Source of the DNA: Candidatus Magnetominusculus dajiuhuensis
GTDB taxonomy: Bacteria > Nitrospirota > Thermodesulfovibrionia > Thermodesulfovibrionales > Magnetobacteriaceae
Reading direction: 5' to 3'
Assembly (NCBI GenBank): GCA_015233465.1
Contig: JADFXP010000010.1
Span: forward strand, 1-64,000
Length of the DNA stretch: 64,000 nucleotides
The notes under the pieces are model-generated. The model saw only the letters and a program-made list of their open reading frames with translations, did not search any database and was not told the origin of the DNA. This document shows positions 1 through 64,000 of this stretch, one piece after another (within the stretch, counting starts at the first letter, position 1; every line of letters begins with the position of its first letter). The position numbers and the translations under genes are program-made.

Positions 1-116
1 ATAGGCGCAGTAATATCATTTGCTAGTACGAGGTCAACATTCGCGTTGACAAGTTCACCACTTTGAACCTCTTTTTTCCCGCAATGGGCTGCAAATATCT
101 TTTCAGTAATAGTCAT
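1..116 (-). CDS. leuC: 3-isopropylmalate dehydratase large subunit family (LeuC/homoaconitase), 5' end only
   Basis: Only the N-terminal 38 residues lie in the window. They read MTITEKIFAAHCGKKEV and then a V-D-L-V-L-A-N-D-I-T-A-P stretch, the conserved opening of the LeuC/HacA type of the aconitase superfamily. The family isomerises 2-isopropylmalate to 3-isopropylmalate in leucine synthesis, using a 4Fe-4S cluster whose ligands lie outside the window. The ATG ends at 116. A GGAGG sits at 131-135 on the same strand, 14 nt upstream, which is longer than usual. The gene is divergent from sspB. LeuC and homoaconitase cannot be separated from this fragment. Confidence 0.8.
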   Translation of the reverse strand, partial: MTITEKIFAAHCGKKEVQSGELVNANVDLVLANDITAP

Positions 117-214
117 AAAAATTTTAAAAACCTCCATAACTGTCTTTTATATTAGATAATATTGTAACATAAAAGATAAAAATATAGAATTTATTTAATA
201 AGGGGTTTTATAAC

Positions 215-628
215 ATGACAGAAGATGCAGGTCAAGATGCGAGTTTAAACGAACTAAAGAAAAAGGTCTTTTTTGATTTATTAGAATTAGCTGGAAGGGT
301 ATTTTTAGTAATCATGTATTCAGAGCATGCAATTATAGGGGACAGAGGATTTATAGGCAATGAAAAAGAGATGGGTCTGACACTAATATTCAATTCCAAG
401 ATGAGATTTTTATGGGAGGGGGATATTATTGAGGCGCGCCTGTCATTTAATGGACGAGTTCAAAAATGTATCATCCCTGCTGACAATATAATTGCTATAT
501 ATTCACCAGAACTTAGGACACAATTCATGACAACACAAACACCACAGCCTGCTGAAGATGAAGATACTGAAACCATATCAGACGAAAACGTAATAAAGGT
601 TGATTTTACTAAAAAGAAAAAGGAATAA
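215..628 (+). CDS. sspB: SspB-like ClpXP adaptor protein
   Basis: This is a 137-residue protein. The central part (about residues 56-100) follows the SspB core: a beta strand, then ARLSFNGRVQKCIIPADNII leading into AIYSPE. This matches the family pattern in which an 'ARFxGxxxxVxVPxxAVxAIYxxE' stretch forms the ssrA-tag-binding fold. An acidic, flexible tail (PAEDEDTETISDE) leads to a basic end, IKVDFTKKKKE, in the place where SspB proteins carry the ClpX-docking peptide. Known SspB delivers ssrA-tagged proteins to ClpXP. An AGGGG Shine-Dalgarno lies 9 nt before the ATG. It is the first gene of the rightward set sspB-dksA-tatB, although dksA has its own promoter. Confidence 0.75.
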   Translation: MTEDAGQDASLNELKKKVFFDLLELAGRVFLVIMYSEHAIIGDRGFIGNEKEMGLTLIFNSKMRFLWEGDIIEARLSFNGRVQKCIIPADNIIAIYSPELRTQFMTTQTPQPAEDEDTETISDENVIKVDFTKKKKE

Positions 629-657
629 AGGCATAGCATGATACAATCTATTTTTAG

Positions 658-686
658 TTGATTTTATGAACACTCTATGTTAAAAT
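658..686 (+). promoter_or_regulatory. Predicted sigma-70 promoter of dksA
   Basis: A TTGATT box (658-663) is followed after 17 nt by TAAAAT (681-686), with an extended TG at 678-679. Transcription would start near 693, about 30 nt before dksA. The TATGTTAAAAT core recurs in front of hicB. Confidence 0.5.
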
Positions 687-724
687 AGTTAATACGTAAG
701 ACTTTCCTGAATATAGGAGTAATG

Positions 725-1117
725 ATGGCTAAGAAACAAACGAAGAAAAACATCTCTTCAAACAGAGAATCAGAATTGCAGCAGATGAAGGCTATATTAG
801 TTTCCCGCAGGCAGAAACTTTTATCTGAAGCAGATGCTGCCCTTAATTCAATACCTGATGAGACAACATATCCAGATATGGGAGATCAGGCAAGCGCTGA
901 GATTGACCGTACCTTTCTTTTAAAATTACGCAGCAGAGAACAAAAACTCTTAAAGAAAATAGACTCAGCTATTGAGTTAATTGATGCTGGAGAATATGGA
1001 ATATGCGAAGTCTGCGGCGAAGAGATTGATTTTAAAAGACTCGTAGCCAGACCTGTTACTACCATGTGCATTGACTGCAAGACAGAACAAGAAGAAGAAG
1101 AAAAACTCAGACTTTAA
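725..1117 (+). CDS. dksA: DksA/TraR family zinc-finger transcription factor
   Basis: The protein has a coiled-coil N-terminal half and a C-terminal C4 zinc finger, CEVCGEEIDFKRL then CIDC. The coiled-coil tip holds PDMGDQASAEID, matching the D-x-x-D-x-A tip motif of DksA that reaches into the RNA polymerase secondary channel. DksA-type proteins work with (p)ppGpp to tune promoters. Two ATG codons are in tandem at 722 and 725. The AGGAG at 715-719 is 5 nt from the second and only 2 nt from the first, so 725 is preferred, giving 130 residues. Length (E. coli DksA has 151) and motifs fit DksA better than the short TraR proteins. Confidence 0.88.
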   Translation: MAKKQTKKNISSNRESELQQMKAILVSRRQKLLSEADAALNSIPDETTYPDMGDQASAEIDRTFLLKLRSREQKLLKKIDSAIELIDAGEYGICEVCGEEIDFKRLVARPVTTMCIDCKTEQEEEEKLRL

Positions 1118-1154
1118 ACTATATATAAAACAGTATAATTAACCGGAGTAATAA

Positions 1155-1538
1155 ATGTTTGATCTTGGAATTCAGGAATTAATTGTAATATTTCTAGTGG
1201 CACTTGTAGTTTTAGGGCCAAAAAAACTACCTGAACTTGGCAGGACTCTTGGCAAGGTCGTAAGAGAAATGAAAAAAGCCTTACATGAATTCAAAGACCA
1301 AGTTGACCCCCATATAGTAGACCCCTTCGTAAATAACGTAAATAGCTTTAAAGAACCATTTCAGAATGTAATTAATCCTATCAATGATCTAATGCCTGTA
1401 AAATCTTCAGAAACACCCAAAGAAATATTCAAAACTACAGAACTTCCAAAACCTCCAGAACCAATTATTTCTAAAGAAATTCCAAAAGAGTCACAAGTAT
1501 CTCCACAAAATGAAAAAAATGAACCATTATCAAAATAA
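1155..1538 (+). CDS. tatB: Sec-independent translocase subunit TatA/TatB
   Basis: One N-terminal membrane helix (residues 8-22) follows MFDLGIQEL. The hinge LGPKKLPELGRTLG and an amphipathic helix come next, which is the TatA/TatB architecture. The MFD start, the Glu at residue 8 within the helix and the 'LGPKKLPE' hinge are TatB-like, so TatB is the better guess, but the two are not reliably separable by eye. The C-terminal 60 residues are Pro/Glu/Lys-rich and low in complexity. A CGGAG lies 6 nt upstream of the ATG. TatC is not in the window. A likely Tat substrate (the Cys-rich protein at 8307) is. Confidence 0.82.
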   Translation: MFDLGIQELIVIFLVALVVLGPKKLPELGRTLGKVVREMKKALHEFKDQVDPHIVDPFVNNVNSFKEPFQNVINPINDLMPVKSSETPKEIFKTTELPKPPEPIISKEIPKESQVSPQNEKNEPLSK

Positions 1539-1644
1539 CTCTAAAACCACAAACCGAACTGCCCGCTAAAACATTATAGTATTCTTTATTAATGCAGTCA
1601 TACAAATAATAAAATATTTAATCTAAAGTTACAGCTTTAATTTG

Positions 1645-1674
1645 TTGACAAACACTGCAAAATTTTATTAGAAT
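1645..1674 (+). promoter_or_regulatory. Predicted sigma-70 promoter
   Basis: A perfect TTGACA (1645-1650) and a TAGAAT (1669-1674) are separated by 18 nt. This is the same box pair and spacing as the feoB promoter at 43719. It serves the Lys-rich protein that starts at 1723. Confidence 0.6.
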
Positions 1675-1722
1675 ACTTTACATATTAACTAAATCTCAAA
1701 AGGCATGATTAAGAGGATATAA

Positions 1723-2262
1723 GTGAGCTTAAGAAAAAATCTTTCAAGTATAGTCGTATTCAGTTCAGTTTTTCTGGGTAGTATTATAGGTGAAGGGATT
1801 AATATCATTACAACGCCTAATTCAATAAGAGACTTATTTAGAAAATTGAACGGGAATTTTGACGTTGTAAGAGAAACGGTTAAAGAAAAAACTGACGATG
1901 CAACTATTATGCTTATTGAAAAAAGCACTGTAGCCATCACTAAGACTAAGATGAGGATGGACTCAGTATCAACAATAGTACAAAAATATAAATCTAAAAC
2001 CGAAAAAAAAGAAAATATTGACACGGAAATTGCCAAAATAGACAGCAAAACAGAAACATCAGATTCTATCCCTGCTCTACCACACATTGATACTCAACCA
2101 ACACAAATTCCTACTGAATCTGAACCAATATTAGAGGTAAAACCTAAGACTCGTAAAAAATCAACTGCATCAATAAAAACTGAGTCTACAAAAAATAATG
2201 TTAAAAAAAAGAAACCTGCTGCAAAAAAATCAATATCAACAGATTCAACAGATAAGGCATAG
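1723..2262 (+). CDS. Unknown protein with N-terminal hydrophobic segment and Lys/Ser/Thr-rich tail
   Basis: I do not recognise a family. The GTG start has AGAGGA about 7 nt upstream and a good promoter at 1645-1674. Residues 9-30 are hydrophobic (IVVFSSVFLGSIIGEGI) and could be a membrane anchor or signal. A helical, charged stretch follows to about residue 100. The last 45 residues are rich in Lys, Ser and Thr, with KTRKKS and VKKKKPAAKKS runs like those of histone H1-type or phasin-type tails. The overall shape resembles small YtxH-like anchored proteins, but no motif confirms that. It is followed by a degenerate copy of the dispersed palindromic repeat and by convergent scpA. Confidence 0.55.
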   Translation: MSLRKNLSSIVVFSSVFLGSIIGEGINIITTPNSIRDLFRKLNGNFDVVRETVKEKTDDATIMLIEKSTVAITKTKMRMDSVSTIVQKYKSKTEKKENIDTEIAKIDSKTETSDSIPALPHIDTQPTQIPTESEPILEVKPKTRKKSTASIKTESTKNNVKKKKPAAKKSISTDSTDKA

Positions 2263-2346
2263 TAAATAATTACTGCCTCCAGCAGATGAACCCCTATTTA
2301 GCAAATATATAGTCAATCATGAAGGATTAAAACCAAGGTTTTTAAT

Positions 2347-2432
2347 AATGAATTCAAAGGGAGGGTCGAAGCCCACGTTTTAAAAATCACTTTGGGGCGG
2401 CCGCAAATAAAAAGCGCAGAGCCCTCATTCTT
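2347..2432 (+). repeat. Dispersed palindromic repeat, degenerate one-arm copy (A)
   Basis: It has the plan of the other copies (TTCAAAGGG, central palindromes, then GCAGAGCCCTCATTCTTTA), but many bases have diverged. The right end is nearly identical to the copy at 49947. It runs into the 3' end of scpA, whose stop codon lies at 2425-2427. Confidence 0.6.
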
Positions 2433-3138
2433 TAGCTCTTTTTTTTATTATTACAATATTTCCAAATATTATCTCTTGCAACACTGAAACATTTCCAAGT
2501 TTTAAGATTTCAAGCAATGCCAAAAATGTGACTATCTTTTCAATCCTCGTAGAATTTTCTTCAAATAATGACAAAAAATCTAATCTAATTTCCTCTTCCA
2601 ATCTTTGCATAATCATAGAAATCATATCCTTTACAGTCAATGTCTCTCTATTTATATACCCTGACTTTTGATTTGAATCCTTCAAAACGCTGGCAAATGC
2701 AGAGATAAGATCATAAATAGTTATATCTATAAGGGTTTTCTGTGTATCTACTATTTCTTGCGGACCTCTATAAAATATATCACTAAACTGCTCCTGCCGC
2801 TCTTTTAGCGCAAGGGCAGTTTCCTTAAATGTCTGATATTCAATAAGCTGCTCCACAAGTTCAAGTCTTGGGTCTATTTCCTCATCATCTTCAGATTGTT
2901 CCTCAATCGGTATCATGGTTTTAGATTTTATATAGATCAAGGTTGATGCCATGAGAATATATTCGCCTGCTATCTCCAGATTAAGCTCCTTCATCAAGTC
3001 AAGATATTGAAGGTACTGGCTTGTGATAAAGGCTATTGGAATGTCATAGATGTCAATCTCATTTTCATTTATCAATGAAAGTAAAAGGTCTAATGGGCCA
3101 GAAAATACAGGGATTTTAATCTCGTAGGATTCTTTCAT
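2425..3138 (-). CDS. scpA: Segregation and condensation protein A
   Basis: The 237-residue protein opens with IPVFSGPLDLLLSLINENEI, the signature of ScpA (kleisin). It continues with the family pattern (ITSQYLQYLDLMKELNLEIAG, then LIYIKSKTMIP). ScpA bridges the SMC heads and works with ScpB in chromosome condensation and segregation. The C-terminal winged helix (IVTFLALLEILKLGNVSVLQ) is present. The ATG lies 3 nt after the stop of the upstream membrane-protein gene and shows no clear Shine-Dalgarno, suggesting translational coupling. ScpB is not next to it. Several last codons overlap a palindromic repeat. Confidence 0.92.
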   Translation of the reverse strand: MKESYEIKIPVFSGPLDLLLSLINENEIDIYDIPIAFITSQYLQYLDLMKELNLEIAGEYILMASTLIYIKSKTMIPIEEQSEDDEEIDPRLELVEQLIEYQTFKETALALKERQEQFSDIFYRGPQEIVDTQKTLIDITIYDLISAFASVLKDSNQKSGYINRETLTVKDMISMIMQRLEEEIRLDFLSLFEENSTRIEKIVTFLALLEILKLGNVSVLQEIIFGNIVIIKKRAKE

Positions 3139-3141
3139 TTT

Positions 3142-4635
3142 TTAATCTTCGCTAAATATCTTATTTGAAAATACAAAATAAAAAACTATTATCGTAATAA
3201 TCACAATAAATGTATGAGCAATATACGCAAAATCATTATTATATAAAAAATAATTCATAATATATTTATTACCTAAAGGATTTAATAATGACGACTCAGT
3301 ATCCGTTACATTTATCCTCAACCAGACCTTAGAGTATAATAATGAAATAATCGCTATAAACCAATAATATGAAGCCTTAAATCTAAATTCTTCAAATGCC
3401 TTTACAGTAAAGATTACAAAAAAAGGGAAGAAATTTAGAAGCTGTCTGCTGGACGGCATAGTTGTAAGAATAAAATGTGCTGTCATAAATAAAGTCAACC
3501 CATTGCCATATTGATGTATTGTCCTTGCTATTTGTTTCCATAGAAATATTGTTAATATTATTAATGGCCCAAAACAACTAATATGTGGAACTACTGGATA
3601 AAATGGCCTCGCAACTGGCGCAATTAATAGATGATCAAAAAATACATATAATTTAGTCCATAATCGTCCTACACCACCAGGTATTTTTGTGCTCGCTGCT
3701 AAAGTCACTATAACTATACATGTAAATAGAAACCCCAAAAAAAGTCCTATTAAGATATACTTCATATTATCTCTCTTTATCCAACTCCCAATTTGATAAA
3801 GACTCCCTGAATCTAAGATATTCTTTAACCCAAAAAAAAGATACGTCAAACAAAAACCAATACTCAATGCTATTACAGACTCATTTATTGGATTATGTCC
3901 AATATTTGATCTTATTATTCCTTGTATGAAATGCCTGTAATATATATACCCAAAGGCTCCTGCAACTATTAATATTGAAAAAATTATATTATAATGGTTT
4001 GGCGTTTTGGCTGGGATTATATCTTCTGTTGGAAAAAGCAATAAAATCATAGCTCCAAATATAAATATAGGCCAAGAAAAAGTCCCGATTATCATTACTA
4101 TTAATAAGGCAATTCGGTTTTTCTTTAAATAAAAATACAATAACAATGTACCAAAAGTAAAGGCAGACACATCTGAAATAACTGGAATATAAAGCATGTG
4201 TTTAAGATATATGAAGTTTAAAAAAAATCCAGTAAAGGCAAGCCATTTCCCTTTATTGCTAAAGTTCAAATAATCTGTTATAAGCCCTAAGGTATATACT
4301 GTAATCAATAAAAGCACAAAATTATATATCTCAAAGCCCTTAATAATGTTTATATCACTAAGAGGGATACGAAGGATACAAAGACTAAAATGCACAAATG
4401 CGCTCGGAAATATTCGTTTAAATATCTGATAATCACCCGGTTTAAAGACTGTTCCAAAAAAATCCCTCGCCCAATTCCCATAGATTACGCCATCTGCGCC
4501 AAAACCATTACTTAGCTGCATCTTTTCACCATAGAATAAATTAATTATTCCAATCGAAAAAATTATCATAACCATTACTAAATTAGTATTTTTTGAGGTA
4601 TAATCCTTGAAATCCTGAAAATAATCTGAATTCAC
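3142..4635 (-). CDS. Multi-spanning membrane protein, GT-C glycosyltransferase-like
   Basis: The 497-residue protein has about 11-12 predicted membrane helices spread over its whole length. After the first helix comes a loop with GFGADGVIYGNWARDFF, where GT-C glycosyltransferases have an acidic residue in their first large periplasmic loop. No family signature is strong enough to name it. It sits between a radical SAM gene (25 nt upstream) and scpA (3 nt downstream) on the same strand, so the three are probably co-transcribed. Alternatives are an unknown polyprenyl-linked sugar transferase or an uncharacterised membrane family. Confidence 0.5.
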   Translation of the reverse strand: MNSDYFQDFKDYTSKNTNLVMVMIIFSIGIINLFYGEKMQLSNGFGADGVIYGNWARDFFGTVFKPGDYQIFKRIFPSAFVHFSLCILRIPLSDINIIKGFEIYNFVLLLITVYTLGLITDYLNFSNKGKWLAFTGFFLNFIYLKHMLYIPVISDVSAFTFGTLLLYFYLKKNRIALLIVMIIGTFSWPIFIFGAMILLLFPTEDIIPAKTPNHYNIIFSILIVAGAFGYIYYRHFIQGIIRSNIGHNPINESVIALSIGFCLTYLFFGLKNILDSGSLYQIGSWIKRDNMKYILIGLFLGFLFTCIVIVTLAASTKIPGGVGRLWTKLYVFFDHLLIAPVARPFYPVVPHISCFGPLIILTIFLWKQIARTIHQYGNGLTLFMTAHFILTTMPSSRQLLNFFPFFVIFTVKAFEEFRFKASYYWFIAIISLLYSKVWLRINVTDTESSLLNPLGNKYIMNYFLYNNDFAYIAHTFIVIITIIVFYFVFSNKIFSED

Positions 4636-4660
4636 TGCCTCTATCTCCTAACACAATATA

Positions 4661-6091
4661 CTATTTCTTATTTTTACCTTGCGTTTTATAAGAAATCTTG
4701 CCTAAAAGTATATCTTTTGCCATAAATGCAATAGTTTTCAATTCATTAAATGATTTAATGGATTGAATTTTTCTTATAATAAACTTAGGCCTCCAGTAAA
4801 ATCTCCGATGGGCGCTTTTGTAGAGCGTCTCAAGATATTGCGCGCTGTAATTATCTGTCTCAAACACTGCGCTTCCGCCGTATCTTCGCCAATCTTTGGT
4901 TTTAAGCCAGCCTTTTCTCTCATAATCATTATAAATATATGTGCCTTTATATGGAGTTGCAATAGAGAAACTCGCTGATTCAGGGTCAAGTTCTATAGCG
5001 AATCTAATTGTCTCTTCCATAGTTTGTTTTGTGTCCTCTGGAAGTCCTAAGATGAAAGAACAATGAGGTTTAATGCCTATTTTTTTGCACATTTCTATGA
5101 CATGTTTAACCTGTTTTTTATTGGTTCGTTTGAGTTTTTTTAGAGTATCTTCATCTCCAGTTTCTACTCCAAAAAAGATCACCTCACACCCTGCTTTTTT
5201 CATAATTTGAAGCATCTCTTCATCATCGCCATGAATAATCGTACTTGCACAGCTCCATTTTATGTTTATTTTATTAACTATTATACCTTGACAGATTTCA
5301 AAGATACGTTTTCTGTAAACTGTAAGATTAGCATCATCAAAACTAATATGCGTTGCTCCCATTTCCTTAGACAAATATGTAAGTTCTGTAATAACCCGCT
5401 CAGCACTCATACATCTGTATTTCAAACCTTCCGTATTAGCGATGCTGCACCAAATACAGTCCATTGGGCAGCCCTTGCCGGTCACTGTGCTAAAAAAAAC
5501 CTGATCATCCCATTCTGATAAAGTCCACCACGGTTTATATTTATATCGGTTCAGTTTTTTATAAGCAAGAATCGGCACATTATCTATATCTGTCCTCAAT
5601 AATCTTTTTTCATTAATCAAGACAGCGCCATTTTCCTTATATACCAATCCCTTTATTGTAGAAAGGTCAGAACTTTTCTCAATAGCGCAAACGAGTTCAA
5701 CAATCGTAAAATCACCTTCACCGACACAAGCAAAATCAATACTTTCCTCATATATTAAATCTTCAACAGCAGCAGTTGTATGATACCCGCCTATGAGGGT
5801 ATAAATAGACGGAAAGCGTTCTTTTATTTTTTTGCATAGATAGATAACGTCATAAACAGCGATTGTAAATACTGTAAACCCAATAATATCTGGTTTAATC
5901 TCATCAATATAACGAAATACATCCTCCTCGTCATACTCTGTTGCAAATGCGTCGTAAATATAAGCCTCAATATTATTTTGTTCTAAAATTGCAGCAAGCC
6001 AGATATGTGCGATCGGAGGTTTTGTAAAATTTGGTTTAATATTTTTTTGAAACTCAATACATGGGGGTATGTTTATAAATAAAACTTTCAT
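4661..6091 (-). CDS. B12-binding domain radical SAM protein
   Basis: Residues 1-150 form a cobalamin-binding Rossmann-like domain (MKVLFINIPP, PPIAHIWLAAILE, DIIGFTVFT, then LIGGYHTTAAVED). The radical SAM core follows, with CPMDCIWC (C-x3-C-x2-C) binding the 4Fe-4S cluster, and GVETGDEDTLKKLKRTN and GLPEDTKQTMEE later in the barrel. The His of the B12 DxHxxG motif is not obvious, as in many members that bind cobalamin base-off without it. Family members are methylases or ring-forming enzymes, and the substrate here is unknown. AAAGGAC lies 7 nt upstream of the ATG. It is divergent from the kinase fusion across a perfect-looking inverted repeat. Confidence 0.82.
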   Translation of the reverse strand: MKVLFINIPPCIEFQKNIKPNFTKPPIAHIWLAAILEQNNIEAYIYDAFATEYDEEDVFRYIDEIKPDIIGFTVFTIAVYDVIYLCKKIKERFPSIYTLIGGYHTTAAVEDLIYEESIDFACVGEGDFTIVELVCAIEKSSDLSTIKGLVYKENGAVLINEKRLLRTDIDNVPILAYKKLNRYKYKPWWTLSEWDDQVFFSTVTGKGCPMDCIWCSIANTEGLKYRCMSAERVITELTYLSKEMGATHISFDDANLTVYRKRIFEICQGIIVNKINIKWSCASTIIHGDDEEMLQIMKKAGCEVIFFGVETGDEDTLKKLKRTNKKQVKHVIEMCKKIGIKPHCSFILGLPEDTKQTMEETIRFAIELDPESASFSIATPYKGTYIYNDYERKGWLKTKDWRRYGGSAVFETDNYSAQYLETLYKSAHRRFYWRPKFIIRKIQSIKSFNELKTIAFMAKDILLGKISYKTQGKNKK

Positions 6092-6136
6092 ATTTGTCCT
6101 TTATATTTCAATAAATTCTAAAATGTTTTTATATTG

Positions 6137-6198
6137 TAACATATAAGAGTTGAATTTAGGGTTATATATATCTTGCCTAAACGACTCTTTATATGTTA
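6137..6198. promoter_or_regulatory. Inverted repeat in a divergent promoter region
   Basis: The arms TAACATATAAGAGT (6137-6150) and ACTCTTTATATGTTA (6184-6198) are complementary apart from one extra T. Each arm carries a TATGTTAC core pointing toward its own gene. This suggests paired divergent promoters or a shared operator for the radical SAM gene and the kinase gene. Confidence 0.5.
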
Positions 6199-8232
6199 CT
6201 TTTTTATATAATGGCAACTACTCAAAACACTATAAATACAGATAATAATTCTTTAATCGTACAGTCATTTAAACCAAAAGTCAAACCATCTCTGACCTCT
6301 TACTCTCCACAATCAATCAAGGATTTCATCTCAACAATAGATGGGTTTATTGGGCTTTCAAGCGATGTTTTAGATCTAATTGTTGAAAATATCCTTATCA
6401 AAAAATATCATAGAGGTGAATATATTGTAAGGCACGGAGAAAAAGGCGACACAATGTATATCATTGGAGATGGTGAGGTTATTATCCCTGTAATAGGAGA
6501 GAAATTTGATAATATAGTCTTTCTTACTACAGGGGCTATCTTTGGTGAGATGTCACTACTTACATATGAAGACAGGCTTGCAGATGTTATTGCAGAATCT
6601 AAGATAGTCATTCTACTTGAAATACAAAGGGATAAAGTTGAACTCATACTTAAAAAATCGCCCCAATTTGGTCAATTTCTGACTAATCTGCTCAGAAAGA
6701 GGCTTAAGGATAATAAAGTTACAGATCAGTATATCGGCAAATACAAGGTCAAAGGGCTGCTTGGAACTGGCGCAACCTCAGATGTTTATAGTGTCAGCAA
6801 CGTTTTAATCAATAAAAATCTTGCCATAAAGGTATTAAATCATTCCAATTTAGAGAAAGGTCATGATTTAATCAATGAAGCAAAGCTAATGGCCAGACTT
6901 ACCCATAGAAATATCATACAGGTCTATGACCTGCAAAAGGTATACGGCACTATCGGCATTATTATGGAAGAGCTTAAGGGTTTTGCCCTTGATACAATTA
7001 TATCTGAACGAAAAAACAAAGGAATTGGATTTACATACACTGAAATCTTATCAATTATCCGCCAGATTGCAGAGGGATTATCTTATGTAAATAGTCAAGG
7101 CATTATACACAGGGATATTAAACCTGCTAATTGTATTCACATTGTAGAAAGCGATACGATAAAAATAATGGATTTTGGAATAGCTGACCGTATTAATAGC
7201 AATAAACTATTTTACGAAGAAGAATTAAAAGGAACTCCATCTTATATTGCCCCAGAGATAATTTTAGCAAGAATAGGTCAAAGCCTCAAAATTGATTATA
7301 GAGCGGATATTTATTCACTTGGTGTAATTGCATATGAAATGGCAGCAGGCATCAAACCATTTGATTCAGATAATCTCTCTGAAATCCTAAAGATGCACAC
7401 AGATTCTACGCCCGATTGGAGCAGACTGCCTGAAGATCTGCCAGATGGTCTTACAAAATTTATAAAAGGCGCTCTTATTAAAGACCCTGAAACCCGATTA
7501 AGTGACTGGGAGCATATTAAATATCTCCTTGACACAGATTTATTAAATCTACATCAAGAAAAATTAATAGACGATAAAAAAGAGAAGACCAACAATACCT
7601 CCAATGATAATCTTGACACAATCAGAAAATCAGCCGAAAGCCGCTCTAATATGAAGGGTTTTATAGAGGTAATGTCAACGATTATAGGGGTTAATAATCC
7701 AATCCTAAAGCATCATCATCAAAGGGTTGCAATACTCGCCATTGCCATTGGGAAAAAGATGGGTATAACCTCAAATGAACTTGAAGGGCTTGAAATGGCA
7801 AGCATGATACATGATATAGGCATGGTATTTATACCAGCGCTCATTTTAAATAAATCCGATAAACTGTTAGATCAAGAGTTTGACATAATTAAAGAGCATC
7901 CAAAGACAGGATATGACCTTATCAAGGGTATTGAACTTGATCTCCCCCAATTAAATATTGCGCAAATTATATATCAACACCATGAGAAAATAAACGGCTC
8001 AGGCTATCCAAACGGACTGCTCGGTGATGATATTTTACCTCTGGCTAAAATTCTCTGTGCAGCGGATGTTTTAGAGGCAATATCTTCTGATAAATCCTAT
8101 AGAAAGGCTCAATTTATGAGTAAGGCTATTGAGGAAATCTCTGTTAATAAAGGAATCCTATATGATAGTAATGTAGTTGATGCCTGTCTTGAGTTATTTA
8201 CTGAAAATATCCATATAGATATATTTGGATAG
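6193..8232 (+). CDS. cNMP-binding / Ser-Thr protein kinase / HD-GYP fusion protein
   Basis: Three complete signalling domains lie in one 679-residue protein. Residues 55-165 are a cyclic-nucleotide-binding (CAP-type) domain with FGEMSLLTYEDRLADVIA matching the phosphate-binding cassette. Residues 184-445 are a Hanks-type kinase: GTGATS glycine loop, AIK with K213, HRDIKPAN with D308, DFG at 327-329 and a GTPSYIAPE activation segment. Residues 490-670 are an HD-GYP domain with HD at 540-541 and HHEKINGSGYP near 596-606, the motif of c-di-GMP phosphodiesterases. There is no membrane helix. All catalytic residues look intact. The start is uncertain: ATG 6193 lies in the inverted repeat, ATG 6211 is a second option, and neither has a Shine-Dalgarno. 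Confidence 0.87.
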   Translation: MLLFYIMATTQNTINTDNNSLIVQSFKPKVKPSLTSYSPQSIKDFISTIDGFIGLSSDVLDLIVENILIKKYHRGEYIVRHGEKGDTMYIIGDGEVIIPVIGEKFDNIVFLTTGAIFGEMSLLTYEDRLADVIAESKIVILLEIQRDKVELILKKSPQFGQFLTNLLRKRLKDNKVTDQYIGKYKVKGLLGTGATSDVYSVSNVLINKNLAIKVLNHSNLEKGHDLINEAKLMARLTHRNIIQVYDLQKVYGTIGIIMEELKGFALDTIISERKNKGIGFTYTEILSIIRQIAEGLSYVNSQGIIHRDIKPANCIHIVESDTIKIMDFGIADRINSNKLFYEEELKGTPSYIAPEIILARIGQSLKIDYRADIYSLGVIAYEMAAGIKPFDSDNLSEILKMHTDSTPDWSRLPEDLPDGLTKFIKGALIKDPETRLSDWEHIKYLLDTDLLNLHQEKLIDDKKEKTNNTSNDNLDTIRKSAESRSNMKGFIEVMSTIIGVNNPILKHHHQRVAILAIAIGKKMGITSNELEGLEMASMIHDIGMVFIPALILNKSDKLLDQEFDIIKEHPKTGYDLIKGIELDLPQLNIAQIIYQHHEKINGSGYPNGLLGDDILPLAKILCAADVLEAISSDKSYRKAQFMSKAIEEISVNKGILYDSNVVDACLELFTENIHIDIFG

Positions 8233-8258
8233 TAATTTGGTTTTTTTTTACATTTAAT

Positions 8259-8267
8259 TGGTATACT
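8259..8267 (+). promoter_or_regulatory. Extended -10 promoter of the Cys-rich Tat substrate
   Basis: TGGTATACT is an extended -10 (TG-N-TATACT) about 40 nt upstream of the ATG at 8307. No good -35 box is seen at the usual distance. Confidence 0.4.
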
Positions 8268-8306
8268 AAAAACAATAATTCAAACCTATAAGGAGTGACA
8301 AAAAAA

Positions 8307-8762
8307 ATGAAAACTTCACAAGATGGAATAACCCGCAGAGATGTATTAGCAGGAGTTGGGGCATTAGCATTTGCCGCAGTTACAAAAGGCGTTGCAGAGG
8401 CAGGAGAACATGATCACATGCACATGGCTGCTACTCCTAATGCAGAAGTTGTCAAGGCTGCAAATGATTGTGTAGACGCTGGACAGGCTTGCATCGCCCA
8501 TTGTATTGAAATGTTCAAGTCCGGAGACAACTCAATGGCAGAATGTAATGAAACAGTACAAGTCTCAGGCAAGATGTGCAATACGCTTGCATTTTTGGCC
8601 CTCACTAACTCTAAACACCTCAAAGACTTCGCAAAGATTTGCATTGAAACTTGCTCAGAATGCGAGGCTGCTTGCAAAAAACACGAAAAAATGGTATCAC
8701 AATGCGCTGACTGCGCCAAAGCATGTAGAAAATGTATTGAAGCATGCAAGAAAATATCTTAA
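8307..8762 (+). CDS. Tat-exported Cys-rich four-helix protein, Csp1-like copper storage
   Basis: The precursor has 151 residues. Its N-terminus, ITRRDVLAGVGALAFAAV, is a twin-arginine signal. The mature part contains 14 cysteines in helical spacing (CVDAGQACIAHC; KICIETCSECEAAC; CADCAKACRKCIEAC) and a His/Met-rich entry, HDHMHM. This is the pattern of the four-helix-bundle copper storage proteins (Csp), whose Cys residues line the bundle and bind many Cu(I). Csp1 of methanotrophs is likewise Tat-exported. The GTG at 8295 is part of the AAGGAG Shine-Dalgarno (8290-8295), so ATG 8307 is the start. The shorter DUF326-type Cys-rich proteins are an alternative label for the same fold. Confidence 0.78.
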   Translation: MKTSQDGITRRDVLAGVGALAFAAVTKGVAEAGEHDHMHMAATPNAEVVKAANDCVDAGQACIAHCIEMFKSGDNSMAECNETVQVSGKMCNTLAFLALTNSKHLKDFAKICIETCSECEAACKKHEKMVSQCADCAKACRKCIEACKKIS

Positions 8763-8770
8763 TATTATTT

Positions 8771-8930
8771 TGAGGGTTTCACCCTTGTTATCTATGGGCT
8801 CCCAGAAGGGGACTTGTCCCCTTCACCCCATAATTTTAGGTTATTTATAATAATAAGTTTTTTATTAAGCAATTATAACAATAGTTAATGGCTCCCATCC
8901 CTAAAGGGAGCCCTTGGGCAGAGCCCTCAT
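8771..8930. repeat. Dispersed composite palindromic repeat, two-armed copy (B)
   Basis: The left arm is GAGGGTTTCACCC, then GGGGACTTGTCCCC and TTCACCCC. The AT-rich core (ATAATTTTAGGTTATTTATA onward, 8830-8875) follows. The right arm has TCCCTAAAGGGA and GGGCAGAGCCCTCAT. It fills the space between the copper-storage-like gene and the PilZ-GAF gene. Confidence 0.85.
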
Positions 8931-8944
8931 ATAAGGAACCTTTA

Positions 8945-10057
8945 TTGAAAGACCTCTTTTCGATACCATCAGGCACAGAGATAAACCTGACCATAGATCA
9001 ATTAACCACTGATATACGTTCTACACTTGTAGGGATTGATTCTGGCAGGCATTTGATTATTAAGATAACTGAAGAAAGGAAATTAAAGCTATTTTCCCCA
9101 GAGCAGCAGTTGATTGCAAAATATATAAGCAAGGGCATTGTATTTAGTTTTCAGACTCATGTGATGAGTATAATAACAGAACCGTCAATATTGGTCTTTA
9201 TAAAATATCCTGCAAATATTAGAAAACATAATATCCGCTCGCATAAAAGAATAGACTGCCTGCTGCCAACAAAACTCATAGTTGACGACTTGGGAGTAGA
9301 AGGGTTAATAATAAATATCAGCAAAGGCGGCTGCAACATCCTTGTTAAAGATATATCTGGGGCAATAGCCCCAAGCCCGTTTAATGCCGAACATATTAAT
9401 AAGGATATTATCTTATCACTTATGCCATTTGATGGGCTAAATGCGAGGATTGTCAGCGCATACAAGATAAACATTGAGAACTATCTTGGAATAAAATTTA
9501 TTACTCATGATAATAAGATTGAAGAGAAACTTGATTATTATATTCAGGCAGTTGAAAAAACCGATACAAGCGCCTTTTTTCAAACTGCAATTAATTCCAT
9601 ACTCAAGGTTTTGACAAAAAATATCCCATTTGTTGAACAGTTAAATTACATACTTACAATTATTCTTTCTATCCCCAATTTTACTAATCAAACAAGAGGG
9701 GCTATATATTTAATTGAGGATGACCCGCAATTATTAGTGATGAAGGTTCAAATTGGAATCCCGAAATTACATATAGAGGATTGCTCAACTGTTGAAATAG
9801 GAAAATGTTATTGCGGGATGTGCGCAAAAACTGGAGAGATTATATCTGGCAGTTCTGATGATACGCGCCATGATATAAGACATGCAGACGATGAGATACA
9901 TGGACATTTTTGCGTGCCTATTAAAAATTATGAAAAGATATTTGGAATAATCTCTCTATATCTTAGGAGCGAATATAAAATAAACCATAATGAAGAAGAA
10001 TTCTTGGTATCTGTCGCTAATATTCTTGCTCTTATAATGCATAATATATCTAAATGA
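8945..10057 (+). CDS. PilZ domain - GAF domain protein
   Basis: Residues about 75-200 form a PilZ domain: RKHNIRSHKRIDCLLP, then INISKGGCNI, then LGIKF. These match the Rxxx(R) and D/NxSxxG c-di-GMP-binding motifs, with Asn replacing the usual Asp. Residues about 225-370 are a GAF domain with GKCYCGMC and HGHFCVPI, the same Cys/His pattern as the GAF of the cyclase at 18471. An open frame reaches ATG 8888, but that ATG lies in a palindromic repeat with no ribosome site. The TTG at 8945 has AAGGA 7 nt upstream and is preferred, giving 370 residues. An in-frame palindrome encodes GAIAP in the PilZ domain. Confidence 0.75.
   Translation: MKDLFSIPSGTEINLTIDQLTTDIRSTLVGIDSGRHLIIKITEERKLKLFSPEQQLIAKYISKGIVFSFQTHVMSIITEPSILVFIKYPANIRKHNIRSHKRIDCLLPTKLIVDDLGVEGLIINISKGGCNILVKDISGAIAPSPFNAEHINKDIILSLMPFDGLNARIVSAYKINIENYLGIKFITHDNKIEEKLDYYIQAVEKTDTSAFFQTAINSILKVLTKNIPFVEQLNYILTIILSIPNFTNQTRGAIYLIEDDPQLLVMKVQIGIPKLHIEDCSTVEIGKCYCGMCAKTGEIISGSSDDTRHDIRHADDEIHGHFCVPIKNYEKIFGIISLYLRSEYKINHNEEEFLVSVANILALIMHNISK
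9359..9386 (+). repeat. Short palindromic element inserted in the PilZ-GAF gene
   Basis: GGGGCAATAGCCCC followed by AAGCCCGTTTAATG matches the 28-nt unit at 41163-41190 at all but two positions. Here it is in frame and encodes GAIAPSPFN in a loop of the PilZ domain. Confidence 0.6.
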
Positions 10058-10083
10058 ACTAAGTGGAAAAAAAGATGCTATTA

Positions 10084-10092
10084 TGTTAAAAT
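10084..10092 (+). promoter_or_regulatory. Extended -10 promoter of hicBA
   Basis: TGTTAAAAT (TG-N-TAAAAT) sits 39 nt before the hicB ATG. The surrounding TATGTTAAAAT repeats the dksA promoter core. The following AT-rich stretch would form the leader, with GGAG before the ATG. Confidence 0.4.
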
Positions 10093-10130
10093 CAATATAT
10101 AGTTAATGATTTAAATTAGGAGTTCATATA

Positions 10131-10355
10131 ATGAAAAAACAATTTTTCACAGCAATCATTGAACGTGAGGGAGAAGGATACGTATCACTTTGCCCTGAAT
10201 TAGATATAGCTAGTCAAGGAGACACTATTGATGAAGCTCGAAAAAATCTTCAAGAAGCGCTTGAATTATTTTTAGAAACCGCATCAACTGTTGAGATTCA
10301 AGACCGTTTACACAAAGAAGTATATGTGACTCAACTGGATGTGGCTGTTGGGTAA
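10131..10355 (+). CDS. hicB: HicB family antitoxin
   Basis: The 74-residue protein begins KKQFFTAIIEREGEGYVSLC and continues PELDIASQGDTIDEARKNLQ, the conserved HicB fold (a degraded RNase H-like domain). There is no separate C-terminal DNA-binding domain, so this is the short HicB form. It precedes hicA and overlaps it by 17 nt. The antitoxin-first order is one of the two known arrangements. GGAG lies 8-11 nt upstream of the ATG. Known HicB proteins bind HicA and cover its active site. Confidence 0.85.
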   Translation: MKKQFFTAIIEREGEGYVSLCPELDIASQGDTIDEARKNLQEALELFLETASTVEIQDRLHKEVYVTQLDVAVG

Positions 10356-10569
10356 ACTCCGTGTTTTATCTGGGAGACAAGTCTGCTCAATACTTACAAG
10401 TCATGGGTTTCTTGAGATACGTCAACGTGGAAGTCATATCATAATGCAGAAACATTTTAAGAATACAACGCAATCAATACCAATTCCAAATCATCCTGAA
10501 TTAAAAAATGGGACACTTCGGTCAATTATTCGTCAATCTGGATTATCTAAAAGTGAATTTGAATCATAA
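10339..10569 (+). CDS. hicA: HicA family mRNA interferase toxin
   Basis: The core reads GKLRVLSGRQVCSILTSHGF, then RQRGSHIIMQ and IPIPNHPELKNGTLRSIIRQ, the HicA double-stranded-RNA-binding fold. The catalytic His is in GSHIIM. Family members cut mRNA and tmRNA. ATG 10339 gives 76 residues, but family members usually begin just before GKL, so TTG 10348 is also plausible. Both overlap the end of hicB. Key residues look intact, so the toxin should be active. Confidence 0.88.
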   Translation: MWLLGKLRVLSGRQVCSILTSHGFLEIRQRGSHIIMQKHFKNTTQSIPIPNHPELKNGTLRSIIRQSGLSKSEFES

Positions 10570-10635
10570 TCATATGAATATTCAAAGTAAATTATCTATA
10601 AAATAGATTATAATTATATAAAACGACACGATAAT

Positions 10636-12648
10636 ATGGGAATATTAGACAGATCAAATAAAAGGGACTTAAATCAAATCAAACCGCCCTCCCCTATTCC
10701 CTTAAATTCTATAAACAGGCGTTCTGAAAATAGATATGAAATTGCCCCAATTCCAGCCTTTGACCGTACAGCAAAGATTGATCTTGGCGTTATCACAGAC
10801 ATCAGTATAAGCGGTCTGCGCATCAAAAAACCATCTGCCATTGATCTTGAAAATCAAATATATTTCTTTAAGCTAAACAATGTGCCAATTAAAACAAAAC
10901 TCATCTGGCAGGATAAAAAATTCATAGGACTTAAAGTAGACCCTAATGGAGCAATAGCTCCAAACCAAAATAAGGATTTAATCAAAAAATTAACACAAAA
11001 AATAGACGCGCATTTATCAATCAAAAAATCTAAGACTCTCTACGAGTCAATAAAAAGATACTCAAATGAAAATATCCTTGCATCCCTAATTAATCTTATG
11101 GTAGAACTTGAATCTTCTGAAACAGATGTCATAAAACTCAAAAAATATATTGAAGAAATAAGCATTATACATGATAAGATATTTGAAAAAAAAGAGCAAT
11201 CTTCTTTAGATGAAGATTCAGGGATAATTGATGAACCAATAACGCAGCCTACACAAATTGAACTCATTGATCTTCAAACGCAGTTGATTGCAACAGCAAA
11301 CAGCCCAGAGATAACTGACGGAATAGAGGTCAAAGACATTGATTTTGCAATTGCAAGGATAGGACTTGCTGCTGTCAAAGATATTTCAGCAAGATTTGTA
11401 AAACAGATGATCTCTAAATCAGAAAACGCCCTTTCTAATTTCAAAGGGTTTGAATCATATAATATCTTAAAAACTGTGATGTTTAAAAAGCTGACTCCAT
11501 TTTTTTCATTCCGAGACGATAATGGAATTGGATGCTCATTATTAAGTATTGAGACCATAGGAATTGATTTTTTGGCAACTAAGACAAAGGCAGCCCTCAG
11601 TGATTTTTACACCTCTCCAATGAACATATACAGCGAACTCTCAAGACTTTATGAAAGAAGGCTAAATGGATGTGATCTTATAAAAGTAGACAAGATTTTA
11701 CTTGAAACAATCTCCCCTGTTTTTGTTTCTCTTTATGATGGATATATTATTTCTCATCAATTACTTAATCCATATCTGACCATTGAAGATGATATAACCC
11801 TTGAACTAAACAGACGAAAATTAAACTATGCCTATCTTTTATTTATGTCATATCTGTCATGTCAATTTTACATTGGAAGAGATAATGAAAGCGGAATATC
11901 TCTGATTAACAGACTAACTTGCACAGGCTTAGACAAACAAGAAATCCTGCGCTTCCTAAAAGATACAGTAGCAGAGGCTAATAAAATAGCAGAAAATTTT
12001 GGACTTAAAACCCTTATAAAAGACTCTGCTTCCCCAAGCTTTTCACTAAATATCAAAAAATTTCTCCCTGAAGACCCGCAATATAACCATCTCTTACATA
12101 TATTTACTAATCTAAAACAATATAAACGTGTGGCAATTCGTTATGAAGATGACGAGTATTCACATTTTATCCTAAATAAACTGATTAATTATCCAGATTT
12201 TGGACTCAATAAGATGCCCTACACAGTCATCCCTTGCGAAAATCTATCCACTAAAGACGAAATTGCGGCAGAAGCATTTAATTTCTTTGGCTTAATAATT
12301 TTTAAAAATATTGATAAAATTCATGGTTCTCTTGCAAAAGGTTTTATCAAACTCTGGCGTGAATATGACGGAATCATCATCACTACCTTTAATAACTACA
12401 ACTTCATTGAATTCGACAGACCAGACCTATTCAAATTCCTAAGACAGCATATGGTTGATTTCCCATCCTATTTTGCAAACCCTGAGATTCACCGCAAAAT
12501 GATTGAACATACCGCTGAATATCTGAAACCAGTTTATACAATTGACAAAGATCAATATAACGTTGACTATATTGAAAAAACCTGCTCCATGAGCTTTATT
12601 AAAGCTGAAACTATTAATCAGTTTGCGGAGGAACAGCTAAGTGAATAA
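10636..12648 (+). CDS. PilZ domain protein with HDOD-like middle and divergent C-terminal domain
   Basis: Residues 25-105 are a PilZ domain (NRRSENRYEIAP, then DISISGLRI, then FIGLKV). Residues about 195-420 resemble an HDOD domain, starting DIDFAIARIGLAAVKDISAR and all helical, without HD metal ligands. Residues about 470-650 are unlike anything I can name. They alternate hydrophobic strands and helices (GLIIFKNIDKIHG, then DGIIITTFNNYNFIEF, then LRQHMVDFPSYF), in an order that recalls a sigma-54-activator-type AAA+ fold without Walker motifs. That last reading is tentative. A PilZ receiver on an HDOD protein points to c-di-GMP control of an unknown output. No Shine-Dalgarno is visible at ATG 10636. 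A short palindrome at 10948 encodes GAIAP at the PilZ exit. Confidence 0.65.
   Translation: MGILDRSNKRDLNQIKPPSPIPLNSINRRSENRYEIAPIPAFDRTAKIDLGVITDISISGLRIKKPSAIDLENQIYFFKLNNVPIKTKLIWQDKKFIGLKVDPNGAIAPNQNKDLIKKLTQKIDAHLSIKKSKTLYESIKRYSNENILASLINLMVELESSETDVIKLKKYIEEISIIHDKIFEKKEQSSLDEDSGIIDEPITQPTQIELIDLQTQLIATANSPEITDGIEVKDIDFAIARIGLAAVKDISARFVKQMISKSENALSNFKGFESYNILKTVMFKKLTPFFSFRDDNGIGCSLLSIETIGIDFLATKTKAALSDFYTSPMNIYSELSRLYERRLNGCDLIKVDKILLETISPVFVSLYDGYIISHQLLNPYLTIEDDITLELNRRKLNYAYLLFMSYLSCQFYIGRDNESGISLINRLTCTGLDKQEILRFLKDTVAEANKIAENFGLKTLIKDSASPSFSLNIKKFLPEDPQYNHLLHIFTNLKQYKRVAIRYEDDEYSHFILNKLINYPDFGLNKMPYTVIPCENLSTKDEIAAEAFNFFGLIIFKNIDKIHGSLAKGFIKLWREYDGIIITTFNNYNFIEFDRPDLFKFLRQHMVDFPSYFANPEIHRKMIEHTAEYLKPVYTIDKDQYNVDYIEKTCSMSFIKAETINQFAEEQLSE
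10948..10961 (+). repeat. Short palindromic element inserted in the PilZ-HDOD gene
   Basis: GGAGCAATAGCTCC is the same hairpin as at 9359 and 41163, with a paired change (G to A in the left arm, C to T in the right arm). It is followed by the shared AAACC. It is in frame and encodes GAIAP, residues 105-109. Confidence 0.5.
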
Positions 12649-12652
12649 TTTG

Positions 12653-12734
12653 TCAGAGGGCGCTGCCCTATTTAACTACGAGTGGCCGCAAAGGGACTTG
12701 TCCCGGGGGTCTAAGACCCCTTGAACCCATTAAA
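12653..12734. repeat. Dispersed palindromic repeat, one-arm copy (C)
   Basis: It contains GAGGGCGCTGCCCT, AAGGGACTTGTCCC, GGGGGTCTAAGACCCC and TTGAACCCATT, in the left-arm orientation. The last part supplies the first codons of one possible start of the next gene. Confidence 0.8.
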
Positions 12735-13527
12735 AAGACATATTCGACGTTGGTTGGCTAAAACCAATATCATAAACCCATTCAACAAACCATTTAATAA
12801 CATTGAATTTGAGACTACTAACTATTGTAATAGAAAATGTGTCTATTGCCCAAATTCTAAATATGATAGGACTGCCTTATTTGGCAATAAATTTATGAGC
12901 CAAGAAATATTCGATAAACTGGTTTCTGACCTGAAAGAAATGGATTTTAAAGGAATTATCTCCCCACATCTTTACGGCGAGCCTCTTACCGATAAAAGAC
13001 TCCCTAGATGGACTGCTGCCTTAAAACAATCCCTGCCTCACTCAATCATAAGAATCGTCACTAACGCAGATTTCCTTGATGATAATATTTATACTGAACT
13101 TATAAATTGTGGAGTGGATATCTTTAATATCTCTAAACATGGAAATACCCTCTCTCAGGGATTTTTAAATCTCTATAATGGACTCTCTATTAAAGAACAA
13201 AAAAAACGATTTATAATCATAGATTATTATGAAAATTATAACCAATCGCAAAATCTTTTTTTTAATAGAGGCGGTGAGATACCACTCAAAAAACCTAAGA
13301 GACATCCATCTTGCTGCATATATGTCACTTATCCAGTTCTAAATTCAAATGGCGATGTAATTTTATGTTGTAATGATTACCAAAATAGTCATATTTGTGG
13401 TAATATATTAGAGCGGAGTTTGACCGAGATATGGCAGGATAAAAAAAATATAAATCTCAGAAGGCGGATATTTAAGGGATATTTTGATCTGCCGATATGT
13501 AAGAATTGTTGGGAGTCGTTGGATTAA
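12721..13527 (+). CDS. Radical SAM protein with SPASM-type C-terminus
   Basis: TTNYCNRKCVYCPN carries the C-x3-C-x2-C cluster motif of radical SAM enzymes at about residues 38-45. HLYGEPLTDKRLP follows in the position of the family's 'GGEP' motif. The C-terminal part (HPSCCIYV, then NGDVILCCNDYQ, then ICKNCW) is a Cys-rich SPASM-like domain that binds extra Fe-S clusters. Members modify peptides, proteins or small molecules, and no substrate is suggested nearby. The start is unclear. TTG 12721 lies inside a palindromic repeat, and TTG 12754 (residue 12) is an alternative outside it. Neither has a good Shine-Dalgarno. Confidence 0.8.
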   Translation: MNPLKRHIRRWLAKTNIINPFNKPFNNIEFETTNYCNRKCVYCPNSKYDRTALFGNKFMSQEIFDKLVSDLKEMDFKGIISPHLYGEPLTDKRLPRWTAALKQSLPHSIIRIVTNADFLDDNIYTELINCGVDIFNISKHGNTLSQGFLNLYNGLSIKEQKKRFIIIDYYENYNQSQNLFFNRGGEIPLKKPKRHPSCCIYVTYPVLNSNGDVILCCNDYQNSHICGNILERSLTEIWQDKKNINLRRRIFKGYFDLPICKNCWESLD

Positions 13528-13532
13528 GGAAT

Positions 13533-14012
13533 ATGGAAGAGAAATTAAGTCATTTTGATGAAAAAGGCTCAGCACAAATGGTAGATGTTACAGACAAAGC
13601 TGTTACAAAGCGGAGAGCTATTGCGCAGGCAATAGTAAAAATGAACCCTAAGACATTGAAATTAATAATGGATAAAGGCATATCGAAGGGTGATGTATTT
13701 GGAGTTGCTACTGTTGCCGGGGTAATGGGCGCTAAACAGACTCCAACACTGATACCGATGTGTCATCCGCTAAACATCACATCTGTAAATATTGAATTTA
13801 AGATTGATGTTAATTTATCTACAATTCAGATAGACGCTATTGTTGGGGTTACAGGTCAGACAGGCGTAGAGATGGAGGCATTAACTGCTGTGAGTGTTGC
13901 TGCATTGACGATATATGATATGTGTAAGTCTGTTGACAAAGAGATAGTTATAACGGATATAATGTTAATTGAGAAAAGCGGAGGCAAGAGCGGATTGTTT
14001 AAAAGGAATTAA
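13533..14012 (+). CDS. moaC: Cyclic pyranopterin monophosphate synthase
   Basis: This 159-residue protein has the full MoaC sequence pattern: SHFDEKGSAQMVDVTDK at the start, KRRAIAQAIVKM, then PMCHPLNIT and EMEALTAVSVAALTIYDMCK. MoaC makes cyclic pyranopterin monophosphate from the MoaA product in molybdenum cofactor synthesis. The frame extends upstream to 13506, but ATG 13533 fits the family N-terminus. AGGA is very close to it (2 nt). The preceding radical SAM gene is a SPASM protein, not MoaA, and no other moa gene is in the window. Confidence 0.93.
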   Translation: MEEKLSHFDEKGSAQMVDVTDKAVTKRRAIAQAIVKMNPKTLKLIMDKGISKGDVFGVATVAGVMGAKQTPTLIPMCHPLNITSVNIEFKIDVNLSTIQIDAIVGVTGQTGVEMEALTAVSVAALTIYDMCKSVDKEIVITDIMLIEKSGGKSGLFKRN

Positions 14013-14073
14013 AATATTATTAAAAAAATCTGTATTTATGTTAATATAATAATTATACTGGAGGTCAAATAGA

Positions 14074-15888
14074 TTGGAAAACTTATATAGAAATCTTTTA
14101 GTATGGCTAGTGATTGGCGCATTATTGATAGTATTATTTAATCTATTAAATGTCCCAAAGCCAGTGAATGATGAGATGATCTTTTCAGAATTTCTCTCAA
14201 TGCTTGAACAAAATCAGATTGAAGAAGTCACAATAAAAGAAAATCAAATAACCGGACGTCTTAAAGAAGGACGAAGTTTTAAGACCTATGCAGCCAATTA
14301 TCCTGACATGATAAAGGCGTTAAACGACAAAAAGGTCAAGATAGCAGTAGAACCGCCAGTTGAAAACCCTTGGTATGTAAATTTCTTTTTCTCATGGGGG
14401 CCAATATTATTCTTGGTCTTTGTATGGATATTCTTTATGCGTCAGATGCAGGTTGGCGGCAATAAGGCAATGTCATTTGGAAAATCTAAGGCAAGGCTTG
14501 TTTCAAATAAGGCAACAAAGGTTACATTTAATGATGTAGCAGGCGTTGATGAAGCAAAATATGAAGTAACAGAGATAATAGAATTTTTAAGAGACCCGCA
14601 AAAATTTACTCGTCTTGGTGGTAAGATTCCAAAGGGCGTGTTATTAGTAGGGCCTCCTGGAACAGGCAAGACCTTGCTTGCAAAGGCGATTGCAGGTGAA
14701 GCAGATGTGCCGTTTTTCTCAATTTCAGGTTCTGATTTTGTAGAGATGTTTGTAGGCGTGGGAGCATCACGAGTAAGGGATTTATTTTTACAAGCTAAAA
14801 AGGCAGCCCCATGTATCATATTTATAGATGAAATAGACGCTGTAGGCAGGCACAGAGGCGCAGGTCTTGGCGGTGGTCATGATGAGCGTGAGCAGACATT
14901 AAACCAATTGCTTGTTGAGATGGATGGATTTGAGGGCAAAGAGGGCAGGATCGTAGTTGCTGCCACAAACAGGCCTGATGTACTTGATCCAGCATTATTA
15001 CGTCCTGGAAGATTTGACAGACAGGTAATAGTTTCAGCCCCAGATGTTAAAGGCAGAGAAGCAATCTTGTCCGTACATATAAAAGAAAAGATACCAATAC
15101 ACCAAGATGTTAATCTTGCAGTAATAGCGCGTGGAACACCCGGTTTTACTGGCGCAGACCTTGCCAATTTAGTTAATGAAGCAGCTTTACTTGCTGCAAA
15201 GGACTCAAAGGAAACTGTAGAGATGAAGGACTTTGACATGGCAAAGGACAAGGTCTTAATGGGAGTTGAGCGAAGAAGCATGATTATAAGCGATGAAGAA
15301 AAGAAAAATACCGCTTATCATGAGGCAGGACATACCCTCGTAGCAAGGCTTACGCCGGGCACTGACCCTGTGCATAAGGTAAGTATAATTCCTCGAGGCA
15401 GGGCGCTTGGAGTGACTCAGCAGCTGCCAGTGGATGATCGTTATACACATTCAAAGGATTTTCTGAAAAATGTATTAACTGTATTAATGGGTGGCAGGAC
15501 GGCTGAAGAGCTTGCGTTAAAGCATATGACAACTGGCGCAGGCAATGATATAGAGCGCGCAACCAATCTTGCCAGAAAGATGGTTACAGAATGGGGAATG
15601 AGTGAAAGTCTTGGACCTCTAACATTTGGCAAAAAGGAAGAGCAGATTTTTCTTGGGCGTGAGTTTTCCTCTCATAAAGATTATAGCGAAAGCACTGCTC
15701 AGCAGATAGATATTGAGGTAAAGAAATTCATCTTTGATGCCTATAATGCAAGCATGGAGATATTAAAGGCTAATTTTGATATGCTTGAGGCTCTTGCTCA
15801 AAGGCTGCTTGAAAAGGAAACAGTTGACGGAGCTGAGGTAGATGATATTATAAGCACAGTAACAACAGCAAGGAATCAGGCTGTTTGA
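14074..15888 (+). CDS. ftsH: ATP-dependent zinc metalloprotease FtsH
   Basis: The 604-residue protein has two N-terminal membrane helices (about 7-26 and 101-122) around a periplasmic domain. An AAA+ module follows with GPPGTGKT at 193-200, Walker B IIFIDEID and the SRH arginines (RPGRFDRQ). The M41 protease carries HEAGH near residue 418. FtsH degrades unfolded membrane proteins and regulators. The TTG start has GGAGG 9 nt upstream, and the N-terminus [11 protein letters not shown] fits. The C-terminal tail is short, as in many non-enterobacterial FtsH. folP overlaps its stop codon, so the two are translationally coupled. Confidence 0.96.
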
Positions 15889-16733
15889 TCTTACAATTCA
15901 AAAATTATACTCTTGATTTTTCTAAGAAAACTCAAGTCATGGGGATACTAAATGTAACCCCTGACTCGTTTTCTGACGGCGCACGTTATCTTGATAAAAA
16001 CAAGGCTATAAATCATGCAGTTCAAATGGCACAAGACGGCGCTGATATAATAGATATTGGCGGGGAATCCACACGCCCAGGCTCAATTCCTATCACCATA
16101 GAAGAAGAATTACAACGTGTTATCCCTGTAATCAAGGAACTCTCTAAACAAATAAATATCCCAATCTCAATAGACACCTATAAGTCAAAAGTCGCAAAGG
16201 CTGCCATAGACTCTGGCGCGAGTATAATTAATGATATAAGCGCCTTTCATTTTGACCCAAAGATGGCAGGACTTGCTGCATCAACAGAAGTTCCAGTAAT
16301 TCTCATGCACATAAAAGGCACGCCAAAGGATATGCAGAATAATCCTGATTATCGTGATCTATTTAGTGAGATAATTGATTATTTAAACGATGGTATCAAG
16401 ATTGCCTTGCAGGCAGGTGTATCTAAATATAAAATAATAATTGACCCTGGCATTGGATTTGGCAAGACCTTTCAACATAATATAAAGATCATTCAAAATC
16501 TCAATAGATTTAAGCGTCTTGATAAGCCTATATTAATTGGAGTTTCACGAAAGGCCTTTATCGGAGCAATACTTGACAATGCCCCAGCGCAAGAAAGACT
16601 AATTGGAAGCGTTTCAACTGCCTTGATCTGCGCTATGAATGGGGCTAATATCCTTAGAGTTCATGATGTTAAAGAGACGGTTCAAAGTTTAAAGATTTTA
16701 AAGGCATTTCATGAGCAACCATCTAAAGTTTAG
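15885..16733 (+). CDS. folP: Dihydropteroate synthase
   Basis: [19 protein letters not shown] near residue 19 is the DHPS signature. [18 protein letters not shown] and GVSRKAFIG follow, covering the pterin and pABA sites of the TIM barrel. The enzyme joins pABA to a dihydropterin diphosphate in folate synthesis. TTG 15885 overlaps the ftsH stop as TTGA, the same junction used between the RND adaptor and pump genes at 60499. Its length of 282 residues is normal. The last 4 nt overlap the end of the convergent small gene at 16730. Confidence 0.95.
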
Positions 16734-17062
16734 AAAGATGCAAGCGGCTTGAATAACGCGTTATTGCTCGTTGCGTTATTGCTCGTTCGTTTATCAGAAT
16801 TTAATGTATTAGTATTATATAAGATAACTCTATCGCCATAAACGACTTCTTTATTTGATTCCACAAAACTATCTGAAATACTTCTATAACCGTTCATATC
16901 TTTCAACAAATTCCCACTATAAGGCTCTTTATATGAAAAAAGAATCCTATGTATAAAATTATCAAGGGGTCCTGGAGTATCGCCATCACAATAACCATCT
17001 GTTGCAAAAACAATAGATATTAAAAAAAACATTACTACAAACCAGTATTTAACAATGAACAT
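16730..17062 (-). CDS. Small secreted protein of unknown function
   Basis: The 110-residue product begins MFIVKYWFVVMFFLISIVF followed by ATDGYCDG, a convincing Sec signal peptide. The mature part has no motif I recognise. The chosen ATG has AGGTGG 6 nt upstream. The ATG at 17077 lies just before that site and is less likely. The C-terminus carries two copies of TSNNA, encoded by a 15-bp tandem duplication at 16758-16787. It overlaps the end of the upstream membrane-protein gene by 14 nt, so the two are probably translated together. Confidence 0.55.
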   Translation of the reverse strand: MFIVKYWFVVMFFLISIVFATDGYCDGDTPGPLDNFIHRILFSYKEPYSGNLLKDMNGYRSISDSFVESNKEVVYGDRVILYNTNTLNSDKRTSNNATSNNALFKPLASF

Positions 17063-18095
17063 TATTATCCACCTCATATTCTTTATAATTAACTATATTT
17101 ATTTCATTTTTTAACAATTGAGTAAATTTAATATTCTTATTTTCAATAAAACATACTCGTTTATCAAGGGATGAATTAGGATAAAATAAAATTAATTTAT
17201 CTTGATAATAACCAATTAAAGCAAAACGGCCATTTCTACTAATATTTCGTATATCAGCATCTATGTCTTTCTCAAGACTTATCTTTATTAATTGATACGT
17301 TAAAAGCTTCGAAAACTTATATGACATTAATAAAGTAGTTATATTAAATATATATAATAATATACACAACAAAAGCAAAATTTTAATAATAATTTTATTT
17401 TTCTCTTTAAAAACAATCTTGAATTTATCAACAGGATTAATCCATAAGAATAAAAAAGTGAAAAAAATAACAATAAAAAATATAATATAATACTCTATTA
17501 ACAATTGTTCAGATTTATGGTTAATATTATTATAAATAATCCCACAAGTATATCGTTTAAATAAATCTGTAAATAAAATACCTTCTCGTGGAATACTATT
17601 TATTCCATTTTCTGATATTATGTGCACATAAATAATATATAAACAACTTAATAATATAAAGAAAATTGGTAACACATAAGTATTAACCGATTTTTTTTGA
17701 ACAATTTTAAGAAGAGTATCCTTTTTTATTAATAAAATTCCCCCTATTATTATTGTAATTACCAAAAGTACTAAAAAATAGTACAGCTTTTGTATATCCT
17801 TACATTCTTCAACAAATATCTTGACAAATACAACTATTCCTGGGACTAAACCAATAATAGTATTATAAAAAAAAGTAGCTCCCTCAATAAAATACTGATC
17901 ATATGTAAAGTTTATATGGGTAATCCCTAAAAAATTATAATAACTTCTTAATATTATAAAACCACATACATAAAATAAAGCTGACAATACAGCAACGAGA
18001 GATATTATATATGTAAAATATTTAGTTGTCTGTTCTATCCCATGGTTTTTGTCAGGTTTCTGCTCTGTTTCTTGATTTTTTCTATCGTCTCCCAT
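17049..18095 (-). CDS. Integral membrane protein of unknown function
   Basis: The 348-residue protein has a charged cytoplasmic N-terminus (MGDDRKNQETEQKPDKN), then about six membrane helices in the first 245 residues. A soluble C-terminal part follows with short beta-rich stretches (RNGRFALIGYYQDKLILFYP) that look like a small extracytoplasmic or cytoplasmic domain. No family is recognised. It is unusually AT-rich even for this window. It is paired with the small secreted protein downstream, and the two may form a transferred or fast-evolving unit. Confidence 0.6.
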   Translation of the reverse strand: MGDDRKNQETEQKPDKNHGIEQTTKYFTYIISLVAVLSALFYVCGFIILRSYYNFLGITHINFTYDQYFIEGATFFYNTIIGLVPGIVVFVKIFVEECKDIQKLYYFLVLLVITIIIGGILLIKKDTLLKIVQKKSVNTYVLPIFFILLSCLYIIYVHIISENGINSIPREGILFTDLFKRYTCGIIYNNINHKSEQLLIEYYIIFFIVIFFTFLFLWINPVDKFKIVFKEKNKIIIKILLLLCILLYIFNITTLLMSYKFSKLLTYQLIKISLEKDIDADIRNISRNGRFALIGYYQDKLILFYPNSSLDKRVCFIENKNIKFTQLLKNEINIVNYKEYEVDNNVHC

Positions 18096-18206
18096 TAAAC
18101 TCCCCCAACAAGTATATCTTTAATACAGTTTATAGTAATTACATACTAATGTCAAAGAATAAATACAGTCTACCAAAAAGATTTATTCTTGTAACCCTTT
18201 AATACT

Positions 18207-18377
18207 AAGTTGCAACCATAGAAGTAATTTAGTTATAGTAATTATCAAAAATATATATTCACATAGAAAAGTAGGGGCAGCCCTTGTGGCTGCCCTGTTT
18301 TGCGTTTAATCTACATGTAATCAGGGTAACCACAAGGGTTACCCCTACGAAATACGGTTAAAAAATAGAATTAACTA
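18207..18377 (+). repeat. Second dispersed repeat family, copy 1
   Basis: A core of GTAGGGGCAGCCC and GGCTGCCCTGTTTTGCG leads to GGGTAACC / GGTTACCCCTACG and the tail TACGAAATACGGTT, ATAGAATTAA. The other copy is inverted at 51895-52016. The flanks AAGTTGC and TATATATTCA are shared too. With the copy of family 1 that follows, this fills the gene-free 18096-18470. Confidence 0.7.
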
Positions 18378-18385
18378 AATTTTCT

Positions 18386-18460
18386 AAAATTATGGGTTCA
18401 AAGGAACGAGTCCCTTTGCGGGAGCCATCCCTAAAGGGAGCCCTTGGGCAGAGCCCTCAT
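18386..18460. repeat. Dispersed palindromic repeat, one-arm copy (D)
   Basis: TATGGGTTCAAAGGAACGAG, TCCCTTTGCGGGAG and TCCCTAAAGGGA lead into GGGCAGAGCCCTCAT. It abuts the 3' end of the cyclase gene (stop at 18471). Confidence 0.8.
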
Positions 18461-18470
18461 GTAGATGCCT

Positions 18471-21416
18471 TTAAATAAACTGCAAATATAACGACTTAAT
18501 CGTAGAAAGTAATTCTATTAAATGACCTATCTCTTTTTCATTTAGCACAATCCCTTGTTCTTTCAATGAGGAGAGAAACGATTCAAGGTCTGAGGCATTC
18601 CAATCGCCCTTAGTTTTCCTAATCAATTTCGCGCTATTACCGCAAACCGTTGAGTGGGCCTCTTTGATTGAGATCACCCTATAAAACCGTCTTGCAGCCT
18701 CAAGTATCTTTTCCAGGGACTTAGTTATTTCCTGTGAGCAATAGAGTCCATCATTCTTCATTTTATCCAAAAACTTTATCCAAGCCTCATTTTCACCTTG
18801 AGAGCTGTTATCTCTGGCAAATATTGTTACAATCTCTACTAATGCATCAAACTTGCCAATAATATCTGTATAAAATTGATAATTATTTCGACCCTGTTCC
18901 TTTGCCCTATAGAGCGCAATATCTGCTCGTTTTACAACATTGGAAATATCGTCTTCCATACTATCTTTTTCATAGGGGTAAACACAAATGCCAATGCTTG
19001 TGCCTATGGAACAGATTTTGCCTTGTATATTAAAAGGTTTGTTTATCAAAGAGATAATTCTATCTGCAATATATGCAGCATCTTCTTTCTTGTCTATTTT
19101 AGTTAAAATAATATTAAACTCATCTCCTCCCATACGCGCTACTGTATCTGTTTCCCTGACTACCTCTTTGAATACCTCTCCTACTTCTTTTAAGAGTATA
19201 TCGCCAATATCATGACCGAGCGAGTCATTGACTATCTTGAACTTATCAAGGTCAAGATATAAAAGTGCAAAACTAGTCTTATTACGCTTAGACATGGCTA
19301 CAGCGCTTTTAAGATGATCATAAAATAGCGCGCGGTTTGGAAGCCCTGTTAGTGAGTCATAATGGGCAAGCTCTTTAAGTCTTTTCTCAAATTGTTTTCG
19401 CTCTGTAATATTTCGTAAAACGTAAACTACCTGTGTAATTTCACCATTATTATTCCTAATTGGTGATGTATTGCACTCTACGTAGATTTCATTTCCATTT
19501 TTATCTATATGAATATGCTCACAACTAGCATAATCACCATCATTAAGGGTGTCTTCAATCGGACATTGGATATTGTTCTCTTTACATAATGAATGCTGCT
19601 TGTACAATACTTCATGACATGTTTTTTTGCCAATAATCTCATCAGGTATAAGGGAGTATTCTTTAAAGAAAATATGATTGGCTTTGAGTATCTTAAAATC
19701 CTTTGCATCAATTACTAAAATGGAGTCGTGCATACTATCAATTATTGTGGATATAAACTCTTCCGAGCGTCTGATCATCTCTTCTGCCTTGTCGCGATTA
19801 ATTATCCCAGCTAGCGTATTGGCTACAGCAATGAGGAAATCTTCTTCGGATTTCTCTCGTTTATGACTATGTTTAACATAAAGATTAAGAACTCCTAAAA
19901 TAGTGGCACCTGAAAGAATTGGTATACAGTAATGACCATGGGGTTCCATTCCCTCAAAACCCACATCATGTAAATCATTCACACAATCATAAAATACTAC
20001 GCTTCGAGTAGAGGCAGCAAGACCGCAAAGACATTTACCAAAAGGTAATCTCTTGCACTCTATAAGCAGCGCTTCATTAAGCCGCCTCTGAGCTGCCATC
20101 ACAATCACTTCTGGATTATTATTGTCTATAAGAAATATGCTCCCTTTTTTCTGAACCGTAAACCAAGGAAGGGATAAGATTAAATCCAATGCGCTTTCTA
20201 ACTTACTCTTGAGTGGAATATTCTCAAGTGAAATCTTTAAAACCATACTTATTACATTTTGAATATCAAAATTACGTATCATTTGATCTTTAACAAGTTT
20301 ATTTTCAATAATTTCCTGTTCTAATTTAACATTTACATTTTGTAAGTCAGATGTCCTTTCCTTAACTGTATTCTCTAAAATAATATTATGATCATGTAAT
20401 CTCCTATCTATCCTGCTTAAAACCTTATAAAAAACCCATAGAATTAATAATACAAGCAATAAACTTATTACTATCGCCAGAGAAAATGACTTTATATCTT
20501 CTTTAAACTTATGGGTATAAATATCCGTAAAGACTATAATTCCAACTTCTTTTCCACTTGCATCAATCAAGGGGAAAAATCCAATATTGTATCTATTATC
20601 ATTAGAGGACTGATTAAGATATATATGCTGAATCTTAAAGTCATCATTATTAAATATTTTTTTCAAACAATCTGGGACATTTTTCTGAGAGGTATTATTA
20701 ATAACATAATTCGGCATCATATTCCAATCGCTTTTAAATCCTAGCATCTTCATCCCTGTCAACCAATTATCTTGTTTAATAAATCGTTTATCTATTAACA
20801 CATAAGGCTCTACCTCAATTGTATTTTTTATCCTTTGAACAATGGGATTTATATCCATTCCCAGTTCAATGAAACCAATTAGTTTATTATTTAGATACCT
20901 TGGAGTGACCACTCTTAATGTAAATGTCCCAAGCATTCCAAGTTCTATCCCAAATGCAGGTTTGCCAGTTTTCTCAGCCTCAATACACGTATAACGATCA
21001 ACCTTATCTCCAAATAGATCAATATCATGTAACCGAAGAATATTTATACGATCAGAATCAATAAATGTGAAATGTGTAATATTGTATTTTGAAGAAAGAT
21101 GATTAAATATTGATGCACCAATTTGTTTAAGGGAATCGCGATCTTTATTGACTAATGCAGTTTCTAATTCACGATTACTTATAATCGGTTCAATCAGCCC
21201 TTCTAATAATTTAGCGTCTTTTTCAATATCTTCTTTTAATATCTTTTCAGAAGAATATAATTTATGAGAGACATCATCTTGTAATTCTCTTTTTTGGTGA
21301 GCATAAAATACTGTAACGGTTATAATAAAAAGGATGGCAAATACAATTACTAAAAAAGGCAAAATTCTAACGACAAGACTCTTTTCAGCTACAGCTCTAT
21401 CTTCAATATTATTCAT
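18471..21416 (-). CDS. Cache-GAF-PAS-GGDEF diguanylate cyclase
   Basis: The 981-residue membrane protein has a helix at 17-40, a large periplasmic double-Cache-like sensor (to about 300), a second helix near 305-325 and a coiled coil. A GAF domain (about 380-530) carries GKCLCG and HGHYCIPI. PAS (about 540-660) and GGDEF (about 675-840) follow. The active site reads ARMGGDEF (GGDEF at 763-767), and RETD lies five residues before it, so the inhibitory I-site is intact. It should make c-di-GMP with product feedback. About 130 helical residues follow the cyclase domain and are unassigned. It directly follows the RACo-like gene (adjacent stop and start), so the two are probably one operon. Confidence 0.88.
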   Translation of the reverse strand: MNNIEDRAVAEKSLVVRILPFLVIVFAILFIITVTVFYAHQKRELQDDVSHKLYSSEKILKEDIEKDAKLLEGLIEPIISNRELETALVNKDRDSLKQIGASIFNHLSSKYNITHFTFIDSDRINILRLHDIDLFGDKVDRYTCIEAEKTGKPAFGIELGMLGTFTLRVVTPRYLNNKLIGFIELGMDINPIVQRIKNTIEVEPYVLIDKRFIKQDNWLTGMKMLGFKSDWNMMPNYVINNTSQKNVPDCLKKIFNNDDFKIQHIYLNQSSNDNRYNIGFFPLIDASGKEVGIIVFTDIYTHKFKEDIKSFSLAIVISLLLVLLILWVFYKVLSRIDRRLHDHNIILENTVKERTSDLQNVNVKLEQEIIENKLVKDQMIRNFDIQNVISMVLKISLENIPLKSKLESALDLILSLPWFTVQKKGSIFLIDNNNPEVIVMAAQRRLNEALLIECKRLPFGKCLCGLAASTRSVVFYDCVNDLHDVGFEGMEPHGHYCIPILSGATILGVLNLYVKHSHKREKSEEDFLIAVANTLAGIINRDKAEEMIRRSEEFISTIIDSMHDSILVIDAKDFKILKANHIFFKEYSLIPDEIIGKKTCHEVLYKQHSLCKENNIQCPIEDTLNDGDYASCEHIHIDKNGNEIYVECNTSPIRNNNGEITQVVYVLRNITERKQFEKRLKELAHYDSLTGLPNRALFYDHLKSAVAMSKRNKTSFALLYLDLDKFKIVNDSLGHDIGDILLKEVGEVFKEVVRETDTVARMGGDEFNIILTKIDKKEDAAYIADRIISLINKPFNIQGKICSIGTSIGICVYPYEKDSMEDDISNVVKRADIALYRAKEQGRNNYQFYTDIIGKFDALVEIVTIFARDNSSQGENEAWIKFLDKMKNDGLYCSQEITKSLEKILEAARRFYRVISIKEAHSTVCGNSAKLIRKTKGDWNASDLESFLSSLKEQGIVLNEKEIGHLIELLSTIKSLYLQFI

Positions 21417-23315
21417 TTAATTCTCAACCCCTAACGCATTATTTAATTTAACTTGAACAGTTGGAAATAACGAAATGTCTGTGTGCGGTAAAAACATCGC
21501 TGACATGTATTCTTCCATGTATGAATTTGTTGCTGAAAGCTCAAGGTATGTCATCTTTTTAGATAACTCCTCAGCCTCTTTCATCAACTCCTCTGACATC
21601 AAACACAAATACGCACCTATTATAGAGGTATTTCCAAGAAAATCAAACTTTTCTGTAGGCATATCTGGAAGCATTCCTATAATTATCGCCCTTTCCATAT
21701 TCAAATAATTCCCAAACCCGCCTGCTATATATACCTTATCTATAGCTTCTATTCCAAGCCCTACTTCCCTTAAAATAAGCGACACTCCAGCATATATTGC
21801 AGCCTTTGCCCTTATTACATTCTCAACATCAGCGCTGGTTATAATTATATCTCTACCAATTTTCTCATTTGTATAAACCACATATTCAAGTCCTGTCTCA
21901 GCCTCTCTTATCCTGCTTGTCTTTTCCTTATGGAAACTGCCTTTAAGATCAATTATCCCGCTTAAAAACATCTCTGAAATAGCATCAATCAACGCTGACC
22001 CGCATAATCCAATAGGAATTCCGCCGCCAATTACCTTTATAGCAGGTTCAAGGGTCTTTCTGTCAATAACAATTGACTCAATAGCCCCATTAGTTGCCCT
22101 CATTCCGCATGTTACCCCGCCGCCTTCAAAACAAGGTCCAGCAGAACATGCAGCAGACATTATCCATTCATTATTGCCAATTGCAATCTCAGCATTTGTC
22201 CCAATATCCATAAAAAGCGCAATCTCATCACGCCTGTGCATTCCAGATGCAAGCACCCCTGAAACTATATCGCCTCCAACATAACTTCCAATACATGGAA
22301 ACGTAAAAACAGGCGACATTGGACTTACTGGCAGTCTAGCCTCAGCCCCTGTCCACATTGGGTACCTATTTAATGTAGGAATATAAGGCGCTTCCCTTAT
22401 CGAAGAGGGATCAAGCCCCCAAAATAATTGTGACATCGTAGTATTAGCAGCAATAACAGTTGAAACAACCTCGCAAACCCTTATATTATGTATTTCAGAA
22501 AGCGATTTGATTATTGATTTAATATCTCCTCTAACAGCAGATCGCAGTTCCTCGAGCCCTCCGCCCTCAGTTGCATGAACTATCCGAGTTATAACATCAT
22601 CCCCATAACGCATCTGCGAATTATAGGTGGATCCAACATCTACCAAATGGCCAGTATCAAGATCAACTAAATAAACAACTACTGTGGTAGTGCCAATATC
22701 AACTGCTGCGCCATATCTTTTATGGCATTCTGTACCTGAAATAAGAAAGACAATATGGGTATTATTATGCCGTTCAATATATGATACTTCTACCTTCCAA
22801 TTATTCTCCCTTATCGTTGATGATAAATCAGTAGTTATTAAATGTGAAAAATGAATATTATCTATACCAAGTTCAAATAATGCCGACCGCAATCTCTCAA
22901 TATCACTGATATTATCACTAATCGAAGGATGCGTCAACTCAACTACTATTCTTTTAACAATAGGATTTGGTTTTAGTCCATATGTTTCAAGATAAAGAGT
23001 AAGGTCTTTGTATCTTGAAGTTGCTATCTGCTCGCCAACTACTAATACTGATTCCTTAGGTATCTCAATCTCCAAATCCCCTAAGACAAAAGTCTGACAT
23101 GCCAAAACTATCTTATTTTCTTTTTCCGCAGCAAGAAGTTTTCCATAATTATTGCAGTTATACTCGCCTTTAATTATCTTAACCTTACACTTACCGCAAG
23201 TCCCCTTACCTCCGCACGGCGAGATTATAAATAATTTGTTTTTCTTTAGCGTTTCATATATACTGGTTTTTGAGTCAATCTCAAATACCTTATCTATCCC
23301 TACTTTTAATTGCAT
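21417..23315 (-). CDS. RACo-like corrinoid reductive activator (2Fe-2S + ASKHA domain)
   Basis: Residues 1-95 are a plant-type ferredoxin with C34, C40, C43 and C73 (C-x5-C-x2-C). The rest is the DUF4445/ASKHA ATPase region of RACo/RamA-type proteins: GAAVDIGTTTVVVYLVDLDT, then FMDIGTNAEIAIG and YIAGGFGNYL. Known members use ATP to drive one-electron reduction of inactive Co(II) corrinoid proteins to Co(I). No corrinoid protein or methyltransferase lies beside it, so its partner is elsewhere. Fhs at 53516 is consistent with C1 metabolism in this organism. The downstream diguanylate cyclase appears co-transcribed. Confidence 0.85.
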   Translation of the reverse strand: MQLKVGIDKVFEIDSKTSIYETLKKNKLFIISPCGGKGTCGKCKVKIIKGEYNCNNYGKLLAAEKENKIVLACQTFVLGDLEIEIPKESVLVVGEQIATSRYKDLTLYLETYGLKPNPIVKRIVVELTHPSISDNISDIERLRSALFELGIDNIHFSHLITTDLSSTIRENNWKVEVSYIERHNNTHIVFLISGTECHKRYGAAVDIGTTTVVVYLVDLDTGHLVDVGSTYNSQMRYGDDVITRIVHATEGGGLEELRSAVRGDIKSIIKSLSEIHNIRVCEVVSTVIAANTTMSQLFWGLDPSSIREAPYIPTLNRYPMWTGAEARLPVSPMSPVFTFPCIGSYVGGDIVSGVLASGMHRRDEIALFMDIGTNAEIAIGNNEWIMSAACSAGPCFEGGGVTCGMRATNGAIESIVIDRKTLEPAIKVIGGGIPIGLCGSALIDAISEMFLSGIIDLKGSFHKEKTSRIREAETGLEYVVYTNEKIGRDIIITSADVENVIRAKAAIYAGVSLILREVGLGIEAIDKVYIAGGFGNYLNMERAIIIGMLPDMPTEKFDFLGNTSIIGAYLCLMSEELMKEAEELSKKMTYLELSATNSYMEEYMSAMFLPHTDISLFPTVQVKLNNALGVEN

Positions 23316-23340
23316 AAATTAACCTCATTTTAAGTAACCT

Positions 23341-23479
23341 CATGAGGACTCTGCCCTCAAACACCCGCAAATGGACTCGTCCCTTTGAACCCATATATAA
23401 TACATCAATAAAGATTAAAGGGTCAAGGGAACGAGTTCCCTTGCAGGGATTTTTAAGGGGCAGAGCCCCTTAAAGGGTT
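23341..23479. repeat. Dispersed composite palindromic repeat, two-armed copy (E)
   Basis: The left arm is GAGGACTCTGCCCTC and GGACTCGTCCCTTTGAACCC. A shortened AT-rich core follows. The right arm is GGGTCAAGGGAACGAGTTCC and TTTTTAAGGGGCAGAGCCCC. It ends at the stop codon of the WD40-caspase gene. Confidence 0.85.
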
Positions 23480-26400
23480 ACTTCATATATATAATAAACT
23501 TCTCCATCCCATCAGGCACAACAGCAACAGGTCTTTGCACACTATTAATAACTTCTTCCTCACTTTTTTTCTTAACATCAACAGCTCGATATAAACCGAG
23601 CATTATATCACGGTTTAATCTTGGCACTTCATCATCAACATAATCCTTTAACTTTAAAAACGGCAGTAAATTTGTCTCATATGCTGCTTTACCTTCAAAC
23701 CCACTGACCATTGATAGAGTAAAAACACCGCCCTTTGAAGTCTCTTTTCCTGAGTCTTGCCTTGAAGTACCTGAGTATATGATTGCATTTACGTCATGAA
23801 CGTCTTTGACAAGTTTTTTAATATCTGTCTTATTTTCTGAAAATACCTCGCCTGCCTGACAAGTATCTACAATGACCACTCGCCTGCCCATCGTTTTATC
23901 AATTATACTATGAAGCCGTTTCCAATCAAGAGTTGTTCCTTCTTTCAGTCCGCCTGAAATAATAGTGTCTGCAGTTATAAAATGATAACTCCCTAATGGA
24001 TCTGTCACTCCATGTCCGGCAAGAAATATTATCGTAGTATCAAGCGGCCCAGCCTTTTGAGTCTGCTCCCTTAGCGCCTGTTCAACCATATTAGATGTGA
24101 TTATTGAATTACTATCGTCAGTTAGGACTTTTTGGTCAACATGTTTATAAAGCGTACCTTCTAATTTCTGAAAATGAGCTGCTATAGATTTTGCGTCAAT
24201 AGGAGGAGATTTAAGTTGATTATTTGGCGGTAGATTTGGATAATGACTGATGCCTACTGCAACAACATAAAGAGTTGAGTTCTTTGTTGATATAAAATCG
24301 CTGCCAGTGGGATTCTTAACTGTGATCTCATTACTATTTTCTGCCCATTGATTTTCCACTGTAACCTTTACTGTATTATTATTAGCTGGAAGGGTTATCT
24401 TATATTTTAGTGTATCTCCCGGCTTAACCCCTTTTAATAAACGCTCTGCATCTGTTAATTGCTGAGCGCCATTTACATAAAGGGTCAGACGCTCAGGAGT
24501 CGTTGTTGAATTTTTGCCAAGCCTTATTGATACCTCTGCTTTTTCATCATTTGTGAAATTTAAATCAGAAATCTTTACATCAACTGGCGCTCGTTTTATA
24601 AGACCAGCAATAGTTATTTCCTTGATGCTAGGTTCTCCTTTAACAATTTCATCTAAGGCTCTCTTACTCCCGCCAAGTTCAATGGTCTTTTGTATAATAT
24701 CAGGCCTATAGAGAAACCTCCTGAATTGTTTAGCAGAGTAATATTCTGCAGCGTTTTCTATGCCTTTATTTACATGCCAGCCAACATATTGGTCACCCTT
24801 AGGGGAGGCATTATAAAACCCTTCATTAGTCCAAGCCGCCCACTCCTGATCAGCAGTTATAAAAATACCTATAATAGGTTTTATCTGAGGTATCTTCATA
24901 TACATATCACTTCTGCCTTTAGAATCTATGGCTTTTTTTATATCAGCAGTAGTCCACTTTTTAGCAGTTAATCTTTCAGCCTCTTTAGCTAATTGACGTA
25001 ATTTTTCATTATCAATTGCAGGCTGAGGAAGATTCTTTAAATCCTTTAAATTCCACAGCCTTATAGTCTGATCAGAAGAGCCTGAAATAAGGGTATCCCC
25101 ATCTATCGCGATAGCCCATATCTCATCTGTATGACCGATGAAATCCGCTATCATTTTCCCCTGTACATTATAAGCAGTCAAATGTCCGTTTGACCCGCCA
25201 GATATTATAATGCCATCTTTAGTAAAACCATAACACCGATGCCCATAACCAGTTGAAACATCCCTTGTAATCCACACAATCTCTTTGCCATTTTTGCTTA
25301 TTACAAGGACTGCATCTTGCGCTTCATAATCTCCTCCAGCAATATGGGTTAAGGAATACTCTTTATAATTTGTGTTTATTCTTTTAAATCCTTGTGACTG
25401 AGTAATCCCGTTTATTGAAAACGTATCAAGGATTAATTTATATTCTAAGTTTGTCTGCTCATTAGAATAACTCATACCTTGATATCCAAAGGCTATCTCA
25501 CTTGCATTTATTCCAACAGCAGTTATCCGTTTGCCATTGCCTGTTATCTGCCTTTTGACCTTACCAGTATATGCGTCCCAGATATAAATTTCATTATTAT
25601 CTCCGCCTCCTGAGATAACAGTATAATCGTTTAAAAAGGCTACTGCCTCAACTAGATTACTGTGTCTTTCAAATCCTGTAATGTATTTAAATCCATTTAA
25701 AACATCATATACCTTAACCACTATAGGACGCTCAGCAGATCCAGCCAAAAGCAGCTTTCCATCCGGGCTAAAGGATAACCCTTTGGAACTTGATGCTAAT
25801 TCTATCTCAGTAACCTTATTTAGACTATGATCAAAGATTAATATTTTATTATCAAGTCCACATGTGGCAATATAACGACTGCTTACAGCAATTGAGTCTA
25901 ATTTATCGTTATGAGTATATGAATTTAATATCTTTTTTGCCTTTAAAGACCATAGTATCAGCTTATTATCATATCCAGCAGATACTATCTTATAATCGCT
26001 GCCGTCTTTAAATATACCTACGCTATATACCTCTGCAGTATGACCAAAAAATGAATGTAGTAAAGAGAAATTATGATTAATATCCCATATCTTTACAGTG
26101 CCGTCTCCTGAACCTGATGCCATAAACATACCATCACTGCTTATAGCAATGTCATGAACTGAATTTTTATGCCCTTTTAAAATCTTTGAAAGTGCCCCGT
26201 TATTAAAATCATAGACGCGAATATAATTAGAATCTTCATCATAACCAGCGCCCATAAATCCACCACAAATAAGCCACTTTTGATCGGGTGTCAAGGCTAT
26301 GGCAAATATCTTGCCTTCAGTGCCGCTTCCTATCTGACCAAGTATCTTTTGTGTTTCTTTACCAATCTCTATATCCCAGATGCGGATAGTTTTATCATCA

Positions 26401-26558
26401 GAAGCTGATATTATATGCTTCCCATCCTTCATCGGTATTATCTTGTGAATCACTGCCATATGCCCGCCTGTATCAAGTTTGAGTAATGGTTCTTCTGCAA
26501 ATGCTGTCATCACAGATAACAAAAATATAATTATTAAGTAGGTTAGATTCTTTTTCAT
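23478..26558 (-). CDS. Secreted WD40-repeat caspase-like (C14) protein
   Basis: A Sec signal (MKKNLTYLIIIFLLSVMTAFA) precedes WD40 blades from about residue 25 to 520 (for example ISASDDKTIRIWD, ASGSGDGTVKIWD and ISGSSDQTIRLWN). A linker with an Ig-like segment follows. A caspase-fold peptidase lies at about 765-950, with the His in FLAGHGV (H849) and the Cys in VDTCQAG (C900). The dyad is intact. Bacterial WD40-caspases (orthocaspase type) are known, mostly cytoplasmic, and this one carries a signal peptide. It is divergent from a secreted Sel1 protein. The 250-nt region between them (26559-26810) holds no convincing promoter boxes. Confidence 0.87.
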   Translation of the reverse strand: MKKNLTYLIIIFLLSVMTAFAEEPLLKLDTGGHMAVIHKIIPMKDGKHIISASDDKTIRIWDIEIGKETQKILGQIGSGTEGKIFAIALTPDQKWLICGGFMGAGYDEDSNYIRVYDFNNGALSKILKGHKNSVHDIAISSDGMFMASGSGDGTVKIWDINHNFSLLHSFFGHTAEVYSVGIFKDGSDYKIVSAGYDNKLILWSLKAKKILNSYTHNDKLDSIAVSSRYIATCGLDNKILIFDHSLNKVTEIELASSSKGLSFSPDGKLLLAGSAERPIVVKVYDVLNGFKYITGFERHSNLVEAVAFLNDYTVISGGGDNNEIYIWDAYTGKVKRQITGNGKRITAVGINASEIAFGYQGMSYSNEQTNLEYKLILDTFSINGITQSQGFKRINTNYKEYSLTHIAGGDYEAQDAVLVISKNGKEIVWITRDVSTGYGHRCYGFTKDGIIISGGSNGHLTAYNVQGKMIADFIGHTDEIWAIAIDGDTLISGSSDQTIRLWNLKDLKNLPQPAIDNEKLRQLAKEAERLTAKKWTTADIKKAIDSKGRSDMYMKIPQIKPIIGIFITADQEWAAWTNEGFYNASPKGDQYVGWHVNKGIENAAEYYSAKQFRRFLYRPDIIQKTIELGGSKRALDEIVKGEPSIKEITIAGLIKRAPVDVKISDLNFTNDEKAEVSIRLGKNSTTTPERLTLYVNGAQQLTDAERLLKGVKPGDTLKYKITLPANNNTVKVTVENQWAENSNEITVKNPTGSDFISTKNSTLYVVAVGISHYPNLPPNNQLKSPPIDAKSIAAHFQKLEGTLYKHVDQKVLTDDSNSIITSNMVEQALREQTQKAGPLDTTIIFLAGHGVTDPLGSYHFITADTIISGGLKEGTTLDWKRLHSIIDKTMGRRVVIVDTCQAGEVFSENKTDIKKLVKDVHDVNAIIYSGTSRQDSGKETSKGGVFTLSMVSGFEGKAAYETNLLPFLKLKDYVDDEVPRLNRDIMLGLYRAVDVKKKSEEEVINSVQRPVAVVPDGMEKFIIYMK

Positions 26559-26810
26559 AAATTTACCCCTTTTGGTTCAATTATTTGATCTGCATAAAAT
26601 GGAAGAAAGGTATCATCGCTTCTGTTAAACATATTATATAAAACCTCAAAATAATTAGCAATGTAATCAAAAATTATTCATTTTGAATATACAATTAATT
26701 GATATTTTATAATAAAATACGTTATATTGAGGCAAAAGATAATTATCAAACCTATATCGTCTTGACAACATTTACTCATCTATTAAAAAAACTCAAAGGG
26801 AGGTATTAAA

Positions 26811-27929
26811 ATGGAAATCAGAAATATAAAAAAAGTAACAACTGGGTTATTAATTGTTTCATTAATGATATTAGCAATGATATCAAATGTTTATGCTGAC
26901 GCTCAAGAAAATGTTACAAAGGCTGAGGCATTATATTATGGAAAAGGCACAGAAAGAGATTATAAACAAGCCTTTAAATTATTCAGTCTTGCAGCAGATG
27001 CTGGAAATGCTGATGCTCAGGCGATGATGGCTAATTATTACTATGATGGACTTGGCACGTCTACAATTAACAAGGGCTTGGCCTTTCAATTTGCCCAAAA
27101 AGCATCTACAAATAATAGTCTCTATGGAACATATTTATTAGCTGAGTTTTATATGATGGGTATCGGCACAACTCCAGATGCTAATAAAGCACAGCAGCTT
27201 TTTACGTCAATTGGTTCTAGGATGACTGCTGATGCTGAAAAAGGCAATATTCAATCTCAAGCCAATCTTGGTCTAATGTACGCCCTTGGTCTTGGAGTAG
27301 AAAAAAATCCAGAAATGTCAGTTAAGATGCTTATCTCAAATGCGTCAAAGGGACTTGCTGATGCTCAATACACATTTGGCATGTTATATGAAAATGGGAT
27401 TGGGATACCGTTTGATTTAGATTCTGCAATATACTGGTTACGTTTGGCTGGAGAGCAAGGTTCAGCAAATGCTCAAACCCAGTTAGCCATAATATTTATG
27501 AATGCAAAAAAAGATGATGTAGAGGCGGTTAAGTGGTTAGCTAAGGCTGCTGAACAAGGGGAAGCAAGTTCTCAAAACAATCTTGGAGTGATGTATTATG
27601 CTGGTCGCGGCGGAATTACTAAGAATGATGCAGAGGCATCTAAGTGGTTTTTAAAGTCTGCTGAACAGGGTTATGCCAGAGCTCAATACACTATTGGCAC
27701 GATGTATATATCTGGCACAGGACTCAAAAAAGATGAGGCAGAGGCTTTTAAGTGGATACATAAGGCTGCAGAACAAGGGATGTCTGTTGCACAAGAACAT
27801 ATTGGATGGATGTATGAAAATGGGCGAGGAACTGCCAAAGATATAAATGAGGCAATAACATGGTACAAATTAGCCGCAGCTTCAGGTGATGCGCATGCTA
27901 AAGAAAGTTTAAACAGATTAAATAAATAG
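26811..27929 (+). CDS. Secreted Sel1-repeat (TPR-like) protein
   Basis: A signal peptide (TGLLIVSLMILAMISNVYADA) is followed by eight or nine Sel1 repeats such as AEALYYGKGTERDYKQAFKL, AQYTIGTMYISGTGLKKDEA and AQEHIGWMYENGRGTAKDIN. Sel1 solenoids are protein-protein scaffolds, often in envelope signalling. GGGAGG lies before the ATG at good spacing. It stands alone, divergent from the WD40-caspase, and its partner is unknown. A palindromic repeat follows directly. Confidence 0.85.
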   Translation: MEIRNIKKVTTGLLIVSLMILAMISNVYADAQENVTKAEALYYGKGTERDYKQAFKLFSLAADAGNADAQAMMANYYYDGLGTSTINKGLAFQFAQKASTNNSLYGTYLLAEFYMMGIGTTPDANKAQQLFTSIGSRMTADAEKGNIQSQANLGLMYALGLGVEKNPEMSVKMLISNASKGLADAQYTFGMLYENGIGIPFDLDSAIYWLRLAGEQGSANAQTQLAIIFMNAKKDDVEAVKWLAKAAEQGEASSQNNLGVMYYAGRGGITKNDAEASKWFLKSAEQGYARAQYTIGTMYISGTGLKKDEAEAFKWIHKAAEQGMSVAQEHIGWMYENGRGTAKDINEAITWYKLAAASGDAHAKESLNRLNK

Positions 27930-27937
27930 CATCGCGA

Positions 27938-28000
27938 TTAACGGGTCAAGGGGGCTTAGCCTCCTTGCGGGATTTTTAAGGGCAGAGCCCTTAAAGGGTT
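27938..28000. repeat. Dispersed palindromic repeat, one-arm copy (F)
   Basis: GGGTCAAGGGGGCTTAGCCTCC is followed by GCGGGATTTTTAAGGGCAG and AGCCCTTAAAGGGTT. It lies between the convergent Sel1 and flhB-like genes. It supplies the stop codon (27991-27993) and last codons of the flhB-like gene. Confidence 0.85.
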
Positions 28001-28275
28001 TTACTGATAGTATAGATATAAGCAAGTATCTCTGCCACTGCCTTGTATAATTCCTCAGGAATCTCTTGATACATATCAAGATGACTTAGTAATTCTACAA
28101 GTTCTCTATCTTCTGTAACAGGGATATCATATTTTTTCGCAGTTTCAATTATTTTTTCAGCAAGTTTACCGCGGCCTTTTGCAACCAATTTTGGCGCATT
28201 ATCGCTAGCTTTGGCATATTTCAAGGCAACAGCCTTTAAATTAGCACCTTTAGGCTTAGTTGGTTTCTCTTCCAA
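27991..28275 (-). CDS. FlhB C-terminal-domain-like flagellar protein
   Basis: The 94-residue protein matches only the cytoplasmic C-terminal domain of FlhB: AVALKYAKASDNAPKLVAKG, then AEKIIETAKKYDIPVTED, then ELVELLSHLDMYQEIPEELY. The membrane part and the self-cleaving NPTH loop are absent. Such stand-alone FlhB-like (YlqH/FhlB) proteins usually follow a FliK-like gene, as here (3 nt apart), and are thought to influence export specificity switching. The last three residues and the stop lie in a palindromic repeat. Confidence 0.82.
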   Translation of the reverse strand: MEEKPTKPKGANLKAVALKYAKASDNAPKLVAKGRGKLAEKIIETAKKYDIPVTEDRELVELLSHLDMYQEIPEELYKAVAEILAYIYTISKTL

Positions 28276-28278
28276 TCT

Positions 28279-29436
28279 CTATACCCTTATATCAAGCCCG
28301 TGCGGTATGCCTTGGCCAAAGGATTTAAAATCATTTGTTTGATTAATATTAATATGAGCAACCTTTAATCCTGAGTGTTCCATTCTATTTTTCAATTCAG
28401 ATTTTCCTGCATTTAACGTTGTAACAGTTACAGGGTTCTCTGCATGAATATATATATAAAATTCCATATCAAACCAAGTAATCGTAACCAAAATCATACC
28501 CAACTTTACAAGATCAAGTTTTATATCGCATGTAAAGGCATTTGTATCATCCCTTTTTTCCTTTTTGAAAATCATCTCCCCATCCCTCATATCATTCCAT
28601 ATTATTGGCACATATGTAAAAAGCATATCATTGATATTTGAGGAAAGCTGGTAAAACTCTATATTTTTTAGAAATCTATCAATAGTGTCTATTAGGTCTT
28701 TTTTATTTAAACCCTCATATTTTAATATATTTGCAGTCTGCTCAGAGTCTATTATATCCCTTATCTTCATTAAAAGTCTCTTCTGATCATCGCCTTGAAA
28801 TGTCTTGCCAAATAATGCAAGCAGCTTTAATCTGGTTTCATATAATACACCAGATGTCTCTACAATCTTTTTGAAAAATTTGGTATTCATATCCTCTATC
28901 TCTGGAAGGAGGTTTTGTAGTGCATCAAACTCTTGGAAATTGTCCTTTAGAAGCTGAGGGATTGAGTTAAGCATATCTTTGAGAATCTTAAAATCTCCAC
29001 TTTTTAAACGAAAAGAACACATATTTTTAAATAATTCTAAAAATTTGGGGGGAAGGGTCTCTGCTCCCTTTGGTAAGGTCTCAGGTAACTCACAGGAAAT
29101 GATTTCCGCTGAATCCATCGGCTCTTCTGCCTCAAGCCATTGTACATTCCTCCCAATTATCTTAAACCTTAACCCCTCATCATCTTTATGCGCCTCAAGG
29201 ATTATTAAATCACCCTTAGATAGCGGCACAAGTGTCTTAGCCTTTATGGTTTTGCCCTCTAGCCCTTCAGATTTACCAGCTGGAGGGGAGATTTTTAACA
29301 TCACCATGCCAGATCCAATAATATCCATGACCTCTGCATTAACAATAGTTCCTGTATGAAATGATACTGTCTCTCCTACAGGCCTTTCAACCCTGATAAT
29401 ATTATCAACCCTTAAAGGCGCATTTGCATCAATCAT
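28279..29436 (-). CDS. FliK-like hook-length control protein
   Basis: The 385-residue protein has an N-terminal beta-rich segment (VMLKISPPAGKSEGLEGKTI, then KGDLIILEAH), a helical middle and a C-terminal FliK-type domain (LDLVKLGMILVTITWFDMEFYIYIHAENPV, then LKNRMEHSGLKVAHININ). FliK measures hook length and triggers the export switch through FlhB. Placement directly before the FlhB-like gene supports the call. Overall identity to named FliK proteins is low, as is usual. The region 29437-29585 upstream holds no gene. Confidence 0.7.
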   Translation of the reverse strand: MIDANAPLRVDNIIRVERPVGETVSFHTGTIVNAEVMDIIGSGMVMLKISPPAGKSEGLEGKTIKAKTLVPLSKGDLIILEAHKDDEGLRFKIIGRNVQWLEAEEPMDSAEIISCELPETLPKGAETLPPKFLELFKNMCSFRLKSGDFKILKDMLNSIPQLLKDNFQEFDALQNLLPEIEDMNTKFFKKIVETSGVLYETRLKLLALFGKTFQGDDQKRLLMKIRDIIDSEQTANILKYEGLNKKDLIDTIDRFLKNIEFYQLSSNINDMLFTYVPIIWNDMRDGEMIFKKEKRDDTNAFTCDIKLDLVKLGMILVTITWFDMEFYIYIHAENPVTVTTLNAGKSELKNRMEHSGLKVAHININQTNDFKSFGQGIPHGLDIRV

Positions 29437-29585
29437 GGTCTATGAACTCTCTTAATTTGTACAGTGATGGCAGTTTTGATTTATAGGCAGTTAATTGAAA
29501 GACGTGAATGAAATAGATAATATGGGGAATATATAATAGTTGAAATTCTTTTTTTTGATTATAGTTAATCAATATATTAAGGGTA

Positions 29586-29978
29586 TCAAGTGGTGGTAGT
29601 CTCAACAACAATCTGCATACCACGCATTATGCTTGCATTTAACAATATTGGACCATTAAAATTAGCTATTACTATCTCATTTTCAACCCGTACAGTAACG
29701 AGTATTGCGAGATCTTCATCATCTGCAATCTCAAGCGTTTGTTTTGTCTCATAATCAATCGGCAGTTCAAAATCTGGAGCAAATAATTTTGGATCTGCTA
29801 CAATAAAGGCTATATGAGGGTCATCTATCGCTTGCAGCCATTTTAGAGGCGTATCTTTATAGTCGATCAAACAATATCTGTTTATCTCAGGAAATCCCAA
29901 TAACCCTTCAGGGAATTGAATCACCTTGTTTTCTGCTACTTCTAATGTTCCAAATCTTGAGGTCTCAAATGTTATCAT
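29586..29978 (-). CDS. fliW: Flagellar assembly factor FliW
   Basis: The 130-residue protein has the FliW pattern: FGTLEVAENKVIQFPEGLLG, FPEINRYCLID, PLKWLQAIDDPHIAFIV and later LLNASIMRGMQIV. FliW binds CsrA allosterically and flagellin competitively, linking flagellin levels to translation. It starts immediately after the csrA stop codon, the common csrA-fliW pair. Confidence 0.94.
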   Translation of the reverse strand: MITFETSRFGTLEVAENKVIQFPEGLLGFPEINRYCLIDYKDTPLKWLQAIDDPHIAFIVADPKLFAPDFELPIDYETKQTLEIADDEDLAILVTVRVENEIVIANFNGPILLNASIMRGMQIVVETTTT

Positions 29979-30212
29979 CTATTTTTTATCACCTAAGACA
30001 TCCTTAATTTTATCAAATTCGTTTATAGTCAGCGCTGAAGACAAGATATTCTCAGCCTTTATCTTGTCATACAGTTCCTTCCTGTATATCTTAACGCCAG
30101 ATGGAGCCTCTATACCGAGTCTGACATGGCTGCCTTTTACCTCAACTACTGTTATGGTAATATCATCGCCTAGTTTAATTGACTCGTTTATCTTTCTGGT
30201 CAAAACCAGCAT
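29979..30212 (-). CDS. csrA: Carbon storage regulator CsrA
   Basis: The 77-residue protein starts MLVLTRKINESIKLGDDI and continues VVEVKGSHVRLGIEAPSGVK, IYRKELYDKI. It has the conserved RNA-binding strand residues (L4, R6, and the VRLGIEAP loop). CsrA binds GGA-containing mRNA leaders. The pairing with fliW suggests control of flagellin translation, as in Bacillus and Campylobacter. It follows flgL by about 100 nt. I found no clear promoter in that gap. Confidence 0.96.
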   Translation of the reverse strand: MLVLTRKINESIKLGDDITITVVEVKGSHVRLGIEAPSGVKIYRKELYDKIKAENILSSALTINEFDKIKDVLGDKK

Positions 30213-30308
30213 TCTGCCTCCATCTTAGTTAATGGTGAAACACTCTTAGACTCCATCTTATTAATATGAAATCCTATCAGTTTCACGCACTTTATATATT
30301 GTCATGGT

Positions 30309-31376
30309 TTATCTTAAAAAGTCAAATAAAGTTTGAGAAATTACATTTGATGAAGATTGTCTTAATGCCTGAAGAGCTACCTCTGATTTACTGATAGAAC
30401 TTGTTGTCTCAGCCATATCTGCATCCTCTGAACCAGAGACTACATTTTTAAGACCCAATGAATTATCTTCATTTTGTTTCTTCTCAGTTGATATTGACGC
30501 AAGCCGCGCTCCAACCTCTGCCCTATTATCAAGCACCTGTCCAATTGCCTTATCCACAGGGGCAAGTAAGGTCTCCATCCTTGTCACATCATTATTAGAC
30601 ATAGCATCTTCTAATCTTTGAGTCATTTCCATAAAATTATCGAATGAAAACGTATCTTCTACGGTTGAAAGATTGCCGCTTTTTAACTCTTCTAACACCG
30701 CATCCTTATCCTGCGAGGTTGAGACAGCTACAACTACACGGTTTGCAGGAGCCTCAGGGTCAATAAGATTACCCGGTATATAATGTATAAACTTCTCGCC
30801 TTTTTTAAATGGAATGACCTCATGATCTTTCTGATTATACGAAAATCCCTCTACTCCATTTATATTTTCATCAACCGTTGTATAATTATTTACATATACG
30901 CCAGCGTGATTCTCATCGCCTTGATATGTATTTAGATCATCATATGCAGGTTTATTCGTCTTATATCCTGCAAAGATAAACCTATCTCTTAGTTTACTAT
31001 TTGCCATATCATGAAAGGACTCCTTTAACACCTGGACCTCTTTAGAGATTATCTTTCTTGTCTCTGGAGTCTCTGAACCAGTAACTGCTGTCAAAGAAAG
31101 CTCTTTCAGACGCGAAAGGTTTTCATTAACTGCGCTAAATGTTGAATCAGTGAAATCCAAAAACGCCTGAGCATCATCCATATTTCTTAGATACTGGTCG
31201 TTTTTATTGATATTCAGTTTGTAGTCTAAAATCCTTGCCATTGCTATAACGTCATCAGAGGGTCTGTTGACCTTCTTGCCTGAAGATAACTGCTCATTAG
31301 AGGTGTAGAGTCTTTGCCAATTTTCCTGAAAACTCCTTCTAACCCTGTCATATACTACAAATGAAGTCACTCTCAT
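30309..31376 (-). CDS. flgL: Flagellar hook-associated protein 3
   Basis: The 355-residue flagellin-fold protein begins MRVTSFVVYDRVRRSFQENW, then LSSGKKVNRPSDDV, the FlgL/flagellin N-terminal motif. The C-terminal helix reads SISKSEVALQALRQSSSNVI. It forms the hook-filament junction with FlgK. It directly follows flgK (22 nt). Confidence 0.93.
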   Translation of the reverse strand: MRVTSFVVYDRVRRSFQENWQRLYTSNEQLSSGKKVNRPSDDVIAMARILDYKLNINKNDQYLRNMDDAQAFLDFTDSTFSAVNENLSRLKELSLTAVTGSETPETRKIISKEVQVLKESFHDMANSKLRDRFIFAGYKTNKPAYDDLNTYQGDENHAGVYVNNYTTVDENINGVEGFSYNQKDHEVIPFKKGEKFIHYIPGNLIDPEAPANRVVVAVSTSQDKDAVLEELKSGNLSTVEDTFSFDNFMEMTQRLEDAMSNNDVTRMETLLAPVDKAIGQVLDNRAEVGARLASISTEKKQNEDNSLGLKNVVSGSEDADMAETTSSISKSEVALQALRQSSSNVISQTLFDFLR

Positions 31377-31398
31377 ATATCACCTCAATGATAGTTTA

Positions 31399-33057
31399 TT
31401 ACTTGCCAAGACTAAGTATTGTATCAAGTAGTTTATCTGCCGTGTTTAAAACACGCGCCGAAGCCTCAAACGCCTTTTGAAAACGTATCAAATTAGCGGC
31501 TTCCTCATCTAATGAAACACCTGAAACGGATTCCCTTTTAAGCGTCATCTCATGAAGCAGATTCTCTTCAAACTTAGCAGACTCTCTTCTCTCACCGCTT
31601 AAACGCCCTACCTTTACTATCAACGAATTATAATAATCATTAAATGTCGCTTCTTTTAGATCATCTACTCCCTGATTCTGCATATCTATTATATGCAGCG
31701 CATTTTCATTATTGCCCGGCAGCCCTTCTTTTGAAGAAGACGCTGCAATCTTTGCAGGATCTGTAACTGCTATCTGAAAATCCCGCACTGCATGCAGTAA
31801 TGGCGATACCAGAAATTTATCCCCAGCCTTTGGCTCGCCTATCCCATTTGGAGGTATCGGCATATTCTCTATGACAACCTTCATCCCTCCAAACTCTATC
31901 GGTGCTCCTGACTGATAAATACCCTTATCAATTACCTCTTCAGTATCCCTGTCATATATTTCATACTCTGTATTTGATCTAAACCTTACATCATACTCAT
32001 GAAGATTTATCGCCTTCATATCTGTAATTACTGCTGAAGTCACATTTGTACCGCTTGAATAATCCTTTACTCCAACCTCTAATGGTTTAAAAAAATCATT
32101 CCCAGTAGAGCCGTCAAGCCCAAATCCATTTTCATGAACAAAGTTTGTCTCTTTGGTTATAGATGCCATCAATCTTCTCAAATCCCTTAAAACCTTGTTA
32201 TTTATAACATCACTAAACTGTAAAAGCCCTGCCAGTCTTCCATTTTTGATCTTTGTAGTAATATCTGTATCATCAATAACTATTGCATATTCATCTTCAT
32301 TAGTAAGTTTCGCCTCAAGTTTGTTTACAATATCACCGTTAATTAGAGTTTTTTGCCCGCAGTTTACAATCAGCCTTCCAGTATTTTTGTCATATAGTGT
32401 TTCAACTCCAACGATTTCATTTAAATCCTTTAGTGACCCATCAAGTTTATCTCTTAAATCATTAGCCTCTTTTTGACTTAATCCCTCTGAAGATACTATC
32501 TGCTTGCTAAGAGCAGCAATCTCAGCGGTCATTTTATTGATTTGAACTACAACTGTTGGTATCTCTTTATTTTTAGCTGCAAGCACTTCTTTTATCCTTG
32601 TCTCTGTTTGTTTTGAAACTGCTGTTATCAATCTGCCTGTGTTTTGAAGCAAAACAGTACGCTGGCTTAATGCCTGCGGATTGTTTGCAACTTCCTGCCA
32701 TGCCTTATAAAAATCTGTCAGCCTATCTGCTAATCCAAATCCCTTTTGTTCGTTAAATATCTCTTCAAGCTGCGACATCCCTTCATCTAATACAGTAGAA
32801 CTCCCTACGCTTTGCATCTGCTGCTGAATCTGTGATTCTAAAAACTTATCCACATGCCGCACAACATTATCAACCTGTACGCCTCTGCCAAAATAACCTT
32901 GTGCAGTACGCGAGGGATTTGCTGAAGATATTATAATGTCTTGACGGCTATAATTTTTAGTATTGATATTTGCAATATTATGAGAGGTTACATCAAGCCC
33001 GCCACGGCTTGCATTTAAGCCGGATTTACCTATGTCAAATAAAGTAAAAACAGACAC
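31399..33057 (-). CDS. flgK: Flagellar hook-associated protein 1
   Basis: The 552-residue protein opens with LFDIGKSGLNASRGGLDVTS then HNIANINTKNYSRQ, the rod-hook family motif in its FlgK form. GRGVQVDNVVRHVD follows, and it ends with the C-terminal helix GVSLDEEAANLIRFQKAFEA. It is the first hook-filament junction protein, chaperoned by FlgN, whose gene lies 3 nt upstream. Confidence 0.95.
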   Translation of the reverse strand: MSVFTLFDIGKSGLNASRGGLDVTSHNIANINTKNYSRQDIIISSANPSRTAQGYFGRGVQVDNVVRHVDKFLESQIQQQMQSVGSSTVLDEGMSQLEEIFNEQKGFGLADRLTDFYKAWQEVANNPQALSQRTVLLQNTGRLITAVSKQTETRIKEVLAAKNKEIPTVVVQINKMTAEIAALSKQIVSSEGLSQKEANDLRDKLDGSLKDLNEIVGVETLYDKNTGRLIVNCGQKTLINGDIVNKLEAKLTNEDEYAIVIDDTDITTKIKNGRLAGLLQFSDVINNKVLRDLRRLMASITKETNFVHENGFGLDGSTGNDFFKPLEVGVKDYSSGTNVTSAVITDMKAINLHEYDVRFRSNTEYEIYDRDTEEVIDKGIYQSGAPIEFGGMKVVIENMPIPPNGIGEPKAGDKFLVSPLLHAVRDFQIAVTDPAKIAASSSKEGLPGNNENALHIIDMQNQGVDDLKEATFNDYYNSLIVKVGRLSGERRESAKFEENLLHEMTLKRESVSGVSLDEEAANLIRFQKAFEASARVLNTADKLLDTILSLGK

Positions 33058-33059
33058 TA

Positions 33060-33605
33060 TTAAGCCTCTCTTGCTATTAAATTGCCTGTATTATAAGCAT
33101 TGCTGTAAAACCCAAATGAACTATAAAGCTCAACTGAAGACCTTATATAGCTTAATGAGCGGTCAATTAATATCTTATTAAAACTATTTATCTCTTCAAC
33201 ACTCTGAATCAATGATACAAGTTTTAAACGAATGACATTAAATTCATCAACTCCAGTTAATTTATGCAGAGTTTTCAGGGTAATATTTGCATCAGTCTGA
33301 CTAAACATCGGCATATTATCAAAACGCGAAAAACTAGCTTCCTTGCTAGTAAAACCAGTTGTCTGGGTATCGCCCATATTATTTATTGCCAATTCCATTG
33401 CAAGTTTTTTTTGAATCCTAAAGCGCTCTTCTTCAAGCAGCCTCAGCCTTAACACTAAGGTATCCTTCTCCTTAGAAATTTCTTCTACCCCATGTGAATC
33501 AAGATCAATCAGCAGCCCCTTCTCCCTTTTGAGAAGCTCTAAGAGACTCTCATACCCGTTTAATTGGGCATTAAGGGTTTTGAGCATAGCACTGACGCTG
33601 CTCAT
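33060..33605 (-). CDS. flgN: FlgN-like export chaperone
   Basis: The 181-residue all-helical protein (LNAQLNGYESLLELLKREKG at the start) has the length, helical content and position of FlgN, the chaperone for FlgK and FlgL. Sequence conservation in this family is weak, so the call rests largely on its place between flgM and flgK. Its start overlaps the flgM stop (TAATG). Confidence 0.78.
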   Translation of the reverse strand: MSSVSAMLKTLNAQLNGYESLLELLKREKGLLIDLDSHGVEEISKEKDTLVLRLRLLEEERFRIQKKLAMELAINNMGDTQTTGFTSKEASFSRFDNMPMFSQTDANITLKTLHKLTGVDEFNVIRLKLVSLIQSVEEINSFNKILIDRSLSYIRSSVELYSSFGFYSNAYNTGNLIAREA

Positions 33606-34033
33606 TAAATCTCATCCAACATTCTGCCAGCCACTGCGTTTGAATCTGGTTCGTACTCATCGTCGTCAATGGCTTGTTTATACTTGCTTACCTTATCATC
33701 TCTAATGTCAGGGAGTTTGGCTATAGCGCTCTTTATGGCGTTTATATCCTTTGCCTTAGTAGAAATAGTTACCCTGTCAGAAGAACCGCTGCGCGCTATT
33801 GAGTAATGAACATCAAGGTCTAATTGCGGATTATGAACCTTGACATCATTTCCTGCGTTTAGATCTTTTTTAGAGGTCTTAGACGCTGCCTTTGATGTAG
33901 AAGCCCCGACATCATCAGCCGTAGCAGCATTTCCCTGTTTAGAGGCATCTGCATTTTGGGTATCATTTTTCTTAACATTGCCCGGGGTAGTAGTACCCTG
34001 ACTACCGGGCGGTCTGGTGCTGTTAATCTCCAT
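33605..34033 (-). CDS. flgM: Anti-sigma-28 factor FlgM
   Basis: The N-terminal 75 residues are disordered and rich in Ser, Thr, Ala and Asn, as in FlgM, which is exported unfolded. The C-terminal part, SDRVTISTKAKDINAIKSAI then KLPDIRDDKVSKYKQAIDD, is the FlgM helical domain that binds FliA. The length (142) is longer than the enteric 97 because of the extended N-terminus. Export of FlgM after hook completion frees sigma-28. Confidence 0.88.
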   Translation of the reverse strand: MEINSTRPPGSQGTTTPGNVKKNDTQNADASKQGNAATADDVGASTSKAASKTSKKDLNAGNDVKVHNPQLDLDVHYSIARSGSSDRVTISTKAKDINAIKSAIAKLPDIRDDKVSKYKQAIDDDEYEPDSNAVAGRMLDEI

Positions 34034-34102
34034 ATAAAATCCTCCTTCTAAAGCTTGTTACTCTCATATCGGCAAATTCCCTATAATACTTTAACATTTT
34101 CT

Positions 34103-34939
34103 TCAGACAAAAATCTCTCTTGGATTTATGCTTTTACCGTTATGAGCAACTTCAAAATGAAGATGCGGACCCGTTGATTCTCCAGACTCACCAACTTTCC
34201 CTATTACTGTATTTACATCTACCATATCGCCTTTGCTTACTAAATTTTTTTCACAATGCGCATATTTTGTTATATATCCATCTTCATGCTTAATAATTAC
34301 CACATTCCCATATCCATGCTGCTCGCCGCTAAAGATCACCTCTCCAGCCTTTACTGGATGTATTGGAGTCCCTATTTTTGCAGCAATATCCATGCCATGA
34401 TGAAATTTAAGTTCTCCGCTTATTGGATGTATACGCATTCCATACTCAGAACTTATCTTGCCTTTAACAGGCATTCCTGCCCTCATTGGCTGTGCCTTAT
34501 CAATGCTTTCGGATATTGATCTATCTAAATCCTTAATTATTTTAGCTGTATCATAACTGCCAGAGGCAGTCTTATAACTAGCCCTTACACGTGATTTAAT
34601 TGATTGAGATACTGGAATATTATATGATTTATTTTGCATATCATTGCTATCAGAATTCTCACCTTGACGATTTAATTGTTCTGAAACAACATCATTAACG
34701 CCTATACCTCTTTCAGACATTATATTTGCAAGTTCCATATCAAACATATCAGAATACGTACTTGCCCCAAAGCCCTTATCACCAGAGGATCCAGATGCCT
34801 GTCTCATAGACTTGATCATTTGATGCAAAAACAGTGACTCCATATCCTTTGAAACATTATCTATCTTCTGAGACTTCATATTAGGGCTGCCTGCAGACTG
34901 CATCGGCATTGTATTTTCAAGAAATGTATCAATCTTCAT
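34103..34939 (-). CDS. flgJ: FlgJ-type rod-binding protein fused to an M23 peptidase
   Basis: Residues 25-95 are the rod-binding domain (VSKDMESLFLHQMIKSMRQA, then YSDMFDMELANIMSERGIG). Residues 150-278 are an M23 (LytM) endopeptidase with HHGMD and HLHFEV zinc ligands, plus SSEYGMRIHPISGE. In enteric FlgJ the second domain is a glucosaminidase that opens the peptidoglycan for the rod. Here a peptide-cutting enzyme takes that place. There is a short Ser/Gly linker region but no signal peptide, as expected for a flagellar export substrate. Confidence 0.9.
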   Translation of the reverse strand: MKIDTFLENTMPMQSAGSPNMKSQKIDNVSKDMESLFLHQMIKSMRQASGSSGDKGFGASTYSDMFDMELANIMSERGIGVNDVVSEQLNRQGENSDSNDMQNKSYNIPVSQSIKSRVRASYKTASGSYDTAKIIKDLDRSISESIDKAQPMRAGMPVKGKISSEYGMRIHPISGELKFHHGMDIAAKIGTPIHPVKAGEVIFSGEQHGYGNVVIIKHEDGYITKYAHCEKNLVSKGDMVDVNTVIGKVGESGESTGPHLHFEVAHNGKSINPREIFV

Positions 34940-34944
34940 TTAGT

Positions 34945-35745
34945 TTACCTCCTCAGATTATTCGCTATTTGAAGCATCTCATCAGAGGCTTGAATTGCCT
35001 TTGAATTAAATTCATATGCCCTTTGACTTGCTATCATGCTGACCATTTCTTCAATAACATTAACATTACTCATTTCAATTGAACCTTGTCTAAGCGCTCC
35101 ATAACCATTTATCCCAGGCACGCTTGCAATCGGCTGGCCTGAAGAAGCAGTTTGTTTAAAAAGATTTTTACCTATCGCATCTAGCCCAACATTATTTATA
35201 AATCTAACGGTTTGAATCTGTCCGATCTTATTAGGAGTATTTCCGTTTCCCTGAAGCACGGTTACAGTACCGTCTTCAGCAACATGTATCTTTCTTGTAT
35301 CCGCCGGTACATTTAATATCTGATCAGTAGAACCTGCGATCGGATACCCATCAGAAGTAGTAATACGCCCCTGATTATCAGTCTTAAAATTCCCAGCCCT
35401 TGTATACGCAACGCTTCCATCAGGCATCTGCACTTGAAAAAGTCCGTCACCTTCAATTGTAACATCAAGGTCATTACCAGTCTGAACAAAATCACCTTGA
35501 GTAAAGAGCTTTGAAACCGCAGCAGTCCTAACTCCAAGTCCAACCTGAATCCCAGTCGGAGAATTCGTCCCAGTAGCGCTTGCCATACCCGGTGCGCGAA
35601 GCTGCTGATACATCAAGTCCTGAAAATCTGCCTTACTGCGCTTAAATCCAGTTGTATGCACATTTGCAAGGTTATTGGAGATAACCTCAATATTAGTATT
35701 TTGAGCCTCCATTCCAGTTGCCGCAATATATAATGATCTAATCAT
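34945..35745 (-). CDS. flgG: Flagellar distal rod protein FlgG
   Basis: The 266-residue protein matches FlgG throughout: [53 protein letters not shown], and the C-terminal [20 protein letters not shown] with [12 protein letters not shown]. It forms the distal rod. flgJ follows after 5 nt, so flgA, flgH and flgI are not in their usual place between the two. Confidence 0.96.
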
Positions 35746-35774
35746 ACTGACCTCCTATAACCGCCTATCGCCTA

Positions 35775-36485
35775 TTAAAGCCTTCCCATCTCAGTAATTC
35801 CATGTGATGCTGCCTCGTCAAATGCCTGTATAGTCTTTTGAAATGATTCAAATTCCCGCATAGAACTTATCATTGTAACCATTTCCTTAATAGCGCTGAC
35901 ATTTGATGTCTCTAAAAAACCTTGCTGAACAACCGACTTTGAAGGTTTTCCCGGCACATCAGATACAAACACCCCTTCTCCAACCTTTCTGATGGTTTTA
36001 GGGTTATCAAAATCAACTATCTTAATCTTATCAGCAACAACTCCATCAACAAATACCTCGCCATTACCCAATATCTGAACATTGCTGCCAGAGAGTTTGA
36101 TATCTCCATTTTCACCCTGAACCCTTGCCCCTGTGTTTGAAGTCAAATATCCCTCATTATCAAGTTTAAGGTCTCCTCTACGTGAGAATTGATCATGTTC
36201 AAGGCTGATAAAACCGCTGCCATCAATTGCTATGTCAAGATTATTACCAGTTTTCCTAAAAGCCCCAGGGGAATAATCAGTAACTACCTCTGACATATCA
36301 GCCATTGTTTTTCCTTCTTGATCTTCATTAAGTCCATTGTGCTGCTGTATCAAATAATCTCTAAATGCAATCTTGTCCTTTTTATAACCATTAGTATTGG
36401 CATTAGAAAGGTTCTGGGATATAACCTCAAGCTGTCTTTCTTTAAGCACAGCCCCTGATAATGCTAAATATATCCCTTTATACAT
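35775..36485 (-). CDS. flgF: Flagellar proximal rod protein FlgF
   Basis: The 236-residue FlgG-like protein starts MYKGIYLALSGAVLKERQLE then VISQNLSNANTNGYKKDKIA. It is shorter than FlgG and lies just before it, the normal place of FlgF. The C-terminus has NVSAIKEMVTMISSMREFES. Confidence 0.9.
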   Translation of the reverse strand: MYKGIYLALSGAVLKERQLEVISQNLSNANTNGYKKDKIAFRDYLIQQHNGLNEDQEGKTMADMSEVVTDYSPGAFRKTGNNLDIAIDGSGFISLEHDQFSRRGDLKLDNEGYLTSNTGARVQGENGDIKLSGSNVQILGNGEVFVDGVVADKIKIVDFDNPKTIRKVGEGVFVSDVPGKPSKSVVQQGFLETSNVSAIKEMVTMISSMREFESFQKTIQAFDEAASHGITEMGRL

Positions 36486-36553
36486 ATCTCACCTCTTCTA
36501 TTAATAGGATAAAAGTTCCTTTAACTAAGGAATAATTTTCCGCCAAAACTATG

Positions 36554-36910
36554 CTAAACAGCGCCGTTAAGATTCAATATTAGTTCAATCTCGCCGCGAG
36601 GGATGTCCAAAATCCCTGCAATCTCTTCAGCCTCAAGACCTCTTCTATTTAACGCAACGATCTCATAACGCGGGCTGTTAGTTGTCCCAGGTGTTTTGAT
36701 GTTCTCTGCCAAATGAATAAGCCTTTCAAACGCAGCGAGTTTTTTATCAACAGAAGATTCAATCGCTTCAAGAATCTCTATTTTTTTCTCCAGCTTTTTC
36801 AATACCTTATCGGCAGCTCTCTCAAAATCTTTATTGTTTGTAATCACTGTTGGAATCATAGCCTTTTTGGTGTCTGTAACAACCTTTTTCTTAAATATAG
36901 TATCTAACAT
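36554..36910 (-). CDS. Small coiled-coil protein heading the flagellar cluster (DUF2802/DUF6115-like)
   Basis: The 118-residue protein has a long charged helix (VLKKLEKKIEILEAIESSVD) and a C-terminal helix-turn-helix-like segment, EIVALNRRGLEAEEIAGILD then IPRGEIELILNL. This matches the small DUF2802/DUF6115 proteins often found next to flagellar genes. Its function is unknown. It is the first gene after the sigma-54-like site and probably leads the flgF-flgG-flgJ-flgM-flgN-flgK-flgL transcript. An AGGAGG lies just upstream. Confidence 0.65.
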   Translation of the reverse strand: MLDTIFKKKVVTDTKKAMIPTVITNNKDFERAADKVLKKLEKKIEILEAIESSVDKKLAAFERLIHLAENIKTPGTTNSPRYEIVALNRRGLEAEEIAGILDIPRGEIELILNLNGAV

Positions 36911-36956
36911 TTTATAAATCCTCCTAATAGTTAATGTATTACGTTATATATAACTA

Positions 36957-36972
36957 TGCAAGAATCTTGCCA
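36957..36972 (-). promoter_or_regulatory. Predicted sigma-54 (-24/-12) promoter of the flagellar cluster
   Basis: On the minus strand the sequence is TGGCAAGATTCTTGCA. The invariant GG and GC are 10 nt apart, as required for RpoN. It sits 47 nt upstream of the first flagellar gene. The inner GCAAGA/TCTTGC is also a palindrome, so a hairpin or operator reading remains possible. Confidence 0.6.
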
Positions 36973-37045
36973 GAGGTTCAAAAGGGCTATTTTATAGTGG
37001 AATCGTCAATAATAAGTTCAACTGTATGGTCAAACTTTTGACAAA

Positions 37046-37134
37046 TTATGGGTTCAAAGGGCCTTTTTGGAAACTTTTTTGTAAAAAGTTTCAGGGATTA
37101 TCCCTTTGCAGGGTCAAGGGGCGGAGCCTCTTGG
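37046..37134. repeat. Dispersed palindromic repeat, one-arm copy (G) entering gpsA
   Basis: TTATGGGTTCAAAGGGCC is followed by an extra hairpin (GAAACTTTTTT / AAAAAGTTTC). TCAGGGATTATCCC and GGGTCAAGGGGCGGAGCCTC come next. Positions 37098-37134 are read as the end of gpsA. Confidence 0.75.
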
Positions 37135-38126
37135 ATAAAAAATTCGCTTTTAAGGTTTCTGCTCATGAGGTCTCTGACTGCTTTAGCTGGGTTAAGGTTA
37201 TTATAAATGACATTATATACCTTTTCGACTATTGGCATTTCGACATATAGTTTTTTAGATAGCTCAAAGACGGATTGAGAGGTCTCAACGCCTTCTGCGA
37301 CGCTTTTCATGGAGTTTGTGATGTCTTTAATCTTCTCTCCCTTGCCGAGCCTAAATCCAACGGTATAATTACGAGACATATTAGCTGTGCAGGTAAGTAT
37401 GAGATCGCCAAGCCCGCTGAGACCGCTGAATGTGCGGGGGTTAGCGCCGAGTTTAGCTCCAAGCCTGCCCATTTCTTCAAGACCTCTTGTGATAAGGGCT
37501 GCGCGGGCGTTGAGCCCAAGACCGAGACCATCTGATATACCTGAAGCAATAGCCATGACGTTTTTGATTGAGCCTCCGAGTTCAACGCCTATGATGTCGT
37601 TATTAGTATATACCCTAAAAAAATCCGTTGTAAAGATCTCTTGAAGCCGTGAAGCATCAGATTCATTTTCAACTGCAATAGTTACGGCAGTTGGGAGTTT
37701 TCTGATTACTTCTTTAGCAAAACTTGGGCCAGATAGAACTGCGATAGTGAAAGAGGTATATTGTTTTAGAATTTGAGATTGAGTTTGAAGGGTGTTTTTT
37801 TCAAGACCCTTTGAGGCTGAGACTATGATAACATCATTTAAGAGATAAGGGAGAAATTGTTTGATAATAGCGCGTGAGAATTGAGTAGGAACTACGAGTA
37901 TTATAATAGCAGCATTTGTTACCGCTTGTTTTAGATCAGAGGTGATATTAAGATTTGCAGGCAGGGTATATTCTGGGAGAAATGTCTTGTTTATGCGAGA
38001 AGTAGAAATATCATTAACTACAAACTCCTCAAAAGCCCAAAGAGTAACGTCAAGACCCTTTTCAGCAAGCATTCCTGAAAGGGCAGTGCCCCAGCTTCCA
38101 GCTCCGATAATAGATATTTTATCCAT
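37098..38126 (-). CDS. gpsA: NAD(P)-dependent glycerol-3-phosphate dehydrogenase
   Basis: MDKISIIGAGSWGTALSGML is the GpsA nucleotide-binding start. AIIILVVPTQFSRAII, SASKGLEKN, LSGPSFAKEV, NVMAIASGISDGLGLG and the conserved FSGLSGLGDLILTCT follow. The enzyme makes sn-glycerol-3-phosphate for phospholipids. ATG 38126 has AGGAG 10 nt upstream. The longer frame to 38210 adds a hydrophobic stretch foreign to the family. The natural C-terminus appears to end near DLMSRNLKSE. The last residues, EAPPLDPAKG, and the stop codon come from a palindromic repeat. Confidence 0.93.
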   Translation of the reverse strand: MDKISIIGAGSWGTALSGMLAEKGLDVTLWAFEEFVVNDISTSRINKTFLPEYTLPANLNITSDLKQAVTNAAIIILVVPTQFSRAIIKQFLPYLLNDVIIVSASKGLEKNTLQTQSQILKQYTSFTIAVLSGPSFAKEVIRKLPTAVTIAVENESDASRLQEIFTTDFFRVYTNNDIIGVELGGSIKNVMAIASGISDGLGLGLNARAALITRGLEEMGRLGAKLGANPRTFSGLSGLGDLILTCTANMSRNYTVGFRLGKGEKIKDITNSMKSVAEGVETSQSVFELSKKLYVEMPIVEKVYNVIYNNLNPAKAVRDLMSRNLKSEFFIQEAPPLDPAKG

Positions 38127-38429
38127 ATTTTTATATCTCCTACAAAAGAATATTATAACAGAGGCAATTAAAAAGCTGCAAAATATAAATACAAGTTTAA
38201 ATAAATGCAAAATAATTTAAATATTTGTATTTTTCTTCAATTTTGAGTGTTTTAACTCGACTATGTCATCAATCTGTCACATGGTATATGTTATGATACT
38301 GAGGTTTTTAACCTGCCAAATAATAAGTCAAGAATTGAATGATTTAAGACTTGTTAAAATTTTGTTCCTTTATATGAATAGTGGATTGTTATTGCTGTTT
38401 GAGTGGAGGATGAGATTAGGAGTGGTTTT

Positions 38430-39541
38430 ATGAAAAGATTAGGATTGATGACTATTTTAGTTATGTTGGTGGTTTTGATTTTACCGGGAATGGGCTCTGC
38501 TGTTGAAGGAAATTTTAATTATAATCAAGATGGATTAAAACTTACGAGAAAACTACCTATAGTCAGTAAAACTGAATCAGAAAAGTCTTTAAAACTTAAA
38601 GATACTTCAACAATTATTAAACCTATTATGCTTATTCTTAATAATTCAACTAATGATGTCTTAAATAAAAAATATAACGGTAATTGTTCAGGAAATAAAG
38701 GATGTTCCAGTATTAATAGTGATTTATTAAATACATATCTTCCTAAACAAGCTAAATGTTCAGGAATTATAGATGAAAATCTTAAAACAAATGAAAGTTG
38801 TAGCAATTTAAAATTTTTAAATAACAGCATTAGCAGCTTACATGTTAATAGAGGCGATATACTTGTTATATATTTTGTTGATGATCATGATAATGTGATT
38901 AAGGATCCTAATGAGATTGTGATTAATGGAAATAATTTAAATCCAGAGAATTTAAAATTACAATATAATAGTAAGATTGCTTCAAATACAGTTGATATTA
39001 AACCAATATTTTTAGGAGAGAATATAGCAGTATACTCTGTTAAATTAGATTTTTTAACAAAATTCACTGACATAGAAGATATATCGTTAAATTTAATAAA
39101 TAACGGTAATATAACAGATCCATTTGTAAAAGGAAAAATGAAATCATCAGTATTTGAACCCTATATTGCCGATTCAGGTTTACCAACAATATGGTTTCCT
39201 TCAGGACTGCTAAGCCAAGATATTAATAGTTTAGTAAAGGTATAACCTTAAGCGTTAAACCAGTTAATTTTGGCATAGGATTAAAGTTCTTCATATGGGA
39301 CAGTTTTTATATTGGTCCATCCTACATTGCAAGTTGGACAGTTGGAAACTCAAGTTCAAACTCAAGTTCAAATTCTTTTTCAATAACATCTCTATCTCCA
39401 GTCGGGTTGATAATTGATATTAATGATTGGGTTATTTTTGGCGCATCATATGACATGCATCCTTCAGATACCTCAAAAAATGGTTGGAGTTTAATTTTAG
39501 GAATTACAGCGGGCGCAAAAGTATTTAAAGCTGCAAATTGA
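38430..39541 (+). pseudogene. Frameshifted secreted protein of unknown function
   Basis: The first part (38430-39245) encodes a signal peptide (KRLGLMTILVMLVVLILPGM, then GSA) and about 270 residues ending LSQDINSLVKV and a stop. The reading continues in the -1 frame from about 39236 as ITLSVKPVNFGIGLKFFIWD and on to ITAGAKVFKAAN at 39541. The tail looks like beta strands of an outer-membrane or surface barrel (SFYIGPSYIASWTVG, then IFGASYDMHPS). A single-base deletion or a sequencing error near 39236 explains it. Programmed -1 slippage is less likely because no classic slippery heptamer is seen. AGGAG is 7 nt before ATG 38430. No family is recognised. Confidence 0.7.
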
Positions 39542-39570
39542 TTTCCTATAACTCATATTAACTAAAAATT

Positions 39571-39604
39571 ATCCCCCCTCCCATCATTAGAGGGGGATTT
39601 TCAC
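39571..39604 (+). terminator. Rho-independent-like terminator
   Basis: ATCCCCCCTC and GAGGGGGAT can pair as a 9-bp stem with one bulged C, with loop CCATCATTA, followed by TTTT. It lies 30 nt after the frameshifted gene. Confidence 0.55.
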
Positions 39605-39678
39605 CTAACCCTCTCCCATTTTCCCATCAATAAATTGTATACTATAATTATTATCTATACAGAATACGGAGGTTACAT

Positions 39679-40425
39679 ATGAAGACATTTAGAGATTATT
39701 TCCTTATCATTGCCCTAATTCTTTTTATAACCCAAAACGCATATGCTGAAAAAATCGTCATTACCACATCAGACGGTTACAAGATAACAGGAACTCTAAC
39801 CAAACCCAACAAAAAAAGCACAACAGGCGTAGTCCTGCTTCATATGTATACTCATCAAAAAGAAGATTGGAAACCCATTATCCCATATCTCACTGAAATT
39901 GGCGTCACCACCTTAGCCATTGACATGCGCGGACATGGTGAAAGTAAAACCGCCCCTGACGGCAAAGACATCACTGATAGAGTAACAAATCGCGACCCAG
40001 TACTCTTTAACCAGATGCACATGGACGCTGAGGCTGCTATTAATTATCTAATCCAAAAGGCTGGGATTGATCCAAAACATATCGGAATAATTGGAGCAAG
40101 CGTTGGATGCAGCGTTGCTATTCAAACTGTAATAACTAAGACTGTAAATATCAAGGCAGTTGCAGTTATGACTCCGGGCAAGGATTATCTCGGAGTACCT
40201 ACTATAGTTCATATTCAGACATGGTCTAAGACCCCAATACTCATTCTAACAAGTAAGGAAGAGGCTGAAAACGGTTCAAATTTAATCTATAATTACCTTA
40301 AAGATAACGGTGCAGAGATAAAGATATTTGATGAGAAAAATATTCATGGGACATATATGTTTGGCAAGGTCAAAGGGGTTGAGAAGTTGATTGCAGATTG
40401 GATGGGGGATAGGCTTTTGAAGTAG
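39679..40425 (+). CDS. Secreted alpha/beta hydrolase
   Basis: A signal peptide (YFLIIALILFITQNAYA) precedes a 225-residue alpha/beta hydrolase. TGVVLLHMYTHQKEDW is in the oxyanion position, IDMRGHGES follows, and the nucleophile elbow is GASVG with Ser. TPILILTSKEEAENG gives the acid region, and IHGTYMF the His. It would act in the periplasm or outside. The substrate is unknown; the closest general type is the dienelactone hydrolase/esterase group. GGAGG lies just upstream. Confidence 0.82.
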   Translation: MKTFRDYFLIIALILFITQNAYAEKIVITTSDGYKITGTLTKPNKKSTTGVVLLHMYTHQKEDWKPIIPYLTEIGVTTLAIDMRGHGESKTAPDGKDITDRVTNRDPVLFNQMHMDAEAAINYLIQKAGIDPKHIGIIGASVGCSVAIQTVITKTVNIKAVAVMTPGKDYLGVPTIVHIQTWSKTPILILTSKEEAENGSNLIYNYLKDNGAEIKIFDEKNIHGTYMFGKVKGVEKLIADWMGDRLLK

Positions 40426-40433
40426 TTTAAATA

Positions 40434-40463
40434 TTGACATATTGTAATGCAATGTATTACATT
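40434..40463 (+). promoter_or_regulatory. Promoter with overlapping operator of the vapBC-like pair
   Basis: TTGACA (40434-40439) and TACATT (40458-40463) are 18 nt apart. The perfect inverted repeat TGTAAT (40443-40448) / ATTACA (40456-40461) lies between and over the -10. It is well placed for autorepression by the RHH antitoxin. Confidence 0.6.
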
Positions 40464-40486
40464 AAGATATATAGGAGAATGATATA

Positions 40487-40741
40487 ATGCAATTACAAAT
40501 GACTGTAAGACTGCCAGATGAGCTTCATCAGGAAATTTTAACTTTGGCAAATAGACTGCACCTTAAACGTTCTGATATTGTAAGAATAGCGTTAGAAAAG
40601 TTTACAAAAGATAATCTTGACAATGATACATCTCCATATGAAAGGGTAAAGGATTTAATAGGCAGTGTTTCTACAGGAATCCCTGATTTAGGGCAGGAAC
40701 ATAGGAAGTATCTGTTAGAGCGCATAAAAAAAGATGCGTAG
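40487..40741 (+). CDS. Ribbon-helix-helix antitoxin
   Basis: The 84-residue protein starts MQLQMTVRLPDELHQEILTL, then ANRLHLKRSDIVRIALEKF, a clear RHH/CopG fold with the DNA-binding beta strand first. The C-terminal 40 residues would wrap the PIN toxin. It overlaps the toxin gene by 8 nt and has AGGAG upstream. The inverted repeat TGTAAT-N7-ATTACA in its promoter is the likely operator. Confidence 0.85.
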   Translation: MQLQMTVRLPDELHQEILTLANRLHLKRSDIVRIALEKFTKDNLDNDTSPYERVKDLIGSVSTGIPDLGQEHRKYLLERIKKDA

Positions 40742-41150
40742 TGTTTTATTGGACACTGGGGTATTTGTCTCATTACTTGATAAAAGCGAAACTAATCATA
40801 ACAAATGTGTATCATTTTTCAAAAGTTATCAAGGACAGTTGCTCACTACTGAATCTGTGTTGACAGAGACATCGTATTTACTTGGGTCATCTATAAACGC
40901 TCAAAAGTCATGTATAGAATTTATAGTTAAAGGTGGGGCAACGCTTGTTCCTCAGTCATTATCAAGTTTAAAAAGGATCGCTGTTTTAATGGAGAAATAT
41001 AGGGATATACCTATGGACTTTGCAGATGCTACGCTTGTAGTTCTTGCTGAAGATACAGGAGTTAATGAGGTTTTAACCTTAGATAGAAGAGGATTTAATT
41101 CATATAGGATTAATGGAAAGAAGAGTTTTAATATTTTGCCTGTAGATTAA
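40734..41150 (+). CDS. PIN-domain toxin (VapC-like)
   Basis: The 138-residue PIN protein has LLDTGVFVSLLD with the first Asp, TESVLTETSYLLG with the conserved Glu, and MDFADATLVVLAEDTGV with the later Asp residues. LTLDRRGFNSYR closes the domain. PIN toxins are Mg-dependent RNases that often cut tRNA or rRNA. All four acidic residues appear present, so it should be active. It partners with the upstream RHH protein. Confidence 0.85.
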   Translation: MRSVLLDTGVFVSLLDKSETNHNKCVSFFKSYQGQLLTTESVLTETSYLLGSSINAQKSCIEFIVKGGATLVPQSLSSLKRIAVLMEKYRDIPMDFADATLVVLAEDTGVNEVLTLDRRGFNSYRINGKKSFNILPVD

Positions 41151-41162
41151 TTTCAGGAAAAT

Positions 41163-41190
41163 GGGGCAATAGCCCCAAACCCGATTAATG
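41163..41190 (+). repeat. Short palindromic element, intergenic copy
   Basis: GGGGCAATAGCCCC then AAACCCGATTAATG is the intergenic form of the element found in two PilZ genes. Its last ATG is the apparent start codon of the next small gene. Confidence 0.6.
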
Positions 41191-41430
41191 TTGACAACAA
41201 CCGTTAGGATTCCCACAGATAAAAAAGACCTTTTAAAAATCATCGCAAGTGTTGAAAAACGAGATATAAAAGATATTCTTACAGAACTAATAGATGAATA
41301 TTTAGAGCGTCATAGAGAAACCCTTGAAATACTCTCAAGACCTGATAGGAGGAGCAGTATAAAAGAAGGTCTAAATGCAGCTAATAAAGGTGATACCATC
41401 AAGTGGAGAGACAAAAAAGCTGGGAAATAG
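41188..41430 (+). CDS. RHH-type antitoxin of a decayed RelE-like module
   Basis: The 80-residue protein begins MLTTTVRIPTDKKDLLKIIA, a likely beta-strand plus two helices (RHH). It ends with a basic tail, GDTIKWRDKKAGK. It overlaps the RelE-like frame by 28 nt. The ATG is part of the short palindromic element and has no Shine-Dalgarno. TTG 41191 is an alternative. As the toxin downstream is cut short, this may be an orphan antitoxin. Confidence 0.6.
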   Translation: MLTTTVRIPTDKKDLLKIIASVEKRDIKDILTELIDEYLERHRETLEILSRPDRRSSIKEGLNAANKGDTIKWRDKKAGK

Positions 41431-41588
41431 TTTTAACTAAACCTGCGGAAAAGCTGTATGATAATTTAACTCTTACTCTAAAGCGGAGAATGGGTAAATG
41501 TTTTGAGGAATTGGAAATAAATCCAATTTTTGGTCGGAATATAAAACACCTTACAGGAGATTTAATAGAATTTTGGCAAACTTGTTGA
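41403..41588 (+). pseudogene. Truncated RelE/ParE-like toxin
   Basis: WEIVLTKPAEKLYDNLTLTL then KRRMGKCFEELEINPIFGRN and IKHLTGDL is the first two-thirds of a RelE-type toxin. The expected end (Tyr/Arg-rich strands such as YRxRxGDYRxxY) is missing. The sequence changes to unrelated coding-like DNA after codon 54. The catalytic C-terminal residues are gone, so it should be inactive. Confidence 0.7.
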
Positions 41589-41886
41589 TGTAGTAGACAA
41601 ACAACTTAACCAAAATCAACCTTTCTTTTCACTAATAAACCAACTTATCAACCAAAATTCAGAAAATAAGCAGATTTCTAATGCGCTAACCTTAATCACA
41701 AATAAATTCAACGAAAAAGAAGTTACACCGCAGCTTGAAACTGAAATTGAAACCAATTTAAAAGTTATTCAAGAGTCAAATTATCCACTCCTTGACACTC
41801 TATATAAAAAATCATTTGAAACTGTTTTAACAACCCCAGTTAGCACGATAATTGCTAGTACAATTAAGATTATGTTAGGTTATTAA
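41566..41886 (+). pseudogene. Orphan 3' gene fragment fused to the relE remnant
   Basis: An open frame without a usable start follows the relE break. It encodes about 105 residues (FGKLVDVVDKQLNQNQPFFS, then INQLINQNSENKQISNALTL) and ends TIIASTIKIMLGY before TAA at 41884-41886. The regular amino-acid use suggests a once-coding sequence, but I recognise no family. Together with the truncated toxin it marks a deletion or recombination junction near 41570. The remaining 41887-42103 holds only the rpoD leader. Confidence 0.45.
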
Positions 41887-42103
41887 CAGAAAACTAAGAT
41901 TTATGGAGAACTATAAAATAATATTCCCAAAACCTACAGAAATATTTTCCCAAAACTACAAAATCTTTCCCTTTACAAAATAATTAACTTGTATTTATGA
42001 TTCAGCTTGTGTTAAAGTGATAGTCGAAGAAAAAGTCAAGGTATAAATATACTCATTATTTAAGCCATATTTATTATTTATAAAAACCTTTGGAGACTAG
42101 TGA

Positions 42104-43525
42104 ATGAAAGAAAAAGACATATTTGATGAAATAATCAATATTGGTAAGAAACGAGGCTCCCTAACCTATGATGAAATAAACGAGGCTTTACCCTCTGAAT
42201 TCTTCTCTCCTGATGAGATTGAAGATTTAATGGATCTCCTCCAAGACATTGGAGTTAAGGTCGTTGATCAAGAACGCGCATCCCCCCTTATCGAAATTGA
42301 AGAAGAGGCTGAAGGTTACGAAAAAACCGAAGACCTTGTACAGGCTTATTTTCATTCTATGGGGAATATCTCCATCCTCAGCAAAGACGAAGAAACCGAA
42401 CTAGCTAAGAGTCTTGAAGAGGGACGCGAAATCATAAAAACCATCATCACCTCCCTTCCTCTATATCATAAATTAGAGGCTGGACTTGATAAGAGCGATG
42501 ACACAATGCTTGAGGATGAACGCGCAGATGAAGCCCTTAAACTGACCATCACAAGGCTTGAAGAACTGATGGATTATATAGCCCTGATTGATAAAAAACG
42601 CGTCCGTTTTGGCACAATTGAAGAGGTCAAACAGAAGATTGATTTCCTTAAATCAAAAGGCTCAAACACTCGTCGTGAAGAGAGCATATTAGATGAGCTT
42701 ATCTTTGACAAGGCTGAACACGAAAGGCTTGAGGCTGAGATCGGAGTTGCAGTCACTGAATTAAAGGTTCTTTGGGACAGGATTTCACGAGCTAAAGAAC
42801 TTGTCAGGAAGGCAAAGAATGAATTAATCACCAGAAATCTTCGTCTTGTTGTAAATATCGCTAAAAACTACGTAGGCCGAGGACTTCCCCTTTTAGACCT
42901 GATTCAAGAAGGGAATATCGGACTTATGAAGGCAGTTGATAAATTCAAATATGAAAAAGGGTTCAAATTCAGCACATATGCGACATGGTGGATTAGACAG
43001 GCAATCACGCGCGCTCTCATTGATCAAACCAAGACCATCAGAGTCCCAGTTCATATGATGGAATTCTATAACAGGGTCACTAAGGCTTCCCGCGAGATTA
43101 CCCAAGTCTACGGCAGAGAGGCAACCAACGAAGAGATTGCAGTAAAACTCGATGTCCCAGTACGCAAGGTAGAAGAGGTATTTAGGGCTATTCAAGACCC
43201 TATCGCACTTCAAACACCTGTTGGCGATGAAGATACAGAATTAGAAGATTTCATAGGCGATAAAAATAACCCCTCTCCTTTTACAGGCACTGAAAAAAGC
43301 GAGGCTTCCGAATATATTCAAAGAGTCCTTAAAACCCTTACAGCCAAAGAAGAAAAAGTCATTAGAATGCGCTTTGGAATTGGCGTTGACAGAGACCATA
43401 CACTTGAAGAAGTCGGCAGGCATCTCTCCATCACAAGAGAAAGAGTCAGACAGATTGAAGCTAAGGCACTACGGAAACTTAAACATCCTAGCAGATTACG
43501 CGCTTTGAAAATACTGACCTCTTAA
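42104..43525 (+). CDS. rpoD: Primary sigma factor RpoD (sigma-70)
   Basis: The 473-residue protein has a region 1.1-like N-terminus ([20 protein letters not shown]), then regions 1.2 to 4. Region 2 has [37 protein letters not shown] and [20 protein letters not shown]. Region 3 has [17 protein letters not shown]. Region 4.2 has [20 protein letters not shown]. The non-conserved region between 1.2 and 2 is short. The presence of region 1.1 and the full region 2.3-2.4 sequence mark it as the housekeeping factor. GGAG precedes the ATG. The stop is followed at once by a two-armed palindromic repeat that probably ends transcription. Confidence 0.94.
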
Positions 43526-43531
43526 TAAGTA

Positions 43532-43708
43532 ACCCTCAAGGGCTCTGCCCTTGACCCGCAAGGGAACGAGTTCCCTTGACCCATTAACATTATTTTAATT
43601 GCTTATTAAAAAACATATCATATGAAATAACCTAAAATTATGGGTTCGCCATAGATAGAAAGAGGAGTCTCCTTTGCGGGATTTTTAAGGACAGCGACCT
43701 TAAAGAGT
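43532..43708. repeat. Dispersed composite palindromic repeat, two-armed copy (H)
   Basis: The left arm is CAAGGGCTCTGCCCTTG and CAAGGGAACGAGTTCCCTTG. The AT-rich core is in the opposite orientation to copies B, K and L (it ends AAATAACCTAAAATTATGGG). The right arm is GCGGGATTTTTAAGGACAG. It lies between rpoD and feoB. Confidence 0.85.
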
Positions 43709-43717
43709 ATTTATTAT

Positions 43718-43748
43718 ATTGACAATGATTATCAATATCTTTTAGAAT
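43718..43748 (+). promoter_or_regulatory. Fur-box-like operator overlapping the feoB promoter
   Basis: ATTGACAATGATTATCAAT (43718-43736) is a near-perfect palindrome close to the Fur consensus. It contains the -35 TTGACA (43719-43724), and TAGAAT (43743-43748) follows after 18 nt. Transcription would start at or within two bases of the feoB ATG (43754). Confidence 0.72.
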
Positions 43749-43753
43749 CTTAC

Positions 43754-45694
43754 ATGCTAAAAAAAGATAATAATACTACGCCGTCAAAGAAGGTATTTAT
43801 ACTTGGGCTTCCTAATTCTGGGAAGAGTCAGATATTTAATAATCTAACTGGGCAGTACACGATAGTCGCTAATTATTCCTTTACCACAGTTGCTGCTAAA
43901 AAAGTTAAGGTCACACTTCAAGATATTAATTATGAGATAGTTGATACACCAGGGCTTCATAGTTTATATATTCAATCAGAAGAAGAACTTCTTGTCAGAG
44001 ACATTATATTTGAACAAAGACCTGATATAATTATATTCTGCATGGATGCAAACCGCATAAAACAATCCCTTGTGCTGTTAGCCGATATTATAGAACTTGA
44101 AATACCTATGGTAATTCTATTAAATGCCCTTGATGAAACTGCAACAAAAGGGATTTGGATAGATTCTGACGGGTTATCTGAAACCCTTGGCATACCTATA
44201 ATTGAATCAATAGCTATAAAAAGCATTGGCACAAATGAGCTTATTAAATCTCTGCAAAATGCCAAAATTGGAAGACTTAAGATTAATTATGGAGATTTAG
44301 TAAATCATGGAATAGCTGCTATTGCCCGCGAATTACCGCAGGAATTAAAATTTCGTAATAAAATCGCCTCATTAATGCTTCTTTCAGACCCCTTTATAGA
44401 CAAATATTTAAATATTCAAATTGATAAAGAGCTATTTTTAAAGGTCAAAGGCATGGCATCACAAACGATCTTTCAATACGAAAGAAGTATGAATGTTATT
44501 ATTACCAACAAGCGAAGCGCTTGGGCAGATGAGATAACTGCTAAATTCACAAAGAGACAAAAGATCGCCCCAGGACAATTATCGCAGAAAATAGCAGGAG
44601 TTTGCAGGCATCCAGTTTATGGAGTGCCAATATTGATTGGCGTTATACTTATCTTATATTTCTTTGTAGTAAATGTTGCAGGAATAATTGCTAATTTCAT
44701 GAAGATTATATTATGGAATCCAGTTGAAGGTTATATTAATGGGCTGGGATTATCAAGATTTTGGTCTGAATTTTTGATTGGGAATTACGGAATATTAACG
44801 TTAGGCCTTATGAATGCGATAATCACAGTGCTGCCTATATTATCCATATTTTTCTTATTTTATCATATACTTGAGGACATGGGCTACATCCCTAATCTAA
44901 GTATTTTAACAAAAAACATCATGAATAAGATTGGTCTAAGCGGGGCAGCAATAATGCCTCTTACTCTTGGTTTCGGATGTAAGACAATGGCAACACTTAC
45001 AACAAAATCTCTATCTTCTAAAAAAGAACAATACATTACAATATTTATGCTGGCATTTGCAATTCCTTGCGCATCGCAAATGGGTCTAAATATGGCAGTA
45101 CTTGGGAAATTAGGTCTCAAAGCACTTTTTGCTGCATTTGGGTTTCTATTAATTATTGATGTATCGGTTGGATTATTATTAAATTTAATAATAAAATCTG
45201 ATAAAAAGGGGATTTTTATACAAGAGCTCCCGCCTATAAGACTACCTGGCATAAGGGCAGTTGTTAAAAAGACATATTATCGTTTATACTGGTTTTTAAA
45301 GGAGGCAGTGCCTGTATTTATATATGCCTCTCTTACGCTTTTTATATTTAATGAGATTGGAGTTTTAGAGGGACTGAAAAAGATTTTAAGCCCAGTAATT
45401 GTGGGATTTTTGGGGCTGCCAATTGATATGGTAGATGCCTTAATTTTGACAATAGCAAGACAAGAGGCTGCTGCTGGATATATAATTAAACTTATAGAAA
45501 AAGGCAATATTACTTATATTCAAACCATAGTAGCAATATGTTTAGCGCAGATGTTTGTGCCGTGTTTTGCCACAATGGTTGCAATGGGAAAACAGCTTGG
45601 CACGAAAAAGGCGCTTATTACAATATTAATCATAAATGTTAATGCGTTTATCTTTGCTGGTGTTTTAAATGCGTTACTGCATTTAATATTTTAA
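43754..45694 (+). CDS. feoB: Ferrous iron transporter FeoB
   Basis: The 646-residue protein has an N-terminal G domain with G1 GLPNSGKS (18-25), G3 VDTPG and a G4-like LLNALD. A helical GDI-like spacer follows. About eight membrane helices (residues 295-646) include the gate motifs IMPLTLGFGCKTMA and FAIPCASQMG. It imports Fe(II). FeoA is not adjacent. There is no Shine-Dalgarno: the ATG lies 6 nt after the -10 box, so translation is probably leaderless. No alternative start codon exists before G1. The Fur-like operator predicts repression when iron is plentiful. Confidence 0.93.
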   Translation: MLKKDNNTTPSKKVFILGLPNSGKSQIFNNLTGQYTIVANYSFTTVAAKKVKVTLQDINYEIVDTPGLHSLYIQSEEELLVRDIIFEQRPDIIIFCMDANRIKQSLVLLADIIELEIPMVILLNALDETATKGIWIDSDGLSETLGIPIIESIAIKSIGTNELIKSLQNAKIGRLKINYGDLVNHGIAAIARELPQELKFRNKIASLMLLSDPFIDKYLNIQIDKELFLKVKGMASQTIFQYERSMNVIITNKRSAWADEITAKFTKRQKIAPGQLSQKIAGVCRHPVYGVPILIGVILILYFFVVNVAGIIANFMKIILWNPVEGYINGLGLSRFWSEFLIGNYGILTLGLMNAIITVLPILSIFFLFYHILEDMGYIPNLSILTKNIMNKIGLSGAAIMPLTLGFGCKTMATLTTKSLSSKKEQYITIFMLAFAIPCASQMGLNMAVLGKLGLKALFAAFGFLLIIDVSVGLLLNLIIKSDKKGIFIQELPPIRLPGIRAVVKKTYYRLYWFLKEAVPVFIYASLTLFIFNEIGVLEGLKKILSPVIVGFLGLPIDMVDALILTIARQEAAAGYIIKLIEKGNITYIQTIVAICLAQMFVPCFATMVAMGKQLGTKKALITILIINVNAFIFAGVLNALLHLIF

Positions 45695-45699
45695 AGGCA

Positions 45700-45838
45700 T
45701 CTACAAGGGCTCTGCCCTTAACCCGTAAGGGGACTTTTGAAACGGGTCTAAGACCCTCCCTTTGAACCCATTAACTTTTGATTAGTTATTTATGAAAAAA
45801 CTCATGAATTATAAATAACCTAAAATCCCTTAAAAGGT
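45700..45838. repeat. Dispersed composite palindromic repeat, partial two-armed copy (I)
   Basis: CAAGGGCTCTGCCCTTAACCC, GGGTCTAAGACCC and TTTGAACCCATTAA form the left arm. The inverted AT-rich core (AAATAACCTAAAAT) and a trimmed right arm (CCCTTAAAAGG) follow. It lies between the convergent feoB and PIN genes. Confidence 0.75.
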
Positions 45839-46228
45839 CAAATTAATAAAACCACGCGGGCTTAATATTTTAATTTTTCCAATATTTCCTATTGACAACA
45901 ACTCCTGATCGCCAGTAATCAACACGTCGGCTTTTGCGTCAATAACTGAAGCTAAAACCCATTTATCGTCATTGTCATTAATAGAAATATCATATGGTTT
46001 TAAAGGTGTAGGAATAACTTCATACATATATAAAACTGATAAAACATTATTCAATTCAACTGAAGATGTCTTAAAACGCTCAGTGAGTATACGCTTTAGT
46101 TCAGAGATTATAAATTCACTCACAACGAGGTCGTATTTCGTTAAAACCAACCGTAACAGACTGGCACAAGTACCATGTTCAGTAGTAAAAGCGCTAACTA
46201 ATACATTAGTATCAAGAAAAACTCTCAT
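45830..46228 (-). CDS. PIN-domain toxin of the 'putative TA component' type
   Basis: The 132-residue protein opens MRVFLDTNVLVSAFTTEHGT and continues VSEFIISELKRILTERF. NDNDDKWVLASVIDAKADVL and ITGDQELLSIG carry the later acidic residues. All PIN catalytic acids are present. The pattern belongs to the PIN_3 subgroup rather than classic VapC. It overlaps the upstream RHH gene by 4 nt, forming a complete module. Confidence 0.83.
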   Translation of the reverse strand: MRVFLDTNVLVSAFTTEHGTCASLLRLVLTKYDLVVSEFIISELKRILTERFKTSSVELNNVLSVLYMYEVIPTPLKPYDISINDNDDKWVLASVIDAKADVLITGDQELLSIGNIGKIKILSPRGFINLTF

Positions 46229-46443
46229 GAAAAGGCATTGAAAATATCTTCATCTGTAAAATACCCAGCATCTTGCCCGCGTTTTACTAAATCATGCCGA
46301 GTAGATTCAAATCTTTCTAAAGCTAACAAACGTCGTAAGGTATTATTTATAAATTCATTAGGGGTAAGACCAATTTGACTGCTCAAATTATCAATAAGAA
46401 TTCCAAGTTCATCATCAATTTCCAAACTAATAGTTTTACTCAT
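46225..46443 (-). CDS. Ribbon-helix-helix antitoxin
   Basis: The 72-residue protein starts MSKTISLEIDDELGILIDNL, then SSQIGLTPNEFINNTLRRLL, an RHH DNA-binding fold. It ends with an acidic, toxin-binding tail, GYFTDEDIFNAF. It is the partner of the overlapping PIN gene. The 310 nt between it and dgt (46444-46754) hold only AT-rich DNA and the dgt promoter. Confidence 0.8.
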   Translation of the reverse strand: MSKTISLEIDDELGILIDNLSSQIGLTPNEFINNTLRRLLALERFESTRHDLVKRGQDAGYFTDEDIFNAFS

Positions 46444-46653
46444 ATTTTATTTTATAACATATATATAATTATTTCAATCGTTATCTTGCATATTTAATTT
46501 TCAGTTAAAACAAATGATCTCTTTTTGACTATAACAATGCTGCTGTACCCAATTTATCTAAATAATGTTTGGTTTATTATGTATATTTTTAAGTTTTTTA
46601 CAAAAATAATTTAAACCATTACTTCTATTGTCACAGATTTGTCATCAGCGATA

Positions 46654-46662
46654 TGGTATAAT
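46654..46662 (+). promoter_or_regulatory. Extended -10 promoter of the dNTPase gene
   Basis: TGGTATAAT is a perfect extended -10 (TG-N-TATAAT) about 90 nt upstream of ATG 46755. Upstream, TTGTCA occurs twice (TATTGTCACAG and ATTTGTCATC), but neither is at ideal -35 spacing. Confidence 0.5.
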
Positions 46663-46754
46663 GTTGTAATCTCAAGCATAGAATAAATTATTTAAAATAT
46701 AACCAAATATATACTTAATATGATCTTTTATATTAAAAGGAGAAATGAATACAT

Positions 46755-48242
46755 ATGAATACATATGAAAGAATCTGTAATTATGAGAAAAAATTACATC
46801 CCTTAGCTCAAAAAAGCGATCTTGCTGAAAGAAAAGAGCCCTTATATGATGAAAGATATAAAACAGCTTGCAGGTCACTTTTTGGACGTGATCGTGATAG
46901 AATTATTTTTTGTAGTCCATTCAGAAGATTGATGCATAAAACACAATTATATGTCTCATTTGGTTTAAGTGAACATAACAGAACAAGATTAACTCACACT
47001 GTAGAAGTTGTACAAATTTCAAGAGCGATAGCTAAAGGTTTAAATATGAACGAGGAATTAGTAGAAGCAATAGCATATGGCCATGATATAGGGCATGCTC
47101 CTTTTGGTCATGCTGGGGAACGATTAATTAATGGATATCTAAATGGGCAAGAAGCTATGCCTCATAGATTAACTGAAATGGCAGGCAAACAATTAACACC
47201 TATAAAATTAACAAATTTTAAACATAATTTTCAAAGTGTACGAATATTAAATGATTTAGAAATATATCATACTTATTATAATGGACTGAATTTAACATAT
47301 ACTGTGTTAGAAGGCATATTAAAACATACATCAATTTACATGAAAGATACAATAAGCCAATATTTGTATCCTGACATAACTGATAACGATAATATGAAGA
47401 ATAAACTCTTCTTGAATAATGAATTTTCTATAAGCGTAGAAGGCCAAATAGTTGCTATTGCAGATGAAATTGCTCAAGTTACTCATGATATTAATGATGC
47501 TTTAAGGATGGAAATGTTAAAGATAGAAGATATAACAAAATTCGATGAAATAAAAAAAGTTTTTAGTGATGATAAAACGCGTATTCCACTTTCAAATATT
47601 AAACCTGATTTTTTTAATGCTCAGATTATGCCTTCATTATTAAACCATTTTATAGTTTTTGTTATAAATGAAATGCAACCTCGCTTAGAAAAATTATCAA
47701 AAGGAAAAAACTTTGATAAATCAAATATAATCCTTGAGAATTGGATTTTAAAATCAAAGGATAAAATAAATGATCCCGCTTTTAATATCCTGAAGCAATT
47801 AAAACACGAGGTTGTTCTAAATTCTTTTTATGTTATCCGTATGGATAATAAAGGTCTAAAAAATATTCGAAAGTTATTTGATGAATATCTAACTAATATA
47901 CTACAAGTACCAGATTCAGTACTTGATAATTATTTTGAACATAAAAATATAGAAACTAAACATTTAGATTTAGTCCAATTCTCTAAATCTATAAAGGGAA
48001 ATGAAATACATTTCGATATCAAAAATAAGTTAACAGACAAAGACATTGAAGTTTTTTATAACTTTATCATAGGCAAAAACGAAAAAAAGAGAACAGAAAA
48101 TAGTTTCCGATTATTATCATATGATCTAATTAAAAAATTGCAACCTCATTTTGCAATTGATTCGATTTTTTTACGCTCAATTGCTGATCATATTTCGGGA
48201 ATGACTGATTTTGATTGCCAAAAAGAAGCAAATGAATTTTAA
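46755..48242 (+). CDS. dgt: dGTPase-like deoxynucleoside triphosphohydrolase
   Basis: The 495-residue HD-domain protein has FCSPFRRLMHKTQLYVSFG, then RTRLTHTVEVVQISRAIAKG with H81 and AIAYGHDIGHAPFGHAGE with H110/D111, the metal site of Dgt-type enzymes. Family members cut dGTP or other dNTPs to deoxynucleosides and triphosphate, controlling the dNTP pool or phage resistance. The 10-bp sequence ATGAATACAT is tandemly duplicated over the start. AAGGAG is 2 nt from the first ATG (46745, a 7-codon frame ending in TGA) and 12 nt from the real one. No neighbour suggests a phage-defence island. Confidence 0.88.
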   Translation: MNTYERICNYEKKLHPLAQKSDLAERKEPLYDERYKTACRSLFGRDRDRIIFCSPFRRLMHKTQLYVSFGLSEHNRTRLTHTVEVVQISRAIAKGLNMNEELVEAIAYGHDIGHAPFGHAGERLINGYLNGQEAMPHRLTEMAGKQLTPIKLTNFKHNFQSVRILNDLEIYHTYYNGLNLTYTVLEGILKHTSIYMKDTISQYLYPDITDNDNMKNKLFLNNEFSISVEGQIVAIADEIAQVTHDINDALRMEMLKIEDITKFDEIKKVFSDDKTRIPLSNIKPDFFNAQIMPSLLNHFIVFVINEMQPRLEKLSKGKNFDKSNIILENWILKSKDKINDPAFNILKQLKHEVVLNSFYVIRMDNKGLKNIRKLFDEYLTNILQVPDSVLDNYFEHKNIETKHLDLVQFSKSIKGNEIHFDIKNKLTDKDIEVFYNFIIGKNEKKRTENSFRLLSYDLIKKLQPHFAIDSIFLRSIADHISGMTDFDCQKEANEF

Positions 48243-48299
48243 CAAAAAATATGCGTTTCTTAACAAACATCTTTAATTCAACCATTTTCATTATTAAGA

Positions 48300-48308
48300 T
48301 GTTATAAT
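48300..48308 (+). promoter_or_regulatory. Extended -10 promoter of the RuBisCO-like fusion gene
   Basis: TGTTATAAT is a perfect extended -10 box 58 nt before the ATG of the RuBisCO-like gene. No Shine-Dalgarno is seen right before that ATG. AAGGTGG at 48334-48340 is too far away. Confidence 0.5.
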
Positions 48309-48365
48309 AAAGCTCAGTGCTAAACACAATAAAAAGGTGGATTATAGGTCTTTATTTTTTGAGAA

Positions 48366-49949
48366 ATGAATGAAAATTATTTTTTAATAACATACGAATT
48401 CACCTCAACATCTCCTCAAGATGCAGAAACCCTTGCCAAAGAAATCGCCCTTGAACAGACCGTTGAACTGCCCCAAACCCTCATCAAATCGCAATTCATA
48501 GAAACTGAAATAATCGGCTCTGTACAATCAATCAATCAATCATCCCTTGACAGATACCGTGCAGTTATCGCTTATAACCCAGAGATAACCGGTTTTCAAA
48601 TACCTCAATTTTTAAATGTCCTTTACGGAAATATCTCTATAAAAACCAATATCCGCATTGTTGCTCTCTCGCTCCCTAAGCAGTTTTTAGTCAGATTCAA
48701 GGGCGCTAACTTTGGAGTAAATGGGATAAGGAATATTACAGGCGTAAGAGGCAGACCGCTTCTATGCACAGCCTTAAAACCAATGGGTGCAAGCCCTCAA
48801 GAATTTGCTAAGATGGCTAAGGAATTCGCACTTGGCGGAGGGGATATTTTAAAGGATGATCATGGATTAATTGATCATTCATTTAGTTCATTTCATGAAC
48901 GAGTTTCAAGATGTCAGGAGACAATAATTGAAACTGCGCAAAAGACTGGGAAAGTTACACTCTATTTCCCAAATATCCTTGCCCCATTTGAACAGATGGA
49001 GGAGCAGATTGCATTTACCGTAAAACTTGGAATAAAGGGGATACTGCTTTCGCCGTTTCTGATTGGGCTTGATATGGTCAGATATATTGCTAAAAAATAT
49101 AATCTCATCATAATGCTTCATCCTGCACTCACTGGGACGCATTTTAATGACTTAAGACATGGCATTGCCCCTGAAATTTTGCTTGGCACAATATTTCGTC
49201 TTATTGGAGGGGATATTTCAATATTCCCTAACCATGGCGGGAGGTTTAATCTGACCATAGAACAGTGTAAGGCAATCAGCGTTTCACTCTCTCAACCGCT
49301 TGCAGAAATAAAGCCTGCCCTGCCCTGCCCTGCTGGCGGAATGGGGATAGATAATATTAAAGCTATGTCATCATTATATGGAGAAGATGTAATATTTCTT
49401 ATCGGAGGGTCGCTTCATGGTTATTCTGACAACCTAACAATTAATACTCAGACCTTCAAAGATGAGATAAGAAAACACTTTCCTGATAGTACTGAATCAA
49501 AAGTAGAAACATTAGATGTTGTAAGTTCATGCGAAATTAATAATCCCATAAAAGAATCAATAAAAGAACATCTAATCTTCAATGATGATTTCACATGGAC
49601 TGGAAGAGGCATTACTGAATATAAGAAAATGGATAATCCTAATTATTATAATATAAAAAGACAGGAGCTTATTGGGAGGTTTGGGGAAAAAACCGCCTTT
49701 GATCTAAGGTATTTTGAGATTGCTCCAGATGGATTTTCCTCAAAAGAACGCCATGTGCATGAACATGTCATTATTTGCATATGCGGAAATGGGGAATTAA
49801 TTATTGAAGATATTTCTATTACTCTAAAACCATTTGATATAACCTATGTCCAGCCGTTAAAGACACATCAACTCAGAAATAACAGTAAAGAACCATTTGG
49901 ATTTTTTTGTATAGTAGACCATATTAGAGATCGTCCGATAATAGATTAA
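48366..49949 (+). CDS. RuBisCO-like protein (form IV) fused to a C-terminal cupin
   Basis: Residues 1-410 are a RuBisCO large-subunit fold: GVRGRPLLCTALKPMGASP with K138 (matching active-site Lys175), GGGDILKDDHGLIDHSFSSF with K163 (matching the carbamylated Lys201) but His166 in place of Glu204, HPALTGTHF, FPNHGGRFN in place of loop 6 with its Lys334, CPAGGMGIDNI and LIGGSLHG. Loss of key residues rules out CO2 fixation and marks a form IV RuBisCO-like protein. Residues 440-527 are a cupin with RHVHEHV (H463, H465, H467) and PLKTHQLRNN (H501). In Rhodospirillum rubrum, a RuBisCO-like isomerase and a separate cupin act in sequence on 5-methylthioribulose-1-phosphate. ATG 48366 follows an in-frame stop and has no good ribosome site. 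Confidence 0.85.
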   Translation: MNENYFLITYEFTSTSPQDAETLAKEIALEQTVELPQTLIKSQFIETEIIGSVQSINQSSLDRYRAVIAYNPEITGFQIPQFLNVLYGNISIKTNIRIVALSLPKQFLVRFKGANFGVNGIRNITGVRGRPLLCTALKPMGASPQEFAKMAKEFALGGGDILKDDHGLIDHSFSSFHERVSRCQETIIETAQKTGKVTLYFPNILAPFEQMEEQIAFTVKLGIKGILLSPFLIGLDMVRYIAKKYNLIIMLHPALTGTHFNDLRHGIAPEILLGTIFRLIGGDISIFPNHGGRFNLTIEQCKAISVSLSQPLAEIKPALPCPAGGMGIDNIKAMSSLYGEDVIFLIGGSLHGYSDNLTINTQTFKDEIRKHFPDSTESKVETLDVVSSCEINNPIKESIKEHLIFNDDFTWTGRGITEYKKMDNPNYYNIKRQELIGRFGEKTAFDLRYFEIAPDGFSSKERHVHEHVIICICGNGELIIEDISITLKPFDITYVQPLKTHQLRNNSKEPFGFFCIVDHIRDRPIID

Positions 49950-50030
49950 TGGGTTCAAGGGGTCTTAGACCCCCGGGACAAGTCCCTTTGCGGGTGCCCG
50001 TAGATGAAAAGGGCAGAGCCCTCATTCTTT
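49947..50030. repeat. Dispersed palindromic repeat, one-arm copy (J)
   Basis: AATGGGTTCAAGGGGTCTTAG, GGGACAAGTCCC and GGGCAGAGCCCTCATTCTTTA lie between the convergent RuBisCO-like and caspase-FGE genes. The fusion's stop codon (TAA at 49947) is its first base triplet. Confidence 0.8.
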
Positions 50031-51801
50031 AATCTCTTATCAGACGAAACCCGACACCATAGCGAACATCTGGGGAATAGCTGAAACGGTAGGCACAACG
50101 AGTAGTATCAGAGGAATAGCTCCAACCGCCGCCACGCACAACTCTGCCGCTGCCAACTAAGTCATATACTGGATTATTGCGGGTATGCTGACTATAAGCC
50201 ATCGGATCGTACCAATCCTGCACCCACTCCCAGACATTTCCGCTCATATCAAATATATTAAGACCGTTCGGAGATTTTGTGCCTACTGGATGAATCTTAC
50301 CAGTTGAATTAGCATTATACCATGCAAAATTATCAATCAAATTGCCGCCAGAGTATTTCTCGCTCTTACCGCCGCTTCTGCAGGCATATTCCCACTGCGC
50401 CTCTGACGGCAGACGATATTTACTATTTGTCAATTTATTCAACTCCCTTATAAAGTCTTGGACATCATTCCAACTTACATTTTCTACAGGACAATTGTCT
50501 CCACAATTACCATAAAATGATGGATTTTTGCCTGTAATCTTCTTCCATTGTCCCTGAGTTACCTCATACCTTCCAATATAAAAATCATCTAAACATACCT
50601 CATGCACAGGCTTTTCTTCAATTTGAGTGTTGGTAAAGGTATCTCCCATCTGATAACAACCGCCCTTGACTAAAACCATCTCTATACCTGTAATAGATTC
50701 TGTAAAAATAGGCTCTTTTGCGCTCAAAACTGGAGGACGGCTAGCCATCGCTACCTCTGTCTGTTGAGTTGATTGTTTAAACTTTTCAAGCTGTTTTATC
50801 TTTGCACGCGCAAGAGGGGCAAGGCTGCTATTTGGAAATTCGGACAAAAACTCTTTATAATCTGCCGGGTCTATAGAATTTTTTATAGTCGCCCATGTCT
50901 CTTTTTCAATGTTCACATCCTGAGTCTTAGTAGGTATTGCTGATTGTAATTGATTTGATACTATAACATTAGAGTCTAGCTTAAAATAAAAATCACCTCT
51001 CATATTTGATGCTATCCAAGGCACTTGATTCGCATTTTTATCTTGTACTGCCCCTGAAACATCCTTAAACACATCCTCTATTTTTAGTCCAGGCTTCTCC
51101 ATGCTTTTCAGTAATTCCTGCGTAAAAAGTCCATTCTTACCGTCTCCATCGCTTGCTACAGATCCAGGGCCTGTAGCATAAGCAATAAATGTACCCTTAG
51201 GGGCATTCATCATTGCAAGCCCCCCTCCTCCAGATGACCTAAATCCTTTAAATGGATTATCACGACAAGCGTCAAGAATAACGATATTCAGCCGATTTCT
51301 TGCATCAGCCATCTTATTAAGCACAATATTAGCACGCAGTCCGTCAGAGTCTACGTCACCTTCTGAATGAATTTCCGCATCTACAGGAATCAGAAAATTC
51401 TCACCATTGACCTGTATTCCGTGTCCTGCAAAATAAAATAATCCAACGCCTCCGTCCTTTATCTCATCTCCAAATTGATTGACGATTTTTCTCATAGCCT
51501 TTTGGGTAAGATTAAAGCCTGATATAACCTTAAAATTAAGTCCTTCTAATTCTCTAGCCATAGCCTTAGCGTCATTTACAGGGTTTCTAAGGGTCTTAAT
51601 ATTATGATACTCTGCATTTCCGATAACAAGGGCTACACGTTTTTCACTCTGCATTGAATTTAGTTCTACTGAACGATTCTCTGAGGTTTGAGTGGTATCT
51701 TTTTTATTGGATACAGCTTTTTTGGATTTTGCGAAAACAGATGGCGTAATACAAAAAATAGATACAATTAATGATATAATCAATATCTTTTTCATCATCA
51801 A
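50029..51801 (-). CDS. Secreted caspase-like protein fused to a formylglycine-generating-enzyme-like domain
   Basis: A signal peptide (MKKILIISLIVSIFCITPSVFA) precedes a C14 caspase domain (55-275) that starts RVALVIGNAEYHN. H127 lies in FYFAGHG and C179 in VILDACRDNPF. The linker 300-355 contains a short helical segment, YKEFLSEFPNSSLAPLARAK. Residues 368-590 are an FGE-sulfatase (SUMF1-type) domain: VKGGCYQMGD, FYIGRYEVTQGQW, YRLPSEAQWEYACRSGG and GFRLIRD. Caspase-FGE fusions are known in bacteria, and the FGE part often acts as a ligand- or protein-binding module (C-type-lectin-like fold) rather than an enzyme. It is the second secreted caspase in the window. Confidence 0.88.
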   Translation of the reverse strand: MMMKKILIISLIVSIFCITPSVFAKSKKAVSNKKDTTQTSENRSVELNSMQSEKRVALVIGNAEYHNIKTLRNPVNDAKAMARELEGLNFKVISGFNLTQKAMRKIVNQFGDEIKDGGVGLFYFAGHGIQVNGENFLIPVDAEIHSEGDVDSDGLRANIVLNKMADARNRLNIVILDACRDNPFKGFRSSGGGGLAMMNAPKGTFIAYATGPGSVASDGDGKNGLFTQELLKSMEKPGLKIEDVFKDVSGAVQDKNANQVPWIASNMRGDFYFKLDSNVIVSNQLQSAIPTKTQDVNIEKETWATIKNSIDPADYKEFLSEFPNSSLAPLARAKIKQLEKFKQSTQQTEVAMASRPPVLSAKEPIFTESITGIEMVLVKGGCYQMGDTFTNTQIEEKPVHEVCLDDFYIGRYEVTQGQWKKITGKNPSFYGNCGDNCPVENVSWNDVQDFIRELNKLTNSKYRLPSEAQWEYACRSGGKSEKYSGGNLIDNFAWYNANSTGKIHPVGTKSPNGLNIFDMSGNVWEWVQDWYDPMAYSQHTRNNPVYDLVGSGRVVRGGGWSYSSDTTRCAYRFSYSPDVRYGVGFRLIRD

Positions 51802-51894
51802 AATCTTCCTTAAATATTATTACTCACAATTAATATACATTAAATGATGAAAAAATACAATTAACACTAAGCTGCTTTATTAGAAGTAATTCAA

Positions 51895-52016
51895 TTAATT
51901 CTATTTAAAATCGTATTTCGTATGGGTAAACCTTGTGTTTACCCAGCTTTCATGTAAGCGCAAAACAGAGCTGCCCCTACATTGCAATGAATATATACTT
52001 TTATAAGCGCAACTTG
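51895..52016 (-). repeat. Second dispersed repeat family, copy 2 (inverted)
   Basis: Read on the minus strand it gives TATATATTCA, GTAGGGGCAG, CTGTTTTGCGCTTACATG, GGGTAAAC / GTTTACCC, then ATACGAAATACGATTT and ATAGAATTAA. This is the same order as 18207-18377. It occupies most of the gene-free 51802-52104. Confidence 0.7.
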
Positions 52017-52104
52017 GTATAAACCATATTATCTATTAGAAAAAATATTAGAAGAATAACAGGATTACTTAGATCAAATTAATCACTTGATGTGAAAAGT
52101 CTTC

Positions 52105-52758
52105 TTACGAGCGCCGACCCTTTGACTTAAAAGAAGGGAAAAAGGCTGGAACTTTTTTCTGATATTCTATATATTCATCTCCAAATATCTTTATCATTCT
52201 GCGCTGTTCAATCAATCCGCCAATGATAAAATAAATATCAGCAGCAATTATAAACGCAATCTTATTAATGTCAAGATATGGATTAAAGGTAATTATCAAA
52301 AAACTGCCAAGATAAAGAGGATGCCTGACATAACCATAAATCCCATTGGTTATAAGACCATTAATATTTAACCCCTCCAGATCGCCTGATATTTCCTTAC
52401 CCTTAATATAAGAGAAAAACTGAGACACTCCAGTAAACTCAAAGATATTTATATATTTAAACGGCAAGATTATCAATATTAATCCAATTAACTGAATAAC
52501 ATGAAATATTAATTTTATCATAATTGGAAGTTCAAGTCTTAGACCAACATTTGGCTGCAGAGCGATAAGCGAAAAGGCAATAGCAGTAATAATAACGCTG
52601 AAAAAGGTAAATATTAATCTATACGCACCCTTAACAAATCTCTCACCTAATATCCTTATCATCAAGGCTTTAAACCTATTAGAGACAGTGATAGAGTGCA
52701 AAAATGCAAACACCGTAAATATCAACAAAATATTTATAACAGGTCTTATATCAAACAT
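52105..52758 (-). CDS. Isoprenylcysteine-methyltransferase-like membrane protein (ICMT/NnrU type)
   Basis: The 217-residue protein has about five membrane helices. The C-terminal motif TNGIYGYVRHPLYLGSFLI, then EQRRMIKIFGDEYIEYQKKV, is the conserved SAM-binding region of ICMT-like and phospholipid methyltransferases (R-H-P and E-R/E-F-G-x-x-Y-x-x-Y). The substrate is unknown. The gene lies between repeat DNA and a small HAMP protein on the same strand. Confidence 0.72.
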   Translation of the reverse strand: MFDIRPVINILLIFTVFAFLHSITVSNRFKALMIRILGERFVKGAYRLIFTFFSVIITAIAFSLIALQPNVGLRLELPIMIKLIFHVIQLIGLILIILPFKYINIFEFTGVSQFFSYIKGKEISGDLEGLNINGLITNGIYGYVRHPLYLGSFLIITFNPYLDINKIAFIIAADIYFIIGGLIEQRRMIKIFGDEYIEYQKKVPAFFPSFKSKGRRS

Positions 52759-52825
52759 ATATTAGAATATGAACAGATAGAATATTTGGAAATCATAGGA
52801 CATTAAACAAGGATAACTCTATTAT

Positions 52826-53386
52826 TCAAATCGTTTCTTCTTCAGACTTTGACTCAGCAGAAAACTCTTTTAAACGGTTTTCCAAATTTGCAATAGATTT
52901 CTTTATATCATCATTTGAGGTTATAATCGGGTTTGAGTCACTTGACCCATCCATTACCTTATTTAAATCCTTTAACAAATTATTTATATCATTATATAAA
53001 ATATTATTATTCTGGTGCATTTTTTCCATATTCCCCAATAACTTATTGACCTCAAGGAAAAAAGACTTCACATTAGACTCATCATCGTCACGTAAATTTA
53101 ATCTCTTTGTATATTTGCCAGAACTTATTTGCTTCATATCTGCCTTATGTCTCTCAAAAGGACTTAACATACGATATGAAAAATATACCAGCATCAAATA
53201 TCCAACAAACCCGTAACATAAAAGAACTAATATGATTGATACAAATCTTGGAATAGTCTGCCCTGGATTGATAGATAGATATGCAACTGATACAACAATT
53301 GTCACTACACAGATCAAGATAAACATTACAACAGGAGTTGAATGATTATTTACATGCAAACTATCATCTGTTCTTTTCTTTTCCAT
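52826..53386 (-). CDS. Small HAMP-domain membrane protein
   Basis: The 186-residue protein has two membrane helices (20-42 and 49-71) joined by a very short loop, then a HAMP-like region (YRMLSPFERHKADMKQISSG, KYTKRLNLRDDDESNVKSFF). A coiled coil (VNKLLGNMEKMHQNNNILYN onward) and an acidic end follow. There is no output domain. Such proteins are near FhaB/Fhs in some deltaproteobacterial genomes, but the role is unknown. It is co-directional with the ICMT-like gene downstream. Confidence 0.6.
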   Translation of the reverse strand: MEKKRTDDSLHVNNHSTPVVMFILICVVTIVVSVAYLSINPGQTIPRFVSIILVLLCYGFVGYLMLVYFSYRMLSPFERHKADMKQISSGKYTKRLNLRDDDESNVKSFFLEVNKLLGNMEKMHQNNNILYNDINNLLKDLNKVMDGSSDSNPIITSNDDIKKSIANLENRLKEFSAESKSEEETI

Positions 53387-53471
53387 TTGTTATACTAACA
53401 ATATAAATTTAATAAAATCAAGGTTAAAAAAACTTTACAATTTCATTTTATACAAAATCGCAATTATAGTG

Positions 53472-53498
53472 AAAAAAGGCGGGACTAAAAGCCCCGCC
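53472..53498 (-). terminator. Rho-independent terminator of fhs
   Basis: On the minus strand GGCGGG(G)CTTTTAGTCCCGCC forms a strong stem with a short loop, followed by TTTTTT. It begins 18 nt after the fhs stop and is the clearest classical terminator in the window. Confidence 0.85.
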
Positions 53499-53515
53499 CA
53501 AATATTCAATATTAC

Positions 53516-55279
53516 CTAAAATACACCTTTAACCCTGCCTGTCTCAACATCTACATCTACCCTTCTATATGCAGGGTCAGAACCTGTCCCAGGCATTAAT
53601 TTGATTGCCCCGGCAACTGGCACAACAAATCCTGCGCCCTGATAGATTAAAATATCTCTAATATTTAATATCCAGCCCTTTGGAACGCCCTTAATATTAG
53701 GATTATCTGTAAGACTTAAATGGGTCTTGACCATACATGTCCCAAGTTTGCTTAGTTCAGGATCATCTTCAATAGCCTTTGCCTTTTTAGCTGCCTCTGG
53801 CGAAAATACAGCTTCATCTGCCCCATAGACTTCTTTTGCAATCTTCTGCACTCTGTCTCTTAACGGCATCTTTATATCATATAACAATTTAAAATCATTC
53901 TCTTCATTACAAGCATCAATGACCGCATCTGCTAATTCCAATGCGCCTTCTCCGCCCTTTTCCCAATGCTTAGATAATGCAACTCTTGCCCCTGCGCTCT
54001 CGCACATCCTCTTAACTGTTGCTATCTCATTAGGAGTGTCAGTGAAAAAGGCATTTATACATACTACAGGATTGATCCCAGCCTTTTTAACGGTTTTTAC
54101 ATGGTGAAGGAGATTCTCACATCCCTTTTCTACCCATCCGACATTCTCGCCCTTATATTCATCTGGAATTGGTTTGCCAGGTACAGGAATAGGCGCACCT
54201 CCATGACATTTTAATGCCCTTATTGTCGCTACAATAACTGCTGCATGAGGTTTTAAACCAGAAAAACGACATTTCAGATTCCAGAACTTCTCAAATCCAA
54301 TATCTGCGCCAAATCCTGATTCTGTTACATGATAATCTCCAAGTTTTAGTCCTACTCTATCAGCAATGATTGATGACTGTCCGATTGCAATATTTGCAAA
54401 TGGCCCAGCATGTACTAATACTGGCTGTCCCTCTATTGTCTGTAATAAATTTGGATTTAAAGCCTCTACCATCCAAGCTGTCATTGCCCCGTCTACTTCA
54501 AGGTCAGCAGTTGTAATAGGTTTGCCAGCCCTGCTGTATGCAACGACAATCTTGCCCATTCTTTCTCTAAAATCCTTTAAATCTGAGGCTATTGCAAGTA
54601 TCGCCATTATCTCTGAAGACACAGCTATGTCAAAACGCGATTCCATCAGAAATCCGTCATCTTTAGCGCCTCTGCCAATTATTATGTTTCTCAATGACTG
54701 CGCACAAAAATCTATAATCCAGCCCATTTGCACATTTTTTGGATTAATATCAAGTCTCTTTAATTTTCTCTGCGCAAGCTGTGCATCAGTATAATTATTT
54801 TCATGCTGCATTCTTGAAGTTAACGCAACCATTCCAAGATTATGCGCATTCATGATTGCATTAATATCACCTGTCAATCCAAGAGAAAATGGAGTCAATG
54901 GAATACACTGCGAAAGTCCGCCTCCTGCTGCCGAACCCTTGATATTCATGGTAGGTCCGCCAGACGGCTGTCTGATTGCAGCAATTACATTTTTATTCCT
55001 CTTTCCCATTCCCTGAACTAAACCCATTGTTGTAGTAGATTTTCCTTCTCCAAGCGGGGTTGGGGTAATGGCTGTTACATCAATATACTTTCCATCAGGT
55101 CTTCCAGCGAGTCTTTTGGTAATTGCCTTAAAATCAAGTTTAGCAATGTAATGACCATGTGGAAGCATTTCATCTTCTTTAAGGCCTAGTCTTTCTGCAA
55201 GTTCAGAGACCTTTCTCATGTTTGGTTCTGCGGCTTGAGCTATCTCCCAGTCCGCATGTTTTGTTGGATCAAGTGGCAT
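53516..55279 (-). CDS. fhs: Formate-tetrahydrofolate ligase
   Basis: The 587-residue protein has the Fhs signatures: [21 protein letters not shown] (P-loop), [19 protein letters not shown] and [16 protein letters not shown]. It activates formate as 10-formyl-THF with ATP, the first step of the Wood-Ljungdahl methyl branch, and supplies one-carbon units. A perfect AAGGAGG lies before the ATG. The length is close to the usual 555-560 plus an N-terminal extension. With the RACo-like protein it hints at corrinoid-linked C1 metabolism, though no other pathway gene is present here. Confidence 0.96.
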
Positions 55280-55336
55280 TTTACATCCTCCTTATTAGTT
55301 ATAGCTGCTATTCTAGCATAATTAAATAATATTTGT

Positions 55337-55503
55337 CATGAGGGTTTCACCCTCAAACTCCCATAAGTGGACTCGTCCCCTTAACCCCATAATTTTAGGT
55401 TATTTATAATAACGAGTTTTTTATTAAGCAATTAAACAATAGTAAATGGGTTCAAAGGGACAAGTCCCTTTGCGGGATTTTTAAGGGCAGAGCCCTTAAA
55501 GGG
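55337..55503. repeat. Dispersed composite palindromic repeat, full two-armed copy (K)
   Basis: The left arm is CATGAGGGTTTCACCCTCAA, then GGACTCGTCC. The core is CATAATTTTAGGTTATTTAT and on to TTAAGCAATTA. The right arm is ATGGGTTCAAAGGGACAAG, TCCCTTTGCGGGATTTTTAA and GGGCAGAGCCCTTAAAGGG. It contains the trpS stop codon (55496-55498). Confidence 0.9.
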
Positions 55504-56482
55504 TTAATTTCATATCTACCCTAACCAATTCCATTGTCTCTTCAGCTGTTATCCTTGCCTTATCATTACCTTCTTTTAATATATCACCTAATATGCCTTG
55601 AGATTTTAATACCTCACGTCTTTCCCAGATTGGCGTTAATACATTAATAACATTTTTAATCAATATCTTTTTACAGTCAATACATCCAATCTCAGCACTC
55701 CTGCAGCCATTAGAAACAAATTCACGCTCCTCATCACTCGAAAATATCTTATGCAGTTCAAATACAGGCGATAGATTTGGATCTCCTTTATCAGTCCTTC
55801 TTTGTCGCGCAGGGTCGGTCTTCATGGTCTTTATCTTGGTTTCTATTAGTTTTGGAGTATCAGACAGATATAAGGCATTATCATATGTTTTAGACATCTT
55901 TCTTCCGTCAACGCCAATAACCTTTGGAAATTCTGTTAATAACGCTTCTGGCTCGATTAATGTCTTAGTATTATAAAGATGATTAAAACGCCTTGCTATT
56001 TCGCGCGTTATCTCTAAATGAGGCTCTTGATCTATCCCCACAGGTACATATTTCGCCCTATAAAGCAGAATATCTGCTGACATTAATACTGGATAACCCA
56101 GAAATCCATAATTATTTAAATCTCTATCCTCTAATTCAAACTTTTTTTCCTTATATGTTGGCACGCGTTCAAGCCAGCCAAGAGGCGTTATCATGCTTAA
56201 CAATAGATGTAACTCTGCATGCTGCAAGACCCTTGACTGTTGAAATATCACGCATCTCTTAGGATCAAGCCCAGAGGCCAAAAAATTTAATATCAGATCT
56301 TCAGAAGATTTTTTTATCATCTCAGTAATAGCATAACCAGTAGTTAAGGCATGCCAATCTGCTATAAAAAAATAGCAGTCAAATTTATCCTGCAGATGAA
56401 CCCAATTTCTTAATGCCCCAATCAGATTACCTAAATGGAGTAATCCGCTTGCCTGCATCCCGCTTAAAACTCTCTCTTTCAA
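55496..56482 (-). CDS. trpS: Tryptophan-tRNA ligase
   Basis: The class I synthetase pattern is clear: VLSGMQASGLLHLGNLIGAL (HIGH-type site), YPVLMSADILLYRA, VGIDQEPHLEITREIARRFN and GRKMSKTYDNALYL (KMSKS-type loop). TTG 56482 has GGGGGA 7 nt upstream and comes just after the stop of the M50 gene, giving 328 residues, typical of TrpS. An upstream TTG at 56497 would overlap that gene and place the ribosome site inside the frame. The last codons and stop lie in a palindromic repeat. Confidence 0.94.
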   Translation of the reverse strand: MKERVLSGMQASGLLHLGNLIGALRNWVHLQDKFDCYFFIADWHALTTGYAITEMIKKSSEDLILNFLASGLDPKRCVIFQQSRVLQHAELHLLLSMITPLGWLERVPTYKEKKFELEDRDLNNYGFLGYPVLMSADILLYRAKYVPVGIDQEPHLEITREIARRFNHLYNTKTLIEPEALLTEFPKVIGVDGRKMSKTYDNALYLSDTPKLIETKIKTMKTDPARQRRTDKGDPNLSPVFELHKIFSSDEEREFVSNGCRSAEIGCIDCKKILIKNVINVLTPIWERREVLKSQGILGDILKEGNDKARITAEETMELVRVDMKLTL

Positions 56483-56483
56483 T

Positions 56484-57167
56484 CTATATTCCCCCAAATG
56501 GAATCATAAATATTTTAATAATCAATCTTATAAGATATTGTATAGGCACAATAACATAATTTATTATACCTAAAGCCCAAAGCCCAAGTATAATAATAAA
56601 ACCATATGGCTCAAGCTTCCCAAATTGATAACCATACCTAAACGGAAGTAAACTCGTTACTATCCTGCCGCCATCAAGCGGTGGAATCGGCAGAAGATTA
56701 AATGCCGCAAGAAATATATTAAAATATATGCTGTAATACATCATCTTTATAACTGGTATAAGAACCTTTGTATACATATTATTCATATCATCTGTATTAG
56801 GTATCACCTTTAATAACAAGATACTAATTATAACTAATACAATATTAGAAAAAGGCCCAGCCGCAGCAACAATAACTGAATCACGCCTAATATGTCTTAG
56901 ATTATTAAAGTTTACTGGCACTGGCTTTGCCGCCCCAAAGATAAAACTACCGTTTGAAAGCACAAACATTATTATTGGAATAAAAATCGTGTTAAAAGGA
57001 TCTATATGTGGTGCAGGATTTAAGGTCAGTCTGCCCATATCCTTAGCAGTAGAATCACCAAGTTTATAGGCTGCATATCCATGAGCTGCCTCATGAAATG
57101 TGATTGCTATTATTATCGGAATAATAGCAGTAGTTAGATTCCTTATTGTCTCAAGTATATTATCCAT
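56484..57167 (-). CDS. Site-2 protease family (M50) membrane metalloprotease
   Basis: The 227-residue protein has the zinc site FHEAAHGYAAYKLGD in the first membrane segment. PPLDGGRIV lies in a later helix (third ligand). ARGxP-like PAPHIDPFNTIFIPI and about six helices complete it. There is no PDZ domain, so it is the short SREBP-type/'YwhC' form often found next to trpS. Its target is unknown. It is translationally linked to trpS. Confidence 0.9.
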   Translation of the reverse strand: MDNILETIRNLTTAIIPIIIAITFHEAAHGYAAYKLGDSTAKDMGRLTLNPAPHIDPFNTIFIPIIMFVLSNGSFIFGAAKPVPVNFNNLRHIRRDSVIVAAAGPFSNIVLVIISILLLKVIPNTDDMNNMYTKVLIPVIKMMYYSIYFNIFLAAFNLLPIPPLDGGRIVTSLLPFRYGYQFGKLEPYGFIIILGLWALGIINYVIVPIQYLIRLIIKIFMIPFGGI

Positions 57168-57180
57168 TATAATCTATCTA

Positions 57181-57341
57181 CATGAGGGTTTCACCCTCAA
57201 ACTCCCAGAAGGGGACTTATCCCCTTCACCCCATAATTTTAGGTTATTTATAATAATAAGTTTTTCATTAAGCAATTAAAAAAAAATTAATGGGTCAAGG
57301 GAACGAGTTCCCTTGCGGGAGTTTGAGGGCAGCGCCCTCAA
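57181..57341. repeat. Dispersed composite palindromic repeat, full two-armed copy (L)
   Basis: CATGAGGGTTTCACCCTCAA, GGGGACTTATCCCC and the core ATAATTTTAGGTTATTTATA lead to GGGTCAAGGGAACGAGTTCC and GAGGGCAGCGCCCTC. It is close to copies B and K and lies between pckA and the M50 gene. Confidence 0.9.
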
Positions 57342-57354
57342 GACAATGCCTTTT

Positions 57355-59019
57355 TTACGCTGGATGCAAAATCTGATCAATAACAGTTCTTGCAAGCACA
57401 AGCGGATCAATATAAATACTATCCATATCCTGCTCGTTATTACGTTTATTTGAGAGGAAGGTAATCCTGTCATTCATACGATCCCTCATAAACTCAAGAT
57501 AATTCTCATTTTTTCTTGAAGGACGGTATTTCTTGTCAAAATCATCTCCGAACAATTCCTTACCGTTTCGAGGAAGCATCAGACCCTTAAATGCGCGCCA
57601 ATCGCGCCATTTTATAGCGCCTCGATTTAATTCTGTAACTATTTTTAGAGAAAGCTCTTTAGGAATATCTATCAAACTATCAGGAACACCAAAGGCATGA
57701 GTATTAAGTATATAACAATCTGTTCCAGACTTAAAGAGTTTTTCAAACTGCTTACAATCCCATTTAAGCGGATGAACCCTAAATGGATTAGCAAAAGGCT
57801 CGATAACCATTGATTCAAGTTCTTTTCTGCTTACGTTTTCAACGCCCTTTGCCCTCAAAGTACTTAGAGAAGCACCCATTCCAACGGCAAGACCAGCGGT
57901 TTTTATCTTACATATTGGAGGCAGGGATGTGTCCTTTTGAAGCCAAATCACCTTGCCGGGTTTCTCGCATGAATTACTATGTTTAAACATATCCCTGCTT
58001 TTGATACATCTGCCATTTCTATTTCTTCTATCCTTACATACTAGTTTAATCTTATCATCTGCTAAAGTTACAGCAGTATTTTGAGCAGAATAAAAATATT
58101 TAATAATCGGATCATCAAATTCCACTGCATCGGTTTTATCAAATAAATTAGGCTCAAGGGCTATAGAAACATTATTATTAAGATCAATCAAAAAGGCATC
58201 GTCATGAATAACAGTAACCACCTCGTCTTTATTAAGCGTGCCATCATGATTTAGACTGTTTGTGATTGAGGACTTACCAGAACCAGAAAGCCCAAATACA
58301 GCAATCGGAGCAGATTTACCGATCTTTTTAATACCGCCATGACAGGCAACCATATTATGCTTTACCCCAATTGACCATGCAAGGGTAAGTGTTCCCTTTT
58401 TACGCTCTCCAAAATACCTCAACCCCAATATTGCTATGCAGTTAGTCTTTTGATCAACTATTATCAAACCGTCTGGAAACTCAGGATGACTCCAATCCTG
58501 ATAAGCAAGAACTAATATATCAGACTCATTAAGGTCGCGGGAATTATCAAAATCATCAGACCATGGTTTCATCCATGGGGCGAAATTAAACCCCCAGTCA
58601 AGCATATTTTTGGCATCACTTTCAGGGCTGATTAGATGAGCCTTGATCATAAAATCAGAATGAAGCCCAACAATGCCTTCAAGATGCAGACCCTTAACTT
58701 TATTAAAATGATAAACTGCCTCTCTGAGTATAGCCAAATATTTATCAGAATCCGATGGTGTCATATCCTTAACCAAACGCCTTGCCTTAGCAGTCCTGCC
58801 AACAATCTTTCCATCATTAGAGACCAAAATCTTTGCATCCTTCGGAAGTCCAAACGATTCAGGCTTGTACATTGGCTCTGATGTCACTATTACCTCAGGC
58901 TGTGTCAGCGAAAGATCATATAACTCCTTCATAGTCGTTGGACGCATGGAAATTGAGTACATAGCGCTTTCTAAAATAGCACGCCACTGCGAGCCAGGTA
59001 ATTTATACTTGTCAGACAT
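57355..59019 (-). CDS. pckA: Phosphoenolpyruvate carboxykinase (ATP type), divergent
   Basis: The 554-residue protein has the PEPCK P-loop GLSGSGKSS near residue 250, preceded by RYFGERKKGTLTLAWSIGVK and followed by VIHDDAFLIDLNNNVSIALE with the kinase-2-type Asp pair. An ATP-type PEPCK has GLSGTGKTT at this point. Overall the sequence is clearly divergent, so a related subfamily is possible. The enzyme would convert oxaloacetate and ATP to PEP and CO2, a link between C4 and C3 pools. AGGAG-like GGAG lies before the ATG. Confidence 0.82.
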   Translation of the reverse strand: MSDKYKLPGSQWRAILESAMYSISMRPTTMKELYDLSLTQPEVIVTSEPMYKPESFGLPKDAKILVSNDGKIVGRTAKARRLVKDMTPSDSDKYLAILREAVYHFNKVKGLHLEGIVGLHSDFMIKAHLISPESDAKNMLDWGFNFAPWMKPWSDDFDNSRDLNESDILVLAYQDWSHPEFPDGLIIVDQKTNCIAILGLRYFGERKKGTLTLAWSIGVKHNMVACHGGIKKIGKSAPIAVFGLSGSGKSSITNSLNHDGTLNKDEVVTVIHDDAFLIDLNNNVSIALEPNLFDKTDAVEFDDPIIKYFYSAQNTAVTLADDKIKLVCKDRRNRNGRCIKSRDMFKHSNSCEKPGKVIWLQKDTSLPPICKIKTAGLAVGMGASLSTLRAKGVENVSRKELESMVIEPFANPFRVHPLKWDCKQFEKLFKSGTDCYILNTHAFGVPDSLIDIPKELSLKIVTELNRGAIKWRDWRAFKGLMLPRNGKELFGDDFDKKYRPSRKNENYLEFMRDRMNDRITFLSNKRNNEQDMDSIYIDPLVLARTVIDQILHPA

Positions 59020-59267
59020 AATTTTTACTCCTTATACTAGTTGGTTGATTATATCTTATGATATGATTAATTATTTTTTATCATAACATACTAAGAATAA
59101 AGTATTCTCAAATTATTTAATAAAAAATATATAAAAGTATATAAAAAATTGACCTAACAAAAGTTAAATATGAAATATCATTGATTTTAATCTATAATAC
59201 ACTTTATTCACTAAATTACCTGCTCCTCCCAATTTCCTAAAATATAATTATCTACATTTAAAAACAA

Positions 59268-59314
59268 TTGACAAGCAAAATATTTATATAGTACCATGTA
59301 AGTGTGTGCTTACA
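59268..59314 (+). promoter_or_regulatory. Promoter and palindromic operator of the RND efflux genes
   Basis: TTGACA (59268-59273) and a weak TACCAT (59292-59297) are 18 nt apart. The perfect palindrome TGTAAG-TGTGTG-CTTACA (59297-59314) covers the start region, a typical place for a TetR- or MarR-type repressor. The rest of 59020-59344 shows no gene. Confidence 0.5.
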
Positions 59315-59344
59315 ATTTTATTTTTAGAGGAAGGTTAGATAACG

Positions 59345-60502
59345 ATGACTGAGTTGGATAATAAGTCAATGCCGCCATATGCAAAGACTTTAAAGATAAT
59401 ATTTAAGATAATGCCAACTATTTTGATTGTGTTGTTTATTTTAGTGATAATTGTGCTTGGCGGGCGAATAAAGTCAAAGGCAGCAATCTTACAGGCTGAA
59501 AAACTAGCAGAGGCAAAACATGAAAATCCTGCCATTAATATAGTCGTTCAAAAAATAGTCGGCACCTCAATTAAAGATAAACTCAATCTGCCAGGGACCA
59601 TTATCCCATGGGAATCAGTGAAGATGATCTCTGAGGTGACAGGCAAGGTGGTAGAAATCAAGGTCAAAGAAGGCGATAGGGTAAAACAAGGCGATCTCTT
59701 GGTTCAGATTGACCCTCGTGATTCTCAAAATAATCTTAATTCAGCAGATGCAGCATATGAACTTGCTCTAACATCTCAGGAAAGGGCTCAGAAATTATTT
59801 GATATGGAGCTAATGCCAAAGGCAGAACTAGACAGGGTAAATGCGCAGCTTAAAAACTCTAAGGCAGCCCTTGATACAGTCAAACTACAGCTTAAAAAAT
59901 GTGAAATACGAGCGCCAATTTCAGGTATTATCAACAGCATCCCTGCAAAGGTCGGCTTATATATGAATCCCTTTATGCCTATACCAGTTTTAGAACTCAT
60001 AAATATTGATAAGGTAAAAATCAGTGTCGGCATACCAGAAGCTGATGTTGATTCAATCAGAGGGCTTGAGTATTTTGATGTAATAATTGATGCGTTATCT
60101 GGCAGAAAGGTAAGGGCTAAAAAATACTTTCTCTCTCATCAGGTGGATACAATGGCTCGATTATACAATCTTGAACTTGTAGTAGATAATCCGGGCGGCA
60201 ATATCCTGCCTGGTATGTTTGCGCGCGTAGAGGTTGTAAAAAAGGCATTTTCAAATGCTGTATCTATCCCAATATATGCAGTGATTTCCAAAGATCAACA
60301 AAAAACAGTATTTGTTGAACAAGATGGAAAGGCTCATCTTAGAATTATAGAAACAGGCGTGCTTGAAGGCTGGAGGATACAAGTTACAAAGGGAATATCC
60401 GCAGGCGATAAGGTTATTGTAGTTGGACACAGAAGCGTTGGAGACGGTCAAAATGTCAAGGTTGTCCGTGAGGTAACGGATGCTATGGAGCTTGTTAATT
60501 GA
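59345..60502 (+). CDS. RND efflux periplasmic adaptor (MFP) subunit
   Basis: The 385-residue protein has an N-terminal membrane anchor (ILIVLFILVIIVLGG) and a lipoyl-like half (VTGKVVEIKVKEGDRVKQGD, LLVQIDPRD). A coiled-coil hairpin, the second lipoyl half (CEIRAPISGIINSIPAKVG) and beta-barrel and proximal domains follow. This is the HlyD/AcrA-type adaptor. AGAGGAAGG lies upstream of the ATG. The pump gene overlaps its stop. Confidence 0.92.
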   Translation: MTELDNKSMPPYAKTLKIIFKIMPTILIVLFILVIIVLGGRIKSKAAILQAEKLAEAKHENPAINIVVQKIVGTSIKDKLNLPGTIIPWESVKMISEVTGKVVEIKVKEGDRVKQGDLLVQIDPRDSQNNLNSADAAYELALTSQERAQKLFDMELMPKAELDRVNAQLKNSKAALDTVKLQLKKCEIRAPISGIINSIPAKVGLYMNPFMPIPVLELINIDKVKISVGIPEADVDSIRGLEYFDVIIDALSGRKVRAKKYFLSHQVDTMARLYNLELVVDNPGGNILPGMFARVEVVKKAFSNAVSIPIYAVISKDQQKTVFVEQDGKAHLRIIETGVLEGWRIQVTKGISAGDKVIVVGHRSVGDGQNVKVVREVTDAMELVN

Positions 60503-63500
60503 TTATCTCTGATCTATCTGTAAAACACAGTGTAAGCGTTGTAGTGCTTGCAATAATAATCATTATAGTCGGGATGTTTAGTTATCATGCCCTGCCCAGA
60601 GAGGATGCGCCAAATATCACCATTCCTCATGTATTTGTCTCTACAGGATATAAAGGTGTTTCGCCGTCTGACATTGAGACATCCATCACCATCCCAATAG
60701 AAAAAAAACTCAAAGGACTTGAGGGAGTAAAAAAGATTAAATCCGTCAGTTCTGAGGGTTTATCTTCTATAGACGTTGAATTTACCACAAACGTCAAGAT
60801 GGATGATGCTGTACGCAAGGTCAAAGACAAGGTGGATGAGGCAAAACCTGACCTCCCAACAGATCTTCAGCAAACTCCTGCTGTATTTGAGGTAAATATC
60901 TCTGAGATGCCAATAGCTATATATTCATTAAGCGGTACATGCGGGCTTAATTGTTTAAAGGATATTGCAGATAAACTCAAGGATGATATTGAGACTGTAC
61001 CCGGCGTACTTGAGGTCACAGTTACAGGCGGAGTTGAACGCGAAATAAGAATAGAGCCCTTCCCTGAGAAACTCGCATATTACGGTATTCCAATATTATC
61101 ACTTCAAAATACAATAAAAAGTGAAAATCAAAATACCTCTGGGGGCATTATACGTCTTGGAGACGGCAGATTTCAACTCAAGGTTCCGGGTGAATTTAAG
61201 ACCCCTGATGAGATGTTGAATTTAGTAGTAGGCGAGCATAACGGGCAGTTAGTGTATCTAAGAGAGGTTGCGCAGGTTATAGATGGATATAAAGAACAGA
61301 TGAGCCGCTCCAGACTTAATGGCAGAGATGCAATTAATATTACAGTCAAAAAACGTATAGGCGAAAATATTATCTTAATCTCTGACCAGATAGATAACAT
61401 ATTTGATAAAAGAAAATCTACTTGGCCAATCGGCACTGAGGTTACTAAACTCATGGACAAGGCTAAGGGCATAAAGATGATGGTTGCAGACCTTGAAAAT
61501 AATCTTTATACAGGTCTGATACTTGTCATTGGTATAGTATTTATCTTTATGGGACTTAGAAATGCAATACTTGTTAGCGTTGCAATACCGTTTTCAATGT
61601 TAATTACATTTATTATCCTATATCTGCTTGGAATAACTCTAAACATGGTAGTGCTGTTTAGTCTAAGCCTTGTGCTTGGAATGCTTGTTGATGATGCAGT
61701 TGTTATAGTTGAAAATATCTATCGTTACACTGATCAAGGGGTAAATAAGATTGATGCAGCGATGCTTGCAACCTCAGAGGTCGCATATCCAGTAATTGGC
61801 TCTACGCTTACAAATATTGTCGCATTTGCGCCTTTGATGTACTGGACAGGAATCGTTGGGGAGTTTATGAAATTTCTCCCAATAACCCTGATTATCTCAC
61901 TGAGCGCAAGTTTATTTGTAGCCCTTGTTATAAACCCTGTGTTTTCTTCTATATTTATGAAGACAAAAAAGGTTGCCGCAAATAATAATCTTGCAGAAGA
62001 TGTTAAGAAATTAGGAGAGCGTCCTGCCGAGATAAAAGGTTTTATGATGAAAGGATATATCGCTATATTAAAGACTGCACTTAATCATAGAATTACATTA
62101 CTAATTTGTTCATTTGCAATCTTGGTTATATGCTTTCAAATCTGGTTATATTTTGTAGGTCTTGAGCGGCCGGTAGAGTTCTTCCCAAAAACTGATCCAG
62201 AATCCTGTTATATTAATCTTAAAGTGCCAGTAGGGGCTGATATAGATTATATTGACGGTATATTAAAAAAGATTGAAGTCTCAATAAATGATGTAAAACA
62301 AGTATTTAATAAAGATTCTGTTAACTTGACTCAAGAGTCTTATTTAAAATCCTTTACGCCTAAAAAACATATCCTAAAAAGCGGATTAAAGGCTGCTGGA
62401 CCAAGCGATCTTGAAAACATTGAATATATAGATGCAATGTCTCAGGTAAATCCAAGCGGCTTTTCTGCATTTGCTCAAAACTCTCCAAATAATGTTGCTG
62501 TTCAATTTATAGATATTGAGGAGCGCAAAACCCCTTCAGCTCAGACTATAGAAGATATGCGAAATCGTTTAAAGGATATTTCTGGGGCAAAATTAACCGT
62601 TGCTGAGGCGCAAAAAGGACCTCCAACTGGAGCTCCAATAAATATAGAAATTTCAGGAGATGAATTTAGCGTTATAGGCGAGATTGCTAAAAAAATAAAA
62701 GACATCCTCTCGCAAATGCCTCACGTCAAAGATATTGAGGACGATTTTGAAGAAGGTACGCCAACCGTGCAGGTACGGATAGACAGGCAAAAGGCTGCAA
62801 TATTTGGACTTTCTACAAACGCAGTAGGCGCTGCTCTAAAGACTGGTTATAATGGACTCAATGTCTCAACATATTATGAATCAAATAAGGATTATGATAT
62901 TACAGTTCAGCTTGCAGACTCAAGCAGACGTATTACAGACATACTCAATGAATTAATGATTCCAACTCCAACTGGACAGATAATCCCTTTGACAACGATT
63001 GCTCAATTAGATTTCTCTGGCGGGATTGGAGACATTACGCGCATAAATAATGAGCGCGTAGTTACTGTTAAGGCTAATGTGGATGAGGCTAAAGTCACTG
63101 GTCCAATTATCAGAGAGCAGGCAGAAAAACTATTAAAGAACTTTCCTCTGCCGCCCGGATATAAAATCAAATTTACAGGAGAGGGAGAATCGCAGCAAGA
63201 ATCGCAGGATTTCTTGCAAAAGGCATTTTTCATTGCGTTATTTTTGGTATTTTTAGTCATTGTCATAGAGTTTAATTCAATCGTGCAGCCATTTATTATT
63301 ATGACATCAGTAATACTTTCATTTGGTGGAGTATTTATAGGACTTACAGTGATACATTCTCCTTTTGGGATAATAATGGCTGGTATTGGAGTAATCTCGC
63401 TGGTTGGAGTAGTAGTTAAAAATGCCATTGTTTTGATAGATTATATAAATAAACTAAGAGAAAGGGGCATGGAGATGACAGAGGCGGTAATTGCTGGAGG

Positions 63501-63822
63501 GGCAACGCGGCTGCGTCCAGTTCTTTTGACTGCAATCACGGCGATATTAGGGCTTGTGCCGATGGTACTTGGTATTTCATATGATTTTCATAAGATGGAG
63601 ATTTCGTGGGTAAGTGAATCGTCTCAGATGTGGAGGACTATGGCGTCTGTAGTATCATTTGGTTTATTAATAGCAACATTTTTAACCCTTGTAGTAGTGC
63701 CAGTCTTATATTCCTTGTTTATTTCAGGACATAGAAGATCTGTAGCAATGATTTCATATATAAAGAAGATCTATTGGCTGCCATACGAGCGTATAACAGG
63801 CGATAAAAACCACGAAGATTAG
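60499..63822 (+). CDS. RND efflux pump inner-membrane transporter (AcrB/HAE1 type)
   Basis: The 1107-residue protein has the RND layout: membrane helix 1, a large periplasmic loop, helices 2-6 (with GMLVDDAVVIVENIYR, whose Asp pair is on the proton path), helix 7, a second loop and helices 8-12 (GVVVKNAIVLIDYINKLRER, GATRLRPVLLTAITAILGLV). It exports drugs or other hydrophobic compounds with the adaptor. The TTG start overlaps the adaptor stop as TTGA. No outer-membrane TolC is next to it. The length is slightly above the usual 1030-1060. Confidence 0.94.
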   Translation: MIISDLSVKHSVSVVVLAIIIIIVGMFSYHALPREDAPNITIPHVFVSTGYKGVSPSDIETSITIPIEKKLKGLEGVKKIKSVSSEGLSSIDVEFTTNVKMDDAVRKVKDKVDEAKPDLPTDLQQTPAVFEVNISEMPIAIYSLSGTCGLNCLKDIADKLKDDIETVPGVLEVTVTGGVEREIRIEPFPEKLAYYGIPILSLQNTIKSENQNTSGGIIRLGDGRFQLKVPGEFKTPDEMLNLVVGEHNGQLVYLREVAQVIDGYKEQMSRSRLNGRDAINITVKKRIGENIILISDQIDNIFDKRKSTWPIGTEVTKLMDKAKGIKMMVADLENNLYTGLILVIGIVFIFMGLRNAILVSVAIPFSMLITFIILYLLGITLNMVVLFSLSLVLGMLVDDAVVIVENIYRYTDQGVNKIDAAMLATSEVAYPVIGSTLTNIVAFAPLMYWTGIVGEFMKFLPITLIISLSASLFVALVINPVFSSIFMKTKKVAANNNLAEDVKKLGERPAEIKGFMMKGYIAILKTALNHRITLLICSFAILVICFQIWLYFVGLERPVEFFPKTDPESCYINLKVPVGADIDYIDGILKKIEVSINDVKQVFNKDSVNLTQESYLKSFTPKKHILKSGLKAAGPSDLENIEYIDAMSQVNPSGFSAFAQNSPNNVAVQFIDIEERKTPSAQTIEDMRNRLKDISGAKLTVAEAQKGPPTGAPINIEISGDEFSVIGEIAKKIKDILSQMPHVKDIEDDFEEGTPTVQVRIDRQKAAIFGLSTNAVGAALKTGYNGLNVSTYYESNKDYDITVQLADSSRRITDILNELMIPTPTGQIIPLTTIAQLDFSGGIGDITRINNERVVTVKANVDEAKVTGPIIREQAEKLLKNFPLPPGYKIKFTGEGESQQESQDFLQKAFFIALFLVFLVIVIEFNSIVQPFIIMTSVILSFGGVFIGLTVIHSPFGIIMAGIGVISLVGVVVKNAIVLIDYINKLRERGMEMTEAVIAGGATRLRPVLLTAITAILGLVPMVLGISYDFHKMEISWVSESSQMWRTMASVVSFGLLIATFLTLVVVPVLYSLFISGHRRSVAMISYIKKIYWLPYERITGDKNHED

Positions 63823-63830
63823 TTTTTTAT

Positions 63831-63892
63831 AATGGGTTCAAAGGGTCTAAGACCCTTTGCAGGATTTTTAAGGGCAGAGCCCTTAAAGGGTA
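63831..63892. repeat. Dispersed palindromic repeat, one-arm copy (M)
   Basis: AATGGGTTCAAAGGGTCTAAG, then ACCCTTTGCAGGATTTTTAA and GGGCAGAGCCCTTAAAGGG. It lies between the convergent RND pump gene and the response-regulator fragment. Confidence 0.85.
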
Positions 63893-63895
63893 CCT

Positions 63896-64000
63896 TCAAA
63901 CAATCTTCAAAACATCCTTAGCGATCTTTTTAATTTCTTCAGGTTTATAAGGTTTAGTAACATACATGTCTGCGCCAGCATCTATTCCCATTTTCTTATC
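63896..64000 (-). CDS. Response regulator receiver domain, 3' end only
   Basis: The 34 residues in the window, DKKMGIDAGADMYVTKPYKP then EEIKKIAKDVLKIV, are the last part of a CheY-like receiver. The GADxYxxKP motif supplies the conserved Lys. The stop follows directly, so there is no C-terminal output domain. The start is beyond the window edge. Confidence 0.82.
   Translation of the reverse strand, partial: DKKMGIDAGADMYVTKPYKPEEIKKIAKDVLKIV

Follow-up and report, generated by a model that had tools for sequence, protein, structure and literature searches.

A RuBisCO-like protein fused to a cupin in a magnetotactic Nitrospirota bacterium, a probable one-chain enzyme of the MTA-isoprenoid shunt

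Introduction

The MTA-isoprenoid shunt is known experimentally from purple bacteria, where it is carried out by two separate enzymes. In the window, i.e., the whole 64,000-nucleotide stretch of DNA analyzed here, a RuBisCO-like protein (RLP) and a cupin are encoded as one chain, and the question raised by this locus is whether the fused protein performs both steps. The answer that we favor, with a probability of about 0.75, is that it is a bifunctional 5-methylthioribulose-1-phosphate (MTRu-1P) isomerase and 1-methylthioxylulose-5-phosphate (MTXu-5P) methylsulfurylase that makes 1-deoxyxylulose-5-phosphate (DXP). An earlier note on this DNA had proposed such a one-piece shunt enzyme, and the proposal is now supported by the position of the RLP in a phylogenetic tree, by the homology of the cupin with Rru_A2000 and by the presence of mtnP and mtnA in the genome. 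Directly observed are the fusion itself and the fact that it is conserved, the clade to which each half belongs, the catalytic residues, and the genes for earlier and later pathway steps; we infer substrate and products from proven relatives, whose chemistry, proven only for separate homologues, probably carries over to the fused protein.

According to the proposed mechanism, MtnP and MtnA, whose genes lie in other parts of the genome, would convert 5'-methylthioadenosine (MTA) to MTRu-1P, and the N-terminal RLP, a member of the DeepYkr clade, would shift the carbonyl by 1,3-isomerization to yield MTXu-5P. In the C-terminal metal-dependent cupin a thiol would then take the methylthio group and leave DXP, which would enter isoprenoid synthesis by way of Dxr; methanethiol would be freed later from the mixed disulfide.

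Results

Architecture of the fused protein

Both halves of the single open reading frame (Table 1) have Pfam matches above the curated cut-offs, i.e., RuBisCO_large at residues 118–355 (E 5.6e-26) and Cupin_2 at residues 449–516 (E 1.5e-8). An AlphaFold model of the fusion, built from 33 fused sequences (mean pLDDT 88.9), has two well-folded domains separated by a stretch predicted to be disordered at residues 376–398. An assembly or frameshift artefact is ruled out because the fusion recurs at full length in 15 further genomes of the family and, among 80 named loci, in 43 that span many phyla; the uninterrupted RLP-cupin fusion read from the sequence at the outset is thereby borne out.

Table 1 Features of the fused gene and its immediate neighbors, in window coordinates
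Feature	Positions	Strand	Basis or remark
Whole gene: DeepYkr-clade RLP fused to cupin	48366..49949	+	ATG to TAA, 527 aa, single ORF
RLP domain, residues 1–372, predicted 5-methylthioribulose-1-phosphate isomerase	48366..49481	+	3qfw match, tree
KDDH motif K163-D164-D165-H166: carbamylation Lys/metal site, Glu204 replaced by His	48852..48863	+	
Arg293 at the RuBisCO loop-6 Lys334 position	49242..49244	+	invariant in fused and adjacent-type rows
Interdomain linker, residues 376–398, predicted disordered	49491..49559	+	pLDDT <50
Cupin domain, residues 403–527, predicted 1-methylthioxylulose-5-phosphate methylsulfurylase	49572..49946	+	phmmer
Cupin metal motif ERHVHEH (E461, H463, H465, H467)	49746..49766	+	invariant in 82 family cupins
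His501, second cupin motif	49866..49868	+	family cupin alignment
Cys515 within FFCIVD motif	49908..49910	+	invariant in family
Upstream neighbor: HD-domain protein, dNTP triphosphohydrolase-like	46755..48242	+	no functional link seen
Downstream neighbor: caspase-like protease with FGE-sulfatase (formylglycine-generating-enzyme-type) domain	50029..51801	-	no functional link seen

Channeling between the two sites is a possibility suggested by the fusion itself. Within the favored reading, we give even odds to the case in which two functional domains share a chain with no channeling, and fusion provides only equal amounts and joint expression. Across 43 fused homologues the spacing between RLP and cupin ranges from 11 to 49 residues and this, together with the predicted disorder, gives the linker the appearance of a flexible tether that is not suggestive of a fixed tunnel; furthermore, many genomes keep the two genes adjacent and separate. 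Against this, the fusion persists as one lineage across many phyla and is probably useful for that reason, which does not in itself prove channeling.

The RuBisCO-like domain

The closest solved structure to the RLP domain by sequence, 3qfw (the DeepYkr RLP of R. palustris; E 4.8e-68), is also closest to the model by fold (TM-score normalised by target 0.94). The domain is 34% identical to R. palustris RLP1, and a tree of 95 RLPs, the placement called for in the earlier note, puts it in the DeepYkr clade that holds RLP1. MtnW branches outside the DeepYkr rows (support 99), and still more distant are OiaX, other RLPs, form I and form III-like RuBisCO; the separation from the photo-type RLP comes from PDB scores only.

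R. palustris RLP1 is an MTRu-1P 1,3-isomerase, proven in vitro and in vivo, that turns MTRu-1P into MTXu-5P and MTRu-5P (PMC5893883). The window protein equals it at RuBisCO positions K175, K201, D203, H294, E204, R295 and K334. Alignment to RuBisCO confirms that K138 (K175 in RuBisCO numbering) and K163 (K201) are kept and that His166 replaces Glu204, as had been claimed; D165 (D203) and H294 are likewise kept, R295 is replaced by Pro253 and H327 by Ile286. The loop-6 Lys334 is indeed absent, and in its place is Arg293, a residue that had gone unmentioned and that is invariant in 43 of 43 fused and 26 of 26 adjacent-type rows. In 10 of these fused rows a Gln takes the place of His166. Cupin-less DeepYkr genes of other phyla adjoin mtnA or mtnP, which ties the clade to the product of MtnA.

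Acid-sugar pathways had been named as the main alternative, which is not borne out, since OiaX lies outside the DeepYkr clade. The RuBisCO fold is common to all of these proteins and the RLP domain does have NCBIfam matches to the rival families, far below the cut-offs (MtnW 202 versus 409 and 147 versus 514; OiaX 88 versus 700), but the tree contradicts both an MtnW enolase and an OiaX-like decarboxylase/isomerase of the acid-sugar or apiose type. Both are also at odds with the motif, which is the DeepYkr-typical KDDH in the window and in RLP1 instead of the KDDE of the MtnW, OiaX and RuBisCO rows, and with a genome in which no MtnB-type gene is found. We consider such an activity highly improbable.

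The cupin domain

A phmmer search gave only three close PDB relatives of the cupin, i.e., 3ibm (E 7e-25), 3jzv (Rru_A2000, a methylsulfurylase of proven activity; 5.1e-17) and 3kgz (8.8e-17), of which we take 3ibm to be a cupin from Halorhodospira halophila and 3kgz presumably to be the R. palustris cupin. The RLP and the cupin of R. rubrum are reported to have counterparts in H. halophila whose genes are similarly arranged (PMC4958253). Residues E461, H463, H465, H467, H501 and C515 are invariant in 82 family cupins, Rru_A2000 included. The four histidines proposed earlier as possible metal ligands are thus confirmed as invariant and joined by Glu461 and Cys515, and the suggested comparison with the R. 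rubrum methylsulfurylase finds a homologue with the metal-site residues kept.

The main doubt about the favored reading arises from other cupins. The fused cupin is 31% identical to Rru_A2000 and 44–50% identical to stand-alone Nitrospirota cupins that occur without an RLP. About 100 genomes of this order encode such a cupin and no DeepYkr RLP; these cupins keep all active-site residues, and several of the stand-alone genes (which include L048, L049 and L051–L054) adjoin a zinc alcohol dehydrogenase gene. If these closer relatives, which have no assigned role, act differently, the fused cupin might do so too. This doubt is countered by the physical linkage of cupin and RLP in 65 of 80 loci. 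In the cupin tree all fused cupins form a branch of their own (SH-aLRT 94), separate from the stand-alone cupins; deep forks, including the grouping with Rru_A2000 and RPA2170, are without resolution because the domain is short.

The same relationship lends something to an alternative in which the RLP is an MTA-type isomerase and the cupin performs another step (e.g., as an epimerase or isomerase, in binding or in regulation), so that no DXP-forming enzyme results: the fused cupin is nearer to the stand-alone cupins of this order than to Rru_A2000. However, its active-site residues are those of the methylsulfurylases, and the unfused neighbors of DeepYkr RLPs in the proven organisms are methylsulfurylases (PMC5893883). 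We regard this alternative as unlikely.

Distribution and origin of the fusion

The family is one of magnetotactic Nitrospirota, and its 15 other genomes noted above carry full-length fused copies with 49–58% identity; names among the fused carriers of the family are Candidatus Magnetocorallium, Magnetomicrobium, Magnetobacterium casense and Magnetominusculus. The 80 named loci are the best 80 of 247 from the genome collection and comprise 43 fusions, 22 pairs of adjacent genes, often overlapping by 4–8 bp, and 15 loci without a cupin nearby, shares that are not population estimates because the 80 loci are biased to close relatives. Fused members come from Nitrospirota, Firestonebacteria, FCPU426, Fibrobacterota, Planctomycetota, Hydrogenedentota and Gammaproteobacteria, i.e., at least seven phyla.

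A constraint that holds the fused rows together on the RLP tree is not rejected (p-AU 0.66) and its likelihood is even higher. Both halves, through the cupin branch and the RLP constraint, are compatible with one fusion event, after which the fused gene spread and in a few cases lost its cupin, and the fusion appears to represent one old lineage, present in at least seven bacterial phyla, magnetotactic bacteria included. Four RLPs within the fused clade (L092, L098, L109 and L129) have no cupin in the DNA covered and are probably secondary losses; for L120 the absence of a cupin is uncertain because its sequence reaches the contig end. A candidate fusion in G053 was rejected because a stop codon splits it into two genes.

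Two gammaproteobacterial genomes have fusions with about 220–260 extra N-terminal residues (L135 5161-7479 and L136 5266-7479). No Pfam family matches residues 1–266 of the L135 frame, whose start may be wrong.

Pathway genes in the genome

The window belongs to a 3.13 Mb draft genome that is 92.5% complete. The genome check for mtnP and mtnA proposed in the earlier note finds both: mtnA scores 433 bits, and two S-methyl-5'-thioadenosine phosphorylases (mtnP) lie above the curated cut-off, one of them adjoining a gene that by eye resembles adenine phosphoribosyltransferase. A futalosine hydrolase is encoded as well, as are dxs (828 bits) and dxr (480 bits). The presence of mtnA is necessary but weak evidence, since it is near-universal in the order (above cut-off in 134 of 149 genomes), and its co-occurrence with the RLP was discarded as uninformative for the same reason.

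Neither MtnB nor Ald2/DrdA was found in the 92.5% complete genome, in which the class II aldolase family is represented by one gene, of the bifunctional RhaD-dehydrogenase type, and this leaves the fused enzyme as the only recognized consumer of MTRu-1P here. The absence of a MetY-type or O-acetylhomoserine sulfhydrylase and of a trans-sulfuration enzyme (PF01053 matches of at most 39 bits over a short stretch), and that of an HcyBio protein, means that this genome lends no support to the later half of the R. rubrum route, in which methanethiol is captured as methionine; all these absences are soft because of the incompleteness of the assembly. Among relatives with separate genes, cysK lies directly downstream of the RLP-cupin pair in L047 and cysE beside it in L165, a hint that methanethiol may go to O-acetylserine.

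An alternative use of the pathway is salvage mainly of 5'-deoxyadenosine from radical SAM enzymes, in which the RLP would turn 5-deoxyribulose-1-phosphate directly into DXP and the cupin would have another role or deal with a methylthio side product only. The host lineage is apparently anaerobic, and 1,3-isomerization of 5-deoxyribulose-1-phosphate would chemically yield DXP. It is also plausible that salvage kinases and isomerases work in the 5-deoxyribose as well as the methylthioribose route (PMC6079011). What this alternative leaves unexplained is a methylsulfurylase-family cupin with an intact active site, fused to the RLP in 43 and adjacent to it in 22 of 80 loci, and we assign it a small probability.

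Gene neighborhoods

Operon evidence was sought in the window and dismissed, the neighbors (the HD protein, the caspase/FGE protein, FTHFS and a FeoB-like protein) giving no pathway hint. Elsewhere, neither mtnA nor mtnP is among the ORFs within 6 kb of fused genes. In three loci of one genus (L004, L007 and L011, from G008, G002 and G011) the gene immediately following the fused one encodes an LsrF-family aldolase; an aldolase of this family in L039 scores 508 bits (cut-off 297), and the window's genome has a homologue about 6 kb from mtnA (L035 274-1152).

Ten cupin-less DeepYkr-like RLPs (L159, L162, L163, L164, L166, L167, L160, L151, L158 and L168) adjoin split transketolase/DXS-like genes. 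Cupin-less loci of this kind are often accompanied by mtnA or mtnP, and in Acidimicrobiia also by an LsrF-like aldolase. The gene order suggests that at the cupin-less loci MTXu-5P can also leave the pathway through cleavage by a transketolase.

The genes hgcA and hgcB are mercury methylation genes. In two species of one genus, RLP, cupin, hgcA and hgcB lie head to tail on one strand (L043 7711-10666 in G020 and L046 4533-7488 in G061), with a gap of 18 bp between cupin and hgcA and with both hgc models above cut-off in L043; 30 other hgcA loci have neither an RLP nor a cupin within about 1.5 kb. Among 149 relatives, hgcA is above cut-off in 55 and shows no particular association with the fusion, and its co-occurrence was set aside. 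The window's genome itself encodes an hgcA (408 bits against a cut-off of 275) with an hgcB-like ferredoxin gene after it (L055 1190-2757; C18, ~17861-18844), so the organism may methylate mercury.

Discussion

The enzymes themselves are known; what is new is a one-chain, widely distributed arrangement of apparently single origin. The fusion is undescribed in the open-access literature searched; the founding papers (Erb 2012, Warlick 2012) are outside that literature, and an earlier mention there is possible. If the bifunctional reading holds, linking MTA recycling to DXP would be a widespread strategy, in at least seven phyla, that supplies DXP without Dxs, and the fused family would let one ask, in a natural setting, whether an intermediate is channeled when an RLP and a cupin are joined. 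Many proteins annotated so far only as RuBisCO C-terminal-like would also gain a likely function.

A more speculative extension, which we rate as doubtful, is a one-chain, oxygen-independent enzyme, widespread among anaerobic and little-studied phyla, that would pass MTXu-5P between its two sites, from RLP to cupin, employ a thiol other than glutathione and hand methanethiol to an acceptor other than O-acetylhomoserine, e.g., O-acetylserine via a CysK-type enzyme.

Compared with known systems, the fused RLP shares clade, fold, KDDH motif and active-site residues with R. palustris RLP1 and R. rubrum Rru_A1998 (PMC5893883, PMC4958253; 3qfw), which are encoded by separate genes, whereas in the window the RLP is part of one chain. 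The fused cupin has in common with Rru_A2000 and RPA2170 the family, the metal-site residues, Cys515 and the place beside a DeepYkr RLP; the latter two are, however, products of separate genes and glutathione-dependent, and the thiol of the window cupin is not necessarily glutathione. Adjacent RLP-cupin pairs in Gemmatimonadota, Ectothiorhodospiraceae and other Thermodesulfovibrionia (e.g., L132, L130 and L104) have the same genes in the same order, often with the 4–8 bp overlap, and differ in that the two proteins are separate chains. MtnBD of Tetrahymena (PMC3698126), an enzyme of ordinary methionine salvage, likewise fuses successive steps of MTA salvage, but it belongs to another pathway (dehydratase, enolase, phosphatase and dioxygenase steps), which is oxygen-dependent and involves no RLP.
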